Source: Chloroflexota bacterium (GTDB taxonomy: Bacteria > Chloroflexota > Anaerolineae > Anaerolineales > Villigracilaceae). From it: 64,000 nt of DNA. The translations under genes and the position numbers were made by a program. Numbering within the stretch: the stretch's first letter is position 1; every line of letters starts with the position of its first letter. The notes under the pieces are model-generated. The model had not been told where the DNA came from, made no database searches, and saw nothing but the letters and a program-made list of their open reading frames with translations. This document shows positions 1-64,000 of this stretch, piece by piece. The stretch covers positions 1 through 64,000 of the forward strand of contig JAIOAQ010000015.1 in the NCBI GenBank assembly GCA_019873735.1, in the 5' to 3' direction.

Positions 1-70
1 CGTCAAACAGTTCTTCCATAAAGTCTCGGTTATTGATAAACTTGTCCATGAAGCCTCGGATTTGATAAAG
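1..70. repeat. Imperfect direct repeat of about 30 bp at the window edge
   Basis: tcttccataaagtctcggttattgataaac followed by ttgtccatgaagcctcggatttgataaag; may continue left of the window. Confidence 0.4.
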
Positions 71-295
71 ATGGTCTCGCAAAACCAAGTTTATCTCGTT
101 CGAGGCTTCTTCTTTTACCCTCTTGTCCGAACTTTTGTCCGAACCTCAGAAATTTTGCGCCGGCGCGGCGGTTCAAAATCCGAACTCAACGCGCTCAATG
201 CAAAGAAACAGGATGCGTCAGGCAAATTTGGATTGCTGATTGACTTTTTTTGAGAAATTCAGTAAGATTTGGCAGTTTTCCCTGAGAACCTGCCA

Positions 296-1057
296 ATGCC
301 TGACAACCGCCAGCCTCATCTCAGCCGCCGTGAATTCCTGAAATTAAGCGCCGTAACGCTTGTGACAATGTTGACGGGCAACGCCCTGCCCGCATTGGCC
401 CAACAAGCAGCATCCCCTGTTTTGTACCGCGGCAGCCGCATCAGCCCTTACGTTGCGCTAACGTATGACGATTGTTATCTATCGTATCTCATGCTCCAAC
501 TCGAGCAAATCCTGACCGTTTATCCCAATGTAAAAGTGACCTTCTTCCCCATTGGCTATGCGCTGGCTAATGTGGAGCGGCAACAACCAGGCATATGGAA
601 GCGTTTATTTGAGCAAGGTCACGAGTTTGGGTATCACGCCTTTGGAATCGATCACTTCAACGCCTATACCGAGACGGTCGACTCTTTGCACAAAGACTAT
701 GAAAACTGGTATGCTGTGCTGGCACAAGTGCTGGAAAGCACTCCGCCGGTGCGGTTCGCCCGCCCTCCTTTCAACGCTCTCAGCGATGCCCTCCTGCAAA
801 TGTACGCCGAACGCGGTCTCATCCCAACCCAATTTTCCGGCGGCTGGAGCGGCGACGAGAGCAGCGCAATGGCAGAAATTCGCAAAACAAAAGCGGGAGA
901 TATTATCCAAATGCACATCCGCAGCGAACATATCACCAACACGCGCCTGGGGCTGGCGTGGCATGCCGGCGGTCCGCTGCGCTTTGTAACCCTATCCCGC
1001 CTGTATCAGATTTACTTAACCGACCTGGGAAAAAAAGAGCGCCATAAACGCCGTTAA
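296..1057 (+). CDS. Polysaccharide deacetylase-like protein with Tat signal
   Basis: SRREFLKLSAVTLVTML twin-arginine leader; VALTYDDCY...VTFFPIGYAL and FGYHAFGIDH resemble NodB-type deacetylase motifs; ATG at 296 preferred over TTG at 269. Confidence 0.75.
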   Translation: MPDNRQPHLSRREFLKLSAVTLVTMLTGNALPALAQQAASPVLYRGSRISPYVALTYDDCYLSYLMLQLEQILTVYPNVKVTFFPIGYALANVERQQPGIWKRLFEQGHEFGYHAFGIDHFNAYTETVDSLHKDYENWYAVLAQVLESTPPVRFARPPFNALSDALLQMYAERGLIPTQFSGGWSGDESSAMAEIRKTKAGDIIQMHIRSEHITNTRLGLAWHAGGPLRFVTLSRLYQIYLTDLGKKERHKRR

Positions 1058-1076
1058 GCCAAATGGGGCTCTACTA

Positions 1077-1171
1077 ACCCTCCCGCAGGCTAGAATGGGA
1101 CTGGCAAACAATGCCGGCAATCGCGGAGACGTCTTCGGGGTTGGACATTGCGCCACAACCTGCGGGAGGGT
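1077..1171. repeat. MITE/REP-like intergenic element (copy A)
   Basis: Terminal inverted repeats ccctcccgcagg(c/t)t ... aacctgcgggaggg; interior matches the reverse complement of the element at 35668-35759. Confidence 0.75.
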
Positions 1172-1244
1172 AGGTAGTTACGCACCAATCTGTGGCATAG
1201 AATTTGACGGAGAAGCCTCACATAATGTCTTACCGAAGGTTGGT

Positions 1245-2204
1245 TTATACCAGGGCTGCGTACCTTTCTGCAAACAACGCCGGCTGCCCGCCCGTGTTCC
1301 AAAACAGGACCGTCTCACCTGGCCTGAAGAACCGTTTGCGCGCCAGGTCGATCAATCCTGCCGCGGCGCGGCCGGTATAAACGGGGTCGAGAAGCAGGCC
1401 TTCGGTCCGGGCAAAGAGACGAATAGCCTCGCGCTCTGCTTCGGTCAAGACGCCGTAGCCTGCCGTGCAATAATCGGCGTTGACCAGCACATCAGCCGGC
1501 GAAAATGCTTGTGGTTTGCCCAAAAGAGCCGCAGTCTCAGAGGCCAAACGGGCAACACGTTCTTGCAAAACCTTCTGCGGCTCATCCACACTGATCCCCA
1601 GCAAGCGGCCGCTAAAGCCAAACAGACGCGCCCCCAAAAGCAAGCCCGCCTGGGTCCCGCCTGAAGACGAAGCAAAAACCACCCACTCTGCCTGCACTTG
1701 CTGGGCAATCAACTCCTCCATAGCATAGACATAACCCAGCACGCCGGTAGGATTTGAGCCGCCATACGGCACCAGGTAGGGCTTCTTCCCCTCAGCCGTC
1801 AACCTTTCAACGGTTTCCTGGAGCATGCGCTCGCGGTCTTCGCGGCGCTTCACCCAGACAATTTGCGCTCCGAACAAGTGATCGAGCAACAGATTGGCGT
1901 CCGGCCGGGCGGGGGGCTCGCCGACGAGGACAAGAACGCACTCAAAGCCGAAGCGCGCCGCCGCAGCGGCCGTCTGACGGCAATGATTCGATTGGACTGC
2001 TCCGGCAGTGACAAGCGTATGTGCGCCCTGCGCCAATGCCTCGCCAAGCAAGAACTCCAACTTGCGGGTCTTGTTGCCCCCAAACGCTAAACCCGTCTGG
2101 TCATCGCGCTTGACCAAAACGCGAATATCTCCGAGTTCCTGAGACAGGCGCGGCAACGACTCAACGGCAGTGGGTAGAATGGCAAAACGATGTCGGGGAA
2201 TCAT
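1245..2204 (-). CDS. PLP-dependent D-cysteine desulfhydrase / ACC deaminase family protein
   Basis: RDDQTGLAFGGNKTRKLEFLLGEAL (PLP lysine region), TAGAVQSNHCRQTAAAAA, SSSGGTQAGLLLG. Confidence 0.85.
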   Translation of the reverse strand: MIPRHRFAILPTAVESLPRLSQELGDIRVLVKRDDQTGLAFGGNKTRKLEFLLGEALAQGAHTLVTAGAVQSNHCRQTAAAAARFGFECVLVLVGEPPARPDANLLLDHLFGAQIVWVKRREDRERMLQETVERLTAEGKKPYLVPYGGSNPTGVLGYVYAMEELIAQQVQAEWVVFASSSGGTQAGLLLGARLFGFSGRLLGISVDEPQKVLQERVARLASETAALLGKPQAFSPADVLVNADYCTAGYGVLTEAEREAIRLFARTEGLLLDPVYTGRAAAGLIDLARKRFFRPGETVLFWNTGGQPALFAERYAALV

Positions 2205-2361
2205 GGTTTCTCCTTATCCACAAAATAAAACTTTAAGTCAAACGGCCGCCCGCTTTTCTTACCCTGACCAAAGTGACCACTAAAAAACCGAATATTCGCC
2301 AGGCAGACGGTCTCATCCGTACAAGCGCAATTTTCTCACAAAACACCAAATCTGCAATAGG

Positions 2362-3486
2362 TCACCCGCCGGCAGCGTACATGCGCTTTGTTTTGGCCCG
2401 GCCGCTGGCACGCATCACATCCAACAGGTGCGGAATCACTTGTGTGTACAGACGATACACAAAGGGATTCGGGGCATAATCCCAGGCGCCCAAAGTGCAG
2501 ACAACGCGTCCGCCCAGGCCTTCCTTAAAGCGAAAGACGCCCCACATACCGTCACTTTCGTTGAATACATCCGGCGCACCCCAAAGGTCATAAACCTTGC
2601 AGCCGGCCGCTTTGGCCCGCCGGATGGCCTCCCACTGCAACAGATAGGTGGGCATCTTTTCGCGGTGAAGGCTGCGCGACATACCGTAAAGATAATACGC
2701 CCGTCCGGCAAACCGGAAGAGGAAAAGCCCGGCTACCGGCTCGCCAGCCACTTCGGCAACAAGGGGTTCACATGTCGGCTCCGAAGAGGCCATGAAAATC
2801 TGCCAGACAGTCTGATAATAAGCCTGCTCACGGATGACGAAACCATCACGCAGCGAAGTCTCGGCATACATTTTGTAGAGCATGGGCAGATCTGCCGGCG
2901 TGCCCGCGCGCACCGTAACGCCCTTCTTTTGCGCCAGGCGGATGTTGTAACGCGTCTTCTGCTTCATGGCCGCCAACAATTCGTCTTCAGAGGGCGTCAG
3001 GTCAAGAAAGACGGTATTGCGAAACTGAATCTGGTCAGAAGAAAACCGCCAGCCCCGGCGGTTCAACTCGGACCTGACGGCCTGACCGCCGGCATTCTCA
3101 AGCGCATCCTCCTGCCCCGGCATCCCCGTCCCCAAGATGACATCCGGGTCAATCTTAATAAAGATGGCCGCGTGTTTGCGAGCCAGAACCTGCAAATCAT
3201 CCAGAACGCGCGTGCGCAGGGGGACATCATTCCAGTCCATCAGCGGGCCCTTGGGAATGTAGAGCAAACTCAAGCGCGCGGCAAACCCGCCGGCCGGAAT
3301 CGTCTTTTTGAGCAGCATCGCCGCAGCCGCCGGTTGGCCGCCGGCGTCCTTCCAGAGCAGCGGAACAGGCGTCCAGCCATAGCGGGCCTTGACCTGCGCC
3401 CACTCCCAGGTTTGGAGCAGGTGCGGATTGGGCAGAGAGGCAATCAGCCGGTCCCAGGTCTCAGGTGTAACGTTTGCAATTTGCAT
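2362..3486 (-). CDS. FemAB-family peptidoglycan bridge/aminoacyl transferase (paralog 1)
   Basis: LLQTWEWAQVKARYGW, MKQKTRYNIRLAQKKGVTVR, YLYGMSRSLHREKMPTYLLQWEAI; start set at MQIANVTP. Confidence 0.85.
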   Translation of the reverse strand: MQIANVTPETWDRLIASLPNPHLLQTWEWAQVKARYGWTPVPLLWKDAGGQPAAAAMLLKKTIPAGGFAARLSLLYIPKGPLMDWNDVPLRTRVLDDLQVLARKHAAIFIKIDPDVILGTGMPGQEDALENAGGQAVRSELNRRGWRFSSDQIQFRNTVFLDLTPSEDELLAAMKQKTRYNIRLAQKKGVTVRAGTPADLPMLYKMYAETSLRDGFVIREQAYYQTVWQIFMASSEPTCEPLVAEVAGEPVAGLFLFRFAGRAYYLYGMSRSLHREKMPTYLLQWEAIRRAKAAGCKVYDLWGAPDVFNESDGMWGVFRFKEGLGGRVVCTLGAWDYAPNPFVYRLYTQVIPHLLDVMRASGRAKTKRMYAAGG

Positions 3487-3487
3487 C

Positions 3488-4486
3488 TCAGTCCAGCGCC
3501 CCTTTCCGGCGCATCCAAAGCAAATACAGGCGATACGCCAGCGGCATGTACACTCGATCCAATGCCTGGGCAGCGCGTTTGAGTTCGCCGCCGAAGCCGC
3601 GCTTGAAACGATAGACACCCCACAGGCCATCGCGGCGGGTCTCAAAGTTGGCTTCAAGCACCGCTTCGTCTTCGTCTGGAACGCCCCACAAATCGTAGGC
3701 GGTGCAACCCCTGGCACGCGCCCAACGCATGGCTTCCCACTGCAACAAATAGGTGGGCATCAGGTTGCGGCCTTCGTCCGCAGAAGCGCCATAGAAGTAC
3801 CATGCCCGCTGTCCACGCGCAAAGATCATCAACGCTGCCAGCAGCCTGCCTTCGTGTTCGGCCGCCAGCAGTTCGCACATCCCTGCCGGGTGGAAGAGGT
3901 CGTATACCCGCTGATAATACTCCAGGCTATGAACGCCAAAGCCGTCCCGCCCGCCGGTAACCAGCATCATCCTGTGAAAAGCCGGGATATCCCCCCAGAC
4001 GCGCACCGTGACGCCCTTCTTCTGCGCCAGACGGATGTTGTAACGCGTCTTCTGTTTCATGCGCGCCAGAATTTCATCTTCGCTGCCGTTTAAATCCACA
4101 AGAATGGTGCGCGGCGGCTGGATGTTGTGCGGGGAGAGCACAAATTTAAGATTCAGATCCTGGTCAAATTGTTCGGCCCATAAGTCGGGCTCAACTTTTA
4201 GGAAAACAGCCCGCCTGCTTCTACAGGCCGCGTCTACTTCCTCCCAAAAGGCATCATCCAGCATCCATTGCCTGTCCTCTGCCATCGGCTTCGGCATATA
4301 TGCGAACGTGAATCTCAAAGGCAGGCGCCGAAACAGGATTTGGGCACCGAGGCTCGAGGTCCGAAGGCGAACCGCCTGCCAGCCAAAAGCGGACTTCAAT
4401 TCGCCCCATTCCCCCGTCTGCAAGAGGTGAGCATTTGGGCGTTCATCCAAAAACGCCTGCCATTCACGCAAAGAGACTTCAGACAT
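3488..4486 (-). CDS. FemAB-family peptidoglycan bridge/aminoacyl transferase (paralog 2)
   Basis: Same motifs as the adjacent paralog (MKQKTRYNIRLAQKKGVTVR identical); one base between stop and next start. Confidence 0.85.
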   Translation of the reverse strand: MSEVSLREWQAFLDERPNAHLLQTGEWGELKSAFGWQAVRLRTSSLGAQILFRRLPLRFTFAYMPKPMAEDRQWMLDDAFWEEVDAACRSRRAVFLKVEPDLWAEQFDQDLNLKFVLSPHNIQPPRTILVDLNGSEDEILARMKQKTRYNIRLAQKKGVTVRVWGDIPAFHRMMLVTGGRDGFGVHSLEYYQRVYDLFHPAGMCELLAAEHEGRLLAALMIFARGQRAWYFYGASADEGRNLMPTYLLQWEAMRWARARGCTAYDLWGVPDEDEAVLEANFETRRDGLWGVYRFKRGFGGELKRAAQALDRVYMPLAYRLYLLWMRRKGALD

Positions 4487-4487
4487 A

Positions 4488-6383
4488 TCAAACCACGGCG
4501 GTCACATCTGGCGGCGGCTCGGTACGCACCATAGCATTCGGAATGACCTGATCCAGGATGCGAATGATTGCCTGGCTTTCTCCCCGCGCCGAGAGACGTT
4601 CCAGTTCGTCCAGGGCGCGTGCCAGCGAGTCGCCTTCCACCTTTTCTTCTTCTTCCAGGCGGAAGATCTCCGGATGCTGGGTGGGCGCAGAACGCGTGCC
4701 CTCGTCCCAAAGCGACTCGCTGAGTTTCTCGCCCGGCCGGATGCCGGTAAAGACGATTTCCACATCCCGGCCCGGCTCCAGGCCCGAAAGGCGAATCAGG
4801 TCTTCGGCCAGATCAACAATCCGCACCTGCTCGCCCATGTTAAGCACAAACACCTCGCCGCCCTGCCCCATGGCCGCGGCCTGCAAGACCAGATGCACGG
4901 CTTCCGGGATCGTCATGAAAAAGCGGCGCATTTCAGGGTGGGTTACGGTCACCGGCCCGCCGGCGGCGATCTGGCGCTTGAAGATGGGGATGATAGAGCC
5001 GCGGCTGCCCAAGACATTGCCAAAGCGGACAACGGTAAAGGCCCGCCCGGTGCGGTGGGCGGCATCCAGGACAATCATTTCGGCCAGACGTTTGGTCGCG
5101 CCATAGACGCTGGTCGGGCGGACGGCTTTATCGGTGGAAATAAGCACGAGTCTCTCCACGCCTGAGGCGGCTGCCGTTTCGACAAGCACGCGCGTCCCCG
5201 TGACGTTGTTGGCGATTGCCTCCTCGACATTGATCTCCATCAGCGGCACATGTTTGTGCGCGGCGGCATGAAAGACCACCTGCGGACGATGGGCCTCGAA
5301 TACTGCCTGCAAACGGGCGGCATCGCGCACGTCGGCAATGACCGGGTGCAGCGGGGTAGACGGGTAATCTGGCTGGATGTCCAGCAGAGACTCGAAAATG
5401 CTGTTCTCACCATGACCGAGCAGGACAAGTTCGGCCGGACCCCAGCGCGCTACCTGGCGGCAGAGTTCGCGGCCGATGGAACCGCCGGCGCCGGTCACCA
5501 GCACGCGTTTGCCCGAAAGGCTGGCCCCCACCAGTCGGTCATCAATCTGTGCCGGTTCACGCCGCAACAGGTCGGTGATATCCACATCCCGCAGGCGGCT
5601 GACGCTGACCTTGCCGCCAATCAACTCATACAGCCCCGGCATGGTGCGGAACGGCACGCCTTTCAGCCGGCAGACATCAGCCACCAGCCGCACCACCCGG
5701 CCCGGCGCAGACGGGATGGCAATCAGCACCTCGTCCACGCGTTTGGCGTCCAATACCCGCCCCAAATCGGTCAAGACGCCGATGACCGGCACGCCGTAAA
5801 TCTCTTGTTTTTGTTTGGCCGGGTCGTCATCCAAAAAGCCAACCGGCTGGAGGTTCAGTTGGGAAGAACGCTGCAACTCCCGCACCACCAGGGCGCCCGC
5901 GTCTCCCGCGCCAATGACCAGGACACGGCGCGCGGCACCGTTTCGCCTTCCGCCGGATTGTTCGGCCAGGATGCGCAAAGCAAAACGCAGGCCGCCGGTC
6001 AACAGAAGAGAAAGCAGCCAGTCAATACCCAGGGCAGAGCGCGGCATGCCGGGCTGAACCAAACCGGCAGCGATGAGAGCCAGCATGACACCCGACATCG
6101 CCGCCGACGCGGTCGTCACCGCGGCGGCGATTAACTTGAGTTCATTAACACTGGCGTAAATCCACATCTGGCGATATAAGCCAAAGAAATAATAAACAGG
6201 GAGTTTGACCAGCAGGGCTACGCCCACCATAATCAACACGGCGGGGAAATAATAGGGCAACTGACTCACGTCCAGCCGTAGAGCGAAACTGCCCAGCACG
6301 GCAAAGATGACAGCCGCCACATCCCCTATCAGGACATGGCGGTTGCGAAAACGAAGGTAGGAGCGTTTCAGCGACTCATCCAT
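4488..6383 (-). CDS. CapD/WbpM/FlaA1-type nucleotide-sugar 4,6-dehydratase (polysaccharide biosynthesis)
   Basis: N-terminal TM region, CoA-binding-like domain, then GKRVLVTGAGGSIGRELCRQ, STDKAVRPTSVYGATKRLAE, VRFGNVLGSRGSIIPIF. Confidence 0.9.
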   Translation of the reverse strand: MDESLKRSYLRFRNRHVLIGDVAAVIFAVLGSFALRLDVSQLPYYFPAVLIMVGVALLVKLPVYYFFGLYRQMWIYASVNELKLIAAAVTTASAAMSGVMLALIAAGLVQPGMPRSALGIDWLLSLLLTGGLRFALRILAEQSGGRRNGAARRVLVIGAGDAGALVVRELQRSSQLNLQPVGFLDDDPAKQKQEIYGVPVIGVLTDLGRVLDAKRVDEVLIAIPSAPGRVVRLVADVCRLKGVPFRTMPGLYELIGGKVSVSRLRDVDITDLLRREPAQIDDRLVGASLSGKRVLVTGAGGSIGRELCRQVARWGPAELVLLGHGENSIFESLLDIQPDYPSTPLHPVIADVRDAARLQAVFEAHRPQVVFHAAAHKHVPLMEINVEEAIANNVTGTRVLVETAAASGVERLVLISTDKAVRPTSVYGATKRLAEMIVLDAAHRTGRAFTVVRFGNVLGSRGSIIPIFKRQIAAGGPVTVTHPEMRRFFMTIPEAVHLVLQAAAMGQGGEVFVLNMGEQVRIVDLAEDLIRLSGLEPGRDVEIVFTGIRPGEKLSESLWDEGTRSAPTQHPEIFRLEEEEKVEGDSLARALDELERLSARGESQAIIRILDQVIPNAMVRTEPPPDVTAVV

Positions 6384-7297
6384 GCAACCGTTTGCCTCAA
6401 ACCTTCTTCCAGTGAAGTTTGCGCCCGAAAACCGATGACATGCGCGGCGCGTTCTGGCGAACCAACCGAGCGGTAAATGTCACCCGGCCGAGGCTCGGTA
6501 AAGACCGGCGCAGGCGCGTTGGGAAACAATTGATTCAAAATCTCCAAGAGGTCAAGCAGGCGCGTCTCAACACCTGTACAAATATTAAAAATCCGACCGG
6601 GCGCATCCGGATGCCCGGCAGCCAGAAGGTTGGCACGCGCCACATCGCCGACATAGATCAGGTCGCGCGTTTGGCCGCCGTCGCCGAAGACGGTCACCGG
6701 CTTGCCATCCAAATAACGGCGTATAAAAATTGGGACTGCGGCCGCATAGGGGCTGTCGGGACGCTGACGCGGCCCAAACACATTGAAATACCGCAGCGCC
6801 ACAACCTCCAGCCCCAAGGAGCGGGTGTAAAGTTGGGCGTAAATTTCATCTACCCGCTTAGAAGCGGCATAGGGAGAGAGTGGATTCAAGGGAGTCTCTT
6901 CGCCCAGCGGCAGGGCTTCGGCATCGCCATAGACGGCCGCGCTGGAGGCCAACACCACCCGGCGCACCGCATGACGGCGAGCAGCCTCAAGGACATTGGC
7001 CGTACCCTGGACGTTAATGTCAAGACAGGCAAGCGGGTTTTCCATTGACTGGGGGACAGAAACAAATGCCGCCTGATGGAAGACAAATTCCACCCCTGGC
7101 AAGGCTTTGTCCAAGCAGCCGGCGTCTCGAATGTCGCCTTCAAAGACTTCCAGGCTGCCCGTCAAACCCAACAGGTTTTCCCTTCTGCCGGTGGAAAAAT
7201 CGTCCAATACACGAACATCCCAACCGGCCTTGAGCAAAGTATCCACAATATGTGAGCCGATAAAACCGGCGCCGCCGGTAACCAGAGCAATTGGCAT
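6368..7297 (-). CDS. NAD-dependent epimerase/dehydratase (UDP-glucose 4-epimerase-like)
   Basis: MPIALVTGGAGFIGSHIVD, SPYAASKRVDE, ALRYFNVFGPRQ; start set at MPIALV. Confidence 0.9.
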   Translation of the reverse strand: MPIALVTGGAGFIGSHIVDTLLKAGWDVRVLDDFSTGRRENLLGLTGSLEVFEGDIRDAGCLDKALPGVEFVFHQAAFVSVPQSMENPLACLDINVQGTANVLEAARRHAVRRVVLASSAAVYGDAEALPLGEETPLNPLSPYAASKRVDEIYAQLYTRSLGLEVVALRYFNVFGPRQRPDSPYAAAVPIFIRRYLDGKPVTVFGDGGQTRDLIYVGDVARANLLAAGHPDAPGRIFNICTGVETRLLDLLEILNQLFPNAPAPVFTEPRPGDIYRSVGSPERAAHVIGFRAQTSLEEGLRQTVAWMSR

Positions 7298-7298
7298 T

Positions 7299-8744
7299 TT
7301 ATCTCCCACGCCGCCCCAAAACTGTTCCGATGGTGCGGAGAATGATAAATACATCCAACCAGAGGCTGCGATGCTTGATGTAGTAGAGGTCGTATTCCAG
7401 TTTCACGGCCGTATCTTCAACCGTGGCCACATAACCATAATTTACCTGCGCCCAGCCGGTCAGGCCCGGTTTAACCAACAAGCGCGCCCGATAAAAGGGG
7501 ATTTGCTTTTGAAACTCGGCTACCAGTTCGGGGCGCTCGGCCCGCGGCCCCACCAGGCTCATATCTCCACGCAGAACGTTCCAAAACTGCGGCAATTCAT
7601 CCAGACGCGTAACGCGCAAAAAATTGCCTACGCGGGTAATACGCGGGTCGTGCTTCTGTGCCAGGCGGGGTTTGCCATCCATTTCCGCGTCCTGCCGCAT
7701 GGTACGGAATTTGTAGATGCGAAAAACGGATCCCCCTTTTCCCAACCGTTCCTGCGAATAAAAGACCGGTAAACCGCTGTCAAGAATGGTGGCCAGGGCA
7801 ATGAAAGGCGTCAGGACGGCCAGAATGGTCATTCCAACCAGCGAACCAAGCACATCAATGATACGCTTGATCATTTCGTAAAAGCCGCTGACACGCGCCT
7901 CATCTACAAAGGAGCGGATAATCCAATCCGATTCAAGATGATGTATCGGGACTCGGCCGGTCAGTTCTTCGTACATTGTAGGCATGCGCACGATTTCTAC
8001 GCCGCTCTCTTGGATATCTAACAGAGCCTGGAAGGTACTGCCGCGAATTTCGCCGTTGATGGCGACCACAACGTCTGAAATATGTTGTTGTTCAATGATT
8101 TCGACAAGTTTATCGCTGCCTGCAAGGACGGGGAAATTGTAAACCTGCCTGCCGATCTTATGGGGGTCGTCGTCAATATAACCCACAAGGTTAAAAGGCG
8201 GCGGCCACAAAAGGACATACATCTCTGCCAGAGTCTTGCCGGCTTTACCGGCGCCCACCACCAGCACACGCCGCAACAAGCCCGGGGAGGTATAAATGCG
8301 GATGTAAAGCAAACGCCAGATAAGCGTCAGCACAGAGGCGTAGAGCAGAAAGGCGCCAACGCCAATACGCGGCAATGAATTGGGGTCTTTGAAGGTGGTA
8401 AAGACGACCGAATAACCGATCAAACCCACCAGAGCCGCAATGGCAATACCGCGCAGGGTTTTGCGCCAGTTGGCGGCTGCGTGTGGGTCATACAGTTCTA
8501 TCAGCAGGAGCAGCCATATCGCCGGCAGGAAATAAAACCAGAAAGGCGGCTCAATGCTCAGCAAACGCAGTGCCCTGGCTTCAGGAATGCCTTTCGAAAT
8601 AAGCACATACAGAGAATATTGGCGCCAGGTGTACAGAGCACCAAGCAATGCTCCAACGGCTGCAATCAGGTCACCTAGAAAAATGATGACCCGATGCTCG
8701 CTAGGACGCAGACGGAAACGAGACGAGCGGGAAGTTTCAGCCAC
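7299..8744 (-). CDS. Exopolysaccharide polyprenyl glycosylphosphotransferase (bacterial sugar transferase)
   Basis: [26 protein letters not shown]...[21 protein letters not shown]...[30 protein letters not shown] start at 8744 overlaps the upstream stop. Confidence 0.9.
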
Positions 8745-9741
8745 GCTGACGGCCTCCAAGAGACACGAATACACTCCAAAGGAAACCGCTGCCCCAGGCA
8801 AAGTGCATCACCGGAATGACAAGCGGCAAGCCAAGCGCCAAAACAGCACGCCTGCGCCGAACAGCAGTTTGCAGGCCGGCAAACAACAAAGCAAAGACGT
8901 AGAGAGCAATCACCACGCCTAGAAGATACCACAGAATCGGGAAGGCAAGCGCCAGCAAAATACCCACCGGCAGGCCAAGCACAAAAAGCGGAGGCAGCGC
9001 CTGCCGCCAGCGGAGGGTCTTGGGATAACGCCGCAGCATGCGCCATTTCCAGAAACCGTAACGCCAGTATTGCTGCGCCAGGGCCTTCAGCGTAGAACGC
9101 GCAAAATAAACGGAACGGATCTCCGGGTCGAGCCAGAGCCGGCCACCGGCCTGACGAATGCGGGTGTTAAACTCATAATCCTCGTTTGTTAACAGGCTTT
9201 CGTCATAGTTTCCGATCTTGTCAATCAGGGTTTTGCGGTAAGCGCCAAAGGGGACGGTATCCACTTCTGCAGCCTGTTTGGCGTGCCGGTAGAGCGCATC
9301 GCCCACGGCAAAGGGGTGAGCCGCCGCCGCCGCAATCGACTCGGCAATCCAGCCCTTGCCGCCGGGGCGAATTTCCCACACGCCGCCCACATTATCGCCG
9401 CGGCCCTGTTCCAGCGCCAGAATAGACCGTTCCACATAGTCCGGGTAGGGGACGCAGTGCGCATCCAGCCGCAGGATGTAGCGGCCCTGCGCGGCTTCGA
9501 TGGCCCGATTCAGACCGGCGGGAATGGTACGCGTATTGTTGTCCACAACGCGTATATCCAGATCGGGATGGGTTTGCTGAAACGCCGCAATCTCCGCGCG
9601 CGTGTTGTCGCTGGAAAGGCCGTCGGCAATGATGACTTCCATTTCGGCGCGCGGGTAGGTTTGCGCATGGACGGCTTCCAGCAGCGCTTTAATCGTCGCC
9701 TCTTCGTTGTAACAGGGGACAATGACCGAAACTGTGGGCAT
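8737..9741 (-). CDS. Family 2 glycosyltransferase
   Basis: VSVIVPCYNEEATIKALLEAVHAQTYP, IIADGLSSDNT, LDAHCVPYPDYVE, C-terminal TM segments. Confidence 0.9.
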   Translation of the reverse strand: MPTVSVIVPCYNEEATIKALLEAVHAQTYPRAEMEVIIADGLSSDNTRAEIAAFQQTHPDLDIRVVDNNTRTIPAGLNRAIEAAQGRYILRLDAHCVPYPDYVERSILALEQGRGDNVGGVWEIRPGGKGWIAESIAAAAAHPFAVGDALYRHAKQAAEVDTVPFGAYRKTLIDKIGNYDESLLTNEDYEFNTRIRQAGGRLWLDPEIRSVYFARSTLKALAQQYWRYGFWKWRMLRRYPKTLRWRQALPPLFVLGLPVGILLALAFPILWYLLGVVIALYVFALLFAGLQTAVRRRRAVLALGLPLVIPVMHFAWGSGFLWSVFVSLGGRQRG

Positions 9742-9769
9742 TTGCAGATGCTCAAAACGTGCTATTGGC

Positions 9770-10171
9770 TTACCTTCCGGGCAGAATGGCTATGGCCTCA
9801 ATCTCAACCATGGCGCCTTTGGGAAGGGCGGCTACCGCAATGGTGGAGCGAGCAGGCGGGTTGGCAGGGAAGAATTCGGCATATACCGCGTTCATGGCGG
9901 CAAAGTCGGCCATGTTTTGCAAGAACACGGTGGTCTTGACCACATTCTCCAAGCCAGAGCCGGCAGTCTCAAGGATGTTTTTGACGTTGGTTAACACCTG
10001 GCGCGTTTGCGCCTCAATGCCGCCGGTTACTAACTCGCCGCTGGAGGGCTCCAGTCCAATTTGACCGGCCGTAAAAAGCAGATTACCGAATTGAATGGCC
10101 TGTGAATAGGGACCAATCGCTTTTGGGGCTTTATCGGTTGCAATTACTTTTTTCCCATCAGATGCAAACAT
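9770..10171 (-). CDS. RidA/YjgF family (reactive enamine/imine deaminase)
   Basis: KAIGPYSQAIQFGNLLFTAGQIGLEPSSGELV...QVLTNVKNILETAGSGLENVVKTTVFL...PARSTIAVAALPKGAMVEIEAIA. Confidence 0.92.
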   Translation of the reverse strand: MFASDGKKVIATDKAPKAIGPYSQAIQFGNLLFTAGQIGLEPSSGELVTGGIEAQTRQVLTNVKNILETAGSGLENVVKTTVFLQNMADFAAMNAVYAEFFPANPPARSTIAVAALPKGAMVEIEAIAILPGR

Positions 10172-10280
10172 ACAAACCTCCACAGAAATCGTCTGGAAAA
10201 ATGGAATCCACTTGCCGCTACGAGACGGCCGGCTAATTCTAAGGCAAGATGAGCGATTGGTCAAAGCCTACGCAGGCCGC

Positions 10281-11825
10281 TCAGGTCTGATAAGGCTGGT
10301 CGGCCCGCTGCAGGCTTTCGAGCAGTTCGCCCTGAAGACGGGCGGCTATTGCCGGCTGTTGGGGGTACAAATCAGTCAGTTCCTCGGGATCAGCCTGCAA
10401 ATCGTAAAGTTCAAAACGGGTGCCGCTATTACCCAGGACTTCGTAGCCAGCATAATACGTAAGTTTGTAATTCTCTTTTACCAGCATGGCAGAGACCGGC
10501 CTGAGCGGCTTGTGAGGATCGCTGTATTTTGCTTCCACGGCATACACATTCCGGCCGGGGACGGGTTCGGCAAAAGGCGGCAGGACCTGGCCTTCGGTCC
10601 AATCTGGAATCGGCTGACCGGTGAGATGGAGCAGGGTCGGCAGGAGATCCACGGCACTGGTAGATGTGTAAATATCGCGGCGCTGGCGCTGTCCAGGCTG
10701 GAGAATAACCAATGGGATGTGTACTACCGGCTGGAACAACGCAGGCGTGCGATGACCGAAGATGCCCCGCTCAAACATTTCTCCATGATCCGAAGTAAAG
10801 ATAACCCAGGTATTTTCCAGAATGCCGCTTGCCTGAAGTGCATCATACAAGCGTCCCAGTTCGGCATCGGCGTATAGGATAAACTCGTCGTACCACCTGC
10901 GCTGCGTTGCCTGATATTTCAGACTAACGGGGTTATCGTTGGCATTTTGATTGAAAATGTGTTTGGGTTTATCCAACCAGTAGCCGATTGAGTCGTTGTC
11001 GAAAGCGCCAAAATACTCACGACGCGGACAATATGGGCGATGAGGGGGCAGAAAATGAAAATAACCGATAAAAGGCTGCGGCGTACGCGTAACCCGCGAG
11101 ACAACCCAGTCTATCGCCTCTTCAAGCAAAAAGTAATCATCTTCTCCGATGCGGGTGATCCCACGCGGAAAGAGGGCGCGCAAATCACGCATTTGTCCCT
11201 GCGCCAATTTGCCATAAATTTCAGAGAGAAACAGGGAGTAGGCATAGCCGCTTTCGCCTTTTTTGACAGCCCTTTGCCATGCCACCGAGGCAATATCTGT
11301 ATCCCAAGGAAAGAGGCGGTCAAACGCCAGCGGGTTGCGAACAAACAAATCTTTTTGGGGTTTGATCTCGTCTACGTCGGCGCGTATTTGACGCAAAAGC
11401 GCATTCACAAAATTGTTGTGCGAATAAGCGAGCCGATAATACCCCTCAAAAGCATGGAAGAGATTGTATTTTGCCCGGTCGGCCACAATTGTTGTGCCCG
11501 GCCCCACCGCGCGATGTGTCCAGGGATATGTGCCGGTCAGGAGAGAGGCCACCCCCGGGGTCGTAAAATTGCCGCCTGCAAAATGCTGATGATAGACTGT
11601 CGCCCGTTCGGAGATGCGCTCCAAATTAGGCATTGTGCGCCGCGGATACCCATAAAGGGAAACGTTCCTGGCAGAGAGGGCATCAAACACAATGACAATA
11701 ATATTTTTTGCCCCGGTGTTATTGAGAGGGGCAGCGGGTTCTTGAATAAAGGGGGCGGCCAGAAAGGCCGGCGGCAGGACACTGAGCAATTTCAAAAAGT
11801 CACGCCGGCTGAGAGGTTGTTTCAT
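10281..11825 (-). CDS. Tat-exported sulfatase (alkaline phosphatase superfamily)
   Basis: SRRDFLKLLSVLPP leader; NIIVIVFDALSARNVSLYGYPRRTMPNL; FTSDHGEMFERGIFGH. Confidence 0.85.
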   Translation of the reverse strand: MKQPLSRRDFLKLLSVLPPAFLAAPFIQEPAAPLNNTGAKNIIVIVFDALSARNVSLYGYPRRTMPNLERISERATVYHQHFAGGNFTTPGVASLLTGTYPWTHRAVGPGTTIVADRAKYNLFHAFEGYYRLAYSHNNFVNALLRQIRADVDEIKPQKDLFVRNPLAFDRLFPWDTDIASVAWQRAVKKGESGYAYSLFLSEIYGKLAQGQMRDLRALFPRGITRIGEDDYFLLEEAIDWVVSRVTRTPQPFIGYFHFLPPHRPYCPRREYFGAFDNDSIGYWLDKPKHIFNQNANDNPVSLKYQATQRRWYDEFILYADAELGRLYDALQASGILENTWVIFTSDHGEMFERGIFGHRTPALFQPVVHIPLVILQPGQRQRRDIYTSTSAVDLLPTLLHLTGQPIPDWTEGQVLPPFAEPVPGRNVYAVEAKYSDPHKPLRPVSAMLVKENYKLTYYAGYEVLGNSGTRFELYDLQADPEELTDLYPQQPAIAARLQGELLESLQRADQPYQT

Positions 11826-12454
11826 TGTGTCAGACTCCGTATCACCAAGATGACAATACCAATTACATCTAAAAGCAAATAAAAAGTCGAAAGCAACGTC
11901 AGGCGTTCAAAAAATTGCAGGACACCTTCCAAAAACTTGCGGGATTTGAGAATCAGAAAGGCCGGGATGGCCGCGCTGAGCGCAATGAGCGGCAGAATCA
12001 CCGCCGCCAGGATCCGCATCGGGTGCTCTGAGGCAGACAAAAGGTTAAACAGGCTTTCCGGCAATGGGTTTTGCACCAGGAAATATCCCTGGCCAAGCAT
12101 GGCCCAAACAGATACAACAAGAAACAAGGTGCCGGTCAGGGCAATCCTTTGGCCGCTGTGCCAGCGGACAGGCAAAAGCCAGGCCAAAAACAAGACGGGA
12201 AGAAATACGCCAACGCTCTCCAGCAAGGCAATTAACAACGCGTACGCCAGCAGGCCAACGGCATCCCAGACCCTGGTACGTTCGGCCACCCACGAGAAAT
12301 CTCGAAATGCCATGAGCAAAGCCCAAACATGAACGGGGAAGGCGCATACCAAGAACAGGCGGAATCGTTCTCCCCAGGTGTATTTAGGCTGGAATAACCA
12401 GGGTTTCAAGTGTTCTACTCCTCGTGCTTGGGATTGAGACGGGGCTTGCGACAT
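11822..12454 (-). CDS. Integral membrane protein of unknown function
   Basis: Multiple hydrophobic segments; contiguous with flanking genes; start uncertain because it overlaps the upstream gene end. Confidence 0.6.
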   Translation of the reverse strand: MSQAPSQSQARGVEHLKPWLFQPKYTWGERFRLFLVCAFPVHVWALLMAFRDFSWVAERTRVWDAVGLLAYALLIALLESVGVFLPVLFLAWLLPVRWHSGQRIALTGTLFLVVSVWAMLGQGYFLVQNPLPESLFNLLSASEHPMRILAAVILPLIALSAAIPAFLILKSRKFLEGVLQFFERLTLLSTFYLLLDVIGIVILVIRSLTQ

Positions 12455-15400
12455 ATACCCAGCATGGTCAAATCGTCGGCAAGCGGCAAAGGGGAGGTAA
12501 ATTGCTGCAAAGCAGCCTCAACGGCATCCAGCATCTCATCTACGGAACAAGTGGAAAGCATTTTAATCACAGACCGCAGACGGGCTTCGCCATAAATTTC
12601 ACCCTGAGGGGAAAAGGCTTCGGTCACGCCATCTGTGTAGAACAAAACGCAGTCGCCCTCTTCCAATTGAATGGTGCGCTGGGTAATTTCTGCCCCCTCT
12701 ACCACACCCAAGGCCATGCCGGTACGCGTCAGACGTTCCACAGATCCATCGCGAAGGTGCAGCCAGAGAGGGGGATTGTGGCCGGCATTGGCATATGTTA
12801 ATTCGCCTGTTTCCAGCGAAAGAACAGCGTAAACTGCCGTGACAAACATCCCCTGTTGGGTATCGGGCATCAACAAGTCGTTGACGCGGCGCAAAGCCTG
12901 GGCCGGGGATTCGGTCTCGATAACGGCGGCCCGTACCAGCGTCCGCGTGAGCGCCATAAAGAGAGCCGCCGGGACGCCCTTATCGGCAATGTCTGCAATA
13001 AACAGACCAAGCCGTTTGTCGTCAAGTTCAAAGACATCGTAAAAATCCCCGCCCACTTGCCGGGCGGTGCGCCAACGGGCCGCGATCTCCCAACCCGGAT
13101 GTACCGGCAAGGTTTCGGGAATGAACGTCTGCTGAATCTGACGGGCCAACTGCACTTCTGTTTCCAGGCGCTCGCGCAAGACCATCTCTCTTTGCAGGCG
13201 GTCGTTCTGAATCGCCAGGGCAGCCTGCTGGGCAATGCCTTGCACAATTTCCAGACGCCGGCTGCGAAAACGCAAGTCGCCCGGCGCTTCCTGCACCAGC
13301 AACAGGCCATACAAATCGTTTTTAACCAGAAGCGGCACACAAAAGAGAAGCGGCGATTCCTGGAACAGGAGGGGGCCGGACTCGTCCTGCCAATCGGGAG
13401 GGAGATCGGGCCAGACCTCGGGGCGTGCCTCTTCGTCCAAAGAGGCGATTAACAACAAATTGGACTGGCGCGCTGCATCCAGCAAGGGGAATTCACCAGG
13501 AGCCAGGGGCCGCCAAAGGCGCGCTTCTCCCGCTTCTCCCAGCCCATAAGCCTGGGCCGGCAAATAACGCTCGCCTTCTGCGTCCCAAAGATACAATGCA
13601 CAGCGGCTAACGCCGACCAGAATTGGCATGATGCGAATGATGGCGCTCAGGATTTCATCCAGGTCATTCAGGCTGACAACGGCCTGCGCGACCTGCAAAA
13701 GGGCAGCCGAGGCATAGGCCTGTTCCTGGGCAGCGTTGTACAGGCGGGCGTTTTCAATGGCAACGGCCGCATAACTGGCAAAGGTGGCCGTCATGGCCTG
13801 CGCCTCGTGGCCATAACGGCCGGGGGTATGATGCGCCAACGTCAGCACCCCAACCGGCTGGTTGGCTACGCGCAGCGGGGCGGCGATGGACGAATAGGCG
13901 GGGCCAAAACCGGCCGCGATGCCAGACGGCCCAAGGGGATCGTCTGGACGGCGGATAATGGGAACTTCGGCCAGCAAAGCGCCGGCCAGCCAGGCCGCGG
14001 CGCGCGGCGACTCCTGGCGCGCCCGCTCCAGAGCCTCGGCATCACAGCCGTGTACGGCCGCCAGAAATATCTCATCACCATCCAGAAGCCAGATGGCCGC
14101 CACGTCACTGGGCAGATTGCGCTCCAGTTCGGTGAGAACTGCGTCCAGCACTTGTTCTACTCCGACATTGGCCGAAATCAGGCCGGCAACCTCGCGCAAA
14201 CTATCGGCGACCTGACGCCGCCACTGCTCCGAACGGTACAGGTCGGCGTTGTGAATGGCGGCCGCAATGTTATCGGCCAGAGTCTCAAAAAGCGGAAGGT
14301 CGTCCTCGTTGAAGGCGCCCGGACGGTCGCTCTGGATGTCCAACAGGCCCACCACCTTGCCATCATACAAAAACGGCACGGCAAGTTCCGACTTGGTATC
14401 GGCAGGCGGGAACGGCGATGGCCGATAGCGGCTATCCTGACTGACATCGTTTGCCAGGACAGTCTGGCCATGGCGCGCGGCCCAGGGGATGATTCCCTCT
14501 GGGTCGTCGAGGTCAAGCGCATAACCCCGCAATACTTCGCTGCGCGCCCCGCTGCCGGCCTCATAGATAATCTGCCGCCGGGTCGGGTGGACTGTGAAGA
14601 GATGCACGTGCGGATACCCAAACCGGTCCTGAATGAGAGCGGCCACTTTGTGCATCAGCACCGGCAAATCGAGGGTGGACGCAACCGCGTGGCTGACTTC
14701 GGCAATCACGGCCAGTTGCTCGGCGCGGCGGCGCAGGTTGCTATACAAACGCGCGCTCTGTACCGCCGTCGCAATGTTATCTGCCAGCGCCCGCAGCACC
14801 AGTAAGTCATACGGATGAAAGGCCCTCACGCGCTCGCTCTGAACATCCAAGACGCCAACCACTCGGTCCTCAATTTTCAGGGGTAAGACTACTTCAGACC
14901 TGGTACGGGGCAGGCTCTCGATGAAGCGAAAACGCGTTTCGTGGCGGACATCATCGCAAACGATTTCCTCCCCGGATTGCGCCACACTGCCAATCAACCC
15001 CTGGCCCAGTTCTACCTCAAGCGCCTTGCAGGCCTCGGCGGTATCTTCATCTGAAGCGGCCGCGCAGGAGCGGAAATGCAGCACGCCGCCATCGGGGTCA
15101 AGCGTAAAAATGGCGACATAGTAATAGTGAAAGGTTTGCTGGATCAGTTGTACTACCCGATCGGTCAGCACATCCAGGTCAAGCACACTGGCAATCTGGG
15201 CGCTGACTTTGCCCACCAGCGTCAACTGTCCAATTCGAAAATGTTCAACCGCAACACGGTGTGAGGCGATCAAACCCAAAGAGGCAATCCCTGCCAGCGC
15301 GGCCAGGCCCTCGAGTTCGCTTTTGCGGAAAGGCAAACCCCCACGGCTAACCTCTAGCGCGCCCAACGCCAGGTTTTGGTCGCGCAATGCAAAAGCGGCC

Positions 15401-15681
15401 CGCGCTTCGCCATCCTTTGTATCGGAAACAAAAGCATCTCCCGACTCAAGTGCCTGCAACATGATTGCGCTTTCTGGTTCAGGCGGGAAAGCAGGCGGCC
15501 CATCCCAATCGGGCAGACGAAAAAGCGACTCGTTTAACCAGACCTGGGCGCGGCCTCCCGTCAAACGTTCCGCCGCCTGTTCAATCTGACGGCGCTGCGT
15601 TGACAGCGAAATGGTGCCATGCAAACTCTCGCCCAGGCGGGCCAATTCGCGCCAGTAAGTAGACGCAGAAGGACGGCTCAT
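12415..15681 (-). CDS. Multi-GAF-domain SpoIIE/PP2C serine phosphatase (RsbU-like)
   Basis: Repeated GAF-like units (DLDVLTDRVVQLIQQTFHYYYVAIFTLD; TLDLPVLMHKVAALIQDRFGYPHVHLF); C-term ARQIQQTFIPETLPVHPGWEIAARWRTARQVGGDFYDVFELDDKRLGLFIADIADKGVPAALFMAL. Confidence 0.92.
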   Translation of the reverse strand: MSRPSASTYWRELARLGESLHGTISLSTQRRQIEQAAERLTGGRAQVWLNESLFRLPDWDGPPAFPPEPESAIMLQALESGDAFVSDTKDGEARAAFALRDQNLALGALEVSRGGLPFRKSELEGLAALAGIASLGLIASHRVAVEHFRIGQLTLVGKVSAQIASVLDLDVLTDRVVQLIQQTFHYYYVAIFTLDPDGGVLHFRSCAAASDEDTAEACKALEVELGQGLIGSVAQSGEEIVCDDVRHETRFRFIESLPRTRSEVVLPLKIEDRVVGVLDVQSERVRAFHPYDLLVLRALADNIATAVQSARLYSNLRRRAEQLAVIAEVSHAVASTLDLPVLMHKVAALIQDRFGYPHVHLFTVHPTRRQIIYEAGSGARSEVLRGYALDLDDPEGIIPWAARHGQTVLANDVSQDSRYRPSPFPPADTKSELAVPFLYDGKVVGLLDIQSDRPGAFNEDDLPLFETLADNIAAAIHNADLYRSEQWRRQVADSLREVAGLISANVGVEQVLDAVLTELERNLPSDVAAIWLLDGDEIFLAAVHGCDAEALERARQESPRAAAWLAGALLAEVPIIRRPDDPLGPSGIAAGFGPAYSSIAAPLRVANQPVGVLTLAHHTPGRYGHEAQAMTATFASYAAVAIENARLYNAAQEQAYASAALLQVAQAVVSLNDLDEILSAIIRIMPILVGVSRCALYLWDAEGERYLPAQAYGLGEAGEARLWRPLAPGEFPLLDAARQSNLLLIASLDEEARPEVWPDLPPDWQDESGPLLFQESPLLFCVPLLVKNDLYGLLLVQEAPGDLRFRSRRLEIVQGIAQQAALAIQNDRLQREMVLRERLETEVQLARQIQQTFIPETLPVHPGWEIAARWRTARQVGGDFYDVFELDDKRLGLFIADIADKGVPAALFMALTRTLVRAAVIETESPAQALRRVNDLLMPDTQQGMFVTAVYAVLSLETGELTYANAGHNPPLWLHLRDGSVERLTRTGMALGVVEGAEITQRTIQLEEGDCVLFYTDGVTEAFSPQGEIYGEARLRSVIKMLSTCSVDEMLDAVEAALQQFTSPLPLADDLTMLGICRKPRLNPKHEE

Positions 15682-16097
15682 TCCTGGACTCCTCTGCGCT
15701 TGAACAAGGTGAGCACATTGCCCGCCCCTGGCTCGGTTTGATACTGAACTTCATCCATGAGGTGGTAAATCATGTACAGCCCCAAACCGCCAATGCTGCG
15801 TCGTGAAAGTTTTGCCTTCAAATTGGGCGGGCGCACCCGCTGGGGGTCAAACGAGCGGCCGTGGTCTCGTAAAATCACCACCAAGCCATCCGAACGCGCC
15901 TGACAGGTAATTTCAATCTGACCGCCTTCCTGCCCCCTGTAAGCATGTTCAATAATGTTTGAGGCAGCCTCATCCGTGGCTAGTTGCACGGCATAGGTTT
16001 CCTGCTCATCAAAGCCGGCATCGCGAGCCGCTTGCGCAACGAATTCGCGCATTTGCTGCAGGTTAGAAAAATCTGCCAGAAAAAGTTGGGTGCGCAT
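15678..16097 (-). CDS. RsbW-like anti-sigma / serine kinase ATPase
   Basis: VQLATDEAASNIIEHAYRG (N box), RRSIGGLGLYMIYHLMDEVQY (G2 box); start set at MRTQLF. Confidence 0.85.
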   Translation of the reverse strand: MRTQLFLADFSNLQQMREFVAQAARDAGFDEQETYAVQLATDEAASNIIEHAYRGQEGGQIEITCQARSDGLVVILRDHGRSFDPQRVRPPNLKAKLSRRSIGGLGLYMIYHLMDEVQYQTEPGAGNVLTLFKRRGVQE

Positions 16098-16169
16098 AAG
16101 TAGACAAAGCCGCCTCAACAACGCCAACGCGAAGAGGCGGCTCAGTGTTAGCAAACAGAAGCCGGGCGG

Positions 16170-16505
16170 TTAAAACGAACCCACCGCCGAAACAACATCA
16201 TCGTAAATCTTGAAAATGTCCGTGAAACCGGCCAGTTCGAGCGTCTCTTTAATATTTTGAGGGACGGCAGCCAACACCACCTCGCCGCGATTGTAACGCC
16301 GGCACTGACGCTGGGTGGTAAGCAGAGCGCGTAAACCGGCGCTGGACATATACTCCACGCCGCTCATATCAAGCACAATCTTGAATTTATTGCTCTTGGT
16401 AAGCGCATCAAGCGCCTGAGCAAGTTGAGGGGCAGTAGCGCTATCAATACGTCCAGATGCACTGACCAAATCGCAATGCTTAAGAGATTTTGTGGTGATA
16501 TTCAT
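16170..16505 (-). CDS. STAS-domain anti-sigma factor antagonist
   Basis: FKIVLDMSGVEYMSSAGLRALLTTQR; ATG at 16505 preceded by a ggagg-type RBS. Confidence 0.9.
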   Translation of the reverse strand: MNITTKSLKHCDLVSASGRIDSATAPQLAQALDALTKSNKFKIVLDMSGVEYMSSAGLRALLTTQRQCRRYNRGEVVLAAVPQNIKETLELAGFTDIFKIYDDVVSAVGSF

Positions 16506-16566
16506 CGACAATTCCTCCGGGGGGACAAGTGAGAAGCGACGCTCAATATTATAACATGAGCCGATA

Positions 16567-17205
16567 CTAATCCTCGGCCACCAGAATCGCACGCGCTGGG
16601 GCGCCGTCGGCGCCTGCCAACTTGAGCGGCAAACAGTAGAGATGATAGTAACCCGCCGGCACCTGAGATAGATTCAGGCCCTCCAGTACAACAACGCCAG
16701 CCTGCAACAGGATTCGATGTGTCGGCACCGAATCGTCATACGGCGCTACCGAAAGATAGTCCACCCCCACCAGGCGAATGCCGCGGGACGCCAGCCAATC
16801 GGCGCCATCGGCAGTGACGGCTACAAAATCGTGCTGAAAGTCCGGGATGTTACTGGCCCAAAGTTTCGAATTGCGCGTCCGAAACAACAAGCGTGACGTG
16901 CGCGGCGGAATGCTGGAGCAAGACAACACCTCCGCCGTAATGGCAGAGACATCGTCTGCTAAATGCAAAACGAAGGCGGGACCGGTCAAGATTTCCAGCG
17001 GCAAAGACTCCACCGTCCGCCGGTCGTTCAAAAAATGATGCGGCGCATCCACATGCGTGCCTGCATGGGCCGAAAGGCGCAAATGGGTCATGTTGTATTC
17101 TGAGCCTTCGTCCATCGAAACGATCTGCACCACCTCCACAGGCGGGTCGCCCGGCCATACCGGCATGCCCGGCGTAACGGACAGAGAAATATCGTAAATT
17201 TTCAT
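16567..17205 (-). CDS. Cyclase / kynurenine formamidase-like family protein
   Basis: YDISLSVTPGMPVWPGDPPVEV, LSAHAGTHVDAPHHF, VGVDYLSVAPYDD. Confidence 0.9.
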   Translation of the reverse strand: MKIYDISLSVTPGMPVWPGDPPVEVVQIVSMDEGSEYNMTHLRLSAHAGTHVDAPHHFLNDRRTVESLPLEILTGPAFVLHLADDVSAITAEVLSCSSIPPRTSRLLFRTRNSKLWASNIPDFQHDFVAVTADGADWLASRGIRLVGVDYLSVAPYDDSVPTHRILLQAGVVVLEGLNLSQVPAGYYHLYCLPLKLAGADGAPARAILVAED

Positions 17206-17213
17206 AAGACACC

Positions 17214-18950
17214 TCACGGAACAGGGGTAGAAACCGGCGCGTCAAACAGCAGCGGCGTGGATGTCACCGTTGGCGTAAAGGTCGGCGCCGCGGCCGCAGA
17301 CTCCCAGCCGCTGGCGACAAAAATTTCTCGCAAGAAGTCAAAACGTTCTCCGGCAGTCATCGGACGCGGCGTAGCATAATCTTCCAGCATGGCAGTCAAT
17401 AACTCAACGCCCAGGTAGCGGCCATCATAAAAGACGTGGCGGTCAAGGAATTCGCTGCGCACCTCTTTGTCCAAAACCACACCATCAGGGCGATTGTAAT
17501 ACATCTGATCAAAAAACAGATTGCCCAGGCCATAGTGAATAAAAGCGCCCTGGTAAAACTCCATCGTCTGAGGGCGGTGCGCCTGGCTTCCATTGACAAT
17601 CACCGCACCGCTCTCTGCCAGGCGGCGAAAATCTCTCACCTGCAAAGGATGGGGGTAAATATCATAACTCTCATGCCACGAAAAGGTTGCAACCACAAGG
17701 TAACCATCTTGACGCAAACGCTCAATCTCAGCGCTCAGGTAATCGAAATCACAAGGCGCCGGGCCGGGCAGCCGTTCACCGGCTTTAGGATAATACTTGT
17801 CAGGCTTGGCGTTACAGCCAATGAAGGCAATCCGATTGCCGTTATGCTCCAAAAGCAAAGGTTGCTGCGCCTCCTGTAAATTGGCGCCGCCGCCATAGTA
17901 GCCCAAGCCGTTCTGTCGATAAAAGTCCAGCGACTCTAACATGGCTTCATGTCCGTAATCAATCAAATGGTCGCCGGTCAATTCGATGACATCCGCCCCG
18001 ACATCAAGCAATAAATCCATGTACGACTGCCGGCTGCAGAAAATCAGGTTCCTCTGCCCCGGGTTGGGATACGGGCAGCGCGAGAAAAACGAGACCTCAT
18101 TGCTGATGTGCGCCAGGTCAGCCTGACGCAGCCAGTCGCCGATCAAATGACCGGGGTATGTCACCCCCTTATTTTCCATCATGTAAGCCGTTGAACGCAC
18201 CATCGCCGTCACCCCTGTCATCACCAGCGTGGTCAACTTAGAAGCATCGCGGTTGGAGCCCGACAACGTTGGAAGCGGCGAAAACGGACACGGGCTGGCA
18301 CACGTCAGCGCAAAGCCGGCTTTCAGGGGATAGGCGGCCGGATCAAAATCCTTGCGCAGAGGCGACTGTCCGTCCACCGTCAGGACCTTCCATTCGGGGA
18401 CGATAGACTCAAAGGGAATCACCGCCCAGGCCGAGGACGCAGACCACGCCGCAGAAAGCAGATCCTCTTCCGGCACGGTTCGAACCGACCCGGGTGCGGG
18501 TTGCCCCCATTGGGCCGCCAGCACCCTCAGCGTGGAGTCGTCCATCAAAAGAGGGCTTTCAGAAAAAGCCGCTGGCGGCGTCCCGGCCCAGGCCTGACGC
18601 AACTCGTCGGCAGAAACGCCATCCGCCAGGGTGGGAAATGGCGCCACCAGCGCATAAATCCACAAGGCGTTGACTTCGGCGTCGTCCGCGGCCAGGTCAA
18701 GCCGCAAAGCGGCCAACTCTGGCGCGGCGGCCAACGGCAGCCCCCATGCCTCCGTCTCTGAACGCAACGCCGCCGGCACCAAGGGAGCAATCCACAGGGC
18801 GCGAGGAGAGGGCGTCGCGCTTGCGGTTGGCACAGGCGTGGACGTCGGCGGCACATCTGACGCTTCAATACTTGGGGGGATTGGAGGGGCAGCAGGAACG
18901 CAAGAGACCAGAAGCAAAAACAGCACAGCGCAGGCTACAATGCGAGACAT
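17214..18950 (-). CDS. CapA-family (PgsA-like metallophosphatase) lipoprotein
   Basis: Lipobox-like LLLVSCVPAAPP; ELTGDHLIDYGHEAMLESLDFYRQNGLGYYGGGANLQEA; FSWHESYDIYPHPLQVRDFRRLAESGAVIVNGSQAHRPQ. Confidence 0.85.
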   Translation of the reverse strand: MSRIVACAVLFLLLVSCVPAAPPIPPSIEASDVPPTSTPVPTASATPSPRALWIAPLVPAALRSETEAWGLPLAAAPELAALRLDLAADDAEVNALWIYALVAPFPTLADGVSADELRQAWAGTPPAAFSESPLLMDDSTLRVLAAQWGQPAPGSVRTVPEEDLLSAAWSASSAWAVIPFESIVPEWKVLTVDGQSPLRKDFDPAAYPLKAGFALTCASPCPFSPLPTLSGSNRDASKLTTLVMTGVTAMVRSTAYMMENKGVTYPGHLIGDWLRQADLAHISNEVSFFSRCPYPNPGQRNLIFCSRQSYMDLLLDVGADVIELTGDHLIDYGHEAMLESLDFYRQNGLGYYGGGANLQEAQQPLLLEHNGNRIAFIGCNAKPDKYYPKAGERLPGPAPCDFDYLSAEIERLRQDGYLVVATFSWHESYDIYPHPLQVRDFRRLAESGAVIVNGSQAHRPQTMEFYQGAFIHYGLGNLFFDQMYYNRPDGVVLDKEVRSEFLDRHVFYDGRYLGVELLTAMLEDYATPRPMTAGERFDFLREIFVASGWESAAAAPTFTPTVTSTPLLFDAPVSTPVP

Positions 18951-18956
18951 AATGAT

Positions 18957-20063
18957 TTATTTGAAGGTTTCCGTTCTCAAAGTAAATTTTTTGACGGCGG
19001 CCTGGTCCAGATGTACCCCCAGGCCAGGGCCTTCAGGCACATCAATGGTGCTGTCAGGATTAAGGGTAAAACGCTCCTGCGTGATGTCTTCGGCATAGTA
19101 GCGCGCCGAGGCCGAGATATCACCCGGCAAGACAAAGCCCGGCAGCGAAGCCAGCGCCAGATTGGAAGCACGGCCAACGCCGGTTTCCAGCATGCCGCCG
19201 CACCAGACCGGCACGCGGCGTTCGCGGCACAGGTTATGAATGGCGACTGCCTCGCTCAGGCCGCCAACGCGCCCGGCCTTGATATTAATAATCCGGCAGG
19301 CGTTCATTTCCAAAGCGGCGCGCGCGTGGCGGGCCGAAATGATACTTTCATCCAAACAAATCGCGGTGCGGAACTGTTGCTGCACATAGTGATGTTCCCA
19401 CAGGTCATCTTCGTGCAGAGGCTGTTCAATCAACAACAGATCCAGGTCATCCAGTGGGCGCAATGTCATCACCGTCTCCAGGCTGTAGGCGGAATTGGCA
19501 TCCACCTGCAGCAACACCGAAGGAAAAGCCTGCCGCACGGCGGTTGTGTCGTCCACATCCCGCCCGGGCTTGATTTTGATTTTAATGCGGCGGTAGCCTT
19601 CTGCAATATAACGCCCCACTTGCTCCACAAGAACTTCCGGAGAGGCCTGCAGTCCAACCGAGACGCCCACTTCTACGCGTCGGCGCTCCCCTCCCAGCAA
19701 ATCGCGCAGCGAACGTTCCTGGCGTTTCCCCAACAGATCCCAGATGGCCATTTCCAGACCGGCCTTTGCCAGCATGTGACCACGCACGCGCCTGACGCGG
19801 CGCTGATAATCAGCAGCATCGGCGACATCCTGGCCCAGCAATGCCGGGATAATGTAATCCTTGAGAATATGCCAGGCTGTGCCAACGGTCTCATAACAAT
19901 AGCCGGGATCGCGGTCGGCTACGCACTCGCCGTAACCCTCCAGCCCTTCTGATTGCACGGTAATCAAAATGCAATCCCGTTCCAGCGAGCGGCCAAAAGA
20001 GGTCTCAAATGGCGAGACCAGAGGCATACGCAGATAGTGAAGACTAACAGAATCGATTTTCAC
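18957..20063 (-). CDS. o-Succinylbenzoate synthase / enolase-superfamily protein (MenC or dipeptide-epimerase-like)
   Basis: RRIKIKIKPGRD, LLQVDANSAYSLE, LLLIEQPLHEDDL, ICLDESI, INIKAGRVGGLSEA, WCGGMLETGVGR. Confidence 0.8.
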   Translation of the reverse strand: MKIDSVSLHYLRMPLVSPFETSFGRSLERDCILITVQSEGLEGYGECVADRDPGYCYETVGTAWHILKDYIIPALLGQDVADAADYQRRVRRVRGHMLAKAGLEMAIWDLLGKRQERSLRDLLGGERRRVEVGVSVGLQASPEVLVEQVGRYIAEGYRRIKIKIKPGRDVDDTTAVRQAFPSVLLQVDANSAYSLETVMTLRPLDDLDLLLIEQPLHEDDLWEHHYVQQQFRTAICLDESIISARHARAALEMNACRIINIKAGRVGGLSEAVAIHNLCRERRVPVWCGGMLETGVGRASNLALASLPGFVLPGDISASARYYAEDITQERFTLNPDSTIDVPEGPGLGVHLDQAAVKKFTLRTETFK

Positions 20064-20099
20064 GGCCGACCTCTTCTGTAAGAAAAAAAACGCGACCGG

Positions 20100-20612
20100 T
20101 TATGCATCAGCCTGCGGCTCATCGTTGGCCAGGCTGCGCAGGGCATCATCCAGCGTCATGCCTTCGCGGCGCATCCCGGGGGCAGGCGTGCCACAGTAGG
20201 GACAAATGTTCCAGGATAATTCCATCAATTTGCCGCACTGATGACAAGGCTTCTTCAGGCGCGTCTGGCAATACGGGCAGATCTGCCAGTTATCCCGCAC
20301 GCGGCGTTCACATCCCGGGCAGAGCGTCAGGTCTTCCAGCGTCTGCAAAAGGGCTTCTTCTTCAAGCGTGCGCTGATATTCTTCCTCGATGGTATTGCGC
20401 GGCCGGAGAATGAGATAAACCAGGACGCCTGGCAGGTTGAGCAAGGCCACCAGCAAAACGGCCAGCACACGCACAAGCGGGTCGCGCGAGCGGGCGCGCA
20501 CGTCCCGATAAGTCCAAATGACCAGGCTGACCCACAAGGCAGCCAGAAAAGCGCCGCCAAAGCCGGTCAGGATCAAAATAAAATTGCTTAGGAAGGTGGG
20601 GTCAAGAGGCAT
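20100..20612 (-). CDS. Membrane protein with double zinc-ribbon
   Basis: Two TM segments; CPGCERRVRDNWQICPYCQTRLKKPCHQCGKLMELSWNICPYCG. Confidence 0.75.
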   Translation of the reverse strand: MPLDPTFLSNFILILTGFGGAFLAALWVSLVIWTYRDVRARSRDPLVRVLAVLLVALLNLPGVLVYLILRPRNTIEEEYQRTLEEEALLQTLEDLTLCPGCERRVRDNWQICPYCQTRLKKPCHQCGKLMELSWNICPYCGTPAPGMRREGMTLDDALRSLANDEPQADA

Positions 20613-20669
20613 GCTGTTCTCCAGGAAACATTCGGGCGCGGAAGCATCTCTATTATATCCTCTCTGCCG

Positions 20670-21902
20670 CTACGGAATATGGTGCTGGAAGTGCCAGACG
20701 GTCTCTTCCTGGGTATAAGTGGAGGCGTTGCCAAGAACTTCAAAGAAAGTCGTCCCCGGCTTAAGGGGCAGCGGCTCGCCGTTCAAGTCGGTCAGCAGGA
20801 GGGGCTGGTCGCGGTCGGTGCGGTGCCAGAGCGCCTCAAATGCCAGACCGTCCCGAAAGACAAAGGCGCGGCCGGCGTCGGTCAATTCTACGTGGAAGAC
20901 CTCATCTTCTTCCTGCCAGACATCGGCAAAGGTATAGGCGGCAAAAAGGACAACAACGTTATCGGCGGCAACCTGTTCGCCCGTAAGCGCATCGGTAAAA
21001 GCGGCATACACTTCGGGCAGGTTTTCGCCGGTATCTTCGGTTTCCTGGTAACGCAAGTAACGACCAGAGGCCGGATCATATTGCCAGTAGTGATACGAAA
21101 TGCGCGAGAAGCGGATAAAAATTTGCTCGCCGCTCAAAGACGATACAGGGGGAAGCGTATAAAAGTAGGATGCGCGCAATGGCTGACGGGCGTTGTCCTT
21201 GTCCGTCCGTTTCAGATAGTCCTGAAACAAACGGCTGTTGAAAAAGTAACTGTTGTACTCGTCGTGGCCGGTCTTCATCACGCAGTACCAGGGACAGGTT
21301 CCCGAACCGGCCACAATCAAAAAGGGATGCAGGTCGGGCGTTTCCTTCCAGGTATCAAAGACGCGCTTGTCTGCGCCCTTGAAAATCAAGTAAGCGTGAT
21401 ACATGCGCAAAAGATGTTCATCGAAGAAACGCCCCGAACGCACCGGCCCGATCTGCTCGGCATCGCGGCCGTAAAAGATGGCTGTAAAGCGCGTCATGTA
21501 ATCTTCAATGTAGTATTCAAAGACCAGGTCGGCCCGCGATAAGCCGTATTGCGGACGCGCATAGCGCGGGAAGTTGGTCACCTTCACCGCCATGGGGCGG
21601 CGTTCCAGCAATTGCGGATCCTCTACCGGCAAACCGGTTAGCGGGTTGACGTTTTCCGGCAAGGTGACAGGCGAATAGCCAACGGCGGTGGGCAATTGAT
21701 AAACCGCATCGGTTGGCACGGCCGTGAAGGTCAAATAGGCTGGGGTTGGGGAAGCAGCCGGGGAAACGGTAGCCGCCTCCGGCGTAGAGAGAACCGTCTC
21801 AGGTTTTGGGCTGCAGGCGGTCAGCCACGTCAGGCCCAGCAGTCCAACAAGTATCCATGCCGCCCAGCATCGAAATCGCATATCGGGTTTTGCATTCACC
21901 AT
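20670..21902 (-). CDS. DUF3048 (YerB-like) lipoprotein
   Basis: NPLTGLPVEDPQLLERRPMAVKVTNFPRYARPQYGLSRADLVFEY...RFTAIFYGRDAEQIGPVRSGRFFD. Confidence 0.85.
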   Translation of the reverse strand: MVNAKPDMRFRCWAAWILVGLLGLTWLTACSPKPETVLSTPEAATVSPAASPTPAYLTFTAVPTDAVYQLPTAVGYSPVTLPENVNPLTGLPVEDPQLLERRPMAVKVTNFPRYARPQYGLSRADLVFEYYIEDYMTRFTAIFYGRDAEQIGPVRSGRFFDEHLLRMYHAYLIFKGADKRVFDTWKETPDLHPFLIVAGSGTCPWYCVMKTGHDEYNSYFFNSRLFQDYLKRTDKDNARQPLRASYFYTLPPVSSLSGEQIFIRFSRISYHYWQYDPASGRYLRYQETEDTGENLPEVYAAFTDALTGEQVAADNVVVLFAAYTFADVWQEEDEVFHVELTDAGRAFVFRDGLAFEALWHRTDRDQPLLLTDLNGEPLPLKPGTTFFEVLGNASTYTQEETVWHFQHHIP

Positions 21903-21990
21903 GACAACTCCAGGGGCTGATTGTACAACAAAAACTGGCGGTCAAGCCCAAACCTGATAAAATTGTGGCGGTTCTTCCAAACACAAACCC

Positions 21991-23553
21991 ATGCTGATTT
22001 TGCTAACCTTTTTCCTGCTTGTGCTGAGCGCAGCGGCTGTGACCATCATTCGTCTCATGCAGCCGGAGTTTCGGTTTGCCTGGCTGACGGCGGCGATTGG
22101 CGCGCTCCTGGCCTGGATCAGCATCTTTTTCTGGCAACTGGTTGCGCCGCTCACGCTGCGCTTGCCCGCCTGGAAACCCGAAACGCTTTTTGCCAGCACG
22201 CCGACTTTTATGGCCGACGGCATCGCCTGGGCCTATGGACTGGCGCTGGCCACGCTGGTTCTTGCTACGCTCTTGACCGCCGTGGCGCGCGCCGGCTTTC
22301 CGCAATTGCTGGCCTGGGCGGGGACATTTGGCCTGTCTGCCGCGGGGTTGCTGGCCGTGCTGGCAAACGACCCCTTCACCCTGATCCTGGTCTGGACCGC
22401 TCTCGATTTTACAGAACTCATTCTTCAACTACGCTCTTTGGACGAGCCGCAATCAAACCGGCAGGTGGTAACCGCCTTTGCCGTTCATGTGGCAGGAACG
22501 GGCGTCCTGATGTGGGCCAGCATGGTCAGTCTTGCCGGCGGGACACGCATGGATTTTGAAAACGTACCCTCCGGAGCAGGGGTTTATATGCTGCTTGCAT
22601 CCGGGCTTCGGCTGGGGATTTTCCCGCTGCACCTGCCTTTCAGCGCCGAATCGGGGCTGCGCCGCGGCTTTGGCACCTCCCTGAGGCTGGTCTCGGCGGC
22701 CTCCAGCCTGGTGTTGCTGGCACGGATTCCGGCGGGCAGCATTTCGTCTCCGCTCACGCCATTGCTGCTGGCACTTACCGCCCTGGCCGCTTTGTACGGC
22801 GGTTGGATGTGGCTGACAACAAACAGCGACCTGAACGGCCGCCCTTACTGGCTGTTGGGGATGGGGGCGTTGGCGGTCGCCTCGGCCCTGCGGGGCAACC
22901 CGGTGGGAAGCGCTGCCTGGGGAATTGCACTCATATTGGCCGGGACGCCGCTCTTCTTGACCTCGGTTCAGCACTCCCGACTCAAGAAAACGCTCCTGGC
23001 GGGCGCCTGGGGCATCTCTGCCCTGCCGTTTTCTCCTACGGCTTCGGGCTGGCAAAGCGGGACTGCCACCGGTTGGGGCTTTTGGCCTTTCTTCATCATT
23101 GCCCAATCACTGTTGATTGCCGGCTATGTCCGGCATGCCTTAAGGCCATCCAAAGGATCTTTGCAGTACCAGCCGATTTTTGTCAAAAGCCTTTATTCGG
23201 CAGGGATTATCCTGCCTTTGTTGATGCTGTTGCTTTCAGGCCTGTGGGGGTGGCCGGGTGCGCTGCGGCTGGGCAACTGGCCTGCTTCTCTGATAGCCGT
23301 CCTCTTGAGCGGCGGCCTGCTGTGGGTCTGGCCACGCCTGAAACTCCCTGCCCCGCGCGTGCACTGGATGCGGCCATCCGACCCTACCCGGCTGAACAAA
23401 CTGTACCAGGGTCTGGCAACGCTCTACGCGGCAATCGGGTCTGCGGTGCGCGCCTTCTCTATGCTGCTTGAGGGCGATGGCGGCATTTTGTGGACGCTGA
23501 TTTTCTTAATCATTTTCGCCTCCATCCTGAGCACAGGAGGGGCTGCGCCATGA
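21991..23553 (+). CDS. NuoL/MrpD/HyfB-like (degenerate) polytopic membrane protein
   Basis: About a dozen hydrophobic segments; ATGA overlap with the next gene; layout like proton-conducting antiporter subunits. Confidence 0.55.
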   Translation: MLILLTFFLLVLSAAAVTIIRLMQPEFRFAWLTAAIGALLAWISIFFWQLVAPLTLRLPAWKPETLFASTPTFMADGIAWAYGLALATLVLATLLTAVARAGFPQLLAWAGTFGLSAAGLLAVLANDPFTLILVWTALDFTELILQLRSLDEPQSNRQVVTAFAVHVAGTGVLMWASMVSLAGGTRMDFENVPSGAGVYMLLASGLRLGIFPLHLPFSAESGLRRGFGTSLRLVSAASSLVLLARIPAGSISSPLTPLLLALTALAALYGGWMWLTTNSDLNGRPYWLLGMGALAVASALRGNPVGSAAWGIALILAGTPLFLTSVQHSRLKKTLLAGAWGISALPFSPTASGWQSGTATGWGFWPFFIIAQSLLIAGYVRHALRPSKGSLQYQPIFVKSLYSAGIILPLLMLLLSGLWGWPGALRLGNWPASLIAVLLSGGLLWVWPRLKLPAPRVHWMRPSDPTRLNKLYQGLATLYAAIGSAVRAFSMLLEGDGGILWTLIFLIIFASILSTGGAAP

Positions 23554-24143
23554 CGGCTTTTCTCGCCTGGCTTGCGCTGGCTTTGTTAACCATCACGTCA
23601 GCCGGCATCATTCTGAGCCGCAACTGGCGCTGGACTCTCGCGCTGCTGGCCATCCTTTATGTCGGCGTTTTTATCTCTGTCCGCTTTTACTGGCCGCCTG
23701 GCATGGCAGCCGTAAAATTGATTACAGGCTGGATGGCAACCACCATCCTTGGCATGACCCAACTGGGAATCGCTTCTCATCCTGAACCGGTTGAGGAAAC
23801 GCTTCCTCAGGGATTTCCTTTTCGCCTGCTCATGACGGCTCTCATTGGCGTCGCCGTGACAGCGGCCGCGCCGTCTCTTTCCGGCCTGATCCCTGGCATC
23901 GGACTGGTTGAATCGGCTGCCAGCCTGTTGCTGATTGGGCTGGGACTGCTTTATCTGGGCATCACCAGCCAGCCCCTACAGGCTACCATTGGGCTGTTGG
24001 TTGCCTTGGCCGGCTTCGAAATTTTATATGCGGCGGTGGAAGGTTCTATTCTGGTGGCGGGCCTGCTGGCAGTCGTCAATCTGGGCCTGGCGCTCACGGG
24101 CGCATACATCCTTCTCGCAGGAGAAAGCAGGCAAAACGCATGA
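23550..24143 (+). CDS. HyfE/NuoK-like small membrane protein
   Basis: LQATIGLLVALAGFEILYAAVEGSILVAGLLAVVNLGLALTGAYIL resembles NuoK/MrpC; ATGA overlaps on both sides. Confidence 0.5.
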   Translation: MTAFLAWLALALLTITSAGIILSRNWRWTLALLAILYVGVFISVRFYWPPGMAAVKLITGWMATTILGMTQLGIASHPEPVEETLPQGFPFRLLMTALIGVAVTAAAPSLSGLIPGIGLVESAASLLLIGLGLLYLGITSQPLQATIGLLVALAGFEILYAAVEGSILVAGLLAVVNLGLALTGAYILLAGESRQNA

Positions 24144-25534
24144 ATGCCCCGCTCATCTGGATTGGTCTGCCCATCGCCCTGGCCATCATACTCTCCTTGA
24201 TTTCAAGGCCGCGTCTCAGCGCGCGGGTTGGGGGGATTCTGGCGCTGGCCTTGGCCGCTCTGGCATGGCTTGTTCCAATTGATGACGTTTTGAGCATAGG
24301 CGCAATTTCAATCAAAATAACATCGGTCTTCCAGTTTCTGGGAAGGCAATTGGTGTTGGGCGCCTCCAGCCGCTCGATTTTGATCGTCTTTTACGGCCTG
24401 AGCGGATTGTGGTTTTTAGGCGCCCACGCGGCTGGCGTAAGCCGCAGACTGGTCCCTGCCGGTATGGCCATCACCGCCTTGCTGGTCGGCGCGCTGGCCG
24501 TCAAACCGTTCCTCTACGCCGCCCTTTTCATTGAGACAGCCGTCTTGCTGTCGGCGCCGATTCTGATTCCGCCTCGCCAGCCGGCAGGACGGGGCGTCAT
24601 CCGTTTTGTCGCCTATCAAACGCTGGCCATGCCCTTCATTCTCTTTGCCGGCTGGCTGCTGGCAGGCGTGGAGACCAGTCCCAGCGACCTGATTCTGGCA
24701 AAGCAATCGGCGGCGCTGCTGGGGCTTGGATTCGCCTTCCTTCTGGCAATCTTCCCCCTCTCCACCTGGATGCCCATGCTGGCCGAGGATGCCCCGCCGT
24801 ATATATTCGGCTTCTTGCAGTGGATTCTGCCAACTACGTCCCTCATCTTTGGCCTGGGTTTCATTGACCGTTACGCCTGGCTAAGGCAGTCTGATCTCTT
24901 GCCGCAAGTCCTGCGCATGGCCGGTTTTCTCATGCTTGTGACAGGCGGCCTGTGGGCAGCGTTCGAAAAGCGGCTGGAACGTATTCTGGCCTACACGTCC
25001 ATAACCGAAACAGGCTGCGCGCTGCTGGCGCTCAGCCTGGGAGCAGACAAGACGCAAATTGTCTTTCTGCTCTTCATTCCCCGTTCCTTTGGTCTGGCCG
25101 TCTGGACCCTGGGGCTTTCGATCGTCAAAGATCAGGTCAAATCCCTGGATTTTGCCGCCATTCAGGGCCTGGCGCGCCGCTACCCGCTGGCAAGCGGCGC
25201 CATCTTGGTTGCACAATTTTCGGCAAGCGGCGTTCCATTGCTGGCAGGATTTCCGCCCCGCTACGCCCTCTGGGACGCGCTGGCCCAGATCTCGCCGAAC
25301 ATGGCCTTCTGGTTTGGGCTGGGATTGTTGGGCCTGTTTTTAAGCGCCATCCGCTCGCTCACGGCGCTGGTCATCTCAGAAAAATTGACCTACTGGCAGT
25401 TGCAGGAGGACTGGCCGCAGCGTATCCTGCTCGGCATAGGCATTGTTGTGCTGTTTTTGCTTGGCCTGCTGCCCCAAATGATTTATCCCCTGCTGAATAC
25501 CTTCCCTCTCATGTTTGAGCATCTGGGCGGTTGA
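24140..25534 (+). CDS. HyfF/NuoN-like proton-conducting membrane transporter family protein
   Basis: FAFLLAIFPLSTWMPMLAEDAPPYIFGFL and ERILAYTSITETGCALLALSLG resemble Proton_antipo_M signatures. Confidence 0.7.
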   Translation: MNAPLIWIGLPIALAIILSLISRPRLSARVGGILALALAALAWLVPIDDVLSIGAISIKITSVFQFLGRQLVLGASSRSILIVFYGLSGLWFLGAHAAGVSRRLVPAGMAITALLVGALAVKPFLYAALFIETAVLLSAPILIPPRQPAGRGVIRFVAYQTLAMPFILFAGWLLAGVETSPSDLILAKQSAALLGLGFAFLLAIFPLSTWMPMLAEDAPPYIFGFLQWILPTTSLIFGLGFIDRYAWLRQSDLLPQVLRMAGFLMLVTGGLWAAFEKRLERILAYTSITETGCALLALSLGADKTQIVFLLFIPRSFGLAVWTLGLSIVKDQVKSLDFAAIQGLARRYPLASGAILVAQFSASGVPLLAGFPPRYALWDALAQISPNMAFWFGLGLLGLFLSAIRSLTALVISEKLTYWQLQEDWPQRILLGIGIVVLFLLGLLPQMIYPLLNTFPLMFEHLGG

Positions 25535-25618
25535 AACAAACCCCCATTTCCGGGCTCGTGCTATAATCACAAACAAGACGCAAGCACCATTGCGCGTTTT
25601 GCATCCCCTGGAGGCACC

Positions 25619-26806
25619 ATGGAATTCGAACAAATTGTCAAGCGCCTGGACTGGCTGGACGAGGAGCAACGCAAAAGCAAAAATGCCCTGGCTGCCATTG
25701 AGGAGCGATTGGGCGCATTAGATACCTCCCTCAACATCCTCGACAAACGCATCAAGGCCCTAGAAAAGAGCGTGCCGGGCGCGTCAACGGCTGCCGCCCG
25801 CTTCAAGCAACTGGAGCAACTGATTGCCACCCAGCGCACGGATTTCGGGCGTGCCCTGGAAGAAGTGGAGAAAAAGATACAAAACAGCGAAAGCAAACTT
25901 GAAAAACGACGCCAGGCAGAAATCGCCCCGATTCAAGAGGCGCTTGCTGAAATCCGCCTTTCCATTGAAAAACTGCAAGAGTTACGCCGCGACATTCAGG
26001 CCCGCGTGGACGAGGAAGCGCGGCTGGGCAAAGCCATTGCAGAAGTCAAATCCAGCACCGAGGAGGCCATCCGCACCAGCCAAGAGGCCCAGCGCATCGT
26101 CGGCCTGGCAGAAGAAAGCCGCCGTCAGGACGCCAAACGCCTGATCGACCTGCAAGGCGAGTTGAGCGCCTTGCGCAAACGGCTGGACGACCTGCGCGGC
26201 AAAATCGAGGCCGGCAACGATGCCTTCCGTCACATTGACGCACGCGTCAACGAACTGTTGGCCTCCGAAGCCGAGCGCAGACAGGCCCAAACGGCCTTCC
26301 TCGAGCAGCAAGCCCTGGCCCAGGTCGAGCGCGACCGCATTTGGAAAGAAATGCGCGAAAAGTACGAAGCCTTTCGTCAGCAAACCGAACTCCTGGATGC
26401 CCAATTGCAGGAACTGGATTCCACCCACCGCGCCCTGAAACGCGCCCAGGAAACCCACGAAGAACTCAACCAGAAAATCGAGCGCCGCATCAACGAAATC
26501 ACCGAAATGCAGCGCCTGGCTGAAGACCGCATTCGACAGGAATGGGTCACCTTTAAGGCCGACGACCAGAAGCGCTGGACCGGCTTTTCGCTCTCGCAAG
26601 ACGAAGCCTTCAAAGAACTGCACAAAGACCTTGAACGGATGGGAGAACGCCTTATCTCGCTCGACGATGCGGTTCAGGCCCTGCACGACCAGATTGAGCA
26701 AACCACCGACACCACCGAGCGCCAGATGGAAGAACTGATGAACTGGGCACACGAGTGGCTGACCGCCTACGAACGCATCATGGGTCACAGCCGAACCGCG
26801 AGGTAG
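25619..26806 (+). CDS. Long coiled-coil protein of unknown function
   Basis: Heptad-rich, K/E/R/Q-rich throughout; no recognised enzymatic motif; TATAAT at 25563-25568. Confidence 0.7.
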   Translation: MEFEQIVKRLDWLDEEQRKSKNALAAIEERLGALDTSLNILDKRIKALEKSVPGASTAAARFKQLEQLIATQRTDFGRALEEVEKKIQNSESKLEKRRQAEIAPIQEALAEIRLSIEKLQELRRDIQARVDEEARLGKAIAEVKSSTEEAIRTSQEAQRIVGLAEESRRQDAKRLIDLQGELSALRKRLDDLRGKIEAGNDAFRHIDARVNELLASEAERRQAQTAFLEQQALAQVERDRIWKEMREKYEAFRQQTELLDAQLQELDSTHRALKRAQETHEELNQKIERRINEITEMQRLAEDRIRQEWVTFKADDQKRWTGFSLSQDEAFKELHKDLERMGERLISLDDAVQALHDQIEQTTDTTERQMEELMNWAHEWLTAYERIMGHSRTAR

Positions 26807-26807
26807 T

Positions 26808-28676
26808 ATGCACGTCATCGGCACCGCCGGTCACGTAGATCACGGCAAAACCACCCTCATCGCCGCCCTGACCGGCATCAATCCCGACCGGCTCAAAGAA
26901 GAACAGGAACGCCAGATGACCATTGACCTCGGCTTCGCCTGGCTCACCCTGCCAGACGGAGAAGAGATCGGCATCGTGGACGTCCCCGGCCACCGCGACT
27001 TCATCGAGAACATGCTGGCCGGCGTCAGCGGCATCGACGCCGCCCTGCTCGTCATCGCCGCCGACGAAGGCGTGATGCCCCAAACCCGCGAACACCTTGC
27101 CATCCTCGACCTGCTGCAAATCCCCGCCGGGCTGATTGCCCTGACCAAAATTGACCTGATTGACGATCCCGACTGGCTCGACCTGATCGAAAGCGACATC
27201 CGCGCCGCCCTGCGCGGCACCGTCCTGCAAGACGCGCCCATCATGCGCGTCTCGGCCCACACCCGCGCCGGCCTGCCCGAACTCGTCCAGACCCTCAGCC
27301 TGCTCCTGCAAAAACGGCCGCCCCGCCCCGATCTCGGCCGCCCGCGCCTGCCGATAGACCGCGTCTTCACCCTGCCCGGCTTTGGCACCATCGTCACCGG
27401 CACCCTTACCGACGGCAGGCTGCACCTCGGCGACGAGGTCGAAATCCTGCCTGCTGGCCTGCGCGGACGCATTCGCGGCCTGCAAACCCACCGCCGCAAA
27501 GAAGAAACCGCCCTGCCAGGCTCGCGCACCGCCGTCAACCTGAGCGGCCTCGAAGCCGCCCAACTGCGCCGCGGCGACGTACTCGCCCACCCCGGCCGCT
27601 ACCAGCCCACCCGCCGCCTCGACGTGCGCTTCCGCCTGCTGGCCGACACAGCCCCCCTTCAGCACCACACCGAAGTCAAACTCTTCCTCGGCGCCGCCGA
27701 AACCATCGCCCACGTGCGCCTGCTCGGACAGGAAACCCTCGCCCCCGGCGAAACCGGCTGGCTGCAACTTGAACTGTGCGAGCCCGTCGTCGCCGTGCGC
27801 GGCGACCGCTTCATCCTGCGCCGCCCCTCCCCCGGCGAAACGCTCGGCGGCGGCACGGTTGTGGACCCGCATCCGGTGCGGCGGCACAAACGGTTCGACA
27901 CCTCCCTTCTCCGCTCGCTGGAGGCGCTCGCCCAGGGCTCCCCGGCCGAGGTCCTGCTGGAGGCCGCCCAGGCCCTCGGTCCGGCCGCGTGGAGCGAGGT
28001 GCTGGGGCGCGCCCGCCTGGAAGAGACGGTCGCCCGTTCTGCCCTGCAGACCTTGCTGGAGGCCGGTCAGGTCCTCCAACTCGAAGAATTCGTCCTCACC
28101 GCCGGTCACTGGCAAAGCCTCGCCTGCGCTGCCGAGTCGGCCGCGGCCGCCTATCACCGCGCCTACCCGCTGCGGCGGGGCATGCCGCGCGAAGAACTGC
28201 GCTCCAAACTCAAACTTCCCCCGCGCCCCTTCAACCTGATCGCCGCCCGCCTGCTGGAAGGGGGTCTGCTAACCGCCCCGGGCGCCAACTTGCTCGCCCT
28301 GCCGCAGCACCGCGTCCGCTTCTCGCCCCAGCAAGAGGCAGCCATCAGCCGCCTGATGGCCAAATTTGCCGCCGCCCCGTTCGCCCCGCCCTCGGTCAAA
28401 GAATGCCAGGCCGAGACAGGCGAAGAGGTCTTTGCCGCCCTGCTCGAAAACGGCGACCTGATCCAGGTCTCGGCCGAGGTCGTCTTCCGCCAGGCCGACT
28501 ACGAGACGATGGTGCGCAAAATCCGCCAGGCGATTATCGAAAAAGGCGCCATCACCCTGGCCGAAGTGCGCGATCTCTTCGGCACCAGCCGCAAATATGT
28601 TCAGGCCCTGCTCGAACACCTGGACGCCCAAGGCATCACCGTGCGCCTCGGCGATGTGAGAAGGCTCAAGGAGTAA
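26808..28676 (+). CDS. selB: Selenocysteine-specific translation elongation factor SelB
   Basis: IGTAGHVDHGKTTLIAALTGINPDRLKEEQERQMTIDLGFAW, VDVPGHRDFIENMLAG, ALTKIDLID; C-terminal winged-helix repeats. Confidence 0.93.
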   Translation: MHVIGTAGHVDHGKTTLIAALTGINPDRLKEEQERQMTIDLGFAWLTLPDGEEIGIVDVPGHRDFIENMLAGVSGIDAALLVIAADEGVMPQTREHLAILDLLQIPAGLIALTKIDLIDDPDWLDLIESDIRAALRGTVLQDAPIMRVSAHTRAGLPELVQTLSLLLQKRPPRPDLGRPRLPIDRVFTLPGFGTIVTGTLTDGRLHLGDEVEILPAGLRGRIRGLQTHRRKEETALPGSRTAVNLSGLEAAQLRRGDVLAHPGRYQPTRRLDVRFRLLADTAPLQHHTEVKLFLGAAETIAHVRLLGQETLAPGETGWLQLELCEPVVAVRGDRFILRRPSPGETLGGGTVVDPHPVRRHKRFDTSLLRSLEALAQGSPAEVLLEAAQALGPAAWSEVLGRARLEETVARSALQTLLEAGQVLQLEEFVLTAGHWQSLACAAESAAAAYHRAYPLRRGMPREELRSKLKLPPRPFNLIAARLLEGGLLTAPGANLLALPQHRVRFSPQQEAAISRLMAKFAAAPFAPPSVKECQAETGEEVFAALLENGDLIQVSAEVVFRQADYETMVRKIRQAIIEKGAITLAEVRDLFGTSRKYVQALLEHLDAQGITVRLGDVRRLKE

Positions 28677-28678
28677 CC

Positions 28679-29347
28679 ATGTGCGGGCGTTTCACCCTCA
28701 GCCTCGACCCGGCCGACCTGGCAGCGGCCTTTCCCGAATTCAACTTTCCGCAAAAACTGGCCCCGCGTTACAACATCGCCCCCACCCAGCCCGTCCTGGC
28801 CCTGCCCAACGATGGCAGCCGGCGGGCCGATTTCTTTCTCTGGGGCCTCATCCCCTCCTGGGCCAAAGACCCGTCCATCGGCAGCCGTCTCATCAACGCC
28901 CGCGCCGAAACGCTGGCCGAAAAGCCCTCCTTCCGCGCCGCCTTCAAGTACCGCCGCTGCCTCATCTTTGCCGACGGCTTCTACGAATGGCAGCCCCTCC
29001 CCGGCCAAAAAGCCAAACAGCCCTACTTCATCCGCCTGAAAAGCGGCCGGCCGTTTGCCTTTGCCGGCCTGTGGGAACTCTGGAACAGCCCCGATGGCGG
29101 CCAACTGCCCTCCTGCACCATCATCACCACCACGCCGAACGAGTTAATGGCCGGCCTGCACAACCGGATGCCGGTCATCCTCCGTCCTGATGACTACGCG
29201 CAATGGCTCGATCCCGCTCCGTTGCCGACCCGCAGCCTGCTCCCGCTGCTCCAGCCTTACCCAGCCGAAGAGATGACCGCCCACCCCGTCTCCCCGCTGG
29301 TCAACAACCCGGCCAACGACCGGCCGGAATGCACCCAACCGACATAA
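28679..29347 (+). CDS. SRAP/HMCES-domain protein (YedK-like abasic-site crosslinker)
   Basis: MCGRFTL catalytic Cys2, RYNIAPTQPVLAL, FFLWGLIPSWAKD, INARAETLAEKPSFRAAFKYRRCLIFADGFYEW, MPVIL. Confidence 0.93.
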   Translation: MCGRFTLSLDPADLAAAFPEFNFPQKLAPRYNIAPTQPVLALPNDGSRRADFFLWGLIPSWAKDPSIGSRLINARAETLAEKPSFRAAFKYRRCLIFADGFYEWQPLPGQKAKQPYFIRLKSGRPFAFAGLWELWNSPDGGQLPSCTIITTTPNELMAGLHNRMPVILRPDDYAQWLDPAPLPTRSLLPLLQPYPAEEMTAHPVSPLVNNPANDRPECTQPT

Positions 29348-29351
29348 AACC

Positions 29352-30620
29352 ATGCCCATTTTCAATTTCAGCGCCCTTGGCCGGCGCTTCCCCGCCCTGC
29401 AATCCAGGGATTTTCTCATCTTCTGGCTTGGCCAGTTCATCTCGCTCATCGGCACGTGGATGCAAAGCACCACCCTGCCGTACCTGGCCTACCGCCTGAG
29501 CGGCCGCCCCTTTGACCTGGGACTGATCGGCTTTGCCAGCACCATCCCGGCCCTTTTCCTGGCCATTCCGGCCGGCGTCTTTGTCGAAAGGCTGGACAAG
29601 CGCAAAATCGTCATCTTCATGCAAACCTGCATGATGCTGCTTGCCTTCCTGCTGGCCTACCTGACCCTGAGCGGACGTATCCTCATGTGGCACATCTGGG
29701 TGATTGCGTTTGGCCTGGGCGTCCTCAACGCCATGGAAATCACCGCCCGCCAGGCCATGCTGATCGAACTGGTCGGCCGGCAGGCCCTGCCCAACGCCAT
29801 TGCCCTTCAATCCACCATTTTCAACGCCGCGCGCGTGCTGGGACCGTCCCTGGTCGCCCCGTTTCTGATCTTCATCAAAGGCGGCGGCGAAGGCTGGGCG
29901 TTCTTCGCCAACGGCGTCAGTTTCCTGTTCGTCATTGTCGGCCTGTTTTTCGTCCGCACCCGACCCGTCGTCCAGTCCGAAGAAAAAAAGCCTCAAGGCT
30001 TCTGGAAAGAGTTGCTGGAAGGCCTGGCTTATATCGCCCGCACGCCGTCCATCGGACTCCTGATTCTGATGGCCACCGTTGTTGGCTTTTTTGGCTTCCC
30101 GTTGGTTCAGCAGATTCCGGTCGTGGCGCGCGATATCCTGGCCCAGGCTGGCGATACCGAGGCCGCGGTAGCCGCCCGCAACAGTTTGCTTTACACCTTT
30201 CAGGGCGTCGGCGCTCTGATCGCCGCGCTTTCGCTCTCCATCTTCAACCCCAGTCACAAGGGGCGCCTGCTGACTGCCGGACAACTGGCCCTGATCTTCG
30301 GCATCCTCTCCATCAGCATTGTCCGCCATGCGCCGCTGGCCTACAGCCTGCTGCTGATCATCGGCTGGGGCATGGTGACGCAAATGGCCACCATGAACAC
30401 GCTGCTCCAACTCATGGTGGACGACAAACTGCGCGGCCGCGTCTTCAGCGTATATTTGTGGGCGCTGCAGGGCATCGCGCCGTTTGGCAGCCTGACCATC
30501 GGGAGCATGGCCCAAAACTGGGGCCTGCCGCGTGCTGCCCTGGTCAGCGGCCTCATCTGCCTGGTTTTCATCGGCGGACTGCACCTCGCCCGGCCCGCCA
30601 TCCGTCAGACCGTGGCTTAA
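29352..30620 (+). CDS. MFS transporter (EntS-like)
   Basis: FLIFWLGQFISLIGTWMQSTTLPYLAYRLSG; MEITARQAMLIELVGR; about 12 TM. Confidence 0.88.
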   Translation: MPIFNFSALGRRFPALQSRDFLIFWLGQFISLIGTWMQSTTLPYLAYRLSGRPFDLGLIGFASTIPALFLAIPAGVFVERLDKRKIVIFMQTCMMLLAFLLAYLTLSGRILMWHIWVIAFGLGVLNAMEITARQAMLIELVGRQALPNAIALQSTIFNAARVLGPSLVAPFLIFIKGGGEGWAFFANGVSFLFVIVGLFFVRTRPVVQSEEKKPQGFWKELLEGLAYIARTPSIGLLILMATVVGFFGFPLVQQIPVVARDILAQAGDTEAAVAARNSLLYTFQGVGALIAALSLSIFNPSHKGRLLTAGQLALIFGILSISIVRHAPLAYSLLLIIGWGMVTQMATMNTLLQLMVDDKLRGRVFSVYLWALQGIAPFGSLTIGSMAQNWGLPRAALVSGLICLVFIGGLHLARPAIRQTVA

Positions 30621-30639
30621 CGGCAGATAAGCGCCTTGC

Positions 30640-30668
30640 TTGACGGCTTTTTTTGCCCATGTTATGAT
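30640..30668 (+). promoter_or_regulatory. Sigma70-type promoter upstream of the LysM/M23 gene
   Basis: TTGACG - 17 nt - TATGAT. Confidence 0.55.
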
Positions 30669-30688
30669 GAAAAGCGGAGTAGCCTGGT

Positions 30689-31894
30689 ATGATTAACGAG
30701 AATCCAGAAAACCTGCCCGCCCAATCTCCTGCCGGGCCGGTTTCTGCCGAAGAACACATCCCCCCGCCCGAACCGGCGGCGCCCCCGCACTGGATCGAAA
30801 CCCTGCTGCGCATTGGCCTGGGGGAAGAGATTTTACGCATCGGGACGCATCTGATGGTCATCGTTGCCATTGTTCTGGTGGTGATCCTGGCGCCTTCATT
30901 TTTCCCGGCCGCCCCTGAACCACTTGCGGCCCAATCTGCCCTGGCCGCCGGGGGGACCCCAACCCCCATGGCCGGCGCCGCGCCGCTGCCGGCCAATGAG
31001 CCGGCCTACCCCGGTATCTTCCGGCGGGCCATGATTCACACCATCATCCCCACCCGTCCGCGCACCGAAATTGTCAAATACACGGTTGTCCAGGGCGACA
31101 CCCTGTTTGGCATTGCCGAAAAATTCGGCCTCAAACCCCAAACGATTCTGTGGGGAAATTACAACGTCTTACTGGATAACCCGCACAGCCTGCAGCCTGG
31201 CCAGGAACTGACCATCCTGCCGGTAGACGGCACCTATTACGAGTGGCATGCCGGCGACGGCCTGAACGGCGTAGCCAAATATTTCGGCGTCACGCCGGAG
31301 GTCATTATTAACTACCCGGGCAATCACCTCAACCCCGCCGAAATCGGCGATTACGCCGCCCCCAACATCAAACCCGGCACCAAACTAATCATCCCCGGCG
31401 GCAAGCGCGAGTTCGTCTCGTGGAGCGCGCCGCTGGGCGTCACGCGCGACAATCCCGCCTCGGCACGCGTGCTCGGACCCGGCGCCTGTGACCCCGTCAG
31501 CGGCGGGGCGGTCGGTTACGGCAATTTCGTCTGGCCAGCGGCCAATCATTACCTCTCTGGCTTCGATTACTCGCCAGAATCGAATCACTGGGGCATTGAC
31601 ATTGCCGGGCACGAGGGCATGGGCGTCTTTGCCGTTGACGCCGGCGTGGTCGTCTATGCCGGCTGGAACGAATACGGCTACGGCAACATGATCATCCTGG
31701 ATCACGGCAACGGCTGGCAGTCGCTTTATGCCCACCTGAGCGCCATCTACGTCAGTTGCGGCCAAAGCGTCGGGCAGGGCGACGCCATCGGCGCGATTGG
31801 CAACACCGGGCGTTCCTCGGGAGCGCATTTGCACTTTGAACTGATGACCCCTTCATACAAACCCAACCCGTGGGACTTTCTGCCGCCGCCGTAA
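30689..31894 (+). CDS. LysM plus M23 metallopeptidase envelope protein
   Basis: YTVVQGDTLFGIAEKFGLKPQTILWGN (LysM); HWGIDIAGHEGMGVFAVDAGVVVYAGWNEYGYGNMIILDHGNGWQSLYAHLS...SSGAHLHFEL (M23). Confidence 0.93.
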   Translation: MINENPENLPAQSPAGPVSAEEHIPPPEPAAPPHWIETLLRIGLGEEILRIGTHLMVIVAIVLVVILAPSFFPAAPEPLAAQSALAAGGTPTPMAGAAPLPANEPAYPGIFRRAMIHTIIPTRPRTEIVKYTVVQGDTLFGIAEKFGLKPQTILWGNYNVLLDNPHSLQPGQELTILPVDGTYYEWHAGDGLNGVAKYFGVTPEVIINYPGNHLNPAEIGDYAAPNIKPGTKLIIPGGKREFVSWSAPLGVTRDNPASARVLGPGACDPVSGGAVGYGNFVWPAANHYLSGFDYSPESNHWGIDIAGHEGMGVFAVDAGVVVYAGWNEYGYGNMIILDHGNGWQSLYAHLSAIYVSCGQSVGQGDAIGAIGNTGRSSGAHLHFELMTPSYKPNPWDFLPPP

Positions 31895-31900
31895 AAATCC

Positions 31901-31929
31901 TTGCCAAAGAAGTCAGCCTGGGCTATAAT
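31901..31929 (+). promoter_or_regulatory. Sigma70-type promoter of tRNA-Val
   Basis: TTGCCA - 17 nt - TATAAT, 12 nt before the tRNA. Confidence 0.7.
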
Positions 31930-31941
31930 CACGCCCACCTG

Positions 31942-32018
31942 GGGCGCGTAGCTCAGTCGGTCAGAGCGCATCACTCACATTGATGAGGTCGGGGGTTCGA
32001 GCCCCTCCGCGCCCACCA
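31942..32018 (+). tRNA. tRNA-Val (anticodon CAC), CCA encoded
   Basis: GGGCGCG/CGCGCCC acceptor; CATCA-CTCACAT-TGATG anticodon arm; GGGGG-TTCGAGC-CCCTC T-arm; ACCA end. Confidence 0.93.
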
Positions 32019-32282
32019 CAACGAGACCTTGGCGGGTCTCGTTTCGTCTTCAAAAGCGGGAGCTTCGAGTGCCCGGCGGGCGATCCGCGCCCACTAAAAC
32101 GAGACCTTGACGGGTCTCGTTTGGTTTTCAAAAGCGGGGGCTTCGAGTGCCCTGCGGGCGATCCGCGCCCACTACAACGAGACCTTGGCGGGTCTCGTTT
32201 CGTTTTCAAAAGCGGGGGCTTCGAGTGCCCTGCGGGCGATCCGCGCCCACTACAACGAGACCTTGACGGGTCTCGTTTCGTT
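32007..32282 (+). repeat. Tandem array of tRNA-Val 3'-end remnant plus terminator hairpin (78-bp period)
   Basis: ccgcgcccac at 32007 (in the tRNA), 32085, 32163 and 32241 (exact 78-bp spacing); acgagacc...ggtctcgt hairpins at 32021, 32099, 32177 and 32255. Confidence 0.9.
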
Positions 32283-32381
32283 TTAACTCAAGGCAAAAAT
32301 TCACCGCCGAGACGCCGAGAGCGCAGAGTATTTTTCATAAAAGGGCGACTCACGCCGGGGCGGAGCGATGTAGGGCAAGAT

Positions 32382-32409
32382 GTAGGACAAGTCTTAAGAC
32401 TTGTCCTAC
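32382..32409. repeat. 28-bp perfect palindrome
   Basis: gtaggacaagtcttaagacttgtcctac. Confidence 0.95.
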
Positions 32410-32477
32410 TGTGTACGCGCTCCCCAGACCCCCAAAGCGATTCAGAGTTTCAGAGTCCAGAGAATCAGAGTTCAGAT

Positions 32478-35144
32478 TTAACGATGGGAGAGACAACCAC
32501 CCGAAAACCCAGACTCCCGTAGAGGCTGTCCGGATCGCACCAGCTGCGAAGGGCACAGCGCGCCCCCGCGACTGCTGACGAACGAACCGCCGCGTACCAC
32601 ACGGTAGCCAGAAGCGGCTTCGTCTTCGCGGCCGTCGTCCACCCGGTAGGGATAAGATTTGTAAAGCGAATGGGTCCACTCCCAGACGTTGCCGGCCATG
32701 TCGGCGCAGCCGTAGGGCGAATCACCCTGCGGGGAGAATTGCCCCACCGGGGAAGTACCGCCGAGGCCGGTTTCAGCCACGTTGCACCTTTGGGGATCGA
32801 AGTCATCTCCCCAGGGGTACACACGTCCATCTGTGCCGCGGGCAGCCTTTTCCCATTCGGCTTCGGTCGGCAGGCGGTAGGCTTTGCCGCTTTTTTCGCT
32901 CAGCCACCGGCAGTAGGCCTGCGCATCCTCCCAGGAAACGTTCACCACCGGGTGGTCGCCCTTTTCGGGCGGGTACTGGTCGCCATCCCAATCCCGCGGC
33001 GGCCGCTGGCCAGTTTCCTTTACAAACAATTGATACTCCCGGTTTGTCACCGGGTATTTGCCGATGAAGTATTCCGGCAGGTCCACTTCGTGCGCCGGCT
33101 GTTCGTCCTTGAGCCAGCACTGCCATTCTTTGTCGTTGTTGACCTCCTTCAAAACCCGCTGCGCCTGTTCCGGGGTGGTGCCCATCAAGAATTTGCCGGC
33201 CGGGATGCGCACCATCTGCGGCTCGAAGGGCTGGCGCGCCGCTTCGGCGGAGGCAGCCTGCGGCGCTTCGGCGCGGCTGGTGAGAGTGAAGTACAGGCGC
33301 AGTTCGTCGGGAAGCAGGCCGGTGAAATTAGCATCGGGCATCTGCGGCGGGTGCAGGGTGAGCATGCGGCGCACAGCCTGACGGGCGGCATAGGGCGCCA
33401 GGGCGGGCGGCAGTTCGGCCCGGGGCGCAGTTCCCTTCTCCGCCCCGCGCCGGCCGGGCAAGGGTTCGCCTTCGGTTGCTTCTCCGGCGCGGCTTTCGAG
33501 GCGGTAATACTCTTCCAGTTCCTGCAGATAGCGCGGCGTTTCCTTGAGCAGCGCATACAGTTCGGGATAGACGGTCTGGATGGCCACCACCTTCGCCAGG
33601 CGGATGGGCTTGATGCGCCCCTGGAGTTTTTTCTCGCGCTTCTCGGCCAGCCTCCAGAGCATCAGAAAGACGTTCACGGTGCGCTTGATCTGGCGCGGGT
33701 TGTCGCCCAGGCCCTCGGCAAAGACTCGCGGACATTCTGGATGCGGCCACTCGGTGCTCAAGCCGCTGACGAAGTCGTCCATATCGTCGCGCTCCACCGG
33801 CGGAATCCAGAAGGGCAACTGGATGATTTTCTCCAGGTAGCGCGCCCCGTCAATGACGAAGCGCGGCGCCTTGTCCTCCTCGCTGTTCTGTTTCAACTCG
33901 CGATACTTGATCTCGATGCCGCGGGCAATGACCTCCTGATCGAGGCCGAGCAGGAAGACACAGCCGGGCACATCCACGAACAATTTGATGGCCTCCAGCA
34001 CTTCGATGGCCTTCTCCGGCAGGCAGCGGTCGAGGTCATCCACAAAGACCACCAGGCGGCCGTTTTGGGCACAGATGCGGTCTTTGACCAGGCGGGCAAA
34101 CTGCTGCTGGAACTGCTCGAGGAAGCGCACCTGCTCGATGTGAATCTTCGTCCGCTCGCGCTGGATGGCCTCGAAGGCGGTCTCGCTCAGATTCTCGGCC
34201 CCGGCCTTTTGCAATTCTTCGACCAGTTTGTCCAGCGCCGCCCCGCCGGGGAGAAAAGGCAGGCCGATTTGCACCGCCCCCTGGGCCGCTTTGGCGCCCA
34301 GTTTCGCCAGATCAATCGTCACCCCGCCGGATTTCTCCAGGTCGAGGGCGCGGTAGAGCAGGGCGGTCAGTTTGCTGAGTTCGTCATCGGTGAGTTTCCC
34401 GTCAAGATGCAGCGCCGAAAGGATGCTCAACGGGAAGGCGCGCCAGAGCGTCTCTTCCTTATCGTACTTCCAGGCGTCGAACCAGGCCACGGTGAACGTC
34501 GGCGGCAAGCCTTTTCTCACCATCCGCATCAGCGAGGTCTTGCCCGACCCCCAGGTGCCGAATACGCCGATGGTCAGCGGCGTGATGGCCGTTTTGCACA
34601 CATCCACCAGCGTTTCGACGTAGGGGGTAAAGTCGAGCAAGTCTTTGTCGGTGGGCAGACTCACAGAAGAAGCAGCAACCGATGGCTTGGAAACGGATTG
34701 AGTGGGCGGCGGTAAAATTTTCAACGCATCTGCCCGCAGATACAACGATTGCAAGAGTTTCTCTTGAGCGTCGGGCAGGAAATAATCCGCCCATTGCCAT
34801 TGCTGGAATATTAACGGCAGTTCGCAATCGTCCAAGCGCAGGGGGATGATGTAAATCGTCCCTTCAGGTTTTTCTTCAGCAAAGGTCAAGGCACGCTTGA
34901 ATTCCTTTTGGATATAGCCCTCTTTGTCAACCGATTCTTTTGAAAGACACACAAGAATTGCATCGGCGTTGCGCAAGGCTTTGAAAATTTCTACTTCCCA
35001 ATCCATTCCAGGAAGGAGATTGACTTCATCCAGCCAGGGTTCGATCCATGGCTGAGACTTAAGCAATTTGTACAAATCCCTTATGAGGGGTTTATCTTCT
35101 TTTGCATGGCAGAGAAAAACTCGAAGAGGTCGCGGTTTGGGCAT
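32478..35144 (-). CDS. TIR - KAP P-loop NTPase - FGE-sulfatase/C-type-lectin-fold fusion; C-terminus apparently frameshifted
   Basis: TIR: VFLCHAKEDKPLIRDLYKLL...LVCLSKESV; KAP: IGVFGTWGSGKTSLMRMV...VVFVDDLDRCLPEKAIEVLEAIKLFV; FGE: VRIPAGKFLMGT...YPVTNREYQLFV...VVNVSWEDAQAYCRWLS...YRLPTEAEWEKAARG...YGCADMAGNVWEWT...YRVVRGGS. Canonical ARCALRSW..GFRVVVSP tail lies in another frame, ending at 32465. Confidence 0.88.
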   Translation of the reverse strand: MPKPRPLRVFLCHAKEDKPLIRDLYKLLKSQPWIEPWLDEVNLLPGMDWEVEIFKALRNADAILVCLSKESVDKEGYIQKEFKRALTFAEEKPEGTIYIIPLRLDDCELPLIFQQWQWADYFLPDAQEKLLQSLYLRADALKILPPPTQSVSKPSVAASSVSLPTDKDLLDFTPYVETLVDVCKTAITPLTIGVFGTWGSGKTSLMRMVRKGLPPTFTVAWFDAWKYDKEETLWRAFPLSILSALHLDGKLTDDELSKLTALLYRALDLEKSGGVTIDLAKLGAKAAQGAVQIGLPFLPGGAALDKLVEELQKAGAENLSETAFEAIQRERTKIHIEQVRFLEQFQQQFARLVKDRICAQNGRLVVFVDDLDRCLPEKAIEVLEAIKLFVDVPGCVFLLGLDQEVIARGIEIKYRELKQNSEEDKAPRFVIDGARYLEKIIQLPFWIPPVERDDMDDFVSGLSTEWPHPECPRVFAEGLGDNPRQIKRTVNVFLMLWRLAEKREKKLQGRIKPIRLAKVVAIQTVYPELYALLKETPRYLQELEEYYRLESRAGEATEGEPLPGRRGAEKGTAPRAELPPALAPYAARQAVRRMLTLHPPQMPDANFTGLLPDELRLYFTLTSRAEAPQAASAEAARQPFEPQMVRIPAGKFLMGTTPEQAQRVLKEVNNDKEWQCWLKDEQPAHEVDLPEYFIGKYPVTNREYQLFVKETGQRPPRDWDGDQYPPEKGDHPVVNVSWEDAQAYCRWLSEKSGKAYRLPTEAEWEKAARGTDGRVYPWGDDFDPQRCNVAETGLGGTSPVGQFSPQGDSPYGCADMAGNVWEWTHSLYKSYPYRVDDGREDEAASGYRVVRGGSFVSSRGGALCPSQLVRSGQPLRESGFSGGCLSHR

Positions 35145-35195
35145 AAGGACTCCCCGGAATATGGAATCTGTCCCTATAATAATTATACGGCAGTA

Positions 35196-35423
35196 TCACT
35201 TTTTCAATAGCCGGATAATCACCTTCAACAGAATCGTCAACACCACCGAAACCAAAATCGAACTCGTGATCGGGAAATAAAACGAGAACCCCTCGCGCTC
35301 GATGCGGATGTCGCCGGGCAGGCGGCCGAGGGGGAAGCCAAATCTGGCAGCCAGGAAAATCCCTGCGCCCAGCAGAAAGAGCAGCAGGCCGATGATCATC
35401 AGGGTGCGGGCAATCGTTTCCAT
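35196..35423 (-). CDS. DUF2905 small membrane protein
   Basis: METIARTLMIIGLLLFLLGAGIFLAARFGFPLGRLPGDIRIEREGFSFYFPITSSILVSVVLTILL. Confidence 0.88.
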   Translation of the reverse strand: METIARTLMIIGLLLFLLGAGIFLAARFGFPLGRLPGDIRIEREGFSFYFPITSSILVSVVLTILLKVIIRLLKK

Positions 35424-35426
35424 AAT

Positions 35427-35512
35427 AGACGGTAGACGGTGGACGGTGGAGCGTTGACCGTGGACTGTGAATGAAAAACCGTCTACGGTCTACGGTCAAC
35501 GGTCAACAGTCA
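35427..35512. repeat. Inverted heptamer-repeat array
   Basis: agacggt agacggt ggacggt ggagcgt tgaccgt ggactgt, short spacer, then ccgtcta cggtcta cggtcaa cggtcaa cagtcac. Confidence 0.85.
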
Positions 35513-35519
35513 CAACAAC

Positions 35520-35621
35520 CCCTCCCGCAGGTTTTGGCGCAATGTCCACGCCAGAAGAGGTCTCCGTGGGTGTACGCTGCACCATTTGGGGCGAGGCCCC
35601 TCCCGCTGATTTGCGGAAGGG
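35520..35621. repeat. Diverged MITE/REP-like element (copy C)
   Basis: First ~45 nt (ccctcccgcaggttttggcgcaatgtccacgccagaagaggtctccgtg) match copies A/B; right end is the imperfect ...tttgcggaaggg. Confidence 0.55.
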
Positions 35622-35667
35622 CCAGAAATTGCTCCCAGGTCAATTATAATTGCAAAATAATTGCCTG

Positions 35668-35759
35668 CCCTCCCGCAGGTTTTGGCGCAATTTCCAGCCG
35701 GAAAACGTTTCCTTGATTGCCGGCACAGGTTGACAGTCCCGTCCTAACCTGCGGGAGGG
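35668..35759. repeat. MITE/REP-like element (copy B)
   Basis: ccctcccgcaggttttggcgcaatttcc...gattgccggca...acagtccc...aacctgcgggaggg. Confidence 0.75.
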
Positions 35760-35807
35760 TCAAGTAAACGATTTACATGAAAGGCAAAAAGGTTCTATCT
35801 GCGCCGA

Positions 35808-38018
35808 ATGACACACAAAACACAATCCGGTCAAATCCCAGACTCTGTCGGTCACAATGCATGCATGGACAACGCCCTCCAGGGGGTCGTCCTGTTCCAG
35901 CAAGGACGTCTGATCTACGTCAACCGCGCCGTGACCGAAATCCTCGGCTACACGCCAGAAGAGTTACACGGTCTCTCCGCGGAGGACTGCCTGGAATTCG
36001 TCCACCCCGCGGATCGGCCCGCAATGCAAACCCGCCTGGAACAGCGCCGGCAAGGGAGCAATGTGCCGGCGCGTTATTTTTTGCGCATGTTGCACAAGAA
36101 CGGCGGTTTGCGCTGGTTAGAAGTTGCCAGCAGCCAGGGTATGTATGCCGGCGAACTCACCCTGCAACTATGCTTCATAGACGCCACCCTGCATTTCCTG
36201 CACCGGGAAAGGGAGGCGTTTTACCGCGCCCTGGCCGAAATGACTCAGGACATGGTGTTTGTCATTGACCGCAACGATCGCCTGATCTATGTCAATCCGG
36301 CCGCGGCTGCCAAACTGGGAAAAAAAGCCGAAGAGATCATCAACCTCCCGCGCAAAGCCCTGTTGGGCGAACGCCCAGACAAAGTTCGGGCAAAAAGCCT
36401 CGAAAAAGTCTTCCAAAGCGGCGAGCCCCTGGCAGTCGAAAGCAGTTTTGCAACCCCCGCCGGCACCGCCTGGGTGCATGTCCAACTGACGCCGCTCAAA
36501 AGCGACGACGGCACAACGATCGCCGTCATGGGCGTAGCGCGCGACCTCACCGAACGCCGGGCGATCGAACAGGCGCTGCAAGAATCGGAGGAAAGGTACC
36601 GCCTGCTGATGGAAACCCTGCCTATTGGTATCGGTATCACAGACTGGAACGGAAGAATTCGCTTTGTCAATCCGGCCGCCTGTCAGATTACCGGCTACAG
36701 CATGGAGGAACTCTCCCAAACTCGAGCCGCGGCGCTGTACGCCGACCTTGAACAACAGCGAGAAATCCTGTCCCGCCTGAAACAAGAGGGCCGCCTCAAC
36801 GACATGAAAATGACTCTGCGGCACAAAAGCGGAAAAAACATCACCGTCCTTTCCAGCACATCGACCATCCGCATTGGCGGCGAAGAACAGATCCTCTCGG
36901 CCATCAAAGACATTACCGAAGCCGAACAAGTCAACCGGGCGTTGGAAGAATTAAACGACCGCTTCCGCGCCACCTTTGAACAGGCAGCAGTGGGTATTGC
37001 GCATGTGGACTTAAACGGCTACTTCCTGCGCGTCAATCAACGTTTCTGCCAAATCACCGGTTACAGCGCCGAAGAACTGGCGCGGCGCACATTTCGAGAG
37101 ATCACCCACCCCGAAGATATTGAAGAAGAAGCCATTGCGCAATTGCTGGCAGGAAAAATCAAAACCTACACTGTCGAAAAACGCTACCTGCGCAAACGCG
37201 GCCGGCCGGTCTGGGTACAGGTGACCACCTCGCTGGCGCGCGATCGGGATGGACAGCCTTCTTACTTTATTGGCGTCGTAGAGGACATCAGTCAGCGCAA
37301 GAAAACCGAAGCCGCCCTGGAAGAAAGCCGCAAAACGCTGGAAAGGCGGGTCGCCGAGCGGACGGCAAGCCTGCGCAGCCTGACCAGACAGTTGGTCAAC
37401 GCCCAGGAAGCAGAACGCAAACGCATTGCGCGCGAATTGCATGACGATATCGGCTCATCTCTGCTTGGCCTGCATTTACTACTGGGGACGCTGATGGATC
37501 AGGTTCCGTGTGAAGCAGCCAGCCTTTTTGAGCAACTCAACAAGCTCAACGAACAGGTTGCTCAAATCATCGAGCGGGTGAGAAGCATCTCGCGCCTGTT
37601 ACGCCCCTCCACCTTAGAGATAGGCGGCCTGCACCTGAGCCTTGAACAACTCTGCGCCACCGTCTCACACCAGGCCTCTCTGCCGATACGTTATACCGGC
37701 CGGCCGGTCAATCTATCCGAAGAGCAGTCGCTCTGTCTGTACCGCGTGGCACAAGAGGCCCTGACCAATGCCCTCAAACACGCAAATGCCAGCCATGTCA
37801 ATGTAAAATTGGCCTGCAAAGGCAATTGGGTCACCCTGATTGTGCAAGACGACGGCATCGGTCTGAATTCTAAGGTCACCAAGAGCGGGATAGGCTTACT
37901 GGACATGAAAGAGCGCCTCAACGCCCTTAACGGACACCTGCGCCTCCACAGCGTCCCTGGCGGCACCCGTTTGACTGCTGCATTGCCGCTTCAACCGGAG
38001 AATAGGGAGAACATATGA
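35808..38018 (+). CDS. Multi-PAS sensor histidine kinase (NarL/HisKA_3 type)
   Basis: Repeated PAS units (LIYVNPAAAAKLGKKAEEIIN; IRFVNPAACQITGYSMEEL; FLRVNQRFCQITGYSAEELARRTFREITHPED); RKRIARELHDDIGSSLLGLHLLL; DDGIGL. Confidence 0.93.
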   Translation: MTHKTQSGQIPDSVGHNACMDNALQGVVLFQQGRLIYVNRAVTEILGYTPEELHGLSAEDCLEFVHPADRPAMQTRLEQRRQGSNVPARYFLRMLHKNGGLRWLEVASSQGMYAGELTLQLCFIDATLHFLHREREAFYRALAEMTQDMVFVIDRNDRLIYVNPAAAAKLGKKAEEIINLPRKALLGERPDKVRAKSLEKVFQSGEPLAVESSFATPAGTAWVHVQLTPLKSDDGTTIAVMGVARDLTERRAIEQALQESEERYRLLMETLPIGIGITDWNGRIRFVNPAACQITGYSMEELSQTRAAALYADLEQQREILSRLKQEGRLNDMKMTLRHKSGKNITVLSSTSTIRIGGEEQILSAIKDITEAEQVNRALEELNDRFRATFEQAAVGIAHVDLNGYFLRVNQRFCQITGYSAEELARRTFREITHPEDIEEEAIAQLLAGKIKTYTVEKRYLRKRGRPVWVQVTTSLARDRDGQPSYFIGVVEDISQRKKTEAALEESRKTLERRVAERTASLRSLTRQLVNAQEAERKRIARELHDDIGSSLLGLHLLLGTLMDQVPCEAASLFEQLNKLNEQVAQIIERVRSISRLLRPSTLEIGGLHLSLEQLCATVSHQASLPIRYTGRPVNLSEEQSLCLYRVAQEALTNALKHANASHVNVKLACKGNWVTLIVQDDGIGLNSKVTKSGIGLLDMKERLNALNGHLRLHSVPGGTRLTAALPLQPENRENI

Positions 38019-38752
38019 AACAGAGAGTAGATCACCCCGTGCGCGTTGCTATTCTCGAAGACCACCAGGGCATCATTGACGGTTACACCTACCGCCTGGG
38101 GCGCGTCCCCACCATTGAAATTGTCGGCATCATGTACTACGCCGAGGAACTGGAAAATTTCCTGCGCAAAACGCCGACCGATTTGCTCATCATGGACCTG
38201 ATGGTGCCAATTTCTGCCAGCAACCCCCAATCCTTCCCTGTTCTGCACACCCTGGGCGTTTTGGTCAAGAAGTACCCGCGCCTGCGCGTCCTGGTCATTT
38301 CAATGCTGACAGAGGCGGCCATCTTCGAAAGCCTGGTCAACATTGGGATTGCAGGCTACATCCTAAAGGACGACTACAAAGCCATCCAACAACTGGCGGA
38401 AATCGTTGAAGTGGTCGCCAGAGGCGGCGCTTACTTCAGCAATCACGTCTATACCCTCATCTATGGTCAGGAACAAAGCAAGACCCGCCCCCACCTCAGC
38501 CCGCGGCAACTTGAAGTCCTGTCCCTGTTGGCTGCCTACCCCTTTGCCACCACAGATGAACTGGCCGACAAAATCGGCATAGCCGCATCCACCCTGCGCA
38601 ACACCCTCTCAGAACTTTACCGCCGGCTAGGCGTGCCAAACCGGCTAGCGGCGCTGGCCAAAGCCCAACAATTGGGGCTGGTTCCGCGGCCCCAGTTTGA
38701 AAAGGCCTTCGGCCAAGATCAGGACGAGTTACCTCACGGCCAGATGAACTGA
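38015..38752 (+). CDS. LuxR-type response regulator
   Basis: VRVAILEDHQGIIDGYTYRL...LLIMDLMVPI (REC); LSPRQLEVLSLLAAYPFATTDELADKIGIAASTLRNTLSELYRRLGVPNR; overlaps the kinase stop. Confidence 0.9.
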   Translation: MKQRVDHPVRVAILEDHQGIIDGYTYRLGRVPTIEIVGIMYYAEELENFLRKTPTDLLIMDLMVPISASNPQSFPVLHTLGVLVKKYPRLRVLVISMLTEAAIFESLVNIGIAGYILKDDYKAIQQLAEIVEVVARGGAYFSNHVYTLIYGQEQSKTRPHLSPRQLEVLSLLAAYPFATTDELADKIGIAASTLRNTLSELYRRLGVPNRLAALAKAQQLGLVPRPQFEKAFGQDQDELPHGQMN

Positions 38753-39165
38753 CCGGCGTAAATCAGGTTGGGATTGGCAATGCCGTTGCGCGTTTGCAAA
38801 TAATAGACGCTGACGCCATAGTAGCGCGCAATCCGGCTGAGCGTATCGCCCCGGCAAACGACATAATAGTAGCCGTAATACTCGCTGTACATCGGCCCAC
38901 AGGGAGATGTGGGAGGCGGTACATACGCGCCGGGGATGGTCAGCACTTGACCCGGATAGATATAATACCCTACCCAGGGATTGGCCTCATACAATGCGGC
39001 GAGCGTCACGCCGCAGCGCCGGGCAATCTTGGCCATCCAATCCCCCGGCTGAACAACATACGTGCTGCCACAGTAGCCGCCTGCCTCAACCGGGCGGGGA
39101 GCCGCCAGCGAGACGGCCAGCAGAGCAATCACCAGTGCCGCCTGAAGCATACGTTTTGCAAACAT
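38734..39165 (-). CDS. Secreted protein with two LysM domains
   Basis: Signal peptide; YVVQPGDWMAKIARRCGVTLAALYEANPWV and YVVCRGDTLSRIARYYGVSVYYLQTRNGI. Confidence 0.9.
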   Translation of the reverse strand: MFAKRMLQAALVIALLAVSLAAPRPVEAGGYCGSTYVVQPGDWMAKIARRCGVTLAALYEANPWVGYYIYPGQVLTIPGAYVPPPTSPCGPMYSEYYGYYYVVCRGDTLSRIARYYGVSVYYLQTRNGIANPNLIYAGQFIWP

Positions 39166-39449
39166 TGCTCATCCTCCTGAAAGAAAAAGAACGTAACCAT
39201 CTACCCTTTTGAACAAGATGGACAGGGCGGGCAGAACAAATGATTGAGGTACACAAAAAATCCTGTTCATCCTGTACATCCTGTTTCATACGCTGCATTT
39301 GCCGCGTTTATCTTGGAAAAGGGCATCTTCGGGTAGGCAGTTACAAAAGAACGCTGAAATCATTGTACAACGGCAGAAAACAAATTTCTAGCACGAATTT
39401 CCCCCCAAATTTGACTTGCATCGCCCCCATCGGCTAAAACGCCGGTCTG

Positions 39450-40676
39450 TCACGTCTGCGAGGGACGGCCGGCTCTTAAGAACAACAGAAAACCCAGCAG
39501 GCGCAGGCCGGCGCTCACCCACAAGGTGCCGCCCAGGCCAATCGAATCTGCCAGCGCCGTGCCGAGCAGAGGGGCGACAACAGTAGAGAGGTATTGCATG
39601 GACTGCGCCAGCGAAACAAAGGTGGCGCTGTATTCCTGAGTAACCGTCCTCATCAGTTCGTCAAAAAAGACCAGGTCCAGGCCGGCCTGGAACAAACCGG
39701 CGACGCCGGCAAAGATCACCACGACTTGAATCCGGGTTGTGGTGGCTACCAGCGCCGGATAAAAGGCCATGCCCAGCGTGGTGGCCAAAAGGACAAAACG
39801 CCCGCCGCGTCGCCGCGAAACCCACGGCCACAGGAAATACCCGACCAGCATAATGAGCGTCAGAGTCATGTTGATAGTGCCGATTTGAGAGTCGGAGGCC
39901 TTCACTTCGCGGACAAAATAAAGCGGGAAGACCGGCGCGGTCAGCGAAATCGCCGAAAGGTAAACAAAGCGCTTGAAAGCAAAGGTTGCAAAGGCAGGAT
40001 TGCCGCGCAGCAGCACAAGGTAATTCCGGGCCACCTCCCACGCGGATTTGGCGGTAGCCAGCGGGGGCGGAGTCTGATCCGGCAGGGTGATGCGGCTGGA
40101 GAAATAGAAACTGATCAGTCCGCCCAGCGAAAGTCCGAGAAACATGTAAGCGTAATTGAACGGGAAGGCTACCCGATCGATCAAACGCGTGACGATAAAT
40201 GTCCCGATGACGTTTGTCAATCCAAAAATTGCCCAGCGGCGCGAAAGCAGGGCATAACGGCCTTCAGGCCCGGCGACCGCGTTCATAACAACCGAAAAGG
40301 CAACCGCCAGCGCGGTTTGCGGCAGGGTGGCAAAGGCCCAAATGAGCAGGGTGGAGGTGACCAGCAGGCCGCGCGGCAAAAAGAAGGTCAGCAGGCCGGT
40401 CAGCGCATAGCAGGAAATGACCATCAAACGGGACAGGCTGAACCAGGGGACAATCTTGCGCCGGGTTTGAAGGAAGCGCCCTACTACAAGGGCGAGGATG
40501 AGACCGGTTACGCCCGGCATGGACGAAAGCAGACCTACCTGAAAACTGCTGGCGCCCAGCCGCGCCAGGAAAACCGGCAAGAAAGGCGCGGCGACATTCG
40601 AAATGCTTACGCCGATGGCGTCAATCTGAACATTACGAAAATTGCGCTTTTGGATCGAGAGAGAGGTTTCTTTCAT
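39450..40676 (-). CDS. MFS transporter
   Basis: FLPVFLARLGASSFQVGLLSSMPGVTGLI, about 12 TM. Confidence 0.85.
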   Translation of the reverse strand: MKETSLSIQKRNFRNVQIDAIGVSISNVAAPFLPVFLARLGASSFQVGLLSSMPGVTGLILALVVGRFLQTRRKIVPWFSLSRLMVISCYALTGLLTFFLPRGLLVTSTLLIWAFATLPQTALAVAFSVVMNAVAGPEGRYALLSRRWAIFGLTNVIGTFIVTRLIDRVAFPFNYAYMFLGLSLGGLISFYFSSRITLPDQTPPPLATAKSAWEVARNYLVLLRGNPAFATFAFKRFVYLSAISLTAPVFPLYFVREVKASDSQIGTINMTLTLIMLVGYFLWPWVSRRRGGRFVLLATTLGMAFYPALVATTTRIQVVVIFAGVAGLFQAGLDLVFFDELMRTVTQEYSATFVSLAQSMQYLSTVVAPLLGTALADSIGLGGTLWVSAGLRLLGFLLFLRAGRPSQT

Positions 40677-41365
40677 GCAGCATCCAGCGGCAAGAGAAGG
40701 CTTAACCAGGAGGGCAACTGGCGGAACAAGTCGGACATCACGGCCTGCGTGCGCTGTTCAAAGAGGATCATATTCCCATAGGCTTCTCCGCCGCTTTCGC
40801 CCACCAGATCGGTAACTGCACGCAAAATCAGGCAACGGACGCCATTTCTCTGCGCCACCCAGGCCAGGGCGCCCGATTCCCAATCCGCGGCAACGGCATC
40901 ATATTTCTGGACGAGGGCAGGGACATCCTGCGCGACGATATCTCTATCGGCAGAAAGCAGGCGGCCGCACATGACCGAAGAGGGCAGGCCGGCACCCAAC
41001 CAGGAAAGATCAAGGCGGGTGGTGTAGTGGGCAATGGCCTCGTCGCTGCTGCCCATCTGCTCCAAAATGTCGTAGACGATGGTCTCTTCGGCCAGAATGA
41101 CGCGCCCCACCCGAATCCGCCCCTTTATCCCTCCGCAAGTGCCCAGATTGATCAACACATCGGGCTGAAAGCGGTCAATCGCGTACTGGGCGCTGGCCGC
41201 GGCGGAAATTTTCCCCCAGCCTCCCTGAAACAGCCTGAGGCGCCTGCCCTCCAGGTCCAATTCGGCAAATTCACCGAAAGGGGATGGCCGGAGAGAAAGC
41301 CCGGGATAAAGCGTCTTAACTGCACGCCATTCAGCATCGGCGCTGATGATGACGGTGATATTCAT
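40673..41365 (-). CDS. 5'-methylthioadenosine/SAH nucleosidase-like phosphorylase-superfamily protein
   Basis: VIISADAEWRAVKTLYP, LINLGTCGGIKGRIRVGRVILAEETIVYD, DAVAADWESGALAWVAQRNGVRCLILRAVTD; start set at MNITVI. Confidence 0.85.
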   Translation of the reverse strand: MNITVIISADAEWRAVKTLYPGLSLRPSPFGEFAELDLEGRRLRLFQGGWGKISAAASAQYAIDRFQPDVLINLGTCGGIKGRIRVGRVILAEETIVYDILEQMGSSDEAIAHYTTRLDLSWLGAGLPSSVMCGRLLSADRDIVAQDVPALVQKYDAVAADWESGALAWVAQRNGVRCLILRAVTDLVGESGGEAYGNMILFEQRTQAVMSDLFRQLPSWLSLLLPLDAA

Positions 41366-41375
41366 AATTCCCCGA

Positions 41376-41864
41376 CTAACCTGCAAATCCCGGCGACGAC
41401 AGATAATCCAGGAGAAATTGCAAGGCGGCCTGCGCAGATGACTGTTTGTTGGCGCGCCGGTCGCCCTGCCAGATAAAGTGACGCGCCCAGTCGCCATCTG
41501 TGGCCGAGAGACCAATCCAGGTGGTGCCAACCGGTTTGCCGGGCAGGCCGCCAGACGGGCCGGCAATGCCGCTTACGCTGACAGCCAGGTTGGCGCCCAG
41601 GGCAGTCCGCACGCCGCGCGCCATCTCAATCGCCGTTTCGCGGCTGACTGCCCCGTAGCGGCGCAAGGTATCCCACGAGACATGCAAAAGCGCCACCTTG
41701 GCTTCATAGGCATAGGCCACCACTCCGCCCACAAAGTAATCCGATGAGCCGGGGATGTCGGTAATTCGATCGGCAATCAATCCGCCGGTACACGATTCGG
41801 CCACGGCCAGTTTCCAGCCGCGAGCGCGCAGCAACTCGCCCAAATGACGTTCCAGGTCTTCCAT
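41376..41864 (-). CDS. CinA-family nicotinamide-nucleotide amidohydrolase (C-terminal-domain type)
   Basis: LAVAESCTGGLIADRITDIPGSSDYFVGGVVAYAYEAKVALLHV, VSVSGIAGPSGGLPGKPVGTTWIGL. Confidence 0.92.
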   Translation of the reverse strand: MEDLERHLGELLRARGWKLAVAESCTGGLIADRITDIPGSSDYFVGGVVAYAYEAKVALLHVSWDTLRRYGAVSRETAIEMARGVRTALGANLAVSVSGIAGPSGGLPGKPVGTTWIGLSATDGDWARHFIWQGDRRANKQSSAQAALQFLLDYLSSPGFAG

Positions 41865-41990
41865 ACGCCAGCACGCACCTCTTTATATCAAGATAGTCGA
41901 ATGTTACCACCAAACAAGCCAAACGTAAAAAAGCAGACCCTCTCGCGGCGGGGAGGATCTGCGTCATCACCTGAAGAACTTGTCTGGGGG

Positions 41991-42308
41991 TTACCCCGCA
42001 AGATCGGAACTTATGCTGTTGAAAATGTCCTGCATTTGAGGGCCAAGCAAAACGCCCGCGATGGCGTTGATAATGGCCAGCAAAATGGTCAGGCCGCCAA
42101 GGACAATGCCCACAATGGCAAGCGTCCGCTGGGAAGATTTTATTCCCAACACGCCCAGGATGACGGCAACAATGCCCAGCGGAAGGCCGCAAATAGGCAG
42201 CAGCCAGCCGCACAGGTTGAGCACGCCTACCACCAGGGAGGCAATTGCCAGGCCTTTTTTGTCACCGGCCGGCGGCGGCGAGGCTTCGGGTATCGAATAA
42301 TCTTGCAT
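41991..42308 (-). CDS. Small DUF4190-like membrane protein
   Basis: KKGLAIASLVVGVLNLCGWLLPICGLPLGIVAVILGVLGIKSSQRTLAIVGIVLGGLTIL; start set at MQDYSIPE. Confidence 0.75.
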   Translation of the reverse strand: MQDYSIPEASPPPAGDKKGLAIASLVVGVLNLCGWLLPICGLPLGIVAVILGVLGIKSSQRTLAIVGIVLGGLTILLAIINAIAGVLLGPQMQDIFNSISSDLAG

Positions 42309-42435
42309 CAAAACCTCCTTAACGCTATGAGAAAAAGGCTTCAGGTGACAAAAGTAGTATAGCACAACCCAGACTTGTAAACCTATCCTCTGACCGTACT
42401 ATATCTGCGCGGAGCGTGTTAAAATATTTCCCTGT

Positions 42436-44295
42436 ATGGAACTCTCTGAACATCTACGGGGTGTCCTGGCGACCTTGCCCGCCAAGCCCGGCTGTTATCT
42501 GATGAAAAATGCCGAGGGGACAATTATCTATGTGGGCAAGGCGGTTAACCTGAAAAATCGCGTCCGCTCCTATTTTCATGCAGACGCCAGTCACGACCAG
42601 AAAACCCGGCGGCTGGTACGCGAGATTGCCGATATTGAATGGATCGTAGTCGGCTCGGAACTCGAAGCGCTCATCCTGGAGATGAACCTGATCAAGCGAC
42701 ACCGGCCGCCCTACAACGTCCGCCTGAAAGACGACAAGCGCTATCCCTACATCAAAATTCACTGGCAGGAGCCTTTCCCCAAAGTGACCGTCACGCGCCT
42801 GATGCAGGAAGACGGGGCGCGCTACTTTGGGCCATATACCTCCGCCTGGAGCGTGCACCAGACGCTGGACGTCTTGCGGCGGGTTTTCCCCTATCTCACC
42901 TGCGACCGCGAGATTACCGGCAAAGACCAGCGCCCCTGCCTGTATTACGATATCAAACTCTGCCTGGGACCGTGTATTGGCGCAGTCAACCAGGAACAGT
43001 ACCGCCAGATGATTGCCGATTTACAGGAGTTTTTAGACGGTCACGCCGACCCGATTCTTCTGCGGGTGCAGGCCGAGATGGAGCGGGCGGCCGAAGAACT
43101 TCAGTTCGAACGCGCGGCCGCTCTGCGCGACAAAATCAAGGCCCTGAAAAACATCGTCGAACGGCAAAAAGTGGTCTTCCCCTCAGATTACCTGGACTCG
43201 GACGTGCTGGCGCTGGCGCGCAGCGATGGGGAGGCCTGTGTGCAGGTCTTCTTCATCCGGGGCGGGAAACTCATCGGCCGCGAATACTTTGTTCTGGAAG
43301 GCACAGAAGACGCGCCGGATGCAAACGTCCTGGCTCAATTCGTCAAACAGTTTTACGCCGAAGCCGCGCAGGTGCCGCCGCAATTGATGCTGCCTGAAGA
43401 AATCGAAGAGGCCCACATCATCCAGCAATGGCTGAAAGGGCGGCGGGGCGGCGAGAAAGTGGAAATCTTTGTCCCGCGCGCCGGCCAGCCGCAAGAACTG
43501 GTGCAGATGGCTGCCGAAAACGCCGCCGAGACGCTGAATGCCCTGCGCGCCCAATGGCAAGCCGATACACACCGCCAGGAGCAGGCACTGGCCGAGTTGC
43601 AGGCGGCGCTGGGTCTGGCCGGCCCTCCCAATCGGATAGAATGCTACGATATTTCGAATACCCAGGGGACGGCCTCCGTCGGCTCGATGGTCGTCTTTTC
43701 GCAAGGCGTGCCGGATAAAAAAATGTATCGGCGCTTCAACATCGAGACGGTCAACCAGCCGGACGATTTTGCCTCGATGGAGGAGGTGCTGACGCGCCGC
43801 TTCCGCCGCTGGCTGGCGGCTCAGGAAAAGGAAGCAGACCCAGGGTCCAAGCCCGACCCGGCTTTTGCCTTCCTGCCGGATTTGCTCATCGTAGACGGCG
43901 GCAAAGGTCAACTCGGCCGCGCCGTCAAAGTGCTGGAAAAATTTGACCTGCTGGGCAAAGTGCCGGTTGTGGGACTGGCAAAACAAGAGGAAGAACTATT
44001 CCTGCCCAATCAATTGAAACCTTTGCTTCTGCCGCGCCATTCGCAGGGACTGTACCTTGTCCAGCGTATCCGGGACGAGGCACACCGCTTTGCCATTACA
44101 GCCCACCGGCAGCGACGCGGCAAACAGGGACTGGCTTCAACCCTGGACGCCATCCCAGGTGTTGGGCCGGCGCGGCGAAGGGCGCTCTTAAGACACTTCG
44201 GCTCTGTAGATAATATTAAAGCCGCAACGGTGGTAGAATTAGCCGCTGTTGTCCCCAAAGATGTGGCCGAGGCAGTAAAGGCATACCTGGAATGA
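42436..44295 (+). CDS. uvrC: Excinuclease ABC subunit C
   Basis: LPAKPGCYLMKNAEGTIIYVGKAVNLKNRVRSYF (GIY-YIG), IECYDISNTQGTASVGSMVVF, IVDGGKGQLGRA, C-terminal HhH. Confidence 0.97.
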   Translation: MELSEHLRGVLATLPAKPGCYLMKNAEGTIIYVGKAVNLKNRVRSYFHADASHDQKTRRLVREIADIEWIVVGSELEALILEMNLIKRHRPPYNVRLKDDKRYPYIKIHWQEPFPKVTVTRLMQEDGARYFGPYTSAWSVHQTLDVLRRVFPYLTCDREITGKDQRPCLYYDIKLCLGPCIGAVNQEQYRQMIADLQEFLDGHADPILLRVQAEMERAAEELQFERAAALRDKIKALKNIVERQKVVFPSDYLDSDVLALARSDGEACVQVFFIRGGKLIGREYFVLEGTEDAPDANVLAQFVKQFYAEAAQVPPQLMLPEEIEEAHIIQQWLKGRRGGEKVEIFVPRAGQPQELVQMAAENAAETLNALRAQWQADTHRQEQALAELQAALGLAGPPNRIECYDISNTQGTASVGSMVVFSQGVPDKKMYRRFNIETVNQPDDFASMEEVLTRRFRRWLAAQEKEADPGSKPDPAFAFLPDLLIVDGGKGQLGRAVKVLEKFDLLGKVPVVGLAKQEEELFLPNQLKPLLLPRHSQGLYLVQRIRDEAHRFAITAHRQRRGKQGLASTLDAIPGVGPARRRALLRHFGSVDNIKAATVVELAAVVPKDVAEAVKAYLE

Positions 44296-44675
44296 AATTA
44301 ATCTGGATTGTTGACGACGATGAGGAGATGATCAAAGCCGTGCAGTTGATGTTAAAACTGCTTGGCTATCAAACGACCTATTACCTCGGAGCACGCCCGG
44401 CTGCCCTGGCCCTGCTAAACGGAGAGCGGCCGGACTTGATGATTCTGGACATCAACATGCCAGAGGTTTCCGGCCTGGACCTGCTGGAGTTTATTCGCCG
44501 GCGAAAAGAATGGAAAGACTTGCCGGTGATCATGCTTTCAACCGAGGCCGCCGACATCACCGTTGACCGCGCCATGGAATTGGGGGCAGATGCCTACACA
44601 TCCAAGCCGGTAACCATCGAAGAATTGGAACGGGCAATCAAAACAGCATTTCAAAAACACGCCATTTCTTCTTAA
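44292..44675 (+). CDS. CheY-like single-domain response regulator
   Basis: IWIVDDDEEMIKAVQLML...LMILDINMPEVSGLDLLEFIR...VIMLSTEA...GADAYTSKPV; ATGA overlap with uvrC. Confidence 0.93.
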   Translation: MKLIWIVDDDEEMIKAVQLMLKLLGYQTTYYLGARPAALALLNGERPDLMILDINMPEVSGLDLLEFIRRRKEWKDLPVIMLSTEAADITVDRAMELGADAYTSKPVTIEELERAIKTAFQKHAISS

Positions 44676-44691
44676 ATTCACGAGAAACGCC

Positions 44692-44814
44692 ATGTCGCGA
44701 GCCAAGTCATCTTCCAACAAACGCGCAATGCGTCAACAGCGCGCAGTTCAAGTAGCAATCGTGGTGATGTCCATTATCATCATCCTTTCAATGCTCTTGA
44801 CTCAGTGCAATTAA
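44692..44814 (+). CDS. 40-aa basic, single-TM small protein
   Basis: Manual translation MSRAKSSSNKRAMRQQRAVQVAIVVMSIIIILSMLLTQCN; in register between the CheY-like gene and the sulfatase-like gene; below the ORF-track length cutoff. Confidence 0.5.
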   Translation: MSRAKSSSNKRAMRQQRAVQVAIVVMSIIIILSMLLTQCN

Positions 44815-44833
44815 CCCCAGCATTTGCCCCAAG

Positions 44834-46354
44834 ATGAAAATCAAAAAGATCATTTCAAGCACGCCTTTGTACGTCGTTTTTCTGGCGCTTTATCCTGTGC
44901 TTGCCTATCTGGCCTGGAATATCCGCGAGGTGGATACCCGGCTGCTTTATCGTCCCTTGTTGATTTCGCTTTTGTTCTCCGGCATCATTCTTGGGCTGAT
45001 GCAGCGGGCAATCAAGGACTGGCAAAAGGCCGGCCTTTTCACCGCCCTGATTCAGTTCATCTTCTTTACCTACGGACACATCAAAAACGGACTGGATTCG
45101 CTGCCCTGGCCGGCAGCCAAAAGCGTCTGGCACATTGTGCTTGTACTGCTCTCGGCCGGTTTGCTGATCGGCATCGGGCGTGTCATCAAGAGAGCGCGCC
45201 GTCCGGCGTTGGCCACACAGATATTAAACGCGGTTGGGCTGGTGCTGCTGATTGGGCCGCTTTCCACCCTGCTGACACGACCTGCCGTCCAGCCGCGAGC
45301 CGCCCCTGAAAACACAGCCCCCATTGCCGAGAGCGGAACATATCCGGATATCTACTACATCATTCTGGACGGTTACAGCCGGCAAGATACCCTCCAATCC
45401 CTTGGGTACGATAACAGCGCCTTCCGCGATGAACTGGAGCAGATGGGCTTTTACATTGCAACCTGCAGCCGCAGCAATTACCGCAATACCCTGCTCTCGC
45501 TCTCTTCCAGCCTGAACATGAATTACATCTGGCGCGCCGTTCCCAATCAGGGAGTGGCCGATAAAAATCTACAGCCGGTATATGCTTCCCTGCTGGATAA
45601 CCGCGTCCGCCGCGAATTGAAAGAGCGGGGTTATACGGTCATTGCCTTTGAGACCGGCTTTGAATGGGATGAGTGGCGGGACGCGGATCTCTACCTAAAA
45701 ATGCACGATAATCCCTTCACGGCACCCTGGCTGCAGCCCTTTGAATACGGCCTGATGCAGACCACAGCCCTTAATCCGCTGCTTGAAAGCGGCCTGCTGG
45801 CAAAAGAACGTTTCATTGCGCATTACCGGCGCGTCTTGTTCACCTTTGAACAACTGCCATTGCTGACTTCGGTGCCCGGGCCGAAGTTCGTGTTTGCCCA
45901 TATCATCGTCCCTCACGCCCCTTTCATGTTCCTGCCAGACGGATCCATCAACCCGGATACACGCTACTATATCTCCCCCGCAGGCGTAGGAAACACCAGA
46001 GAACTGGAAATTCAGGGCTATCTCAACAACATCCAGTTTGTAGACGCACAATTTCCGGCGGTGCTGAAAGCCATTCTTGCAAACAGCGCCCAACCGCCCG
46101 TGATCATCGTTCAGGGAGATCACGGTCTGGTGGCAGAGGCTCAAAAATACAACATCCTGAACGCTTATTACCTGCCCGGCGGCGGAGAACAGGTACTCTA
46201 TCCCACCATCACCCCGGTCAATACATTTCGGGTGATTCTCAACCAGTACCTGGGCGGCAATTACGACCTGCTGAGAGACGCAAGCATTGACGCGGACCGC
46301 GGCAACCCGTTCTGGAAGAAGAACGTCCGTCCTTACCCCGCAAACTGCCCGTAG
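44834..46354 (+). CDS. Membrane-anchored sulfatase-like hydrolase/transferase
   Basis: N-terminal TM block; DIYYIILDGYSRQDTLQSLGYDNSAFRDELEQMGFYIA; FVFAHIIVPHAPF; IIVQGDHGL. Confidence 0.8.
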   Translation: MKIKKIISSTPLYVVFLALYPVLAYLAWNIREVDTRLLYRPLLISLLFSGIILGLMQRAIKDWQKAGLFTALIQFIFFTYGHIKNGLDSLPWPAAKSVWHIVLVLLSAGLLIGIGRVIKRARRPALATQILNAVGLVLLIGPLSTLLTRPAVQPRAAPENTAPIAESGTYPDIYYIILDGYSRQDTLQSLGYDNSAFRDELEQMGFYIATCSRSNYRNTLLSLSSSLNMNYIWRAVPNQGVADKNLQPVYASLLDNRVRRELKERGYTVIAFETGFEWDEWRDADLYLKMHDNPFTAPWLQPFEYGLMQTTALNPLLESGLLAKERFIAHYRRVLFTFEQLPLLTSVPGPKFVFAHIIVPHAPFMFLPDGSINPDTRYYISPAGVGNTRELEIQGYLNNIQFVDAQFPAVLKAILANSAQPPVIIVQGDHGLVAEAQKYNILNAYYLPGGGEQVLYPTITPVNTFRVILNQYLGGNYDLLRDASIDADRGNPFWKKNVRPYPANCP

Positions 46355-46369
46355 TGGTATAATTCAACA

Positions 46370-46394
46370 ACGCGGCCCCAAGAGCCGCGTTTTA
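46370..46394 (+). terminator. Hairpin plus T-run between the sulfatase-like gene and prfA (terminator or prfA leader attenuator)
   Basis: acgcggc cccaaga gccgcgt tttat; TATAAT at 46358-46363 lies just upstream. Confidence 0.6.
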
Positions 46395-46416
46395 TATCTT
46401 CTCTCGTCAGGAAACT

Positions 46417-47499
46417 ATGCTCGAAAAACTTGCTGCAATAGAAGAACATTTTGAAGAACTGGGCCGTGAACTGGAGCGGGTGGGAAACGACTACCAACGC
46501 GCCGCCGAAATTAACAAAGAACGCAGCGACCTGGAAGCCATTATTACCAAAACGCGCGAGTACCGCAATGCCCTTAAGCGGCTGGACGAAGCGCGCCAAC
46601 TGCTCGACAGCGAGGAAAACGATGCTGAATTGCGCCTGCTGGCCGAGAGCGAAATCGAAGAACTGAAACCTCAAATTGAAAATCTTGAGGCCGAACTGCG
46701 CGCTATGCTCGTCCCCAAAGACCCGCGCGACGAGAAAAACGTCATCGTCGAAATCCGCGCCGGCACAGGCGGAGACGAAGCCGCCCTGTTTGCTGCCGAC
46801 CTTTTCCGTATGTACACACGCTACGCCGAACGCCAGGGCTGGAAAGCGGAAATCCTCTCCGAAAACGCCATCGGCATTGGCGGGTATAAGGAAGTCATTT
46901 TCGAAATCAAGGGCCGCGGCGCCTATTCCAAACTAAAATACGAATCGGGCGTGCACCGCGTCCAGCGCGTCCCCGTCACCGAATCGTCCGGGCGCATTCA
47001 CACCTCCACCGCCACAGTAGCCGTCCTGGCCGAAGTAGACGAAGTGGATATTGACATTCCCGAATCCGACATCGAGATTGAAGTCTACCGCTCATCGGGC
47101 GCAGGCGGCCAGAACGTGCAAAAAAACTCCACCGCCGTCCGCCTGTATCACAAGCCAACCGGCATGGTGGTGACCTGCCAGGATGAACGCTCGCAACTCC
47201 AAAACAAACTCCGCGCCATGTCCATCCTGCGCGCCCGCCTGTACGAAATCGAGGAAGAAAAACGCCGCAGCGCCCTGGAAGCCGACCGCCGTTCACAAGT
47301 TGGCACAGGGGAGCGCGCCGAAAAAATTCGCACCTACAACTACCCGCAAAACCGCGTCACCGACCACCGCATTGGCATTTCTTCATACAACCTGCCGGCA
47401 GTAATGGATGGCGACATCGAAGAATTCATCACCGAACTGGCCACCCGCGACCAGGCCGAACGTCTAGCCTCCAGCGGATTGGATGATGAAGACAAATAG
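46417..47499 (+). CDS. prfA: Peptide chain release factor 1
   Basis: [52 protein letters not shown]; the Q-containing GGQ loop is present; PVT-type anticodon motif. Confidence 0.96.
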
Positions 47500-48382
47500 G
47501 CAAACGGTTGCCGCCGTTCTGAAGAGCCTGACAGCAAAATTGACCGATATCAGCGACACCCCCGCGCTGGATATGCAGGTCTTGTTGGCGCACGTGACCG
47601 GCAAACCCCGCACCTGGCTGCTAGCCCACCCCGAGACGGTTCTAACGGAACCCGAACTGGCCGCCGTTAAAGAGGCCATCACCCATCTCCAGCAAGGGAT
47701 ACCGCTGCCCTACGTGCTTGGGCATTGGGAATTCTTTGGGCTGGACTTCCTGGTCACCCCCGACACCCTCATCCCGCGTCCTGAAACCGAGTTGTTGGTC
47801 GAACGCGCCCTGCACTGGCTGCAGGCCGCGCCCCACCGCCGCAGCCTGGCCGACGTCGGCACCGGCAGCGGCTGTATTGCCATCTCGCTGGCAAAGCACA
47901 TCCCCGATCTATGGGCAGTGGCCACCGACCTGTCTCTGCCGGCCCTGAAAGTCGCACGAAAAAACGCCTATTATCATGAAGTGCAAACGAGAATCGACTT
48001 CCTGCAATGCGACCTGCTGCCGCCGCACAGCAATTATCTGGCTACACGAAACCACTTCGACCTGATTTGCGCCAACCTGCCCTACATCCCATCCTCCACC
48101 CTGCACCAACTGCCGATCTACGGACGCGAGCCATCCCTGGCGCTGGACGGCGGCGCAGACGGCCTCGACCTGATCCGCCGCCTGCTGAAGATTGCCCCAG
48201 AATGGCTGGCGCCGGGCGGCGCAATCTTCCTGGAAATTGAGGCCTCGCAGGGAGCCGCCGTGCTCAGCCTGGCATACGATACTTTCAACCAGGCGCGCAT
48301 CCGCCTGGAAAAAGACCTCACCGGCAGCGACCGCCTGGTCTGCATCCAAACCGTCGGCGGGAACGGCCTGAACATGGAGTAG
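47483..48382 (+). CDS. prmC: Protein-(glutamine-N5) methyltransferase, release-factor specific
   Basis: [47 protein letters not shown]; follows and overlaps prfA. Confidence 0.95.
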
Positions 48383-48465
48383 ATCAATTTCTAACCGGAT
48401 TCTTAACCCATCATCAGGCTCCACTTAACTTAAACTGTATAATTGAAACTGCATTCTCCTTATGC

Positions 48466-48502
48466 AAACCTCGCGCAGAACCAAGTCGGCTGCGCGAGGT
48501 TT
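48466..48502. terminator. Bidirectional terminator hairpin between convergent prmC and tsaD
   Basis: aaacctcgcgcag aaccaagtcgg ctgcgcgaggttt. Confidence 0.8.
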
Positions 48503-48528
48503 GGGCTTTAATATCTGCTCAACGGCCT

Positions 48529-49563
48529 TCAAGAAAGCGGCCAGGTCGGCAAGACGTCCATATCCAGCGGGCCAACATGGCCATGAACAAAGCGGAAATA
48601 TCCGGCCGCGGCGATCATCGCGGCGTTGTCGGTGCATAAAGAAAGCGACGGAATGTTTACCGGAAATTCCTGTTGAGACTGAAGCGCCTGGCGCAAAGCG
48701 CGGTTGGCCGAGACGCCGCCGGCCACCAAAATCTCCCTGGCCCCAAATTCGCGGGCAGCGCGCACAGTTTTGGCGGCCAGCACATCTACCACCGCGGCCT
48801 GAAACGAGGCCGCCAAGTCGGCCACCGGCAGAGGACGCCCCTCTGCTTCCAGCCGGCGCACTTCATGCAAGACGGCTGTCTTAAGCCCGCTGAAGGAAAA
48901 GTCAAACGTACCTTCCAGCCAGGCGCGCGGAAACTTGAACCGCTGTGCATCGCCATCTTCGGCGGCTTTCTGGATGAGCGGCCCGCCGGGGTAACCCAGG
49001 CCGATCAAACGCGCCACCTTATCGAAAGCCTCTCCGGCCGCATCGTCCAGGGTCGCGCCAAGGCGCTTATACGTCAGGTGCGACTCCATCAAATTCAGTT
49101 CCGTATGGCCGCCAGAAACCAGCAGCGCCAACAACGGAAATTGCGGCTCAGGCGGAGCAACCTCGCCGGCATGATAGACCCAGGCAGAGTAAATGTGGCC
49201 TTCCAGGTGATTCACCCCCACCAGCGGCAAACCCGCTCCCAGCGCCAGCCCCTTTGCCAGATTCATGCCCACCACCAGTGAGCCGGCCAGGCCGGGGCCG
49301 CGCGTCACAGCAATCGCGTCTACGTCTGCAAGCGCAAGATGGGCCTGCGCCAATGTCTGCTCAACCACCGGCACAACCGCAAGAATGTGCTGGCGCGAGG
49401 CCACCTCGGGATATACGCCGCCATAGCGGGCATGCACCTCCATTTGAGAGGCTACGGTGGAAGCCAGCAACACCCGGCCGTTTTCCAGCACGGCGCAGGC
49501 AGTTTCATCGCAGGAGGTTTCAATAGCCAGGATGCGAGCCGCAGGGAAGGTTACCTGTTCCAC
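48529..49563 (-). CDS. tsaD: tRNA N6-adenosine threonylcarbamoyltransferase
   Basis: ILAIETSCDETACAVLENGRVLLASTVASQ, GVYPEVASRQH, GVNHLEGHIYSAW, LLVSGGHTELNLM, AGGVSANRALR. Confidence 0.97.
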   Translation of the reverse strand: MEQVTFPAARILAIETSCDETACAVLENGRVLLASTVASQMEVHARYGGVYPEVASRQHILAVVPVVEQTLAQAHLALADVDAIAVTRGPGLAGSLVVGMNLAKGLALGAGLPLVGVNHLEGHIYSAWVYHAGEVAPPEPQFPLLALLVSGGHTELNLMESHLTYKRLGATLDDAAGEAFDKVARLIGLGYPGGPLIQKAAEDGDAQRFKFPRAWLEGTFDFSFSGLKTAVLHEVRRLEAEGRPLPVADLAASFQAAVVDVLAAKTVRAAREFGAREILVAGGVSANRALRQALQSQQEFPVNIPSLSLCTDNAAMIAAAGYFRFVHGHVGPLDMDVLPTWPLS

Positions 49564-50801
49564 TTTTTCATCTTCAACACAAAATCGTAGGGATACTCGG
49601 CCAGAATCTCGGCCCTGCCATCTGGCCGAATCCAGACCGAATCTTCAATGCGGACACCCATATCCCGTTCCGGATAGTACAAACCGGGCTCAACGGTAAC
49701 AACCACGCCGGGCTTGAGCAGGTTGTCGTCTGCCGCCGTCAAACCAGACCATGGACGTTCATGCACATTCAAACCAAGGCCATGCCCCAGCGAATGAACA
49801 TACCCTTCCACCGGCGCTTCGGTATTGAGCGGCGTCTGATGACCAAGGGCTTCAAAATACTCGCATACCATCCGCTGATAGGTTTTGAAGGGCACATTCA
49901 GGTCGAGGTTTTCCATCACCTTTGCATGCGCGCCGCGCACTTCATCGTACAACTTTTGGGCTTCGGGAGTGGCGTAACCCAGGCTCCAGGTGCGGGTGAA
50001 GTCATAAAAGTAACCGCCGCCCTGTTCGCACGGGAAAATGTCAAAAACGATGGTCCGCCCCAGGCGAATCAGGTCTTCGGGGTTGCCGGTAGAATGCGGT
50101 ATGCCGGCGTCTCGTCCAATCGCAAAGATCGTGCCCTCCGGGTTTTCGGCTCCCAGTTCGGCCAGCCAGAGATTGATCAACCCTTTAACATCGCCAATGG
50201 TCAATGGCTGGCCATTTTCTTTAAGCAAAACCTCATCCGAGCGCACGTCACAGCCGGTCAGATATTCGGCTACGCGTCCCACAACCGCGGTTGTGATTCG
50301 GCCTATCTTGCGAATGCGCTCCACTTCGGCTTCGTCTTTGCTTTCCATCGCATACATGAAGATAGAATCCTCGCGGGACTCGCCGACCAGTTCCAGGTCG
50401 GGCATGAGCCGGCGCAATTCTTGAAGGACGCCGATGACGCTGCTCAAATCATAATGGCCGTAAATCCCAATCCGGCCGGCGCCGATCCCCAGGTCTGCAA
50501 ACATGCGCTGGAAACGCAGGGCGCCCACCAGCAGCGTATTGCCTGCCGCCTCTTTAAGTAATTCGGAATAGGGATATTTGCTGAAACAAATCACCTCCAG
50601 GCCCGACTTGGCGGCTTCTTCGCGTTCCATGTCATTGCAAAACAAAACGGGCGGCTGGCCGCTTTTTTTGATAAGGGCGGCATGACTGACATGCCCTCCG
50701 CCGGTAAAGTAGTACATGGGCGGGTTATGCTCGGCATGGCCGAGGACAAGAATTGCATCTAGATGGCGGGCTTTCATGAGAGCATCGAGGTCAGATTTCA
50801 T
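49551..50801 (-). CDS. M24-family Xaa-Pro aminopeptidase
   Basis: HSTGNPEDLIRLGRTIVFDIFPCEQGGGYFYDFTRTW, HSLGHGLGLNVHE, VVVTVEPGLYYPERDMGVRIEDSV. Confidence 0.92.
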   Translation of the reverse strand: MKSDLDALMKARHLDAILVLGHAEHNPPMYYFTGGGHVSHAALIKKSGQPPVLFCNDMEREEAAKSGLEVICFSKYPYSELLKEAAGNTLLVGALRFQRMFADLGIGAGRIGIYGHYDLSSVIGVLQELRRLMPDLELVGESREDSIFMYAMESKDEAEVERIRKIGRITTAVVGRVAEYLTGCDVRSDEVLLKENGQPLTIGDVKGLINLWLAELGAENPEGTIFAIGRDAGIPHSTGNPEDLIRLGRTIVFDIFPCEQGGGYFYDFTRTWSLGYATPEAQKLYDEVRGAHAKVMENLDLNVPFKTYQRMVCEYFEALGHQTPLNTEAPVEGYVHSLGHGLGLNVHERPWSGLTAADDNLLKPGVVVTVEPGLYYPERDMGVRIEDSVWIRPDGRAEILAEYPYDFVLKMKKWNR

Positions 50802-50820
50802 AAGGACTCCTGAGCAAAAG

Positions 50821-52179
50821 TTAGGGTTTGAGTACAGCCTTCAAAGCAGAGAGCAGGGCATCATCCTGACCGCGCAGAACGGTGCGCGGGTCGAGCAAGA
50901 CGCGGTCATTTTCGGTGCGGGCGATCACCGGCGGTTTTTCGGCGCGCAGCCGTTTCAGAAAGGTATCGGGATTTCCAACCGACAGGCTGAGCACCCAGGT
51001 CGGCAAGGTCTCGCCGGGCAGGGAACCGCCGCCAACCGTAGATTCTGACGGGACGACATCACCCTGCCCCAGTGCATCCCGCCACGTTTCCGCCCGGACC
51101 TTAGCCTGCTCCTGTTTCATTGAGATCATCTGCCAGACGGGGATTTCGCGCTCTGCCTCGTCTTTGAGGTAATGCAAGAGGGTGGCCGTCATGCCTGCCA
51201 GACAGGTCTTATCGGCGCGCACGGCACGTGCCAGGGGGTGTTTTTTAATGCGGTCAATCAGATTCGCGCGGCCGAGGATGATTCCGGCCTGCGGCCCGCC
51301 CAGCAGTTTGTCGCCCGAAAAGCAAACCAGATCACAACCGGCCGCAAGGGATTCCTGGACGGTAGGTTCGTGCGCCAAACCGTAAGCAGAAGTATCCAGC
51401 AATGCGCCGGAACCGAGGTCATCCAGCACAAGCGCGCCGCTGCGGTGAGACGTATCCACAACTTCTTGAAGGGATGGTTCTTCGACGAAGCCGACAATTC
51501 TAAAATTCGAACGGTGCGCCCGCATGACCAGCGCGTCCGGTGTCTGCAGGGCTTCTTCGTAATCGCTCAGCCGCACCTTGTTGGTGGTGCCGATTTCGAC
51601 CAGTTTTGCGCCGGATTGCTTCATGACTTCAGGCACCCGAAAACCGCCGCCGATCTCAACCAGTTGCGAACGCGGGATAATCACACGCCGGCGGGCAGCC
51701 AGAGCAGAAAGAGCAAGCAAGATGGCGGCGGCGTTGTTATTGACCACCATGGCGGCCTCTGCCCCGGTCAGCCGTTTGAGAATCTCCTCGGCGTGAATCA
51801 GCCGCGAGCCGCGCCTGCCGGTTGACAGGTCAAATTCAAGGTTGGAATATGCCTCGCCGGCCAGTTGCATCGCCCGTACCGCCGCCGCGGAAAGCGGCGC
51901 GCGCCCCAGATTGGTGTGCAGGATGACGCCGGTAGCGTTGATCACCGGCTGGAGCGTGGGGCTTGTCCAGGCGTCAAGGTGCGATTGCGCCTGGGTGAGA
52001 ATTTCGGAATGCTCCGGCGGCATGTCAAGGCTGCCGTCTATCATGCGTCTGCGCACATCATCCAGCGTAAGCCGCAAGGCCTGCAAGGTGAGCGGCCGGC
52101 CATAAAGGTTTATCCAGGCTTTCGCCTGGTCGCTTTGCAGAAGGCGTTCTACAGACGGGATGGAATGTAAACCATTCAC
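50821..52179 (-). CDS. selA: L-seryl-tRNA(Sec) selenium transferase
   Basis: INATGVILHTNLGRAPLS, AEAAMVVNNNAAAILLAL, GDKLLGGPQAGIILGRANLI. Confidence 0.95.
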   Translation of the reverse strand: MNGLHSIPSVERLLQSDQAKAWINLYGRPLTLQALRLTLDDVRRRMIDGSLDMPPEHSEILTQAQSHLDAWTSPTLQPVINATGVILHTNLGRAPLSAAAVRAMQLAGEAYSNLEFDLSTGRRGSRLIHAEEILKRLTGAEAAMVVNNNAAAILLALSALAARRRVIIPRSQLVEIGGGFRVPEVMKQSGAKLVEIGTTNKVRLSDYEEALQTPDALVMRAHRSNFRIVGFVEEPSLQEVVDTSHRSGALVLDDLGSGALLDTSAYGLAHEPTVQESLAAGCDLVCFSGDKLLGGPQAGIILGRANLIDRIKKHPLARAVRADKTCLAGMTATLLHYLKDEAEREIPVWQMISMKQEQAKVRAETWRDALGQGDVVPSESTVGGGSLPGETLPTWVLSLSVGNPDTFLKRLRAEKPPVIARTENDRVLLDPRTVLRGQDDALLSALKAVLKP

Positions 52180-52625
52180 AACGATTCCTCATCCGCAGCG
52201 TCAGCAGAGGGCGTTTCCGGGTAATACGCTGGACGCCAGCGGCTTTTTTCTCGCAAACGGATAAGGCTCTCAATCACCATCAATCCGACGGCCAGCCCCA
52301 CAACGGTCCACAGGCTGTTCAGGCGGCTGAGTTGGAGCCAGGCCAGCAGGGCGCCATACACGCCCACGCCAATTGCCTGGCGGACAATCACATTACCCAG
52401 AGCAGGGTCTGCCGAGAGGGCCGAACGGTGGATAAGAAATGTAACCGGCATAGCCGTTCCGGTCAGGGCCAGTACCCACAGGGCGTAAAAAAGCCAGCGG
52501 CCCCAAACCGTAGGAGGGATGACAAGCACAACCAAAATCACTCCTCCCCAGCCAAGCAGGGTGAGAATGGCAACGGGGAAGGCAAAGGGACGAAAAGAGG
52601 CGGGACGAACGGATGGCGCTTTCAT
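52176..52625 (-). CDS. Small membrane protein of unknown function
   Basis: Four hydrophobic segments; overlaps the selA start. Confidence 0.6.
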   Translation of the reverse strand: MKAPSVRPASFRPFAFPVAILTLLGWGGVILVVLVIPPTVWGRWLFYALWVLALTGTAMPVTFLIHRSALSADPALGNVIVRQAIGVGVYGALLAWLQLSRLNSLWTVVGLAVGLMVIESLIRLREKSRWRPAYYPETPSADAADEESL

Positions 52626-52845
52626 CGGTTTGATTATACCCGCACGATGAATTTTTGAAACTCCGAGAAATGGCTTAAACCAAAGAGAACATTCCGTTCA
52701 CCGTAAACCGGCAGAGGGCATTCTGCGCGCTTTCTACACCCTGCCTTAAAATCGCTGCCGGCAAAAGCCACTCCCGTCCGTATCGCGTCCCGAAGGTTTC
52801 ACGGCAACCTTCGGGACGTTTGTTGATTCGTGATAAACTATCGGC

Positions 52846-55641
52846 ATGACATCCATCGTTGCCCTCGATCTCGAAACTACCGGCCTCGACTCGCAACGCG
52901 ACGCCATTATTGAAATCGGTGCGGTGCGTTTCAACGGCAAACGCATTGAAGAAGAATTTACCACCCTGGTCAACCCGGGCCGGCATATCCCTGAGTTCAT
53001 CACCGGCCTGACCGGCATTGAGGACTCCATGCTGCGCGGCGCGCCGAGTCTGCGCGCCGTCCTGCCCGAACTGAGCGATTTCGTTGGCAACGCGCCGGTG
53101 CTGGGACACAACATCCGCTTTGACCTGGGCTTCCTGCAAAAATACGGTCTCTTCGAACTCAATGAAATTATAGATACCTATGAACTGGCTTCCGTCCTGC
53201 TGCCTTCGGCCAGCCGTTACAACCTGGGGGCGCTGGGGCGGCAACTTGGGCTCCTGCTCCCCGCCAGTCACCGCGCCCTGGATGATGCCCGGCTGACGCA
53301 TGCCGTCTATCTGCGTCTGTGCGAAATCGCCGCCGGCCTGCCGCTCGACCTGCTGGCCGAAATTGTTCGCCTTTCCGAACCGCTGGAATGGGACGCCCGC
53401 TGGGCCTTTCAACAGATTCTGCGGGCGCGGGCGAAAGAGGGAATCGGCCCAAGACGGGCACCACGCGGCTCATCCGGAAGCCTGCTCGGGTCCCGGCCAG
53501 AAGCGGGGCCGCCCCCGCTCAGGCCGCGCGATCCACCCCTGGGGTTAGACCCCGAAGAAACGGCTGCCATCCTTGAGTACGGCGGCCCGTTCTCCCAGTA
53601 TTTTGAAGCCTACGAGCACCGCGCCGAGCAGGTTGAAATGCTGCGCGCCGTCACCGACGCCCTTTCGCAAGGCTATCACCTGATGGTGGAGGCCGGCACC
53701 GGCGTTGGCAAGTCTTTTGCCTATCTCATCCCGGCTGCCCTTTACGCCTTGCAAAACAACACCCGCGTGGTGATCTCTACCAACACCATCAACCTGCAAG
53801 ACCAACTGATTCAAAAAGATATCCCCGACCTGATCGCCGCCCTGGGGCTGGATTTGCGCGCGGCTGTGCTCAAAGGGCGCGGTAACTATCTGTGTCCGCG
53901 CCGGCTGGAATATATGCGCCACCACCCGCCGCAAAGCGCCGAAGAGATGCGCGTGTTGGCCAAGGTGCTGGTCTGGCTGCTCGAAAACGAAAGCGGCGAC
54001 CGCGGCGAAATCAACCTCAACGGCCCGGCCGAACGGGATATCTGGCTGCGCCTATCGGCCGAAGACGACGCCTGCACCACCGAAACCTGTCTCAAACGCA
54101 CTGGCGGTGCCTGCCCCTTTTACCGCGCCCGCCTGGCTGCCCAAAACGCCCACCTGCTGATTGTCAATCACGCCCTGCTGCTTTCGGATATGGCGGTTGG
54201 CGCGCGCCTCTTGCCGGACTACGACCGGCTGATTGTGGACGAAGCCCATCATCTGGAAGCGGCCGCCACCAACGCCCTTTCCTTTCGCTTTAACCTTTTT
54301 GACCTGGAACGCATGCTGCGTGAACTGGGCAGCAGCGGCGCCGGACTGCTCAACCGCCTGCTGACCGACGCCCGTGAAGCGGTTCGCCCCTCCGACTTTG
54401 GCCTGCTTGCCCAAAAAGTAGAGCGCGCCACCGACCTGGCCTTCCGCTTGCAAAATCAGGGCCGCGAATTCTTCCAGACCCTGAGCGGATTCGCCGAAAT
54501 GCTGCGCGAGGGTCAGCCGGTCAGCAACTACGCCTGGCAGGAGCGCATCCTGCCGGCCACGCGCGCTCAGCCCGGCTGGGACGAGGTGGAAACCGCCTGG
54601 GGCCTGGCAGACGAGACCTGGGGCCTTCTGCTGAAACTGCTGGCCGAATTGCACGAGGCAGCCGCCAACCTGTATGCCGAAGGCGCCGAAACGCTGGAAG
54701 ACGTGATGGGTGATATCGGCAATCTCTACCGGCGCATGGCCGAAGCCGATAACAACCTGAACCAGATCATCAGTCAGCCGGCCGCGAATCAGGTATATTG
54801 GCTGGAAATCAACCCCGGCGGCAACCGCCTGACGCTCAACGCCGCTCCGCTTCAGGTGGGGCCTCTGCTGCAAAAGCACCTGTGGAACGAGAAAGCCAGC
54901 GCCATCCTCACCTCGGCCACGCTGACCACCCACGGCGAATTTGCCTATATGCGCCGGACACTGGGGACAGAAGATGCCAATGAACTGGCGCTTGGCTCGC
55001 CCTTCGATTATGAAAACGCAGCGCTTCTCTTTCTGGCCTCCGACATCCCGGAGCCCAATCAGGCCGGCTACCAGCAGAGCCTGGAAAAAGCCCTGCTCGA
55101 CCTCTGTCTGGCGGTAGGCGGGCGGACGCTGGTGCTGTTCACCTCCTATGCGCAACTGAAACGCACATCACAAAGCCTTAGCGGCCCGCTGGCCCGCGCC
55201 GAAATCGCCGTCTATGAACAGGGCGAGGGCGCTTCGCCGAATACGCTGGTGGAGTCGTTCAAGGGCAGTGACCGCGCCGTCCTGTTCGGCACTCGTTCCT
55301 TCTGGGAAGGCGTGGACATCCCCGGCGAGGCGCTTTCGGTTGTCGTCATCCCCAAATTGCCGTTTGACGTCCCCACCGATCCGCTGATTGCCGCCCGCTC
55401 GGAGACCTATGAAGATCCCTTCAACGAGTATTACCTGCCGGAAGCCATCCTGAAATTCCGCCAGGGGTTTGGACGCCTGATCCGCACCCAGTCAGACCGG
55501 GGCGTGGTTGCCGTGCTTGACCGCCGCCTGCAGACCAAATCGTATGGCCGTCTGTTCCTCGAGTCGCTGCCGCCATGTACCTTTAAGGTTGCGCCGCTGG
55601 CCAAACTGCCGCACATGGCCGCCCGCTGGCTGGGAATGTAA
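52846..55641 (+). CDS. DnaQ-type 3'-5' exonuclease fused to DinG-family ATP-dependent helicase
   Basis: VALDLETTGLDSQRDAIIEIGAVRF; HRALDDARLT; MVEAGTGVGKSFAYLIPAALYA; CPRRLEYM; VDEAHHLE; LFGTRSFWEGVDIPGEALSVVVIPKLPF. Confidence 0.93.
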   Translation: MTSIVALDLETTGLDSQRDAIIEIGAVRFNGKRIEEEFTTLVNPGRHIPEFITGLTGIEDSMLRGAPSLRAVLPELSDFVGNAPVLGHNIRFDLGFLQKYGLFELNEIIDTYELASVLLPSASRYNLGALGRQLGLLLPASHRALDDARLTHAVYLRLCEIAAGLPLDLLAEIVRLSEPLEWDARWAFQQILRARAKEGIGPRRAPRGSSGSLLGSRPEAGPPPLRPRDPPLGLDPEETAAILEYGGPFSQYFEAYEHRAEQVEMLRAVTDALSQGYHLMVEAGTGVGKSFAYLIPAALYALQNNTRVVISTNTINLQDQLIQKDIPDLIAALGLDLRAAVLKGRGNYLCPRRLEYMRHHPPQSAEEMRVLAKVLVWLLENESGDRGEINLNGPAERDIWLRLSAEDDACTTETCLKRTGGACPFYRARLAAQNAHLLIVNHALLLSDMAVGARLLPDYDRLIVDEAHHLEAAATNALSFRFNLFDLERMLRELGSSGAGLLNRLLTDAREAVRPSDFGLLAQKVERATDLAFRLQNQGREFFQTLSGFAEMLREGQPVSNYAWQERILPATRAQPGWDEVETAWGLADETWGLLLKLLAELHEAAANLYAEGAETLEDVMGDIGNLYRRMAEADNNLNQIISQPAANQVYWLEINPGGNRLTLNAAPLQVGPLLQKHLWNEKASAILTSATLTTHGEFAYMRRTLGTEDANELALGSPFDYENAALLFLASDIPEPNQAGYQQSLEKALLDLCLAVGGRTLVLFTSYAQLKRTSQSLSGPLARAEIAVYEQGEGASPNTLVESFKGSDRAVLFGTRSFWEGVDIPGEALSVVVIPKLPFDVPTDPLIAARSETYEDPFNEYYLPEAILKFRQGFGRLIRTQSDRGVVAVLDRRLQTKSYGRLFLESLPPCTFKVAPLAKLPHMAARWLGM

Positions 55642-55679
55642 GCACACCCGAACAAGCATCCTTTGAAAGCGAGGTATCT

Positions 55680-56357
55680 ATGCCCAAAATCAACCTTGAC
55701 TTTCCTGCCGAATTCGATTTGACAGACTTCATCTCTGCCGAAGCGCATGACCTGCGCTCGCCATTCAACCGCATTTTGGGTTTCACCAAAGTGATTCTCA
55801 AAGGCATGGACGGGCCGCTGACCGATATGCAGCAAGAAGACCTGAACACCGTCTATGCCAATAGCGCCCAGGCGCTCAATACAATCAACAACCTGGTGGA
55901 TGCCGCCCGCCTGATACTAAAACAAAAGCAGCCTGCCTGGAAAGAAATCGGCATCCACGAACTGATCGGCCAGGCCGTTGCCCACTGGCAGCAATATCAT
56001 CCCGCTCAAACGATTGAGATTCTGACGCAACTTGCCGATCCTTCTCTCAGTCTGCGTGGAGATGAAGCCCTCTTACGCCTGCTGCTGGCCCACGGCATCA
56101 CCTGCGCTTACCTGTGCGTTAAGGAACCTTTTCTCGTAACCCTGCAAGCAGAAGCGGCCGGCAGACATATCCGTTTCACCATCCACTGCGCCGGAGCGCC
56201 CATGGGCGAATTCCAGAGCGGCGAATTGACCCTGACCGGCTACATCTTCCGCAACATCCTTGACCTGCACAAGGGCAAGATTTTGCACGCCGAACGCGAC
56301 GAGAATGGCGCAAGCATACAATTCGAACTGCCGCGCGAACAGCCTGCTGCCGATTAA
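55680..56357 (+). CDS. Stand-alone HisKA-like protein with degenerate ATPase domain
   Basis: FISAEAHDLRSPFNRILGFTKVIL (H box) but no clear N or G1 box. Confidence 0.65.
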   Translation: MPKINLDFPAEFDLTDFISAEAHDLRSPFNRILGFTKVILKGMDGPLTDMQQEDLNTVYANSAQALNTINNLVDAARLILKQKQPAWKEIGIHELIGQAVAHWQQYHPAQTIEILTQLADPSLSLRGDEALLRLLLAHGITCAYLCVKEPFLVTLQAEAAGRHIRFTIHCAGAPMGEFQSGELTLTGYIFRNILDLHKGKILHAERDENGASIQFELPREQPAAD

Positions 56358-56689
56358 AGAAAACTGCCAAGAGTTTTTGCCGCAGATTGCACAGATGACT
56401 TCACCGCAAAAACAGAAAATCTCAATGCGAAGACGCCAAGGCGCGAAGAAAATGCAATTTCCAATGCAAAATCTTTGTTTCTCGGTATCGGATTATGCGT
56501 AAAAAAGAAATAGACCTTAAAAAAATCTTGGCGGCTTTGCGCCCTTGCGTTAGAAAGGGCCTTTTTGCAGTAGAGTCACAGATCGCACAGATTCGCGCAG
56601 ATCGGTTCTAAAAAGTTGTGGAGCAACGACGCTACATCAAGAATCGCGGGCCTGACAAGACAACCGTCAATTTATGCTATAATCAAACT

Positions 56690-57127
56690 ATGAGCGAGCA
56701 TCTATCCAGCGAAGAAATCGCCACATCCAAGACAGAGAAAACGGGACAACCCTCACGCGGGCTGGTGGCCGGCATCATTGCCGGCGTGTTAATCCTGGCG
56801 GCCATCCTGACCGCTGCAGTCTATGGCCTGATGCAAAATGCCGAAACCACAGCCCAGATTCGCGACATTTTCATCATCTTCCTCGCGTTTGAATCGCTCA
56901 TCATCGGCGCCGCGATGGTTATTCTGGTCGTCCAACTGGCCAGCCTGATCAACCTCTTGCAAAACGAGGTCCGGCCTATTCTGGATGCAGCAAACGAAAC
57001 CATTCACACGCTGCGCGGCACCACCGAGTTTCTCAGCGAAAACATGGTTGAGCCGGTCATCAAACTCAACAGTTACCTGGCCAGTGTTCAGCGCGCCCTT
57101 GAACTGCTAGGGCTGAAGAAACGTTAA
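56690..57127 (+). CDS. Small membrane protein of unknown function
   Basis: TM segment GLVAGIIAGVLILAAILTAAVYGLM; second hydrophobic stretch; TATAAT at 56678-56683. Confidence 0.65.
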   Translation: MSEHLSSEEIATSKTEKTGQPSRGLVAGIIAGVLILAAILTAAVYGLMQNAETTAQIRDIFIIFLAFESLIIGAAMVILVVQLASLINLLQNEVRPILDAANETIHTLRGTTEFLSENMVEPVIKLNSYLASVQRALELLGLKKR

Positions 57128-57163
57128 TCGTCCATCCTGTATTTTTTAGAAAAGGAGTTAGCC

Positions 57164-57478
57164 ATGTCCGAACGTGATGATTTTGGATCATTCCTGGTAG
57201 GCTTCCTGGTTGGCGGCCTGACGGGCGCCATCGTTGCCCTGCTCTTTGCCCCGCAGTCCGGAGAGGAAACCCGCGCCCTGATCAAGGACAAAACAATTGA
57301 GTTGCGCGACAAAGCCGCCGAATCGGCCGAAGAGGCCCTGGCCCGAGCCGAAGCCGCCGCCAAAGAGGCACGCGCCCGCGCCGACGAATTGGCCAAAGAA
57401 CTCAAAGAGCGTGGCCGCGGCGTGGTAGAGGCCGTCAAGAAGAGCGGCAAGAAAGACGCGGAAGCCCCCGCCGGTTAA
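57164..57478 (+). CDS. YtxH-domain protein
   Basis: SFLVGFLVGGLTGAIVALLFAPQSGEETRALIKDKTIELRDKAAE, Ala/Glu-rich helix. Confidence 0.88.
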   Translation: MSERDDFGSFLVGFLVGGLTGAIVALLFAPQSGEETRALIKDKTIELRDKAAESAEEALARAEAAAKEARARADELAKELKERGRGVVEAVKKSGKKDAEAPAG

Positions 57479-57494
57479 AACTCATGCCAACCGC

Positions 57495-57530
57495 AAGGGT
57501 TTGAGCACAGCGTGTTCAAACCCTTGTTTT
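57495..57530 (+). terminator. Terminator after the YtxH gene
   Basis: aagggtttga gcacagcgtg ttcaaaccctt gtttt. Confidence 0.75.
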
Positions 57531-57538
57531 TATTTCCC

Positions 57539-58240
57539 ATGCTGCTCCTCTTCCGGTTCCTGCGCCTGGCCTTTTACGTCCTCTATCATCCCCTGGCCTG
57601 GTCGTACGACTGGGTTGCCGACCTGGTTTCGCTTGGGCAATGGAGGAAGTGGATCAGGACAATCATCCCGTACCTTGAAGGCGAACACATCCTGGAACTT
57701 GGTCACGGCCCCGGGCATTTACAACGGTTCCTGCTGGAAGGCGGGCTGTTTCCGTTTGGCCTGGACGAATCGGCCCCGATGGGACGGCTGGCACGTCGCA
57801 ACCTGCACCGCACTGGCTATACGCAACACCGGCTAACGCGCGCATTGGCGCAATCCCTGCCGTTTCCCGCCAACACTTTCACCACAGTGGTTGCCACCTT
57901 CCCGGCCGAATACATCTTCGATGCGCGCACCCTGTCCGAGGTCCGGCGCGTCTTGCTCCCCAACGGGAAACTGGTCATCTTGCTTTCTGCCTGGCCAAAC
58001 AGCCGTTCCTTGCCGGGGCGCTTCTTTGCCTGGCTATTCCGTATCACCGGTCAGACCACACAAACCGGGCAGAGATTCGAGCGCCGCGTGCGACAGCCGT
58101 TTGAGCAAGCAGGGTGGAGAGTCAAAGTAGAATCCTTGAATCTCCCCAATGGCCGCCTGACCATTCTGCATGCCCAAAATAACCAAACAGACCTTTGCGA
58201 CCCGCCCGGTTTGCAAGTACAATCATCTCACCCATCATAG
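57539..58240 (+). CDS. Class I SAM-dependent methyltransferase
   Basis: HILELGHGPGHLQRFLLEGG, VVATFPAEYIFDARTLSEVRRVLLPNGKLVILL; ATG 57539 preferred because the GTG at 57512 lies in the terminator loop. Confidence 0.82.
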   Translation: MLLLFRFLRLAFYVLYHPLAWSYDWVADLVSLGQWRKWIRTIIPYLEGEHILELGHGPGHLQRFLLEGGLFPFGLDESAPMGRLARRNLHRTGYTQHRLTRALAQSLPFPANTFTTVVATFPAEYIFDARTLSEVRRVLLPNGKLVILLSAWPNSRSLPGRFFAWLFRITGQTTQTGQRFERRVRQPFEQAGWRVKVESLNLPNGRLTILHAQNNQTDLCDPPGLQVQSSHPS

Positions 58241-58250
58241 GAGAAACCCG

Positions 58251-59195
58251 ATGGATACACCTGTCAATCCAGAAACCCGCTTCTTACACGCCGTAGAAAT
58301 GGGGGTAGGCACCTGGCAATGGGGTGACCGCGTGGTATGGAATTATGGACACAACTACGACGAGGATGCTATCCGGGCCGCCTTCAACGCCTCTCTTGAA
58401 CAGGGTGTGCGTCTGTTTGATACGGCTGAGGTTTACGGCAACGGCCAATCGGAACGCATTCTGGGGACGCTGATCAAAGAGACCAATCAGCCGGTGCTGG
58501 TTGCCACGAAGTTTATGCCATTTCCCTGGCGGCTGGAACGCAAGTCTTTACTCCGCGCCTTAAAAAACAGCCTCGACCGCCTGGGCCTGGAAAGCGTAGA
58601 CCTGTATCAAATGCATTGGCCTTTTCCGCCCATCTCCATTGAGAAGTGGATGAGCGTCATGGCGGAGGCGGTACAACAAGGCTGGACGCGCACCGTTGGG
58701 GTATCCAACTACAGTCACACCCAAATGATGCGCGCCTACGCTGCCCTTGAGCGGCGCGGCCTGCCGCTGGCATCCAATCAGGTCGAATACAATTTGTTGA
58801 ATCGGGAAATCGAAAAGAACGGCCTGCTCAGGCGCTGCCAGGAACTGGGCATTCGGGTGATTGCCTACAGCCCTCTGGCCATGGGGCTGTTAACCGGCAA
58901 GTACGGCCCCGAAAACCCGCCGCCCGGGCTGCGCGGACGCAAATATGCCGGCCTGCTCAGACGCCTGAAGCCGCTGATAAACCTGATGACCGAAATCGGG
59001 CGCGAACACGAGAGCAAGTCGTGTGCCCAAGTGGCCCTAAACTGGTGCATCTGCAAAGGCACCTTGCCCATTCCGGGCGCAAAGAACGCCGAGCAAGCCC
59101 TGATGAATGCCGGAGCATTGGGCTGGCGGCTGAGCGAAGAAGAAATTGCCCGGTTGGATAGCGCCAGTGAAAGTGTGGTGAGAAGCGCGTCTTGA
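58251..59195 (+). CDS. Aldo/keto reductase
   Basis: LFDTAEVYGNGQSERILG, VLVATKFMPFPWRL, DLYQMHWP, VGVSNYSHTQM, ASNQVEYNLLNR, VIAYSPLAMGLLTGKY. Confidence 0.93.
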   Translation: MDTPVNPETRFLHAVEMGVGTWQWGDRVVWNYGHNYDEDAIRAAFNASLEQGVRLFDTAEVYGNGQSERILGTLIKETNQPVLVATKFMPFPWRLERKSLLRALKNSLDRLGLESVDLYQMHWPFPPISIEKWMSVMAEAVQQGWTRTVGVSNYSHTQMMRAYAALERRGLPLASNQVEYNLLNREIEKNGLLRRCQELGIRVIAYSPLAMGLLTGKYGPENPPPGLRGRKYAGLLRRLKPLINLMTEIGREHESKSCAQVALNWCICKGTLPIPGAKNAEQALMNAGALGWRLSEEEIARLDSASESVVRSAS

Positions 59196-59431
59196 ACCCA
59201 TTTATCCCGAGCGGGGACTTCCTTTGATAAAAAAAAGCCCCCGTTTTCACAGGGGCTCGCTGGGTGCCCAGTGGGTCTTGAACCCATCTATCCCCCGCGG
59301 GGACTTCCTTTGATAAAAAAGCCCCTGTTTTCACAGGGGCTCGCTGGGTGCCCAGTGGGTCTTGAACCCATCTATCCCCCGCGGGGACTTCCTTCGATAA
59401 AAAAAGCCCCTGTTTTCACAGGGGCTCGCTG
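59188..59431 (-). repeat. Tandem array of tRNA-His 3'-end remnant plus terminator (84-86-bp period)
   Basis: gtcttgaaccca at 59189, 59275, 59359 and (in the tRNA) 59444; hairpin agcccc..ttttcac..ggggct plus A-run at 59236, 59320 and 59405 (terminator on minus strand). Confidence 0.92.
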
Positions 59432-59505
59432 GGTGCCCAGTGGGTCTTGAACCCACATCCTTCTGATCCACAGTCAGACGTTCCGCCAATTGAACTATGG
59501 GCACC
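59432..59505 (-). tRNA. tRNA-His (anticodon GTG) with G-1; complete CCA not encoded
   Basis: GGTGCCCA/TGGGCACC acceptor, TCTGA-CTGTGGA-TCAGA anticodon arm, GTGGG-TTCAAGA-CCCAC T-arm. Confidence 0.93.
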
Positions 59506-59533
59506 GTATAGCGGGCGGATTATACCACCACAC

Positions 59534-60811
59534 TCATGCCCTTTCAAGGATTTCGCGGATAAGGCGCGCCGCCTCTGGGCGCGGGACCTGGTTTTGTGTG
59601 CCGCTCTGCAGGTCTTTGATGGTCACCTGACCGGCAGCCGCCTCGTCTGGGCCGCAGACCAAAACAACGCGCATTCCCATTTTGTCAGCAAACTTGAATT
59701 GTCTGGGCAGTTTGGCCGGCTCTGGGTAACAGGTAACGTTCAAACCGGCCTGACGCAATTGCGCCGCCAGCCTGAGCGAATCAAGCCAATGGGTCTCATC
59801 AAAGACCGTCACCATCACGGGCGCCGGCGTTGGAACAAAAGGCGGCAAAAGACCGTTCTCTTCGAGGACGATGCCAATGACTACATCTCCCATGGCAAAA
59901 CCAACGCCTGCAAGCGGATCGCCGCCCACATCGGCCAGCAAATTATCATAACGCCCGCCGCCCAGAATGGCGCGGCGCACCCCGCCGCTCAGGTCAAATG
60001 CCTCAAAGACCGTGCCGGTGTAATACAGCAGGCCGCGCACAATATTGGGGTCAAACTCGACATATTCTCTGACGCCCAGGGCCTCCAATGCGGCAAAGAG
60101 CCGCACCAGTTCGTCCCATGTCTGCCATAAGTCTTTATCGGCCAGCAAGGATTTCAGCCCATCCAATTGCTGCCGGCTAAGGCCCTGCTCCAGCGCATAA
60201 GCCTCCCAGTTTTCAGGCGTCATCTTGTTGCGCCGATCCACCAGATTGGATACTGCCAGGCGCATTTCGGGCGGGATGCCCAAGGCTTCAAAACGGGCAT
60301 CCATCAGGCGGCGATTGTTGACAAAAATGCGCGCCAGGCCGGGGGTGAGTCCGACCGATTTCATAAAGGTGGCGGCCACGGCAATCAGTTCGGCATCTGC
60401 TTCGGGAGAGTTGACGCCCAACATGTCCACATTCCATTGGAAGAACTCGCGCGAGCGGCCTTTTTGCGGCCGTTCGTATCTCCAGAAGGGACCAAACGAC
60501 CACCAGCGCAACGGGTAAACCAGTTCATTTTGGCGGGCGGCAATCATGCGCGCCAGGCTGGGGGTGAGTTCGGGCCGCAGGGTAACGAGGTCGCCTCCCC
60601 GGTCCTGGAAGACAAAGGACTGCTCTTTGACCAATTCTTCGCCCGACTTCGCGGCGTACAGGTCAATCGTCTCCAGGAAGGGACCGTCCCATTCCTGATA
60701 GCCAAAGGCGTGCGCGGCCTGACGGGCCTTTTCCGCCAGGTAGTTGCGGACGGCCATTTGCTCAGGATAAAATTCACGCGTGCCTTTGACGGCAGGAATG
60801 ATCGTTTTCAT
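59534..60811 (-). CDS. hisS: Histidyl-tRNA synthetase
   Basis: AVKGTREFYPEQ, LVTLRPELTPSLARM, FGPFWRYERPQKGRSREFFQWNVDMLG, RGLLYYTGTVFEAFD, GGGRYDNLLADVGG. Confidence 0.94.
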   Translation of the reverse strand: MKTIIPAVKGTREFYPEQMAVRNYLAEKARQAAHAFGYQEWDGPFLETIDLYAAKSGEELVKEQSFVFQDRGGDLVTLRPELTPSLARMIAARQNELVYPLRWWSFGPFWRYERPQKGRSREFFQWNVDMLGVNSPEADAELIAVAATFMKSVGLTPGLARIFVNNRRLMDARFEALGIPPEMRLAVSNLVDRRNKMTPENWEAYALEQGLSRQQLDGLKSLLADKDLWQTWDELVRLFAALEALGVREYVEFDPNIVRGLLYYTGTVFEAFDLSGGVRRAILGGGRYDNLLADVGGDPLAGVGFAMGDVVIGIVLEENGLLPPFVPTPAPVMVTVFDETHWLDSLRLAAQLRQAGLNVTCYPEPAKLPRQFKFADKMGMRVVLVCGPDEAAAGQVTIKDLQSGTQNQVPRPEAARLIREILERA

Positions 60812-61010
60812 AGCGTATCTCCTGTTTCTCGAATTGCCTGGGCGATTTTAGCATAATTTAACGTCAGTTCGGGATAGAAAAACCGACTGTAAATTTTCAC
60901 TGCCGAGACACAAGCGGGAGGGTTGAGATTGGACGGATATATTCACCGGGCAAAGTGACAACAAGCAGAAGAAGTTGACATATAATTGAAGCACCAAAGA
61001 GGAGGCCGAC

Positions 61011-62111
61011 ATGTCCACAAAAGCATTCTGGTTTTGCCTTCTGGCAGGGATTCTGCTGCTATCTGGCTGCAGCCTGCCGGCAGCGGCACCAACCGCAACA
61101 ATGACACCAACCCTGCCGCCAACGGCAACGATGACCGCCGTGCCGCCCACCGCGACCGAGATTCCGTCAACCCCTACGCCGGAGGTCACGCCCACCGAGG
61201 CGATTCCAACCAATCTGCCGGACTGCACGAACAGCGCCAAGTTCATTGACGATGTAACCGTCAAGGATGACAGCGAGATTCCCGCCGGCTCAACCTTCAC
61301 CAAGACCTGGCGCGTGCAAAATACGGGCACCTGCACCTGGTGGGCGGGATACACGCTAACGCACTATTCTGCCGAGCGGATGGGGGCGCCGGACGCCGTG
61401 CCGCTGACTCTGACCCGGCCCGGCGAAGTTGTGGATATTTCGGTTGAATTAACCGCTTCGCAGGCGGTTGGGAAACACGAGGGATACTTTGTCATCAAGA
61501 ACCCCAGCGGCCTGATCATGAAAATAGATAACGATTCGCGTTTGTGGGTCAAAATTACCGTTGTAAAGGGAGTAACTGCCACACCAAGCAGCACCGCCAC
61601 GCCCGGAAGCGGCGCCGCCGCCACGCCCGCCAGCAGCGGGGCTCAGCCGGCAAATCCGCCTGCGGCCGGAAGCGGGCCGGGCTATGCAACCGTCACCTGC
61701 GCTTATACCACAGACGCGGCCCGTGTCTCACAAGTGGCACAGGCTATCAACGATTACCGCGCCCAAAACGGCTTGCCTGCCTACACGGTCAACGCCCAGT
61801 TGAGCGAGGCGGCGCAGGCACACGCAGCCGATATGGCCTGCAATCAACTTTTCTCTCACGGCGGTTCAAATGGCTCTACCCCGCGAACACGCGTGGCCGC
61901 CAGCGGCTACGCGGCTTCGGCGGTAACCGAAAACGTATACGGCAGTTACCCACCCCTCACACCAGAGCAGGTGGTGCTTTGGTGGCGGACCGACCGACAA
62001 GACATTACTCACAACCAGAATCTGCTCAGTTCCAAGTACAAAGAAATCGGCGTGGGTTACGCCTTTTTCAATAATTTTGGCTACTACGTTGTCGTCTTTG
62101 CCACGCCATAG
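61011..62111 (+). CDS. Lipoprotein with NBR1-type Ig-like domain and CAP/SCP domain
   Basis: Lipobox LLLSGCS; Thr/Pro linker; TFTKTWRVQNTGTCTWWAGYTL; INDYRAQNGLPAYTVNAQLSEAAQAHAADMACNQLFSHGGSNGSTPRTRVAASGY. Confidence 0.9.
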   Translation: MSTKAFWFCLLAGILLLSGCSLPAAAPTATMTPTLPPTATMTAVPPTATEIPSTPTPEVTPTEAIPTNLPDCTNSAKFIDDVTVKDDSEIPAGSTFTKTWRVQNTGTCTWWAGYTLTHYSAERMGAPDAVPLTLTRPGEVVDISVELTASQAVGKHEGYFVIKNPSGLIMKIDNDSRLWVKITVVKGVTATPSSTATPGSGAAATPASSGAQPANPPAAGSGPGYATVTCAYTTDAARVSQVAQAINDYRAQNGLPAYTVNAQLSEAAQAHAADMACNQLFSHGGSNGSTPRTRVAASGYAASAVTENVYGSYPPLTPEQVVLWWRTDRQDITHNQNLLSSKYKEIGVGYAFFNNFGYYVVVFATP

Positions 62112-62122
62112 GAGACCCCGGC

Positions 62123-64000
62123 ATGGACCCATCTCTTAGACCCTTCTTTGAAGCCCGCGGCATTGTGGTGCTGGGGGCATCCACACAGCAGGACAAACTG
62201 GGATTTGGCGTCGCGCGCAACCTGGTGCAAAGCCGCTATCCCGGCAAAATCCATTTCGTCAACCCAAAGGGCGGTAATCTGTTTGGGCGGATGATTTACA
62301 CCGATTTGAGCGAGGTGCCCGACCCGCTCGACCTGGCAGTAATCGTGGTCCCGGCTCCGGCCGTGCCAGAGACACTGCGTCAGTGCGGGGAACGCGGCAT
62401 TCGCGCGGCCATTATCATCTCCGGCGGTTTTCGAGAAACCGGGCCGGCCGGGGCGGCGCTGGAAGAAAAATGCGTGCAGATCGCCCGTCAGTATCAAATG
62501 CGCTTTGTCGGCCCCAATTGCGTGGGCTTGATTGACACCAACTTCCCGCTGGATACGACGTTTCTGCAAACCCCCACGCCGCCGCCCGGCGATGTGGCGC
62601 TGCTCTCGCATTCGGGGGCAATTTGCGCGGCGTTGATTGACTGGTCACGCGGGCAGGGTTTCAGTTTTTCACGGCTGATCAGTTTGGGCAATCAGGCGGA
62701 TGTCAACGAGACAGATATGCTTACCCCGCTGGCCGAAGATCCCAAGACACGCGTCATCGGGCTGTATCTGGAACACATCGGAAGCGGACGCGAGTTTGTG
62801 CGCGTGGCCAGCCGCATTGCGCGGCACAAGCCAATCGTGGCGCTCAAATCGGGCCGGTTCAGCGCCGGACAAAAAGCGGCTGCTTCGCATACCGGCGCGC
62901 TGGCCGGTTCGGACACGGCGTATCAGGCGGCCTTCGAAAAAGCCGGGGTGCTGCGGGTGGCCAACGCCGAGGAGATGTTCGACTGGTCGCATGCGCTGGC
63001 CTGGTGCCCCCTGCCGCGGGGACCGCGCACGGCCATTCTGACGAACGCGGGCGGGCCGGGGGTGATCGCGGCAGACGGCGTGGAACAGCACGGTTTACAA
63101 CTGGCCGAATTGAGTCCGCACACGGTGGCTGTGCTGACAGACTTGCTGCCGCCGGCGGCCAGCAAGAGCAACCCGGTGGATATGATCGCTTCGGGCGGGC
63201 CAAAAGAATATGAGGCCTGCCTGCGGCTGCTGCTGGCCGACCCGCAGGTGGATGCGGTGCTGGTGCTTTCGGTACCGCCGCCGATGTATCCGGCTTCGCA
63301 GGTGGCCGAAAGGTTGATTCCCATCATCCAGGCGAGTGAAAAGCCGGTGCTGATCGCCTTTACGGGCGGGCAACTGGTAGATGAGGCGGTGGAAATGTTC
63401 CGCAAGGCGCACATCCCTGCCTATCCCTTCCCAGAACGGGCGGCCTCGGCGCTGGCCTGTCTGGCGCGGCGGGCCGAATTTTTGAATCAACCCGAGGCAT
63501 CGTATGCGCCGCTTGAAGATGTGGACCGCGAGACGGTGCGGCAACTGCTGGCCGATTCACCGGCCGGTTCCTGGCTGGACCCGGAGGTCTGTTCCCGTTT
63601 AATGGACGCTTACCGCATCCCCAACGCGGCGGTACGCCTGGCGCGGGCGCCCGAGGAAGCGGCGGCGCTGGCAGCCGAAATGGGGTTCCCGGTGGTGCTG
63701 AAGGTGGCTTCGCCCGAACTGCCGCACAAGTCGGATGTGGGCGGGGTGCTGCTGAATTTGCGGACGAAAGAAGAGGTGCTTGCCGGCTATACGCAAATCG
63801 TTTCGAAGGTGAAGGCAGCCGCGCCGCAGGCGGTGATCGAGGGGGTGTATGTCCAGCGGATGACGCCGCCAGGGCAGGAGGTGATCGTTGGGGCGGTGCG
63901 CGATGCGCAGTTTGGCCCGCTGGTGATGTTCGGTTCGGGCGGGGTGGAGGTGGAAGGACTCAGGGACGTGGCTTTTGCCCTGGCTCCGCTGAATCAGGCC
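62123..64000 (+). CDS. ADP-forming acetate/acyl-CoA ligase (CoA-binding plus ATP-grasp), runs off the window end
   Basis: Manual translation MDPSLRPFFEARGIVVLGASTQQDKLGFGVARNLV...FVGPNCVGLIDT...LLSHSGAICAALIDWSRGQGFSFSRLISLGNQADV...; open to 64000. Confidence 0.9.
   Translation, partial: MDPSLRPFFEARGIVVLGASTQQDKLGFGVARNLVQSRYPGKIHFVNPKGGNLFGRMIYTDLSEVPDPLDLAVIVVPAPAVPETLRQCGERGIRAAIIISGGFRETGPAGAALEEKCVQIARQYQMRFVGPNCVGLIDTNFPLDTTFLQTPTPPPGDVALLSHSGAICAALIDWSRGQGFSFSRLISLGNQADVNETDMLTPLAEDPKTRVIGLYLEHIGSGREFVRVASRIARHKPIVALKSGRFSAGQKAAASHTGALAGSDTAYQAAFEKAGVLRVANAEEMFDWSHALAWCPLPRGPRTAILTNAGGPGVIAADGVEQHGLQLAELSPHTVAVLTDLLPPAASKSNPVDMIASGGPKEYEACLRLLLADPQVDAVLVLSVPPPMYPASQVAERLIPIIQASEKPVLIAFTGGQLVDEAVEMFRKAHIPAYPFPERAASALACLARRAEFLNQPEASYAPLEDVDRETVRQLLADSPAGSWLDPEVCSRLMDAYRIPNAAVRLARAPEEAAALAAEMGFPVVLKVASPELPHKSDVGGVLLNLRTKEEVLAGYTQIVSKVKAAAPQAVIEGVYVQRMTPPGQEVIVGAVRDAQFGPLVMFGSGGVEVEGLRDVAFALAPLNQA

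Follow-up and report, generated by a model that had tools for sequence, protein, structure and literature searches.

The closest described counterparts of the arrays considered here are the tRNA-linked repeats (TLRs) of Escherichia coli, which include the 178-bp repeats of tyrT/RtT (Egan and Landy 1978; Rudd 1999; reviewed in PMC8144298). Although TLRs in E. coli tRNA operons have been known since 1978, no function has been assigned to them (PMC8144298). The tail of RrB, a TLR linked to 5S, was proposed to be a processing signal for RNase E (PMC8144298); RrB has been shown to be transcribed and processed to a 3' end at its tail. RttR is listed in a biofilm screen at 97 +/- 9%, i.e., without a marked effect (PMC4606813). 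By direct comparison of the K-12 units behind argV, argZ, argQ, lysT, lysW, lysY, lysZ and lysV as well as those of tyrTV, it is evident that all of them carry a hairpin module right ahead of a tail identical to that of their own gene. The tyr unit copies CTTCGA..AGGTTCGA, the insert following TTCGA.

A comparable arrangement is found in the window, i.e., the whole stretch of 64,000 nucleotides that was analysed, where tRNA-Val(CAC) is followed by three extra copies of its own 3' end, each with an inserted hairpin and a terminator-like hairpin. After a partial last unit the repeat pattern is abandoned and the array runs out into unique sequence. The features are as follows, the last one being a second array in the same window:

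31901..31929, + strand: sigma-70-type promoter TTGCCA-17-TATAAT of tRNA-Val(CAC) (consensus scan, 11/12 matches)
31942..32018, + strand: tRNA-Val(CAC) with encoded CCA (ARAGORN and Rfam in agreement)
32019..32096, + strand: Val repeat unit 1, 78 bp (sequence and Tandem Repeats Finder, TRF)
about 32020-32043, + strand: trailer/terminator-like hairpin of unit 1
32070-32083, + strand: inserted hairpin of unit 1, TGCCCGGCGGGCGA
32084-32094, + strand: acceptor tail of unit 1, TCCGCGCCCAC
32097..32174, + strand: Val repeat unit 2, 78 bp (sequence and TRF)
32148-32161, + strand: inserted hairpin of unit 2, TGCCCTGCGGGCGA
32162-32172, + strand: tail of unit 2
32175..32252, + strand: Val repeat unit 3, 78 bp (sequence, TRF, terminator scan)
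32176-32199, + strand: terminator-like hairpin of unit 3
32226-32239, + strand: inserted hairpin of unit 3
32240-32250, + strand: tail of unit 3
32253..32284, + strand: partial last Val unit, consisting of trailer and terminator-like hairpin (32254-32277) (sequence, terminator scan)
59189..59504, - strand: tRNA-His(GTG) with an array of the same class

The exact period of 78 bp given in an earlier note was borne out by the copy positions as well as by TRF (32006-32284, period 78, 3.6 copies, 94% matches, score 502). The acceptor strand ccgcgcccac was found where that note had placed it (32007, 32085, 32163 and 32241), the window containing no further copy, and the described alternation of the terminator loops (ttggcg/ttgacg/ttggcg/ttgacg) can be seen in the sequence. 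The proposed promoter also held, as sites scoring as high as its 11 of 12 matches occurred on average 0.1 times in shuffles; similar TTGCC/TATAAT boxes lie upstream of tRNA-Val(CAC) at locus L032 of a related genome. In each unit the trailer with its terminator-like hairpin is followed by AAAAGCGGGGGC, TTCGAG, TGCCC-TGC-GGGCGA and TCCGCGCCCAC, the counterpart in the tRNA gene being CGGGGG TTCGAG CCCC TCCGCGCCCAC, and the internal part of unit 1 ahead of the inserted hairpin is a copy of the variable loop/T-stem 5' strand and the T-loop. The earlier reading of a diverged T-arm with an extra tgcgggcgat is therefore wrong: these ten letters are the 3' half of the hairpin TGCCC-(T/G)GC-GGGCGA between the copied TTCGAG and TCCGCGCCCAC, and the T-arm copy is interrupted by this inserted hairpin, which is the feature defining the class.

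In an Rfam scan of the window no family except tRNA reached the gathering score, and a plasmid search using a gene flanking the array gave no match. On the + strand an ORF of 180 aa (31980-32522) spans the Val array with a periodicity of 26 aa, which is explained by 78 being 26 x 3, and a protein is unlikely. In the E. coli tyrT repeat, tpr is a protein-coding repeat; for the Val array this possibility was rejected, the periods of other arrays being, e.g., 70, 79, 85, 88 and 89. A dispersed repeat, ttcaccgccgagacgccgagagcgcagag, lies immediately past the array (32294-32330), with about ten more matches in the same genome (C37, C29, C7, C52, C14, C33 and C3) and in relatives. The neighbouring ORF of 888 aa (32478-35144, - strand), which judging by its sequence seems to have a TIR-like N-terminus, a P-loop NTPase and a C-terminus resembling formylglycine-generating enzyme, is a possible candidate for a defence or signalling protein. 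A SelB-like elongation factor is encoded at 26808-28676 (+ strand) and, together with a tRNA-SeC elsewhere in the genome (L030), suggests a selenocysteine system.

The Val array had been taken to be independent of the His array, but both belong to one class that is represented by four arrays in the genome (3.06 Mb in 71 contigs, 42 tRNA matches): a scan of the downstream flanks revealed tail arrays at Val-CAC, His-GTG, Lys-TTT and Ser-GCT, i.e., at four of about 42 tRNA genes. The His array has a period of 84-85 with two full extra copies plus a partial one, and its T-arm looks intact because the hairpin CCCC-GCG-GGGG is inserted ahead of the copied T-stem. The Lys-TTT and Ser-GCT arrays have the common form, in which a copy of the variable loop and the T-stem 5' strand is followed by the hairpin CCCCC-ATTCA-GGGGGTGGTA or CCCCC-GA-GGGGGATGATA and then by the T-loop and tail of the respective tRNA.

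Searches of relatives by BLAST with array loci, by pattern scans and with a covariance model (R1) showed that the class is present in many genera. R1 matched 24 of the 41 genomes of the window's family and 17 of 301 genomes in the phylum, all of the latter in the window's family or in a second family of its order. Species genomes of GTDB, when scanned with a pattern, yielded at least 118 stretches, which do not mark the limits of the distribution; among the matches listed nearly all are from Anaerolineales/Chloroflexota, with Anaerolinea thermolimosa, Bellilinea caldifistulae, Longilinea and Levilinea being represented. From the fetched loci 119 arrays at 22 tRNA species were collected, almost all from Anaerolineales and with 1-8 tail copies found, a sample that was partly picked by the hairpin motif and thus gives no frequency. 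Presence is patchy, in that most relatives lack an array at Val-CAC yet have the same class at other tRNAs. The suggestion that the Val array is an older one is plausible, since the genome carrying L032, which belongs to another genus, has one unit at Val-CAC with a hairpin (GCC-TTC-GGC) at the same site. In the open-access literature no description of Chloroflexota arrays of this kind was found.

Since the genome containing the window is a draft of 71 contigs, an artefact of short-read metagenome assembly has to be considered. Its probability is negligible, given that the same class is found in the cultivated isolates B. caldifistulae GOMI-1 (6 units at Arg-TCG) and A. thermolimosa IMO-1 (about 8 units at Val-CAC) as well as in two single-contig assemblies (G008 and G248), and that units of one array show point differences and the array gives way to unique sequence at its end.

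The inserted hairpin recurs in most arrays as YCCCC-ATTGA-GGGGATGRTA, located between positions 53 and 54 of the tRNA and immediately ahead of a tail that fully matches the local tRNA, with positions as given by our own alignment of units to gene. Other insertion sites lie between positions 55 and 56 in Pro, between 48 and 49 in His and some Arg arrays, and near 45 and 46 in one Val-TAC array. In the window's Val array and in L032 the insert follows TTCGAG, and the Val hairpin of the window counts as a variant of the class module only by its position and form. All 15 inserts taken from arrays that had been found without the hairpin form a perfect stem of 3-5 bp, with a combined shuffle p of about 1e-6 that serves as a guide only, the inserts having been delimited by hand and two of the 15 coming from the same Val array. 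Furthermore, the arms covary (CCCC/GGGG, CTCC/GGAG, CCTC/GAGG, with T-A, C-G or A-T as the outer pair), and even the Ser-GGA arrays of two genomes of one genus differ in this way (CCCC/GGGG vs CTCC/GGAG). A mimic of the T-arm of the form GGGGAT...ATCCC was rejected, because Glu and Asn tails do not fit. Within one Glu-CTC unit (L275, about 2452-2540, - strand) the 20-nt module itself occurs five times in tandem, and some Gly-TCC/Val-TAC units (L252, L287, L358, L277) have a second hairpin further downstream, where the tail copy corresponds to the T-stem/acceptor strand.

The occurrence of a nearly identical 20-nt hairpin at three differing sites (53/54, 55/56 and 48/49), and of tandem hairpin copies in L275, would be in line with a mobile palindrome of the REP/MITE type inserting into T-arm copies, and like REP and other palindromic repeats the module is a short conserved palindrome in many copies. 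Such an origin is highly improbable, because the array hairpin is, unlike those repeats, confined to tRNA tail copies: in a hairpin-only search of 60 genomes of the family, carried out without the T-loop, 25 of the 30 fetched loci had a called tRNA immediately before the hairpin, tRNA-like tails came after it in four others, and no dispersed copies were seen in unrelated intergenic regions.

With respect to sequence conservation, units with another unit behind them have a mean identity to the gene of 95% in the tail (20 nt, often 100%) and of 82% in the trailer, and several units whose trailers are at only 53-67% have kept tails of 90-100%, mostly 100%; these tail figures are to be read in the light of the detection threshold of at least 14/18 tail matches. 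ABAB alternation of units was observed in the window's Val array as well as in an Asn (L219) and a Ser array (L297), and together with the partial last units it suggests unequal exchange of dimers. These alternating dimers, the high identity between units of one array, the patchy presence and the variable copy number would all be expected if the arrays were a functionless by-product of tandem tRNA 3'-end duplication and unequal exchange, with similarity kept up by recombination; E. coli genomes, too, differ in this respect, with anywhere from 1 to 9 RtT-like places each. Such a neutral origin is conceivable but rather doubtful. The tails are intact even where gene and unit trailers are no longer alike, and since the tail is flanked by hairpin and trailer sequences that differ from what flanks it in the gene, conversion by the gene would be limited to about 20 bp, so that purifying selection is the simpler reading. 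The compensatory changes in the hairpin arms and the return of the same hairpin at 22 tRNA species also speak against neutrality. Near-100% tails beside diverged trailers and covarying hairpin arms therefore make it likely, as far as sequence comparison goes, that tails and hairpins are under selection.

Selection had originally been proposed for acceptor strand and terminator; the contrast between tails near 100% and trailers at 53-67% upholds the former part, whereas the terminator turned out not to be obligatory. In the window's Val units the terminator-like hairpins have stems of 10 bp with weak T-runs, and two pass the terminator scan. A terminator precedes the first unit in at least 68 of the 119 arrays, according to a simple detector that misses some, and terminators are rebuilt upon sequence divergence. 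These observations would fit units that are only serial intrinsic terminators, which insulate the tRNA operon and carry the tail along as a passenger. Nevertheless this is unlikely, as many arrays have terminator-free units, e.g., Arg-GCG (7 units) and Pro-TGG (4 units), and the units of the Arg-TCG and Arg-GCG arrays of B. caldifistulae are likewise free of terminators, so that termination is not the general role; moreover, hairpin insert and tail are left unexplained, and their conservation in terminator-free arrays is already largely observed. By this comparison, the constant parts of the arrays are the hairpin and the tail, with the terminator being optional.

Partial duplication of the tRNA 3' end is also the usual trace of integration (PMC9897764), and integrases are known to target the T-loop, as in mycobacteriophage Ms6 (PMC1762012). 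The arrays might accordingly have been left behind by integrative elements directed at the T-loop or 3' end of tRNA genes, or act as decoys for them, and a hairpin-free tail copy at a distance of 162 bp in the Lys locus L089 does resemble an integration trace. This explanation is very unlikely: unlike integration-derived tRNA fragments, the arrays consist of short regular tandem units with a hairpin insert, and in nine genomes no integrase genes adjoin them. Elements would not fit into units of 52-95 bp, the hairpin position varies among tRNAs, and a search of IMG/VR gave no contig with the array motif.

With a probability of roughly 0.55, the Val array would thus be a TLR array that arose by tandem duplication, is co-transcribed with its tRNA and partially terminated, and has its tails processed into short RNAs. 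According to this model, the 3' part of the tRNA, from variable loop to trailer/terminator, was duplicated in tandem, each extra copy gained a short hairpin within its T-arm copy or next to it, immediately before the tail of its own tRNA, and copy number may have shifted by unequal exchange. The array would be transcribed from the tRNA promoter, and each terminator, in those units that have one, would stop part of the transcripts and trim read-through. The tails may then be read by the tRNA 3'-processing enzymes, read-through RNA being cut to short RNAs that end like the tRNA, and the hairpin would prevent a T-arm from forming again in the copies, besides possibly protecting or defining the short RNA. 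In the minimum free energy fold of the whole Val transcript the tRNA 5' strand is paired with a distal tail, suggesting that the tails can compete at equilibrium; such predicted pairing would hinder rather than help folding of the tRNA, and co-transcriptional folding should favour the first tail.

With over a hundred arrays at many tRNA species in one Chloroflexota order, comparative material beyond E. coli alone is now at hand, in which the constant parts (tail, hairpin) can be separated from the optional ones (terminator, copy number), and since cultivated strains are among the carriers, transcription is testable. The arrays also call for caution in annotation, as the sequence behind a tRNA gene can be mistaken for a tRNA fragment or for a CRISPR-like repeat.

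The E. coli TLRs and the Anaerolineales arrays have in common that one to several repeats of varying copy number directly follow a tRNA gene, that the 3' end of the repeat is the 3' end of its own upstream gene, and that one hairpin module is found right before the tail in the repeats of different tRNAs. In the E. coli tyr unit, as in the window's Val array, the T-stem/T-loop side is copied and the insert is on the same T-loop side; behind the insert, the Val units of the window match the tail of the gene exactly over 11 nt (TCCGCGCCCAC), a shorter run than the 18-19 bp of E. coli. In contrast, the sequence of the hairpin module is different, and the units are mostly 52-95 bp long as compared to 178 bp for tyr and 98-156 bp for lys and arg in E. 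coli. In a further departure from the E. coli TLRs, the variable loop is as a rule part of the copy, an intrinsic terminator is frequent, and the usual site of the insert is 53/54. In E. coli, 5S rRNA is another gene followed by TLRs, whereas the Anaerolineales survey covered tRNA genes. An Rfam scan of ten related loci gave tRNA and sub-threshold matches with RtT absent, the modules differing from those of E. coli; the sub-threshold sX4 matches were dismissed, as they overlap the tRNA-Ser genes themselves. Because the design is the same and the module sequence another one, what the sequences present is here called a previously undescribed, lineage-specific variant of the TLR type with its own module, by which likeness of design and not descent is claimed. 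More tentatively, and with considerable doubt, TLRs might be a general design of bacteria at which different phyla arrived independently, whose arrays make short RNAs ending like a tRNA, with a regulatory or processing-sponge role; if so, the combination of a lineage-specific hairpin with the 3' end of the host tRNA would amount to built-in genes for tRNA 3' fragments.

Follow-up and report, generated by a model that had tools for sequence, protein, structure and literature searches.

A TIR-KAP-lectin fusion gene in a Chloroflexota bacterium, probably an orphaned target of a diversity-generating retroelement

Architecture of the fusion gene

Here we analysed a stretch of 64,000 nt from the genome of a Chloroflexota bacterium (the window, by which the whole stretch is meant), in which one open reading frame (ORF) of 888 aa, running on the minus strand from 35144 to 32478, joins a TIR domain, a KAP NTPase and a domain of the formylglycine-generating enzyme (FGE) family in a single polypeptide. 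This fusion had been proposed in the first-pass annotation and was borne out by the Pfam scan, in which all three domains scored far above the cut-offs (TIR_2, aa 9-127, 2e-22; KAP_NTPase, aa 173-460, 2e-35; FGE-sulfatase, aa 642-859, 3e-57). The features of the gene are as follows:

32478..35144, minus strand: ORF of 888 aa with TIR, KAP NTPase and FGE/C-type-lectin domains, its final ~27 residues out of frame
34764..35120, minus strand: TIR domain, aa 9-127, putative catalytic glutamate E81 (Pfam; homolog comparison)
33765..34628, minus strand: KAP P-loop NTPase domain, aa 173-460 (Pfam; Walker motifs read from the sequence)
32568..33221, minus strand: FGE/C-type-lectin domain, aa 642-859 (Pfam, FGE profile, TvpA match)

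The Walker A (GTWGSGKTS) and Walker B (VVFVDDLDR) motifs of the KAP domain are both intact in the sequence, and E81 of the TIR domain, invariant in five TIR homologs, is by analogy probably the catalytic glutamate of the NADase type of TIR. Formylglycine-generating enzymes require a copper-binding cysteine pair just past the RGGS motif. No such pair is present at RGGSFVSSRGG of the target gene, and we rejected an active formylglycine-generating enzyme because this active-site pair is absent. The neighbouring genes comprise a tRNA-Val, a peptidase-like gene and a PAS kinase/regulator. Neither reverse transcriptase (RT), Avd nor template repeat (TR) was found in the 64,000-nt window, as had been said before, and tblastn detected no remnants of RT or Avd there.

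Adenine-specific signature of the variable repeat

The end of the FGE domain has the layout of a variable repeat (VR) of diversity-generating retroelements (DGRs), with RGG, ARCA and GFR in order, and comparison with TRs of related bacteria delimited two features in it:

32486..32594, minus strand: VR, RGGSFVSSRGG / ARCALRSWCDPDSLYGSLGFRVVVSP (changes relative to homologous TRs concentrated at adenines)
32558..32563, minus strand: GC run, 2 nt short of the in-frame form, where the frame breaks within the VR (codon alignment to homologous TRs)

When compared with a TR of the type found in the relative G067 (RGGSFNNNHRNSRCANRNRNNPNNLNRNNGFRVAVSH), the VR was changed at 23 of the 32 template adenines and at 14 of the 80 other bases (Fisher p = 8e-8), and the third-position pyrimidine was kept in 12 of 13 AAY codons (background 0.51, p = 0.002), both p values being uncorrected and taken from the best-fitting of several related TRs. 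In the target, the AGG codons of this TR appear as GGG, TGG and GGG, and its CAC codons as CGC and CCC. The pattern also held against the only TR of the source genome, on contig C2 (p = 9e-6). Because the divergence from the best foreign TR still amounts to 14 of 80 non-A bases, the true template is not among the TRs compared and has never been seen.

The layout of RGG, AR, A, R and GFR also occurs in ordinary FGE proteins (for example, loci L133-L139), and the tail could in principle be an ordinary FGE-fold tail, never exposed to a DGR, whose likeness to a VR is the normal consensus of the family. Ordinary FGE tails taken as controls differ from TRs at a fraction of 0.36-0.58 of the non-A bases (36-58%, against 17% in the target) and keep the pyrimidine at ~5-9 of 13 AAY third positions, against 12 of 13. 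The target gene moreover carries a DGR-specific flank, and its orthologs are targets of DGRs encoded in cis (see below). The reading as an ordinary tail is already disfavoured by these results and we hold it to be very improbable indeed, the evidence supporting instead that the target VR is the product of a DGR and the gene a former DGR target.

Frame break within the variable repeat

Past RGGSFVSSRGG the 888-aa frame departs from the tail motif and ends in ALCPSQLVRSGQPLRESGFSGGCLSHR, whereas ARCALRSWCDPDSLYGSLGFRVVVSP is encoded in a different frame, ARCALRSWCDPDSLYGSLGFRVVVSPIVKSEL, which stops at 32465. Codon-by-codon alignment to homologous TRs reduced this break to a 2-nt contraction of the GC run at 32558-32563. 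The DGR-like tail of the first-pass annotation was therefore only partly confirmed, for the layout is there, but the tail that had been quoted as one spans two frames. Because the contraction puts the VR out of frame, the assembled allele would probably make a sensor whose lectin tail is defective, although the contraction may possibly be an assembly error.

Indels were found in the VRs of 8 of the 23 TR/VR pairs that we aligned from the DGRs of relatives, four of them in-frame and four frameshifting (+4, +19, -1 and -5), so that rewriting by DGRs appears to be prone to indels in these bacteria. With frameshifting indels in 4 of 23 pairs, an out-of-frame VR is an expected by-product, one that could be overwritten as long as the cassette is present and would be permanent in its absence. 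Programmed frameshifting was considered because both VRs of the source genome lose the frame immediately ahead of ARCA. We rejected it, as the assorted frameshifting indels in these pairs make error the simpler explanation.

If the contraction were an assembly error, the gene might instead be a functional receptor, frozen when the retroelement was lost, with one VR retained as a heritable specificity. A run of GC dinucleotides, a plausible site for such an error, contains the break, and fixed tails can persist, as argued by the KAP-FGE proteins of G013 and G033 (loci L120 and L122), two species in which the tails are nearly identical (29 of 31 residues) and no DGR RT was detected. On the other hand, the sole available sequence has a broken frame, and VR indels are as common in the DGRs of relatives as described above. 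Altogether we find this alternative quite improbable. In their own right, the tails at L120 and L122 look fixed, contrasting with the diversified ones of other relatives.

The retroelement of the source genome

The source assembly comprises 3.06 Mb in 71 contigs and is 94.75% complete. Profile search of this genome identified a sole RT, on contig C2, which carries LPIGNLTSQ, the motif of DGR-type RTs. Its best match in the PDB was the RT of 8UB7 (1e-48), a structure that also holds Avd, and the gene following it is an Avd (NF033474, above cut-off; PF22296). The locus is arranged in the order target, RT, Avd and TR:

L002:8600-13628, contig C2: complete DGR with NACHT-FGE target (frame-shifted VR), RT, Avd and TR

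The VR of this target differs from the C2 TR at 12 of 30 adenines and one other base, and contains a 4-nt insertion relative to the TR that shifts its frame. These comparisons indicate that a DGR serving another target works, or once worked, in the source organism. Of the DGR RT and matching TR that the first-pass annotation had proposed to search for in the genome, the RT is present. The C2 TR was rejected as the template of the target VR, since 22 of 81 non-A positions mismatch, including silent changes in constant codons; it did not make this VR recently and is not its cognate. Searches of the assembly with the FGE profile, TR DNA and VR DNA yielded no second TR, and the profile search no RT other than that of C2. 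Given the completeness and the number of contigs of the assembly, the cognate cassette could have gone unassembled, and would then be missing from the data and not lost from the organism.

Orthologs in the bacterial family

The survey of relatives covered 121 genomes, namely the source genome and 120 others. DGR-type RTs were detected in 27 of the 121, and KAP-FGE orthologs with 52-67% identity to the target in 15 of the 120. The orthologs of G060 and G067 lie directly upstream of a DGR RT, and in G047 and G072 a TR starts ~340-370 nt past the start of the ortholog's VR. The first-pass annotation would have fallen had there been neither TR nor DGR RT in the genome or its relatives and no A-specific variation. 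The C2 element, the RTs of the family and the cis-encoded orthologs are what was found, and together with the A-specific pattern they support its proposal of a DGR-type tail, with the retroelement lost or located elsewhere.

In genome G067, contig C117 terminates just beyond the VR of the KAP-FGE gene, and contig C248 starts inside a VR and runs on through RT and TR. Their ends share an overlap of 122 bp in which the flank is identical and 23 sites differ, 22 of them at template adenines. They are most simply read as alleles of a single hypervariable locus, at which the assembly was interrupted, a pair of paralogous loci being the less simple alternative. In either case this ortholog bears the DGR signature, and a sister genome presents two versions of the ortholog's tail in one assembly that differ almost only at template adenines.

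Other arrangements were observed in the family. At L198:6378-6960 and L199:14600-15020 a KAP-FGE gene is followed by a TR with no RT adjacent, both loci adjoining queuosine-synthesis and uracil-DNA-glycosylase genes, and they look like non-autonomous pairs of target and TR. At L199:2535-6824 (minus strand) an ORF of 1429 aa fuses an FGE target with a DGR RT, and the VR near it differs in length from its TR by 19 nt.

Origin of the fusion

The TIR domain of the target shares 81% identity with the TIR of a TIR-FGE protein in G050, and its KAP and FGE domains are closest to those of KAP-FGE proteins (67% and 69% identity, respectively). The Pfam scan detected no TIR in five KAP-FGE orthologs, and no TIR match was found at any KAP-FGE ortholog locus. 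Since the parts have their nearest relatives in two different families, the gene looks like a join of both, each of them a family of DGR targets.

The flank of the variable repeat

Downstream of the VR three features were distinguished:

32440..32477, minus strand: TCTGA block, made up of degenerate CTCTGAAT repeats; in the bacterial family such a flank lies 3' of DGR VRs
32422..32436, minus strand: TTTGGGGGTCTGGGG, probable left arm of the relatives' post-VR hairpin, right arm absent (comparison with G067 C248)
32382..32409, no strand: perfect palindrome of 28 bp, a dispersed repeat, where relatives have hairpin and RT

A 22-nt motif, CTCTGANTCTCTGGACTCTGAA, lies just 3' of the target VR and has two copies in the 3.06-Mb genome (up to 3 mismatches allowed), the other being just 3' of the VR of the C2 target. 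A looser form of the motif gave 14 matches with at most one mismatch in 10 genomes, 11 after an FGE VR (including G006) and 2 just ahead of a DGR RT. Three matches with 2 mismatches had neither an FGE VR nor a DGR RT as neighbour. A reversed control pattern also matched in G067, G057 and G014, showing that in some genomes the motif has background. TCTG units were common downstream of the VRs at DGR loci and almost lacking downstream of TRs, and they numbered 0-1 after ordinary FGE genes. In the window and at L173-L189 the repeat block was noted behind DGR VRs and not behind TRs, as a possible signature of the homing site or of the target. The block is absent from some KAP-FGE genes (L116, L120-L122 and L126). 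We advance as a tentative possibility, itself rather doubtful, that the TCTGA block, lying between VR and hairpin, is a so far undescribed element of the homing site that orphan VRs retain and TRs lack. If true, it would locate frozen DGR-made immune receptors after the loss of their retroelement, and the target gene would be a fossil of receptor diversification of the somatic type, fixed in the genome.

In many relatives the TCTGA block is followed by a hairpin, either CCCGCC-GTAA-GGCGGG or CTGGGGGGC-loop-GCCCCCCAG, and in BPP-1 a hairpin at the post-VR site is required for efficient homing (PMC3240598). At the target gene one arm-like stretch only (32422-32436) is present and the right arm is absent. 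Beyond TTTGGGGGTCTGGGG follow the 28-bp palindrome, three 78-nt repeats and tRNA-Val. The palindrome, GTAGGACAAGTCTTAAGACTTGTCCTAC, was rejected as a DGR hairpin because it is a dispersed repeat with six copies in the source genome (in the window and on contigs C25, C67, C47, C2 and C60), one of them ~4.4 kb from the C2 TR. The 78-nt units, arranged in tandem at 32006-32284 just after tRNA-Val (31942-32018), contain inverted repeats (AACGAGACCTTGGCGGGTCTCGTTT).

These data bear on whether the gene is still an active target, diversified in trans by the C2 RT and Avd through a second TR in a part of the genome that was not assembled. A complete DGR RT and Avd exist in the source genome, the TCTGA block is intact and common to the target gene and the C2 target, relatives have pairs of target and TR with no adjacent RT, and trans diversification has been reported in Thiohalocapsa PB-PSB1 (PMC10907252). 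Against this, the assembly, at the completeness given above, holds no second TR, the homing hairpin of the BPP-1 type is reduced to one arm, and the contig crosses the VR unbroken. The absence of one hairpin arm, of the TR and of the RT speaks against present-day variability of the VR, and we regard such a remote active target as unlikely.

A probable orphaned sensor

Taking all the results together, we consider it probable that the gene is a new member, unusual in its fusion to a TIR, of a known class of NTPase-lectin sensors diversified by DGRs, now orphaned, frozen and probably broken, a reading drawn from sequence comparison. We infer an immune function of the protein from its domain content alone, by analogy. 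In such a sensor the FGE/C-type-lectin tail would bind the ligand, the KAP NTPase would act as the switch and the N-terminal TIR would give the output, probably a cleavage of NAD that stops the infected cell. In the orthologs the downstream DGR rewrites the tail, RT with Avd copying the TR with its adenines randomised and the copy replacing the VR. In the source lineage, the TIR of a TIR-FGE gene was probably fused with a KAP-FGE gene. The cassette of RT, Avd and TR, with half of the post-VR hairpin, was probably lost beside the dispersed palindromic repeat, the order of events being conjectural. Loss of the cassette and of the hairpin half would have left the VR frozen, out of frame by the 2-nt contraction and presumably without function.

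A search of the literature on orphaned DGR targets gave nothing useful. The target gene displays the state after the loss of a retroelement, with a frozen and frame-shifted tail and a flank that is still recognisable. Comparing the orphan with its cis-encoded orthologs makes it testable whether specificities made by DGRs become fixed as inherited receptors.

Comparison with known systems

TvpA, a surface lipoprotein of Treponema denticola, is a DGR variable protein of solved structure. It shares the FGE/C-type-lectin fold with the target (PDB 2Y3C; match 1.3e-10, aa 752-860) and, unlike it, has no TIR or NTPase domain. The KAP-type ATPase of the target also matches QatA of the Qat anti-phage system (NF041923, aa 165-459), but with 170 bits, far under the 600-bit cut-off, and no QatB, QatC or QatD was found among the ORFs neighbouring the gene.

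The likeness is closer within the family. The KAP-FGE orthologs of G060, G067, G047 and G072 (52-67% identity) have the VR layout in common with the target, and those of G060, G067 and G072 the TCTGA block as well. They differ in having no TIR match and in having a DGR RT or TR directly downstream. The TIR-FGE targets of DGRs in G050, G017, G006, G041 and G007 have TIR domains 51-81% identical to that of the target and an FGE tail with VR, with RT or TR adjacent in several, and unlike the target they have no KAP domain.

Among described systems, the DGR clade 5D antigen sensors (STAND/KAP NTPase-CLec proteins) have a C-terminal FGE/C-type-lectin domain with VR and a central NTPase, KAP being named among its types, some carry an N-terminal TIR, and filamentous Chloroflexi are among their hosts (PMC10907252, Dore et al. 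2024). For Thiohalocapsa PB-PSB1, perfect matching at non-A positions was the basis for inferring activity in trans, and the authors also describe degenerate loci close to MITE-like repeats (PMC10907252). The target VR has no such match to the sole TR in the assembly, and its locus resembles a degenerate DGR locus. In contrast to the clade 5D sensors, the target has no cassette, a frame-shifted VR and no matching TR in the genome, and it has TIR, KAP and FGE in a single polypeptide. What they have in common is the architecture of NTPase and C-type lectin with an optional TIR, and it is by this architecture that we assign the TIR-KAP-lectin fusion a place among the bacterial immune sensors diversified by retroelements.

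Follow-up and report, generated by a model that had tools for sequence, protein, structure and literature searches.

Why should a tRNA gene be followed, head to tail, by copies of its own 3' end? The question is posed by the tRNA-His gene of the 64,000-nucleotide stretch of DNA analysed here (the window), behind which lie three tail copies, two complete and one degenerate, and two extra copies of the terminator (Table 1). The tail copies read TTCAAGACCCACTGGGCACCC, and the degenerate one overlaps the stop codon of a convergent aldo/keto reductase gene (58170-59195). TRF places the array at 59189-59455, with a period of 84, 3.1 copies, 95% matches and a score of 483. The window holds just two tandem arrays that score above 100, and both start inside the 3' ends of its two tRNA genes, which argues that the array at tRNA-His is not a product of chance. 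The original prediction had described a genuine tandem array of the tRNA-His 3' end, with two complete extra units followed by a partial one and with the terminator copied in register. All of this is confirmed, the three terminator hairpins each carrying a T run. Its start spacings of 86, 84 and 85 bp hold for the second and third intervals, while the first measures 85 bp.

A tRNA 3' half split by a hairpin

The original prediction read the CCCCGCGGGG palindrome of the His units as a separator between them. The sequence 5' of this palindrome is tRNA-derived too (GAAGGAAG vs GAAGGATG), and the palindrome is thus a hairpin inserted inside a copied tRNA 3' half. Nor is such an array a peculiarity of tRNA-His. 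All flanks of the 43 tRNA genes in the window's genome were read, and four genes bear tail arrays: His, Lys-TTT (79 bp, 3.2 copies, 98%), Ser-GCT (one extra unit and one partial) and Val-CAC, the last lying in the window itself and having been overlooked. In the tRNA-Ser gene CAGCCGCGGG runs directly into TTCGAATCCC, whereas in the unit CCCCCGAGGGGGATGATA stands between them; likewise, TTCAGGG is followed by TTCGAATCCC in tRNA-Lys, and by CCCCCATTCAGGGGGTGGTA and then TTCGAATCCC in its unit. The His insert is placed four bases further 5' than those of Ser and Lys, ahead of TGGG-TTCAAG. Terminators are present in the His, Lys and Ser units, and the Val-CAC unit runs in the order terminator, T-arm-like stretch, hairpin insert (TGCCC-TGC/GGC-GGGCGA, on the 3' side of the T-loop) and acceptor tail.

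Table 1. Features of the two tRNA-tail arrays in the window.
Feature	Position	Strand	Source
tRNA-His(GTG), from which the array derives; its own 3' end is counted as the first tail	59431-59504	-	ARAGORN; Rfam RF00005, 65.1 bits
tRNA-His promoter, sigma-70-like, TTGAAA-17-TATAAT, within the hisS 3' end	59519-59547	-	motif scan
tRNA-His intrinsic terminator, copy 1	59404-59427	-	terminator scan
His hairpin insert 1, TCCCCGCGGGGGATAGA, flanked by tRNA-derived AAGGAAG and TGGGTTCAAG, tRNA position ~49/50	59371-59387	-	sequence
Extra tRNA-His tail 1, T-loop to discriminator, 20/20	59346-59366	-	alignment to tRNA
His terminator, copy 2	59319-59342	-	terminator scan
His hairpin insert 2, TCCCCGCGGGGGATAGA	59287-59303	-	sequence
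Extra tRNA-His tail 2, 20/20	59262-59282	-	alignment to tRNA
His terminator, copy 3, one stem change	59235-59258	-	terminator scan
His hairpin insert 3, degenerate, TCCCCGCTCGGGATAAA	59202-59218	-	sequence
His tail 3, degenerate, 15/20	59177-59197	-	alignment to tRNA
tRNA-Val(CAC), second array-bearing tRNA	31942-32018	+	ARAGORN; Rfam
tRNA-Val array, 78 bp period, 3.6 copies	32006-32284	+	TRF score 502
First Val hairpin insert, TGCCCGGCGGGCGA, 3' side of T-loop, ~59/60	32070-32083	+	sequence

Two other features of this genome were seen in passing. Adjoining the tRNA-Val array, an 888-aa ORF (32478-35144, minus strand) resembles by eye a combination of TIR, a KAP-type P-loop NTPase and a formylglycine-generating/sulfatase-modifying domain, and is possibly a candidate for a role in defence. 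A tRNA-SeC is apparently encoded on another contig (C55, L031), which makes a selenocysteine system likely.

The same anatomy recurs in the arrays that we collected from the order Anaerolineales, to which this bacterium belongs. The unit is the tRNA's own 3' half, from about position 40-44 to the discriminator, with a short hairpin at a helix border, and it is repeated head to tail directly behind the gene. The insert is a hairpin of 14-20 nt, typically TCCCC-n-GGGGATGATA, and its consensus across unrelated tRNAs is YCCCC, 3-6 nt, GGGG and ATGNTA. A perfectly paired hairpin with 4 bp or more stands just 5' of the T-loop in 142 of 151 extra tails, and in the other 9 a similar, shorter or mismatched hairpin can be recognized by eye. 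The 10 nt on the 5' side of the insert match the array's own tRNA at 8.4 of 10 positions, vs 4.9 of 10 for other isotypes. Extra tails are perfect (20/20) in 94 of 142 cases whereas the spacers diverge, a contrast that suggests constraint or ongoing renewal more than decay.

Inserts are found at about 37-39 and at 43/44, 49/50, 53/54, 55/56, 59/60 and 65/66, all of them helix borders or sites in the T-loop. Most lie at 53/54; the others are at 49/50 (His), 43/44 (Val-TAC), 55/56 (L239 and L246), 59/60 (Gln, Cys, Glu and the Val-CAC of the window's genome), 65/66 (Ser-GGA of Longilinea) and near 37-39 (L205), and some units contain two or three different hairpins (L315, L205). Identical inserts link different tRNA genes in 15 of 49 comparisons within a genome vs 212 of 4278 between genomes, figures of little weight since some of the pairs come from one array. 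Several stems have been altered on both sides: TCTCC/GGAGA (L132), CCTCC/GGAG (L128), CCCTC/GAGGG (L107), CCTC/GAGG (L315), and TTCCC/GGGAA vs TTCTC/GAGAA (L368). These paired changes come from arrays found by other means than the strict-pattern GTDB set described below, which is uninformative on covariation because it was chosen by CCCC..GGGG. The predicted folds of some units suggested an insert fitted to the acceptor stem as a mini-helix, an idea that we dropped because tRNAs with different acceptors have nearly identical inserts.

Further palindromic sequences were seen at some arrays. In a Glu-CTC array (L111, genome G036), the insert of the last full unit is split by a palindromic element of ~190 bp (ATGGCTTTCTC...GAGAAAGCCAT) that has a near-duplicate of CAGGGGGGAT at each end. 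A second hairpin family (CGCGAAGCACCCTTTAGGGTA; L113, the Val-TAC array L315, L336 and L341), inserted in tRNA-Val tails, is also present near IS200-like transposase genes.

Distribution of the arrays

A search of the genome and its relatives for tandem tail copies, which the original prediction had proposed, yielded arrays across the order. A pattern of T-loop, T run and T-loop, with almost no matches in the reversed control, is matched throughout the window's family, and tRNA-tail arrays are widespread in Anaerolineales as a whole. We collected 85 unique arrays behind 15 isoacceptors; further arrays outside this set lie behind Gln, Cys and Arg-CCT tRNAs, and a tmRNA gene bears one as well (L153). 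Array hosts include Ser, Lys, Glu, Gly, Arg, Val, Asn, Gln, Cys and Met tRNAs. Each array in the set of 85 has between 1 and 7 extra tails, and unit periods range over ~55-110 bp. Among 60 sampled relatives, the tRNA-His that BLAST ranks as most similar is not followed by an array.

Beyond the order, the arrays thin out sharply. The strict insert pattern, run across 85,488 GTDB species, returned 94 DNA stretches, nearly all of them from Anaerolineae and beside tRNAs. The remaining matches are scattered singles at the number expected by chance, except for one tRNA-Arg array on a small contig binned as Verrucomicrobiota (L194), which is probably misbinned Anaerolineales. A relaxed pattern, applied to 399 genomes of the phylum, matched 14 of the 35 genomes from this order, 0 of 19 from the class's other orders and 1 genome elsewhere; that lone match in another class (G265) was set aside, as it is not at a tRNA. 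No arrays were seen in ten genomes of other phyla, and no description of such arrays was found in a full-text search of the open literature, outside which most subscription journals lie.

The window's genome is a metagenome-derived draft of 71 contigs, a circumstance that would suit an artefact of assembly. Such an artefact is extremely improbable, and assembly error is excluded in general because genomes of isolates carry arrays: Bellilinea caldifistulae (six extra units of 69-70 bp behind Arg-TCG, at least six behind Cys, and an array behind Arg-GCG), Longilinea arvoryzae (Gly, Met and Ser) and Anaerolinea thermolimosa (Gln, Lys, Glu and Arg). Another array lies inside a contig of 3.97 Mb (G088).

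The breadth of hosts also bears on two roles or origins offered by the original prediction. A decoy in the regulation of hisS is unsupported, with arrays behind many other tRNAs and tmRNA, and with tRNA-His having a strong promoter of its own (11 of 12 consensus matches and a TG ahead of the second hexamer, where shuffles lead one to expect 0.2); neither regulation of hisS nor regulation of tRNA processing is needed to explain the array. The other is that a hairpin-rich tRNA end was multiplied by ordinary replication slippage or tandem duplication, and that template switching at palindromes gave rise to the inserts. Tandem duplications often occur close to hairpins, and the near-identity of the units within an array, as at tRNA-His, together with period differences confined to A/T runs, is what such a process would leave. 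Plain slippage fails, however, to explain why the arrays of many isoacceptors in many genera have an insert motif in common, and have it at the same position of the tRNA, and tRNA hairpins are common to all bacteria, whereas the arrays are nearly restricted to one order. We therefore consider it distinctly unlikely.

Terminators, flanks and the possible source of the hairpin

The terminator, which the original prediction made a defining part of the unit, is not the conserved part and depends on lineage. It is missing after the tRNA in 15 of the 85 arrays, successive terminators within one array are often unrelated, and the units of Bellilinea and Longilinea are mostly without them. Arrays with long spacers have a terminator behind 67 of 70 tRNAs and 39 of 43 inner tails; for arrays with short spacers the figures are 0 of 15 and 2 of 23. 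In 42 long arrays the last tail and the one before it have unrelated flanks, and a terminator still follows the last tail in 31 of these, vs 17% at random. At tRNA-His itself, a G+C-rich hairpin and a T run stand behind each tail, as in serial intrinsic terminators, and the physiological effect of the array is most simply extra termination towards the convergent gene. Regulation of the downstream gene was considered and rejected: the nearest downstream gene is convergent in 40 cases vs 28, the aldo/keto reductase gene at tRNA-His being one instance.

These terminators raise the possibility that the units act as RNA. Read-through past the first terminator would produce RNAs made of hairpin, tRNA 3' half and terminator, in which the hairpin would shield the extra half from the real 5' half, and which might serve as modules of fail-safe termination or 3'-end maturation, or as mimics of the tRNA tail. 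The high proportion of perfect tails, the pairing-preserving changes in the hairpins, the preponderance of convergent neighbours and the terminators behind own, inner and last tails of the long-unit class would all fit such a function, as would the same plan in E. coli, where the RttR RNA is annotated. The Anaerolineaceae arrays lack terminators after the tRNA, however, and the presence of arrays is sporadic, with the strict T-loop form in 14 of the 35 sampled genomes of the order. Inserts that are nearly alike serve tRNAs whose acceptor stems are quite different, and are thus not fitted to them, and Rfam covariance models matched tRNA, with no matches of note to other RNA families. A functional RNA is on the whole somewhat unlikely, although the near-perfect tails and the terminators behind last tails keep this reading alive.

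The flanks could also be read as the trace of integration. The last tail and the one before it are followed by unrelated sequences in 46 of the 85 arrays, and the sequence behind the last tail usually has a terminator of its own, as would be left if each unit were a mini-element that had entered at the T-loop, bringing a tail and terminator and leaving the original pair at the far end. Site 53/54 is the border of the T-loop, a usual crossover site of tRNA-targeting integrases, and a duplicated 3' tail with its junction in the T-loop is common to the arrays and to att scars. Yet what adjoins the junction is the 3' half of the host tRNA itself and not foreign DNA, the hairpin-T-loop motif has no match in 2.9 million viral contigs, no integrase is among the families listed for the 66 nearest downstream proteins (25 per list), which as far as those families show are ordinary metabolic ones, and no kilobase-scale element was seen between tail copies. 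The doubt that the original prediction had cast on integration scars was well placed, and we regard them as a very unlikely source of the arrays.

The hairpin also occurs outside tRNAs. CCCC-n-GGGGATGATA without a T-loop is present in 40 of 60 genomes of the family and nearly absent from the reversed-pattern control; some of these genomes have many copies, and that of the window has only one further strict copy (C25:45972). Several of the tRNA-free sites may be coding, and 4 of 44 lie inside flanking inverted repeats of at least 8 bp, vs 0.3% in the control. In one genome (G028) a dispersed repeat carries the hairpin; its copies (L260, L263-L265, L267, L268, L270, L271) read GGAGTGGATAATCTTGTGGGCCAGCC...CACCACAGAGCGCACAGT[CCCCTTCGGGGATGATA]AGAGCACGGAG..., with the same hairpin at the centre. 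Earlier work has described REPs within palindromes, Thermomicrobium roseum (Chloroflexi) being among the species concerned (PMC3733652). In several genomes of the family, an IS200-like Y1 transposase gene is ringed by hairpins of the form AATCCCGAAGGGATG(A/G)NA, about every 50 bp, and similar hairpins (ATCCCGAAGGGATGANA) flank the Y1 gene in G001, G002, G007, G016, G030 and G096. A Y1 gene with surrounding hairpins is the layout of a REP system. These hairpins are similar and not identical to the insert, only three of those seen having the exact ATGATA, and no strict co-occurrence of the Y1 transposase with arrays was found. The foot of the array hairpin reads TANCAT on the bottom strand, in place of the GT[AG]G/GTAG or CGTC tag of REPs, and the window's genome yielded no close homologue of the REP-flanked Y1 transposase; for these reasons we call the insert REP-like in behaviour and do not file it as a REP. 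A conserved protein of ~550 aa with a Y1-like domain, encoded beside polA, was entertained as a candidate enzyme and rejected, the HUH motif being apparently missing on reading. This protein, of 500-570 aa with the Y1-like domain at its C-terminus, was seen in four Anaerolineales genomes (G000:C6:46244-46600, the window's own, L289; L287, L291, L294) and is probably present in most.

The explanation that we prefer, tentatively and with a little less than even confidence, is that a REP-like mini-hairpin became lodged in duplicated tRNA 3' halves and was tandemly amplified, and that in this lineage the array also provides serial terminators. The insert would be a dispersed palindrome of the kind moved in single-stranded form by Y1 transposases (IS200/RAYT-type), and by such a single-strand route it could lodge in hairpin loops or joints such as the T-arm. 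It would survive only in a spare 3' half, because an insert in the gene itself would destroy the tRNA. The unit of hairpin, tail and spacer might then be gained and lost in tandem through unequal recombination or slippage, as in BIME arrays. Because the spacer in this lineage holds an intrinsic terminator, transcription from tRNA-His would meet two or three stop signals in a row before reaching the convergent aldo/keto reductase gene. Mobility, the part played by a Y1 enzyme and the route by which the 3' half was first copied are what we infer here. No arrays of the same hairpin were seen around ordinary terminators, so that the proposal does not account for the duplication of tRNA 3' halves in the first place. 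The near-perfect extra tails and the frequent terminators behind last tails also count against it.

Parallels with known repeat systems

REP and BIME sequences with their Y1 (RAYT) enzymes resemble the arrays in having dispersed hairpins of 17-20 nt, some within other palindromes, tandem composites, and similar hairpins around a Y1 transposase of the family. Apart from the tag, and from the search of the window's genome in which no cognate transposase was found, they differ in that the linker here is a tRNA 3' half, and in that BIME hairpins alternate in orientation whereas all tRNA-array units inspected run head to tail. The Rickettsia palindromic elements are likewise small palindromes that have entered genes; RPE-1, for example, lies in a tRNA pseudouridine synthase gene (PMC3733652). 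Unlike the array hairpins, they have no link to tandem repeats of tRNA 3' halves. Their sequence is presumably unrelated to that of the array insert.

The parallel that the original prediction drew with the rtT repeats of the E. coli tyrT-tyrV locus (RttR RNA, RF00391) stands, as there too tandem units lie directly behind a tRNA and each ends in an exact tail. The K-12 unit reads CTTCG(ACC)AAGGTTCGA, a tRNA-Tyr stretch from 5' of the tail, followed by a hairpin-rich T-loop insert of 66 nt and then the tail. From this sequence, rtT seems to share the plan of a split 3' half, which is a good lead and not proof: the tRNA-Tyr stretch has a p of 0.0008 with simple unit shuffles and the adjoining stretch only, and of 0.47 vs the whole tRNA body with dinucleotide shuffles. 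The two systems also differ. The rtT unit of 178 bp encodes RttR and Tpr at a single locus, whereas the Anaerolineales units are shorter, none of the arrays having a period of the rtT type, and share a short hairpin behind many tRNAs. RF00391 matched only the E. coli locus, and none of the four array loci of the window's genome or three of other Anaerolineales. It is conceivable, if rather unlikely, that a tRNA or tmRNA 3' half split at a helix border by a hairpin is a functional module, as RNA or as DNA, that has come about more than once, in Anaerolineales and in E. coli, under selection for the isolation or termination of tRNA transcription units or for contact with the enzymes that act on tRNA 3' ends.

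To our knowledge, the E. coli tRNA-Tyr repeats have long stood alone as a curiosity, and no account of their origin has gained acceptance. The Anaerolineales arrays, which involve many tRNAs and tmRNA, differ in their number of extra copies, come with and without terminators, use seven insert borders and occur in cultured isolates, form a natural series in which one can ask how such repeats originate, whether a REP-like hairpin and a Y1 enzyme drive them, and what they do to the transcription or maturation of tRNA. The E. coli unit itself can now be interpreted as a 3' half of tRNA-Tyr that is split in the T-loop, a reading that can be tested in other enterobacteria.
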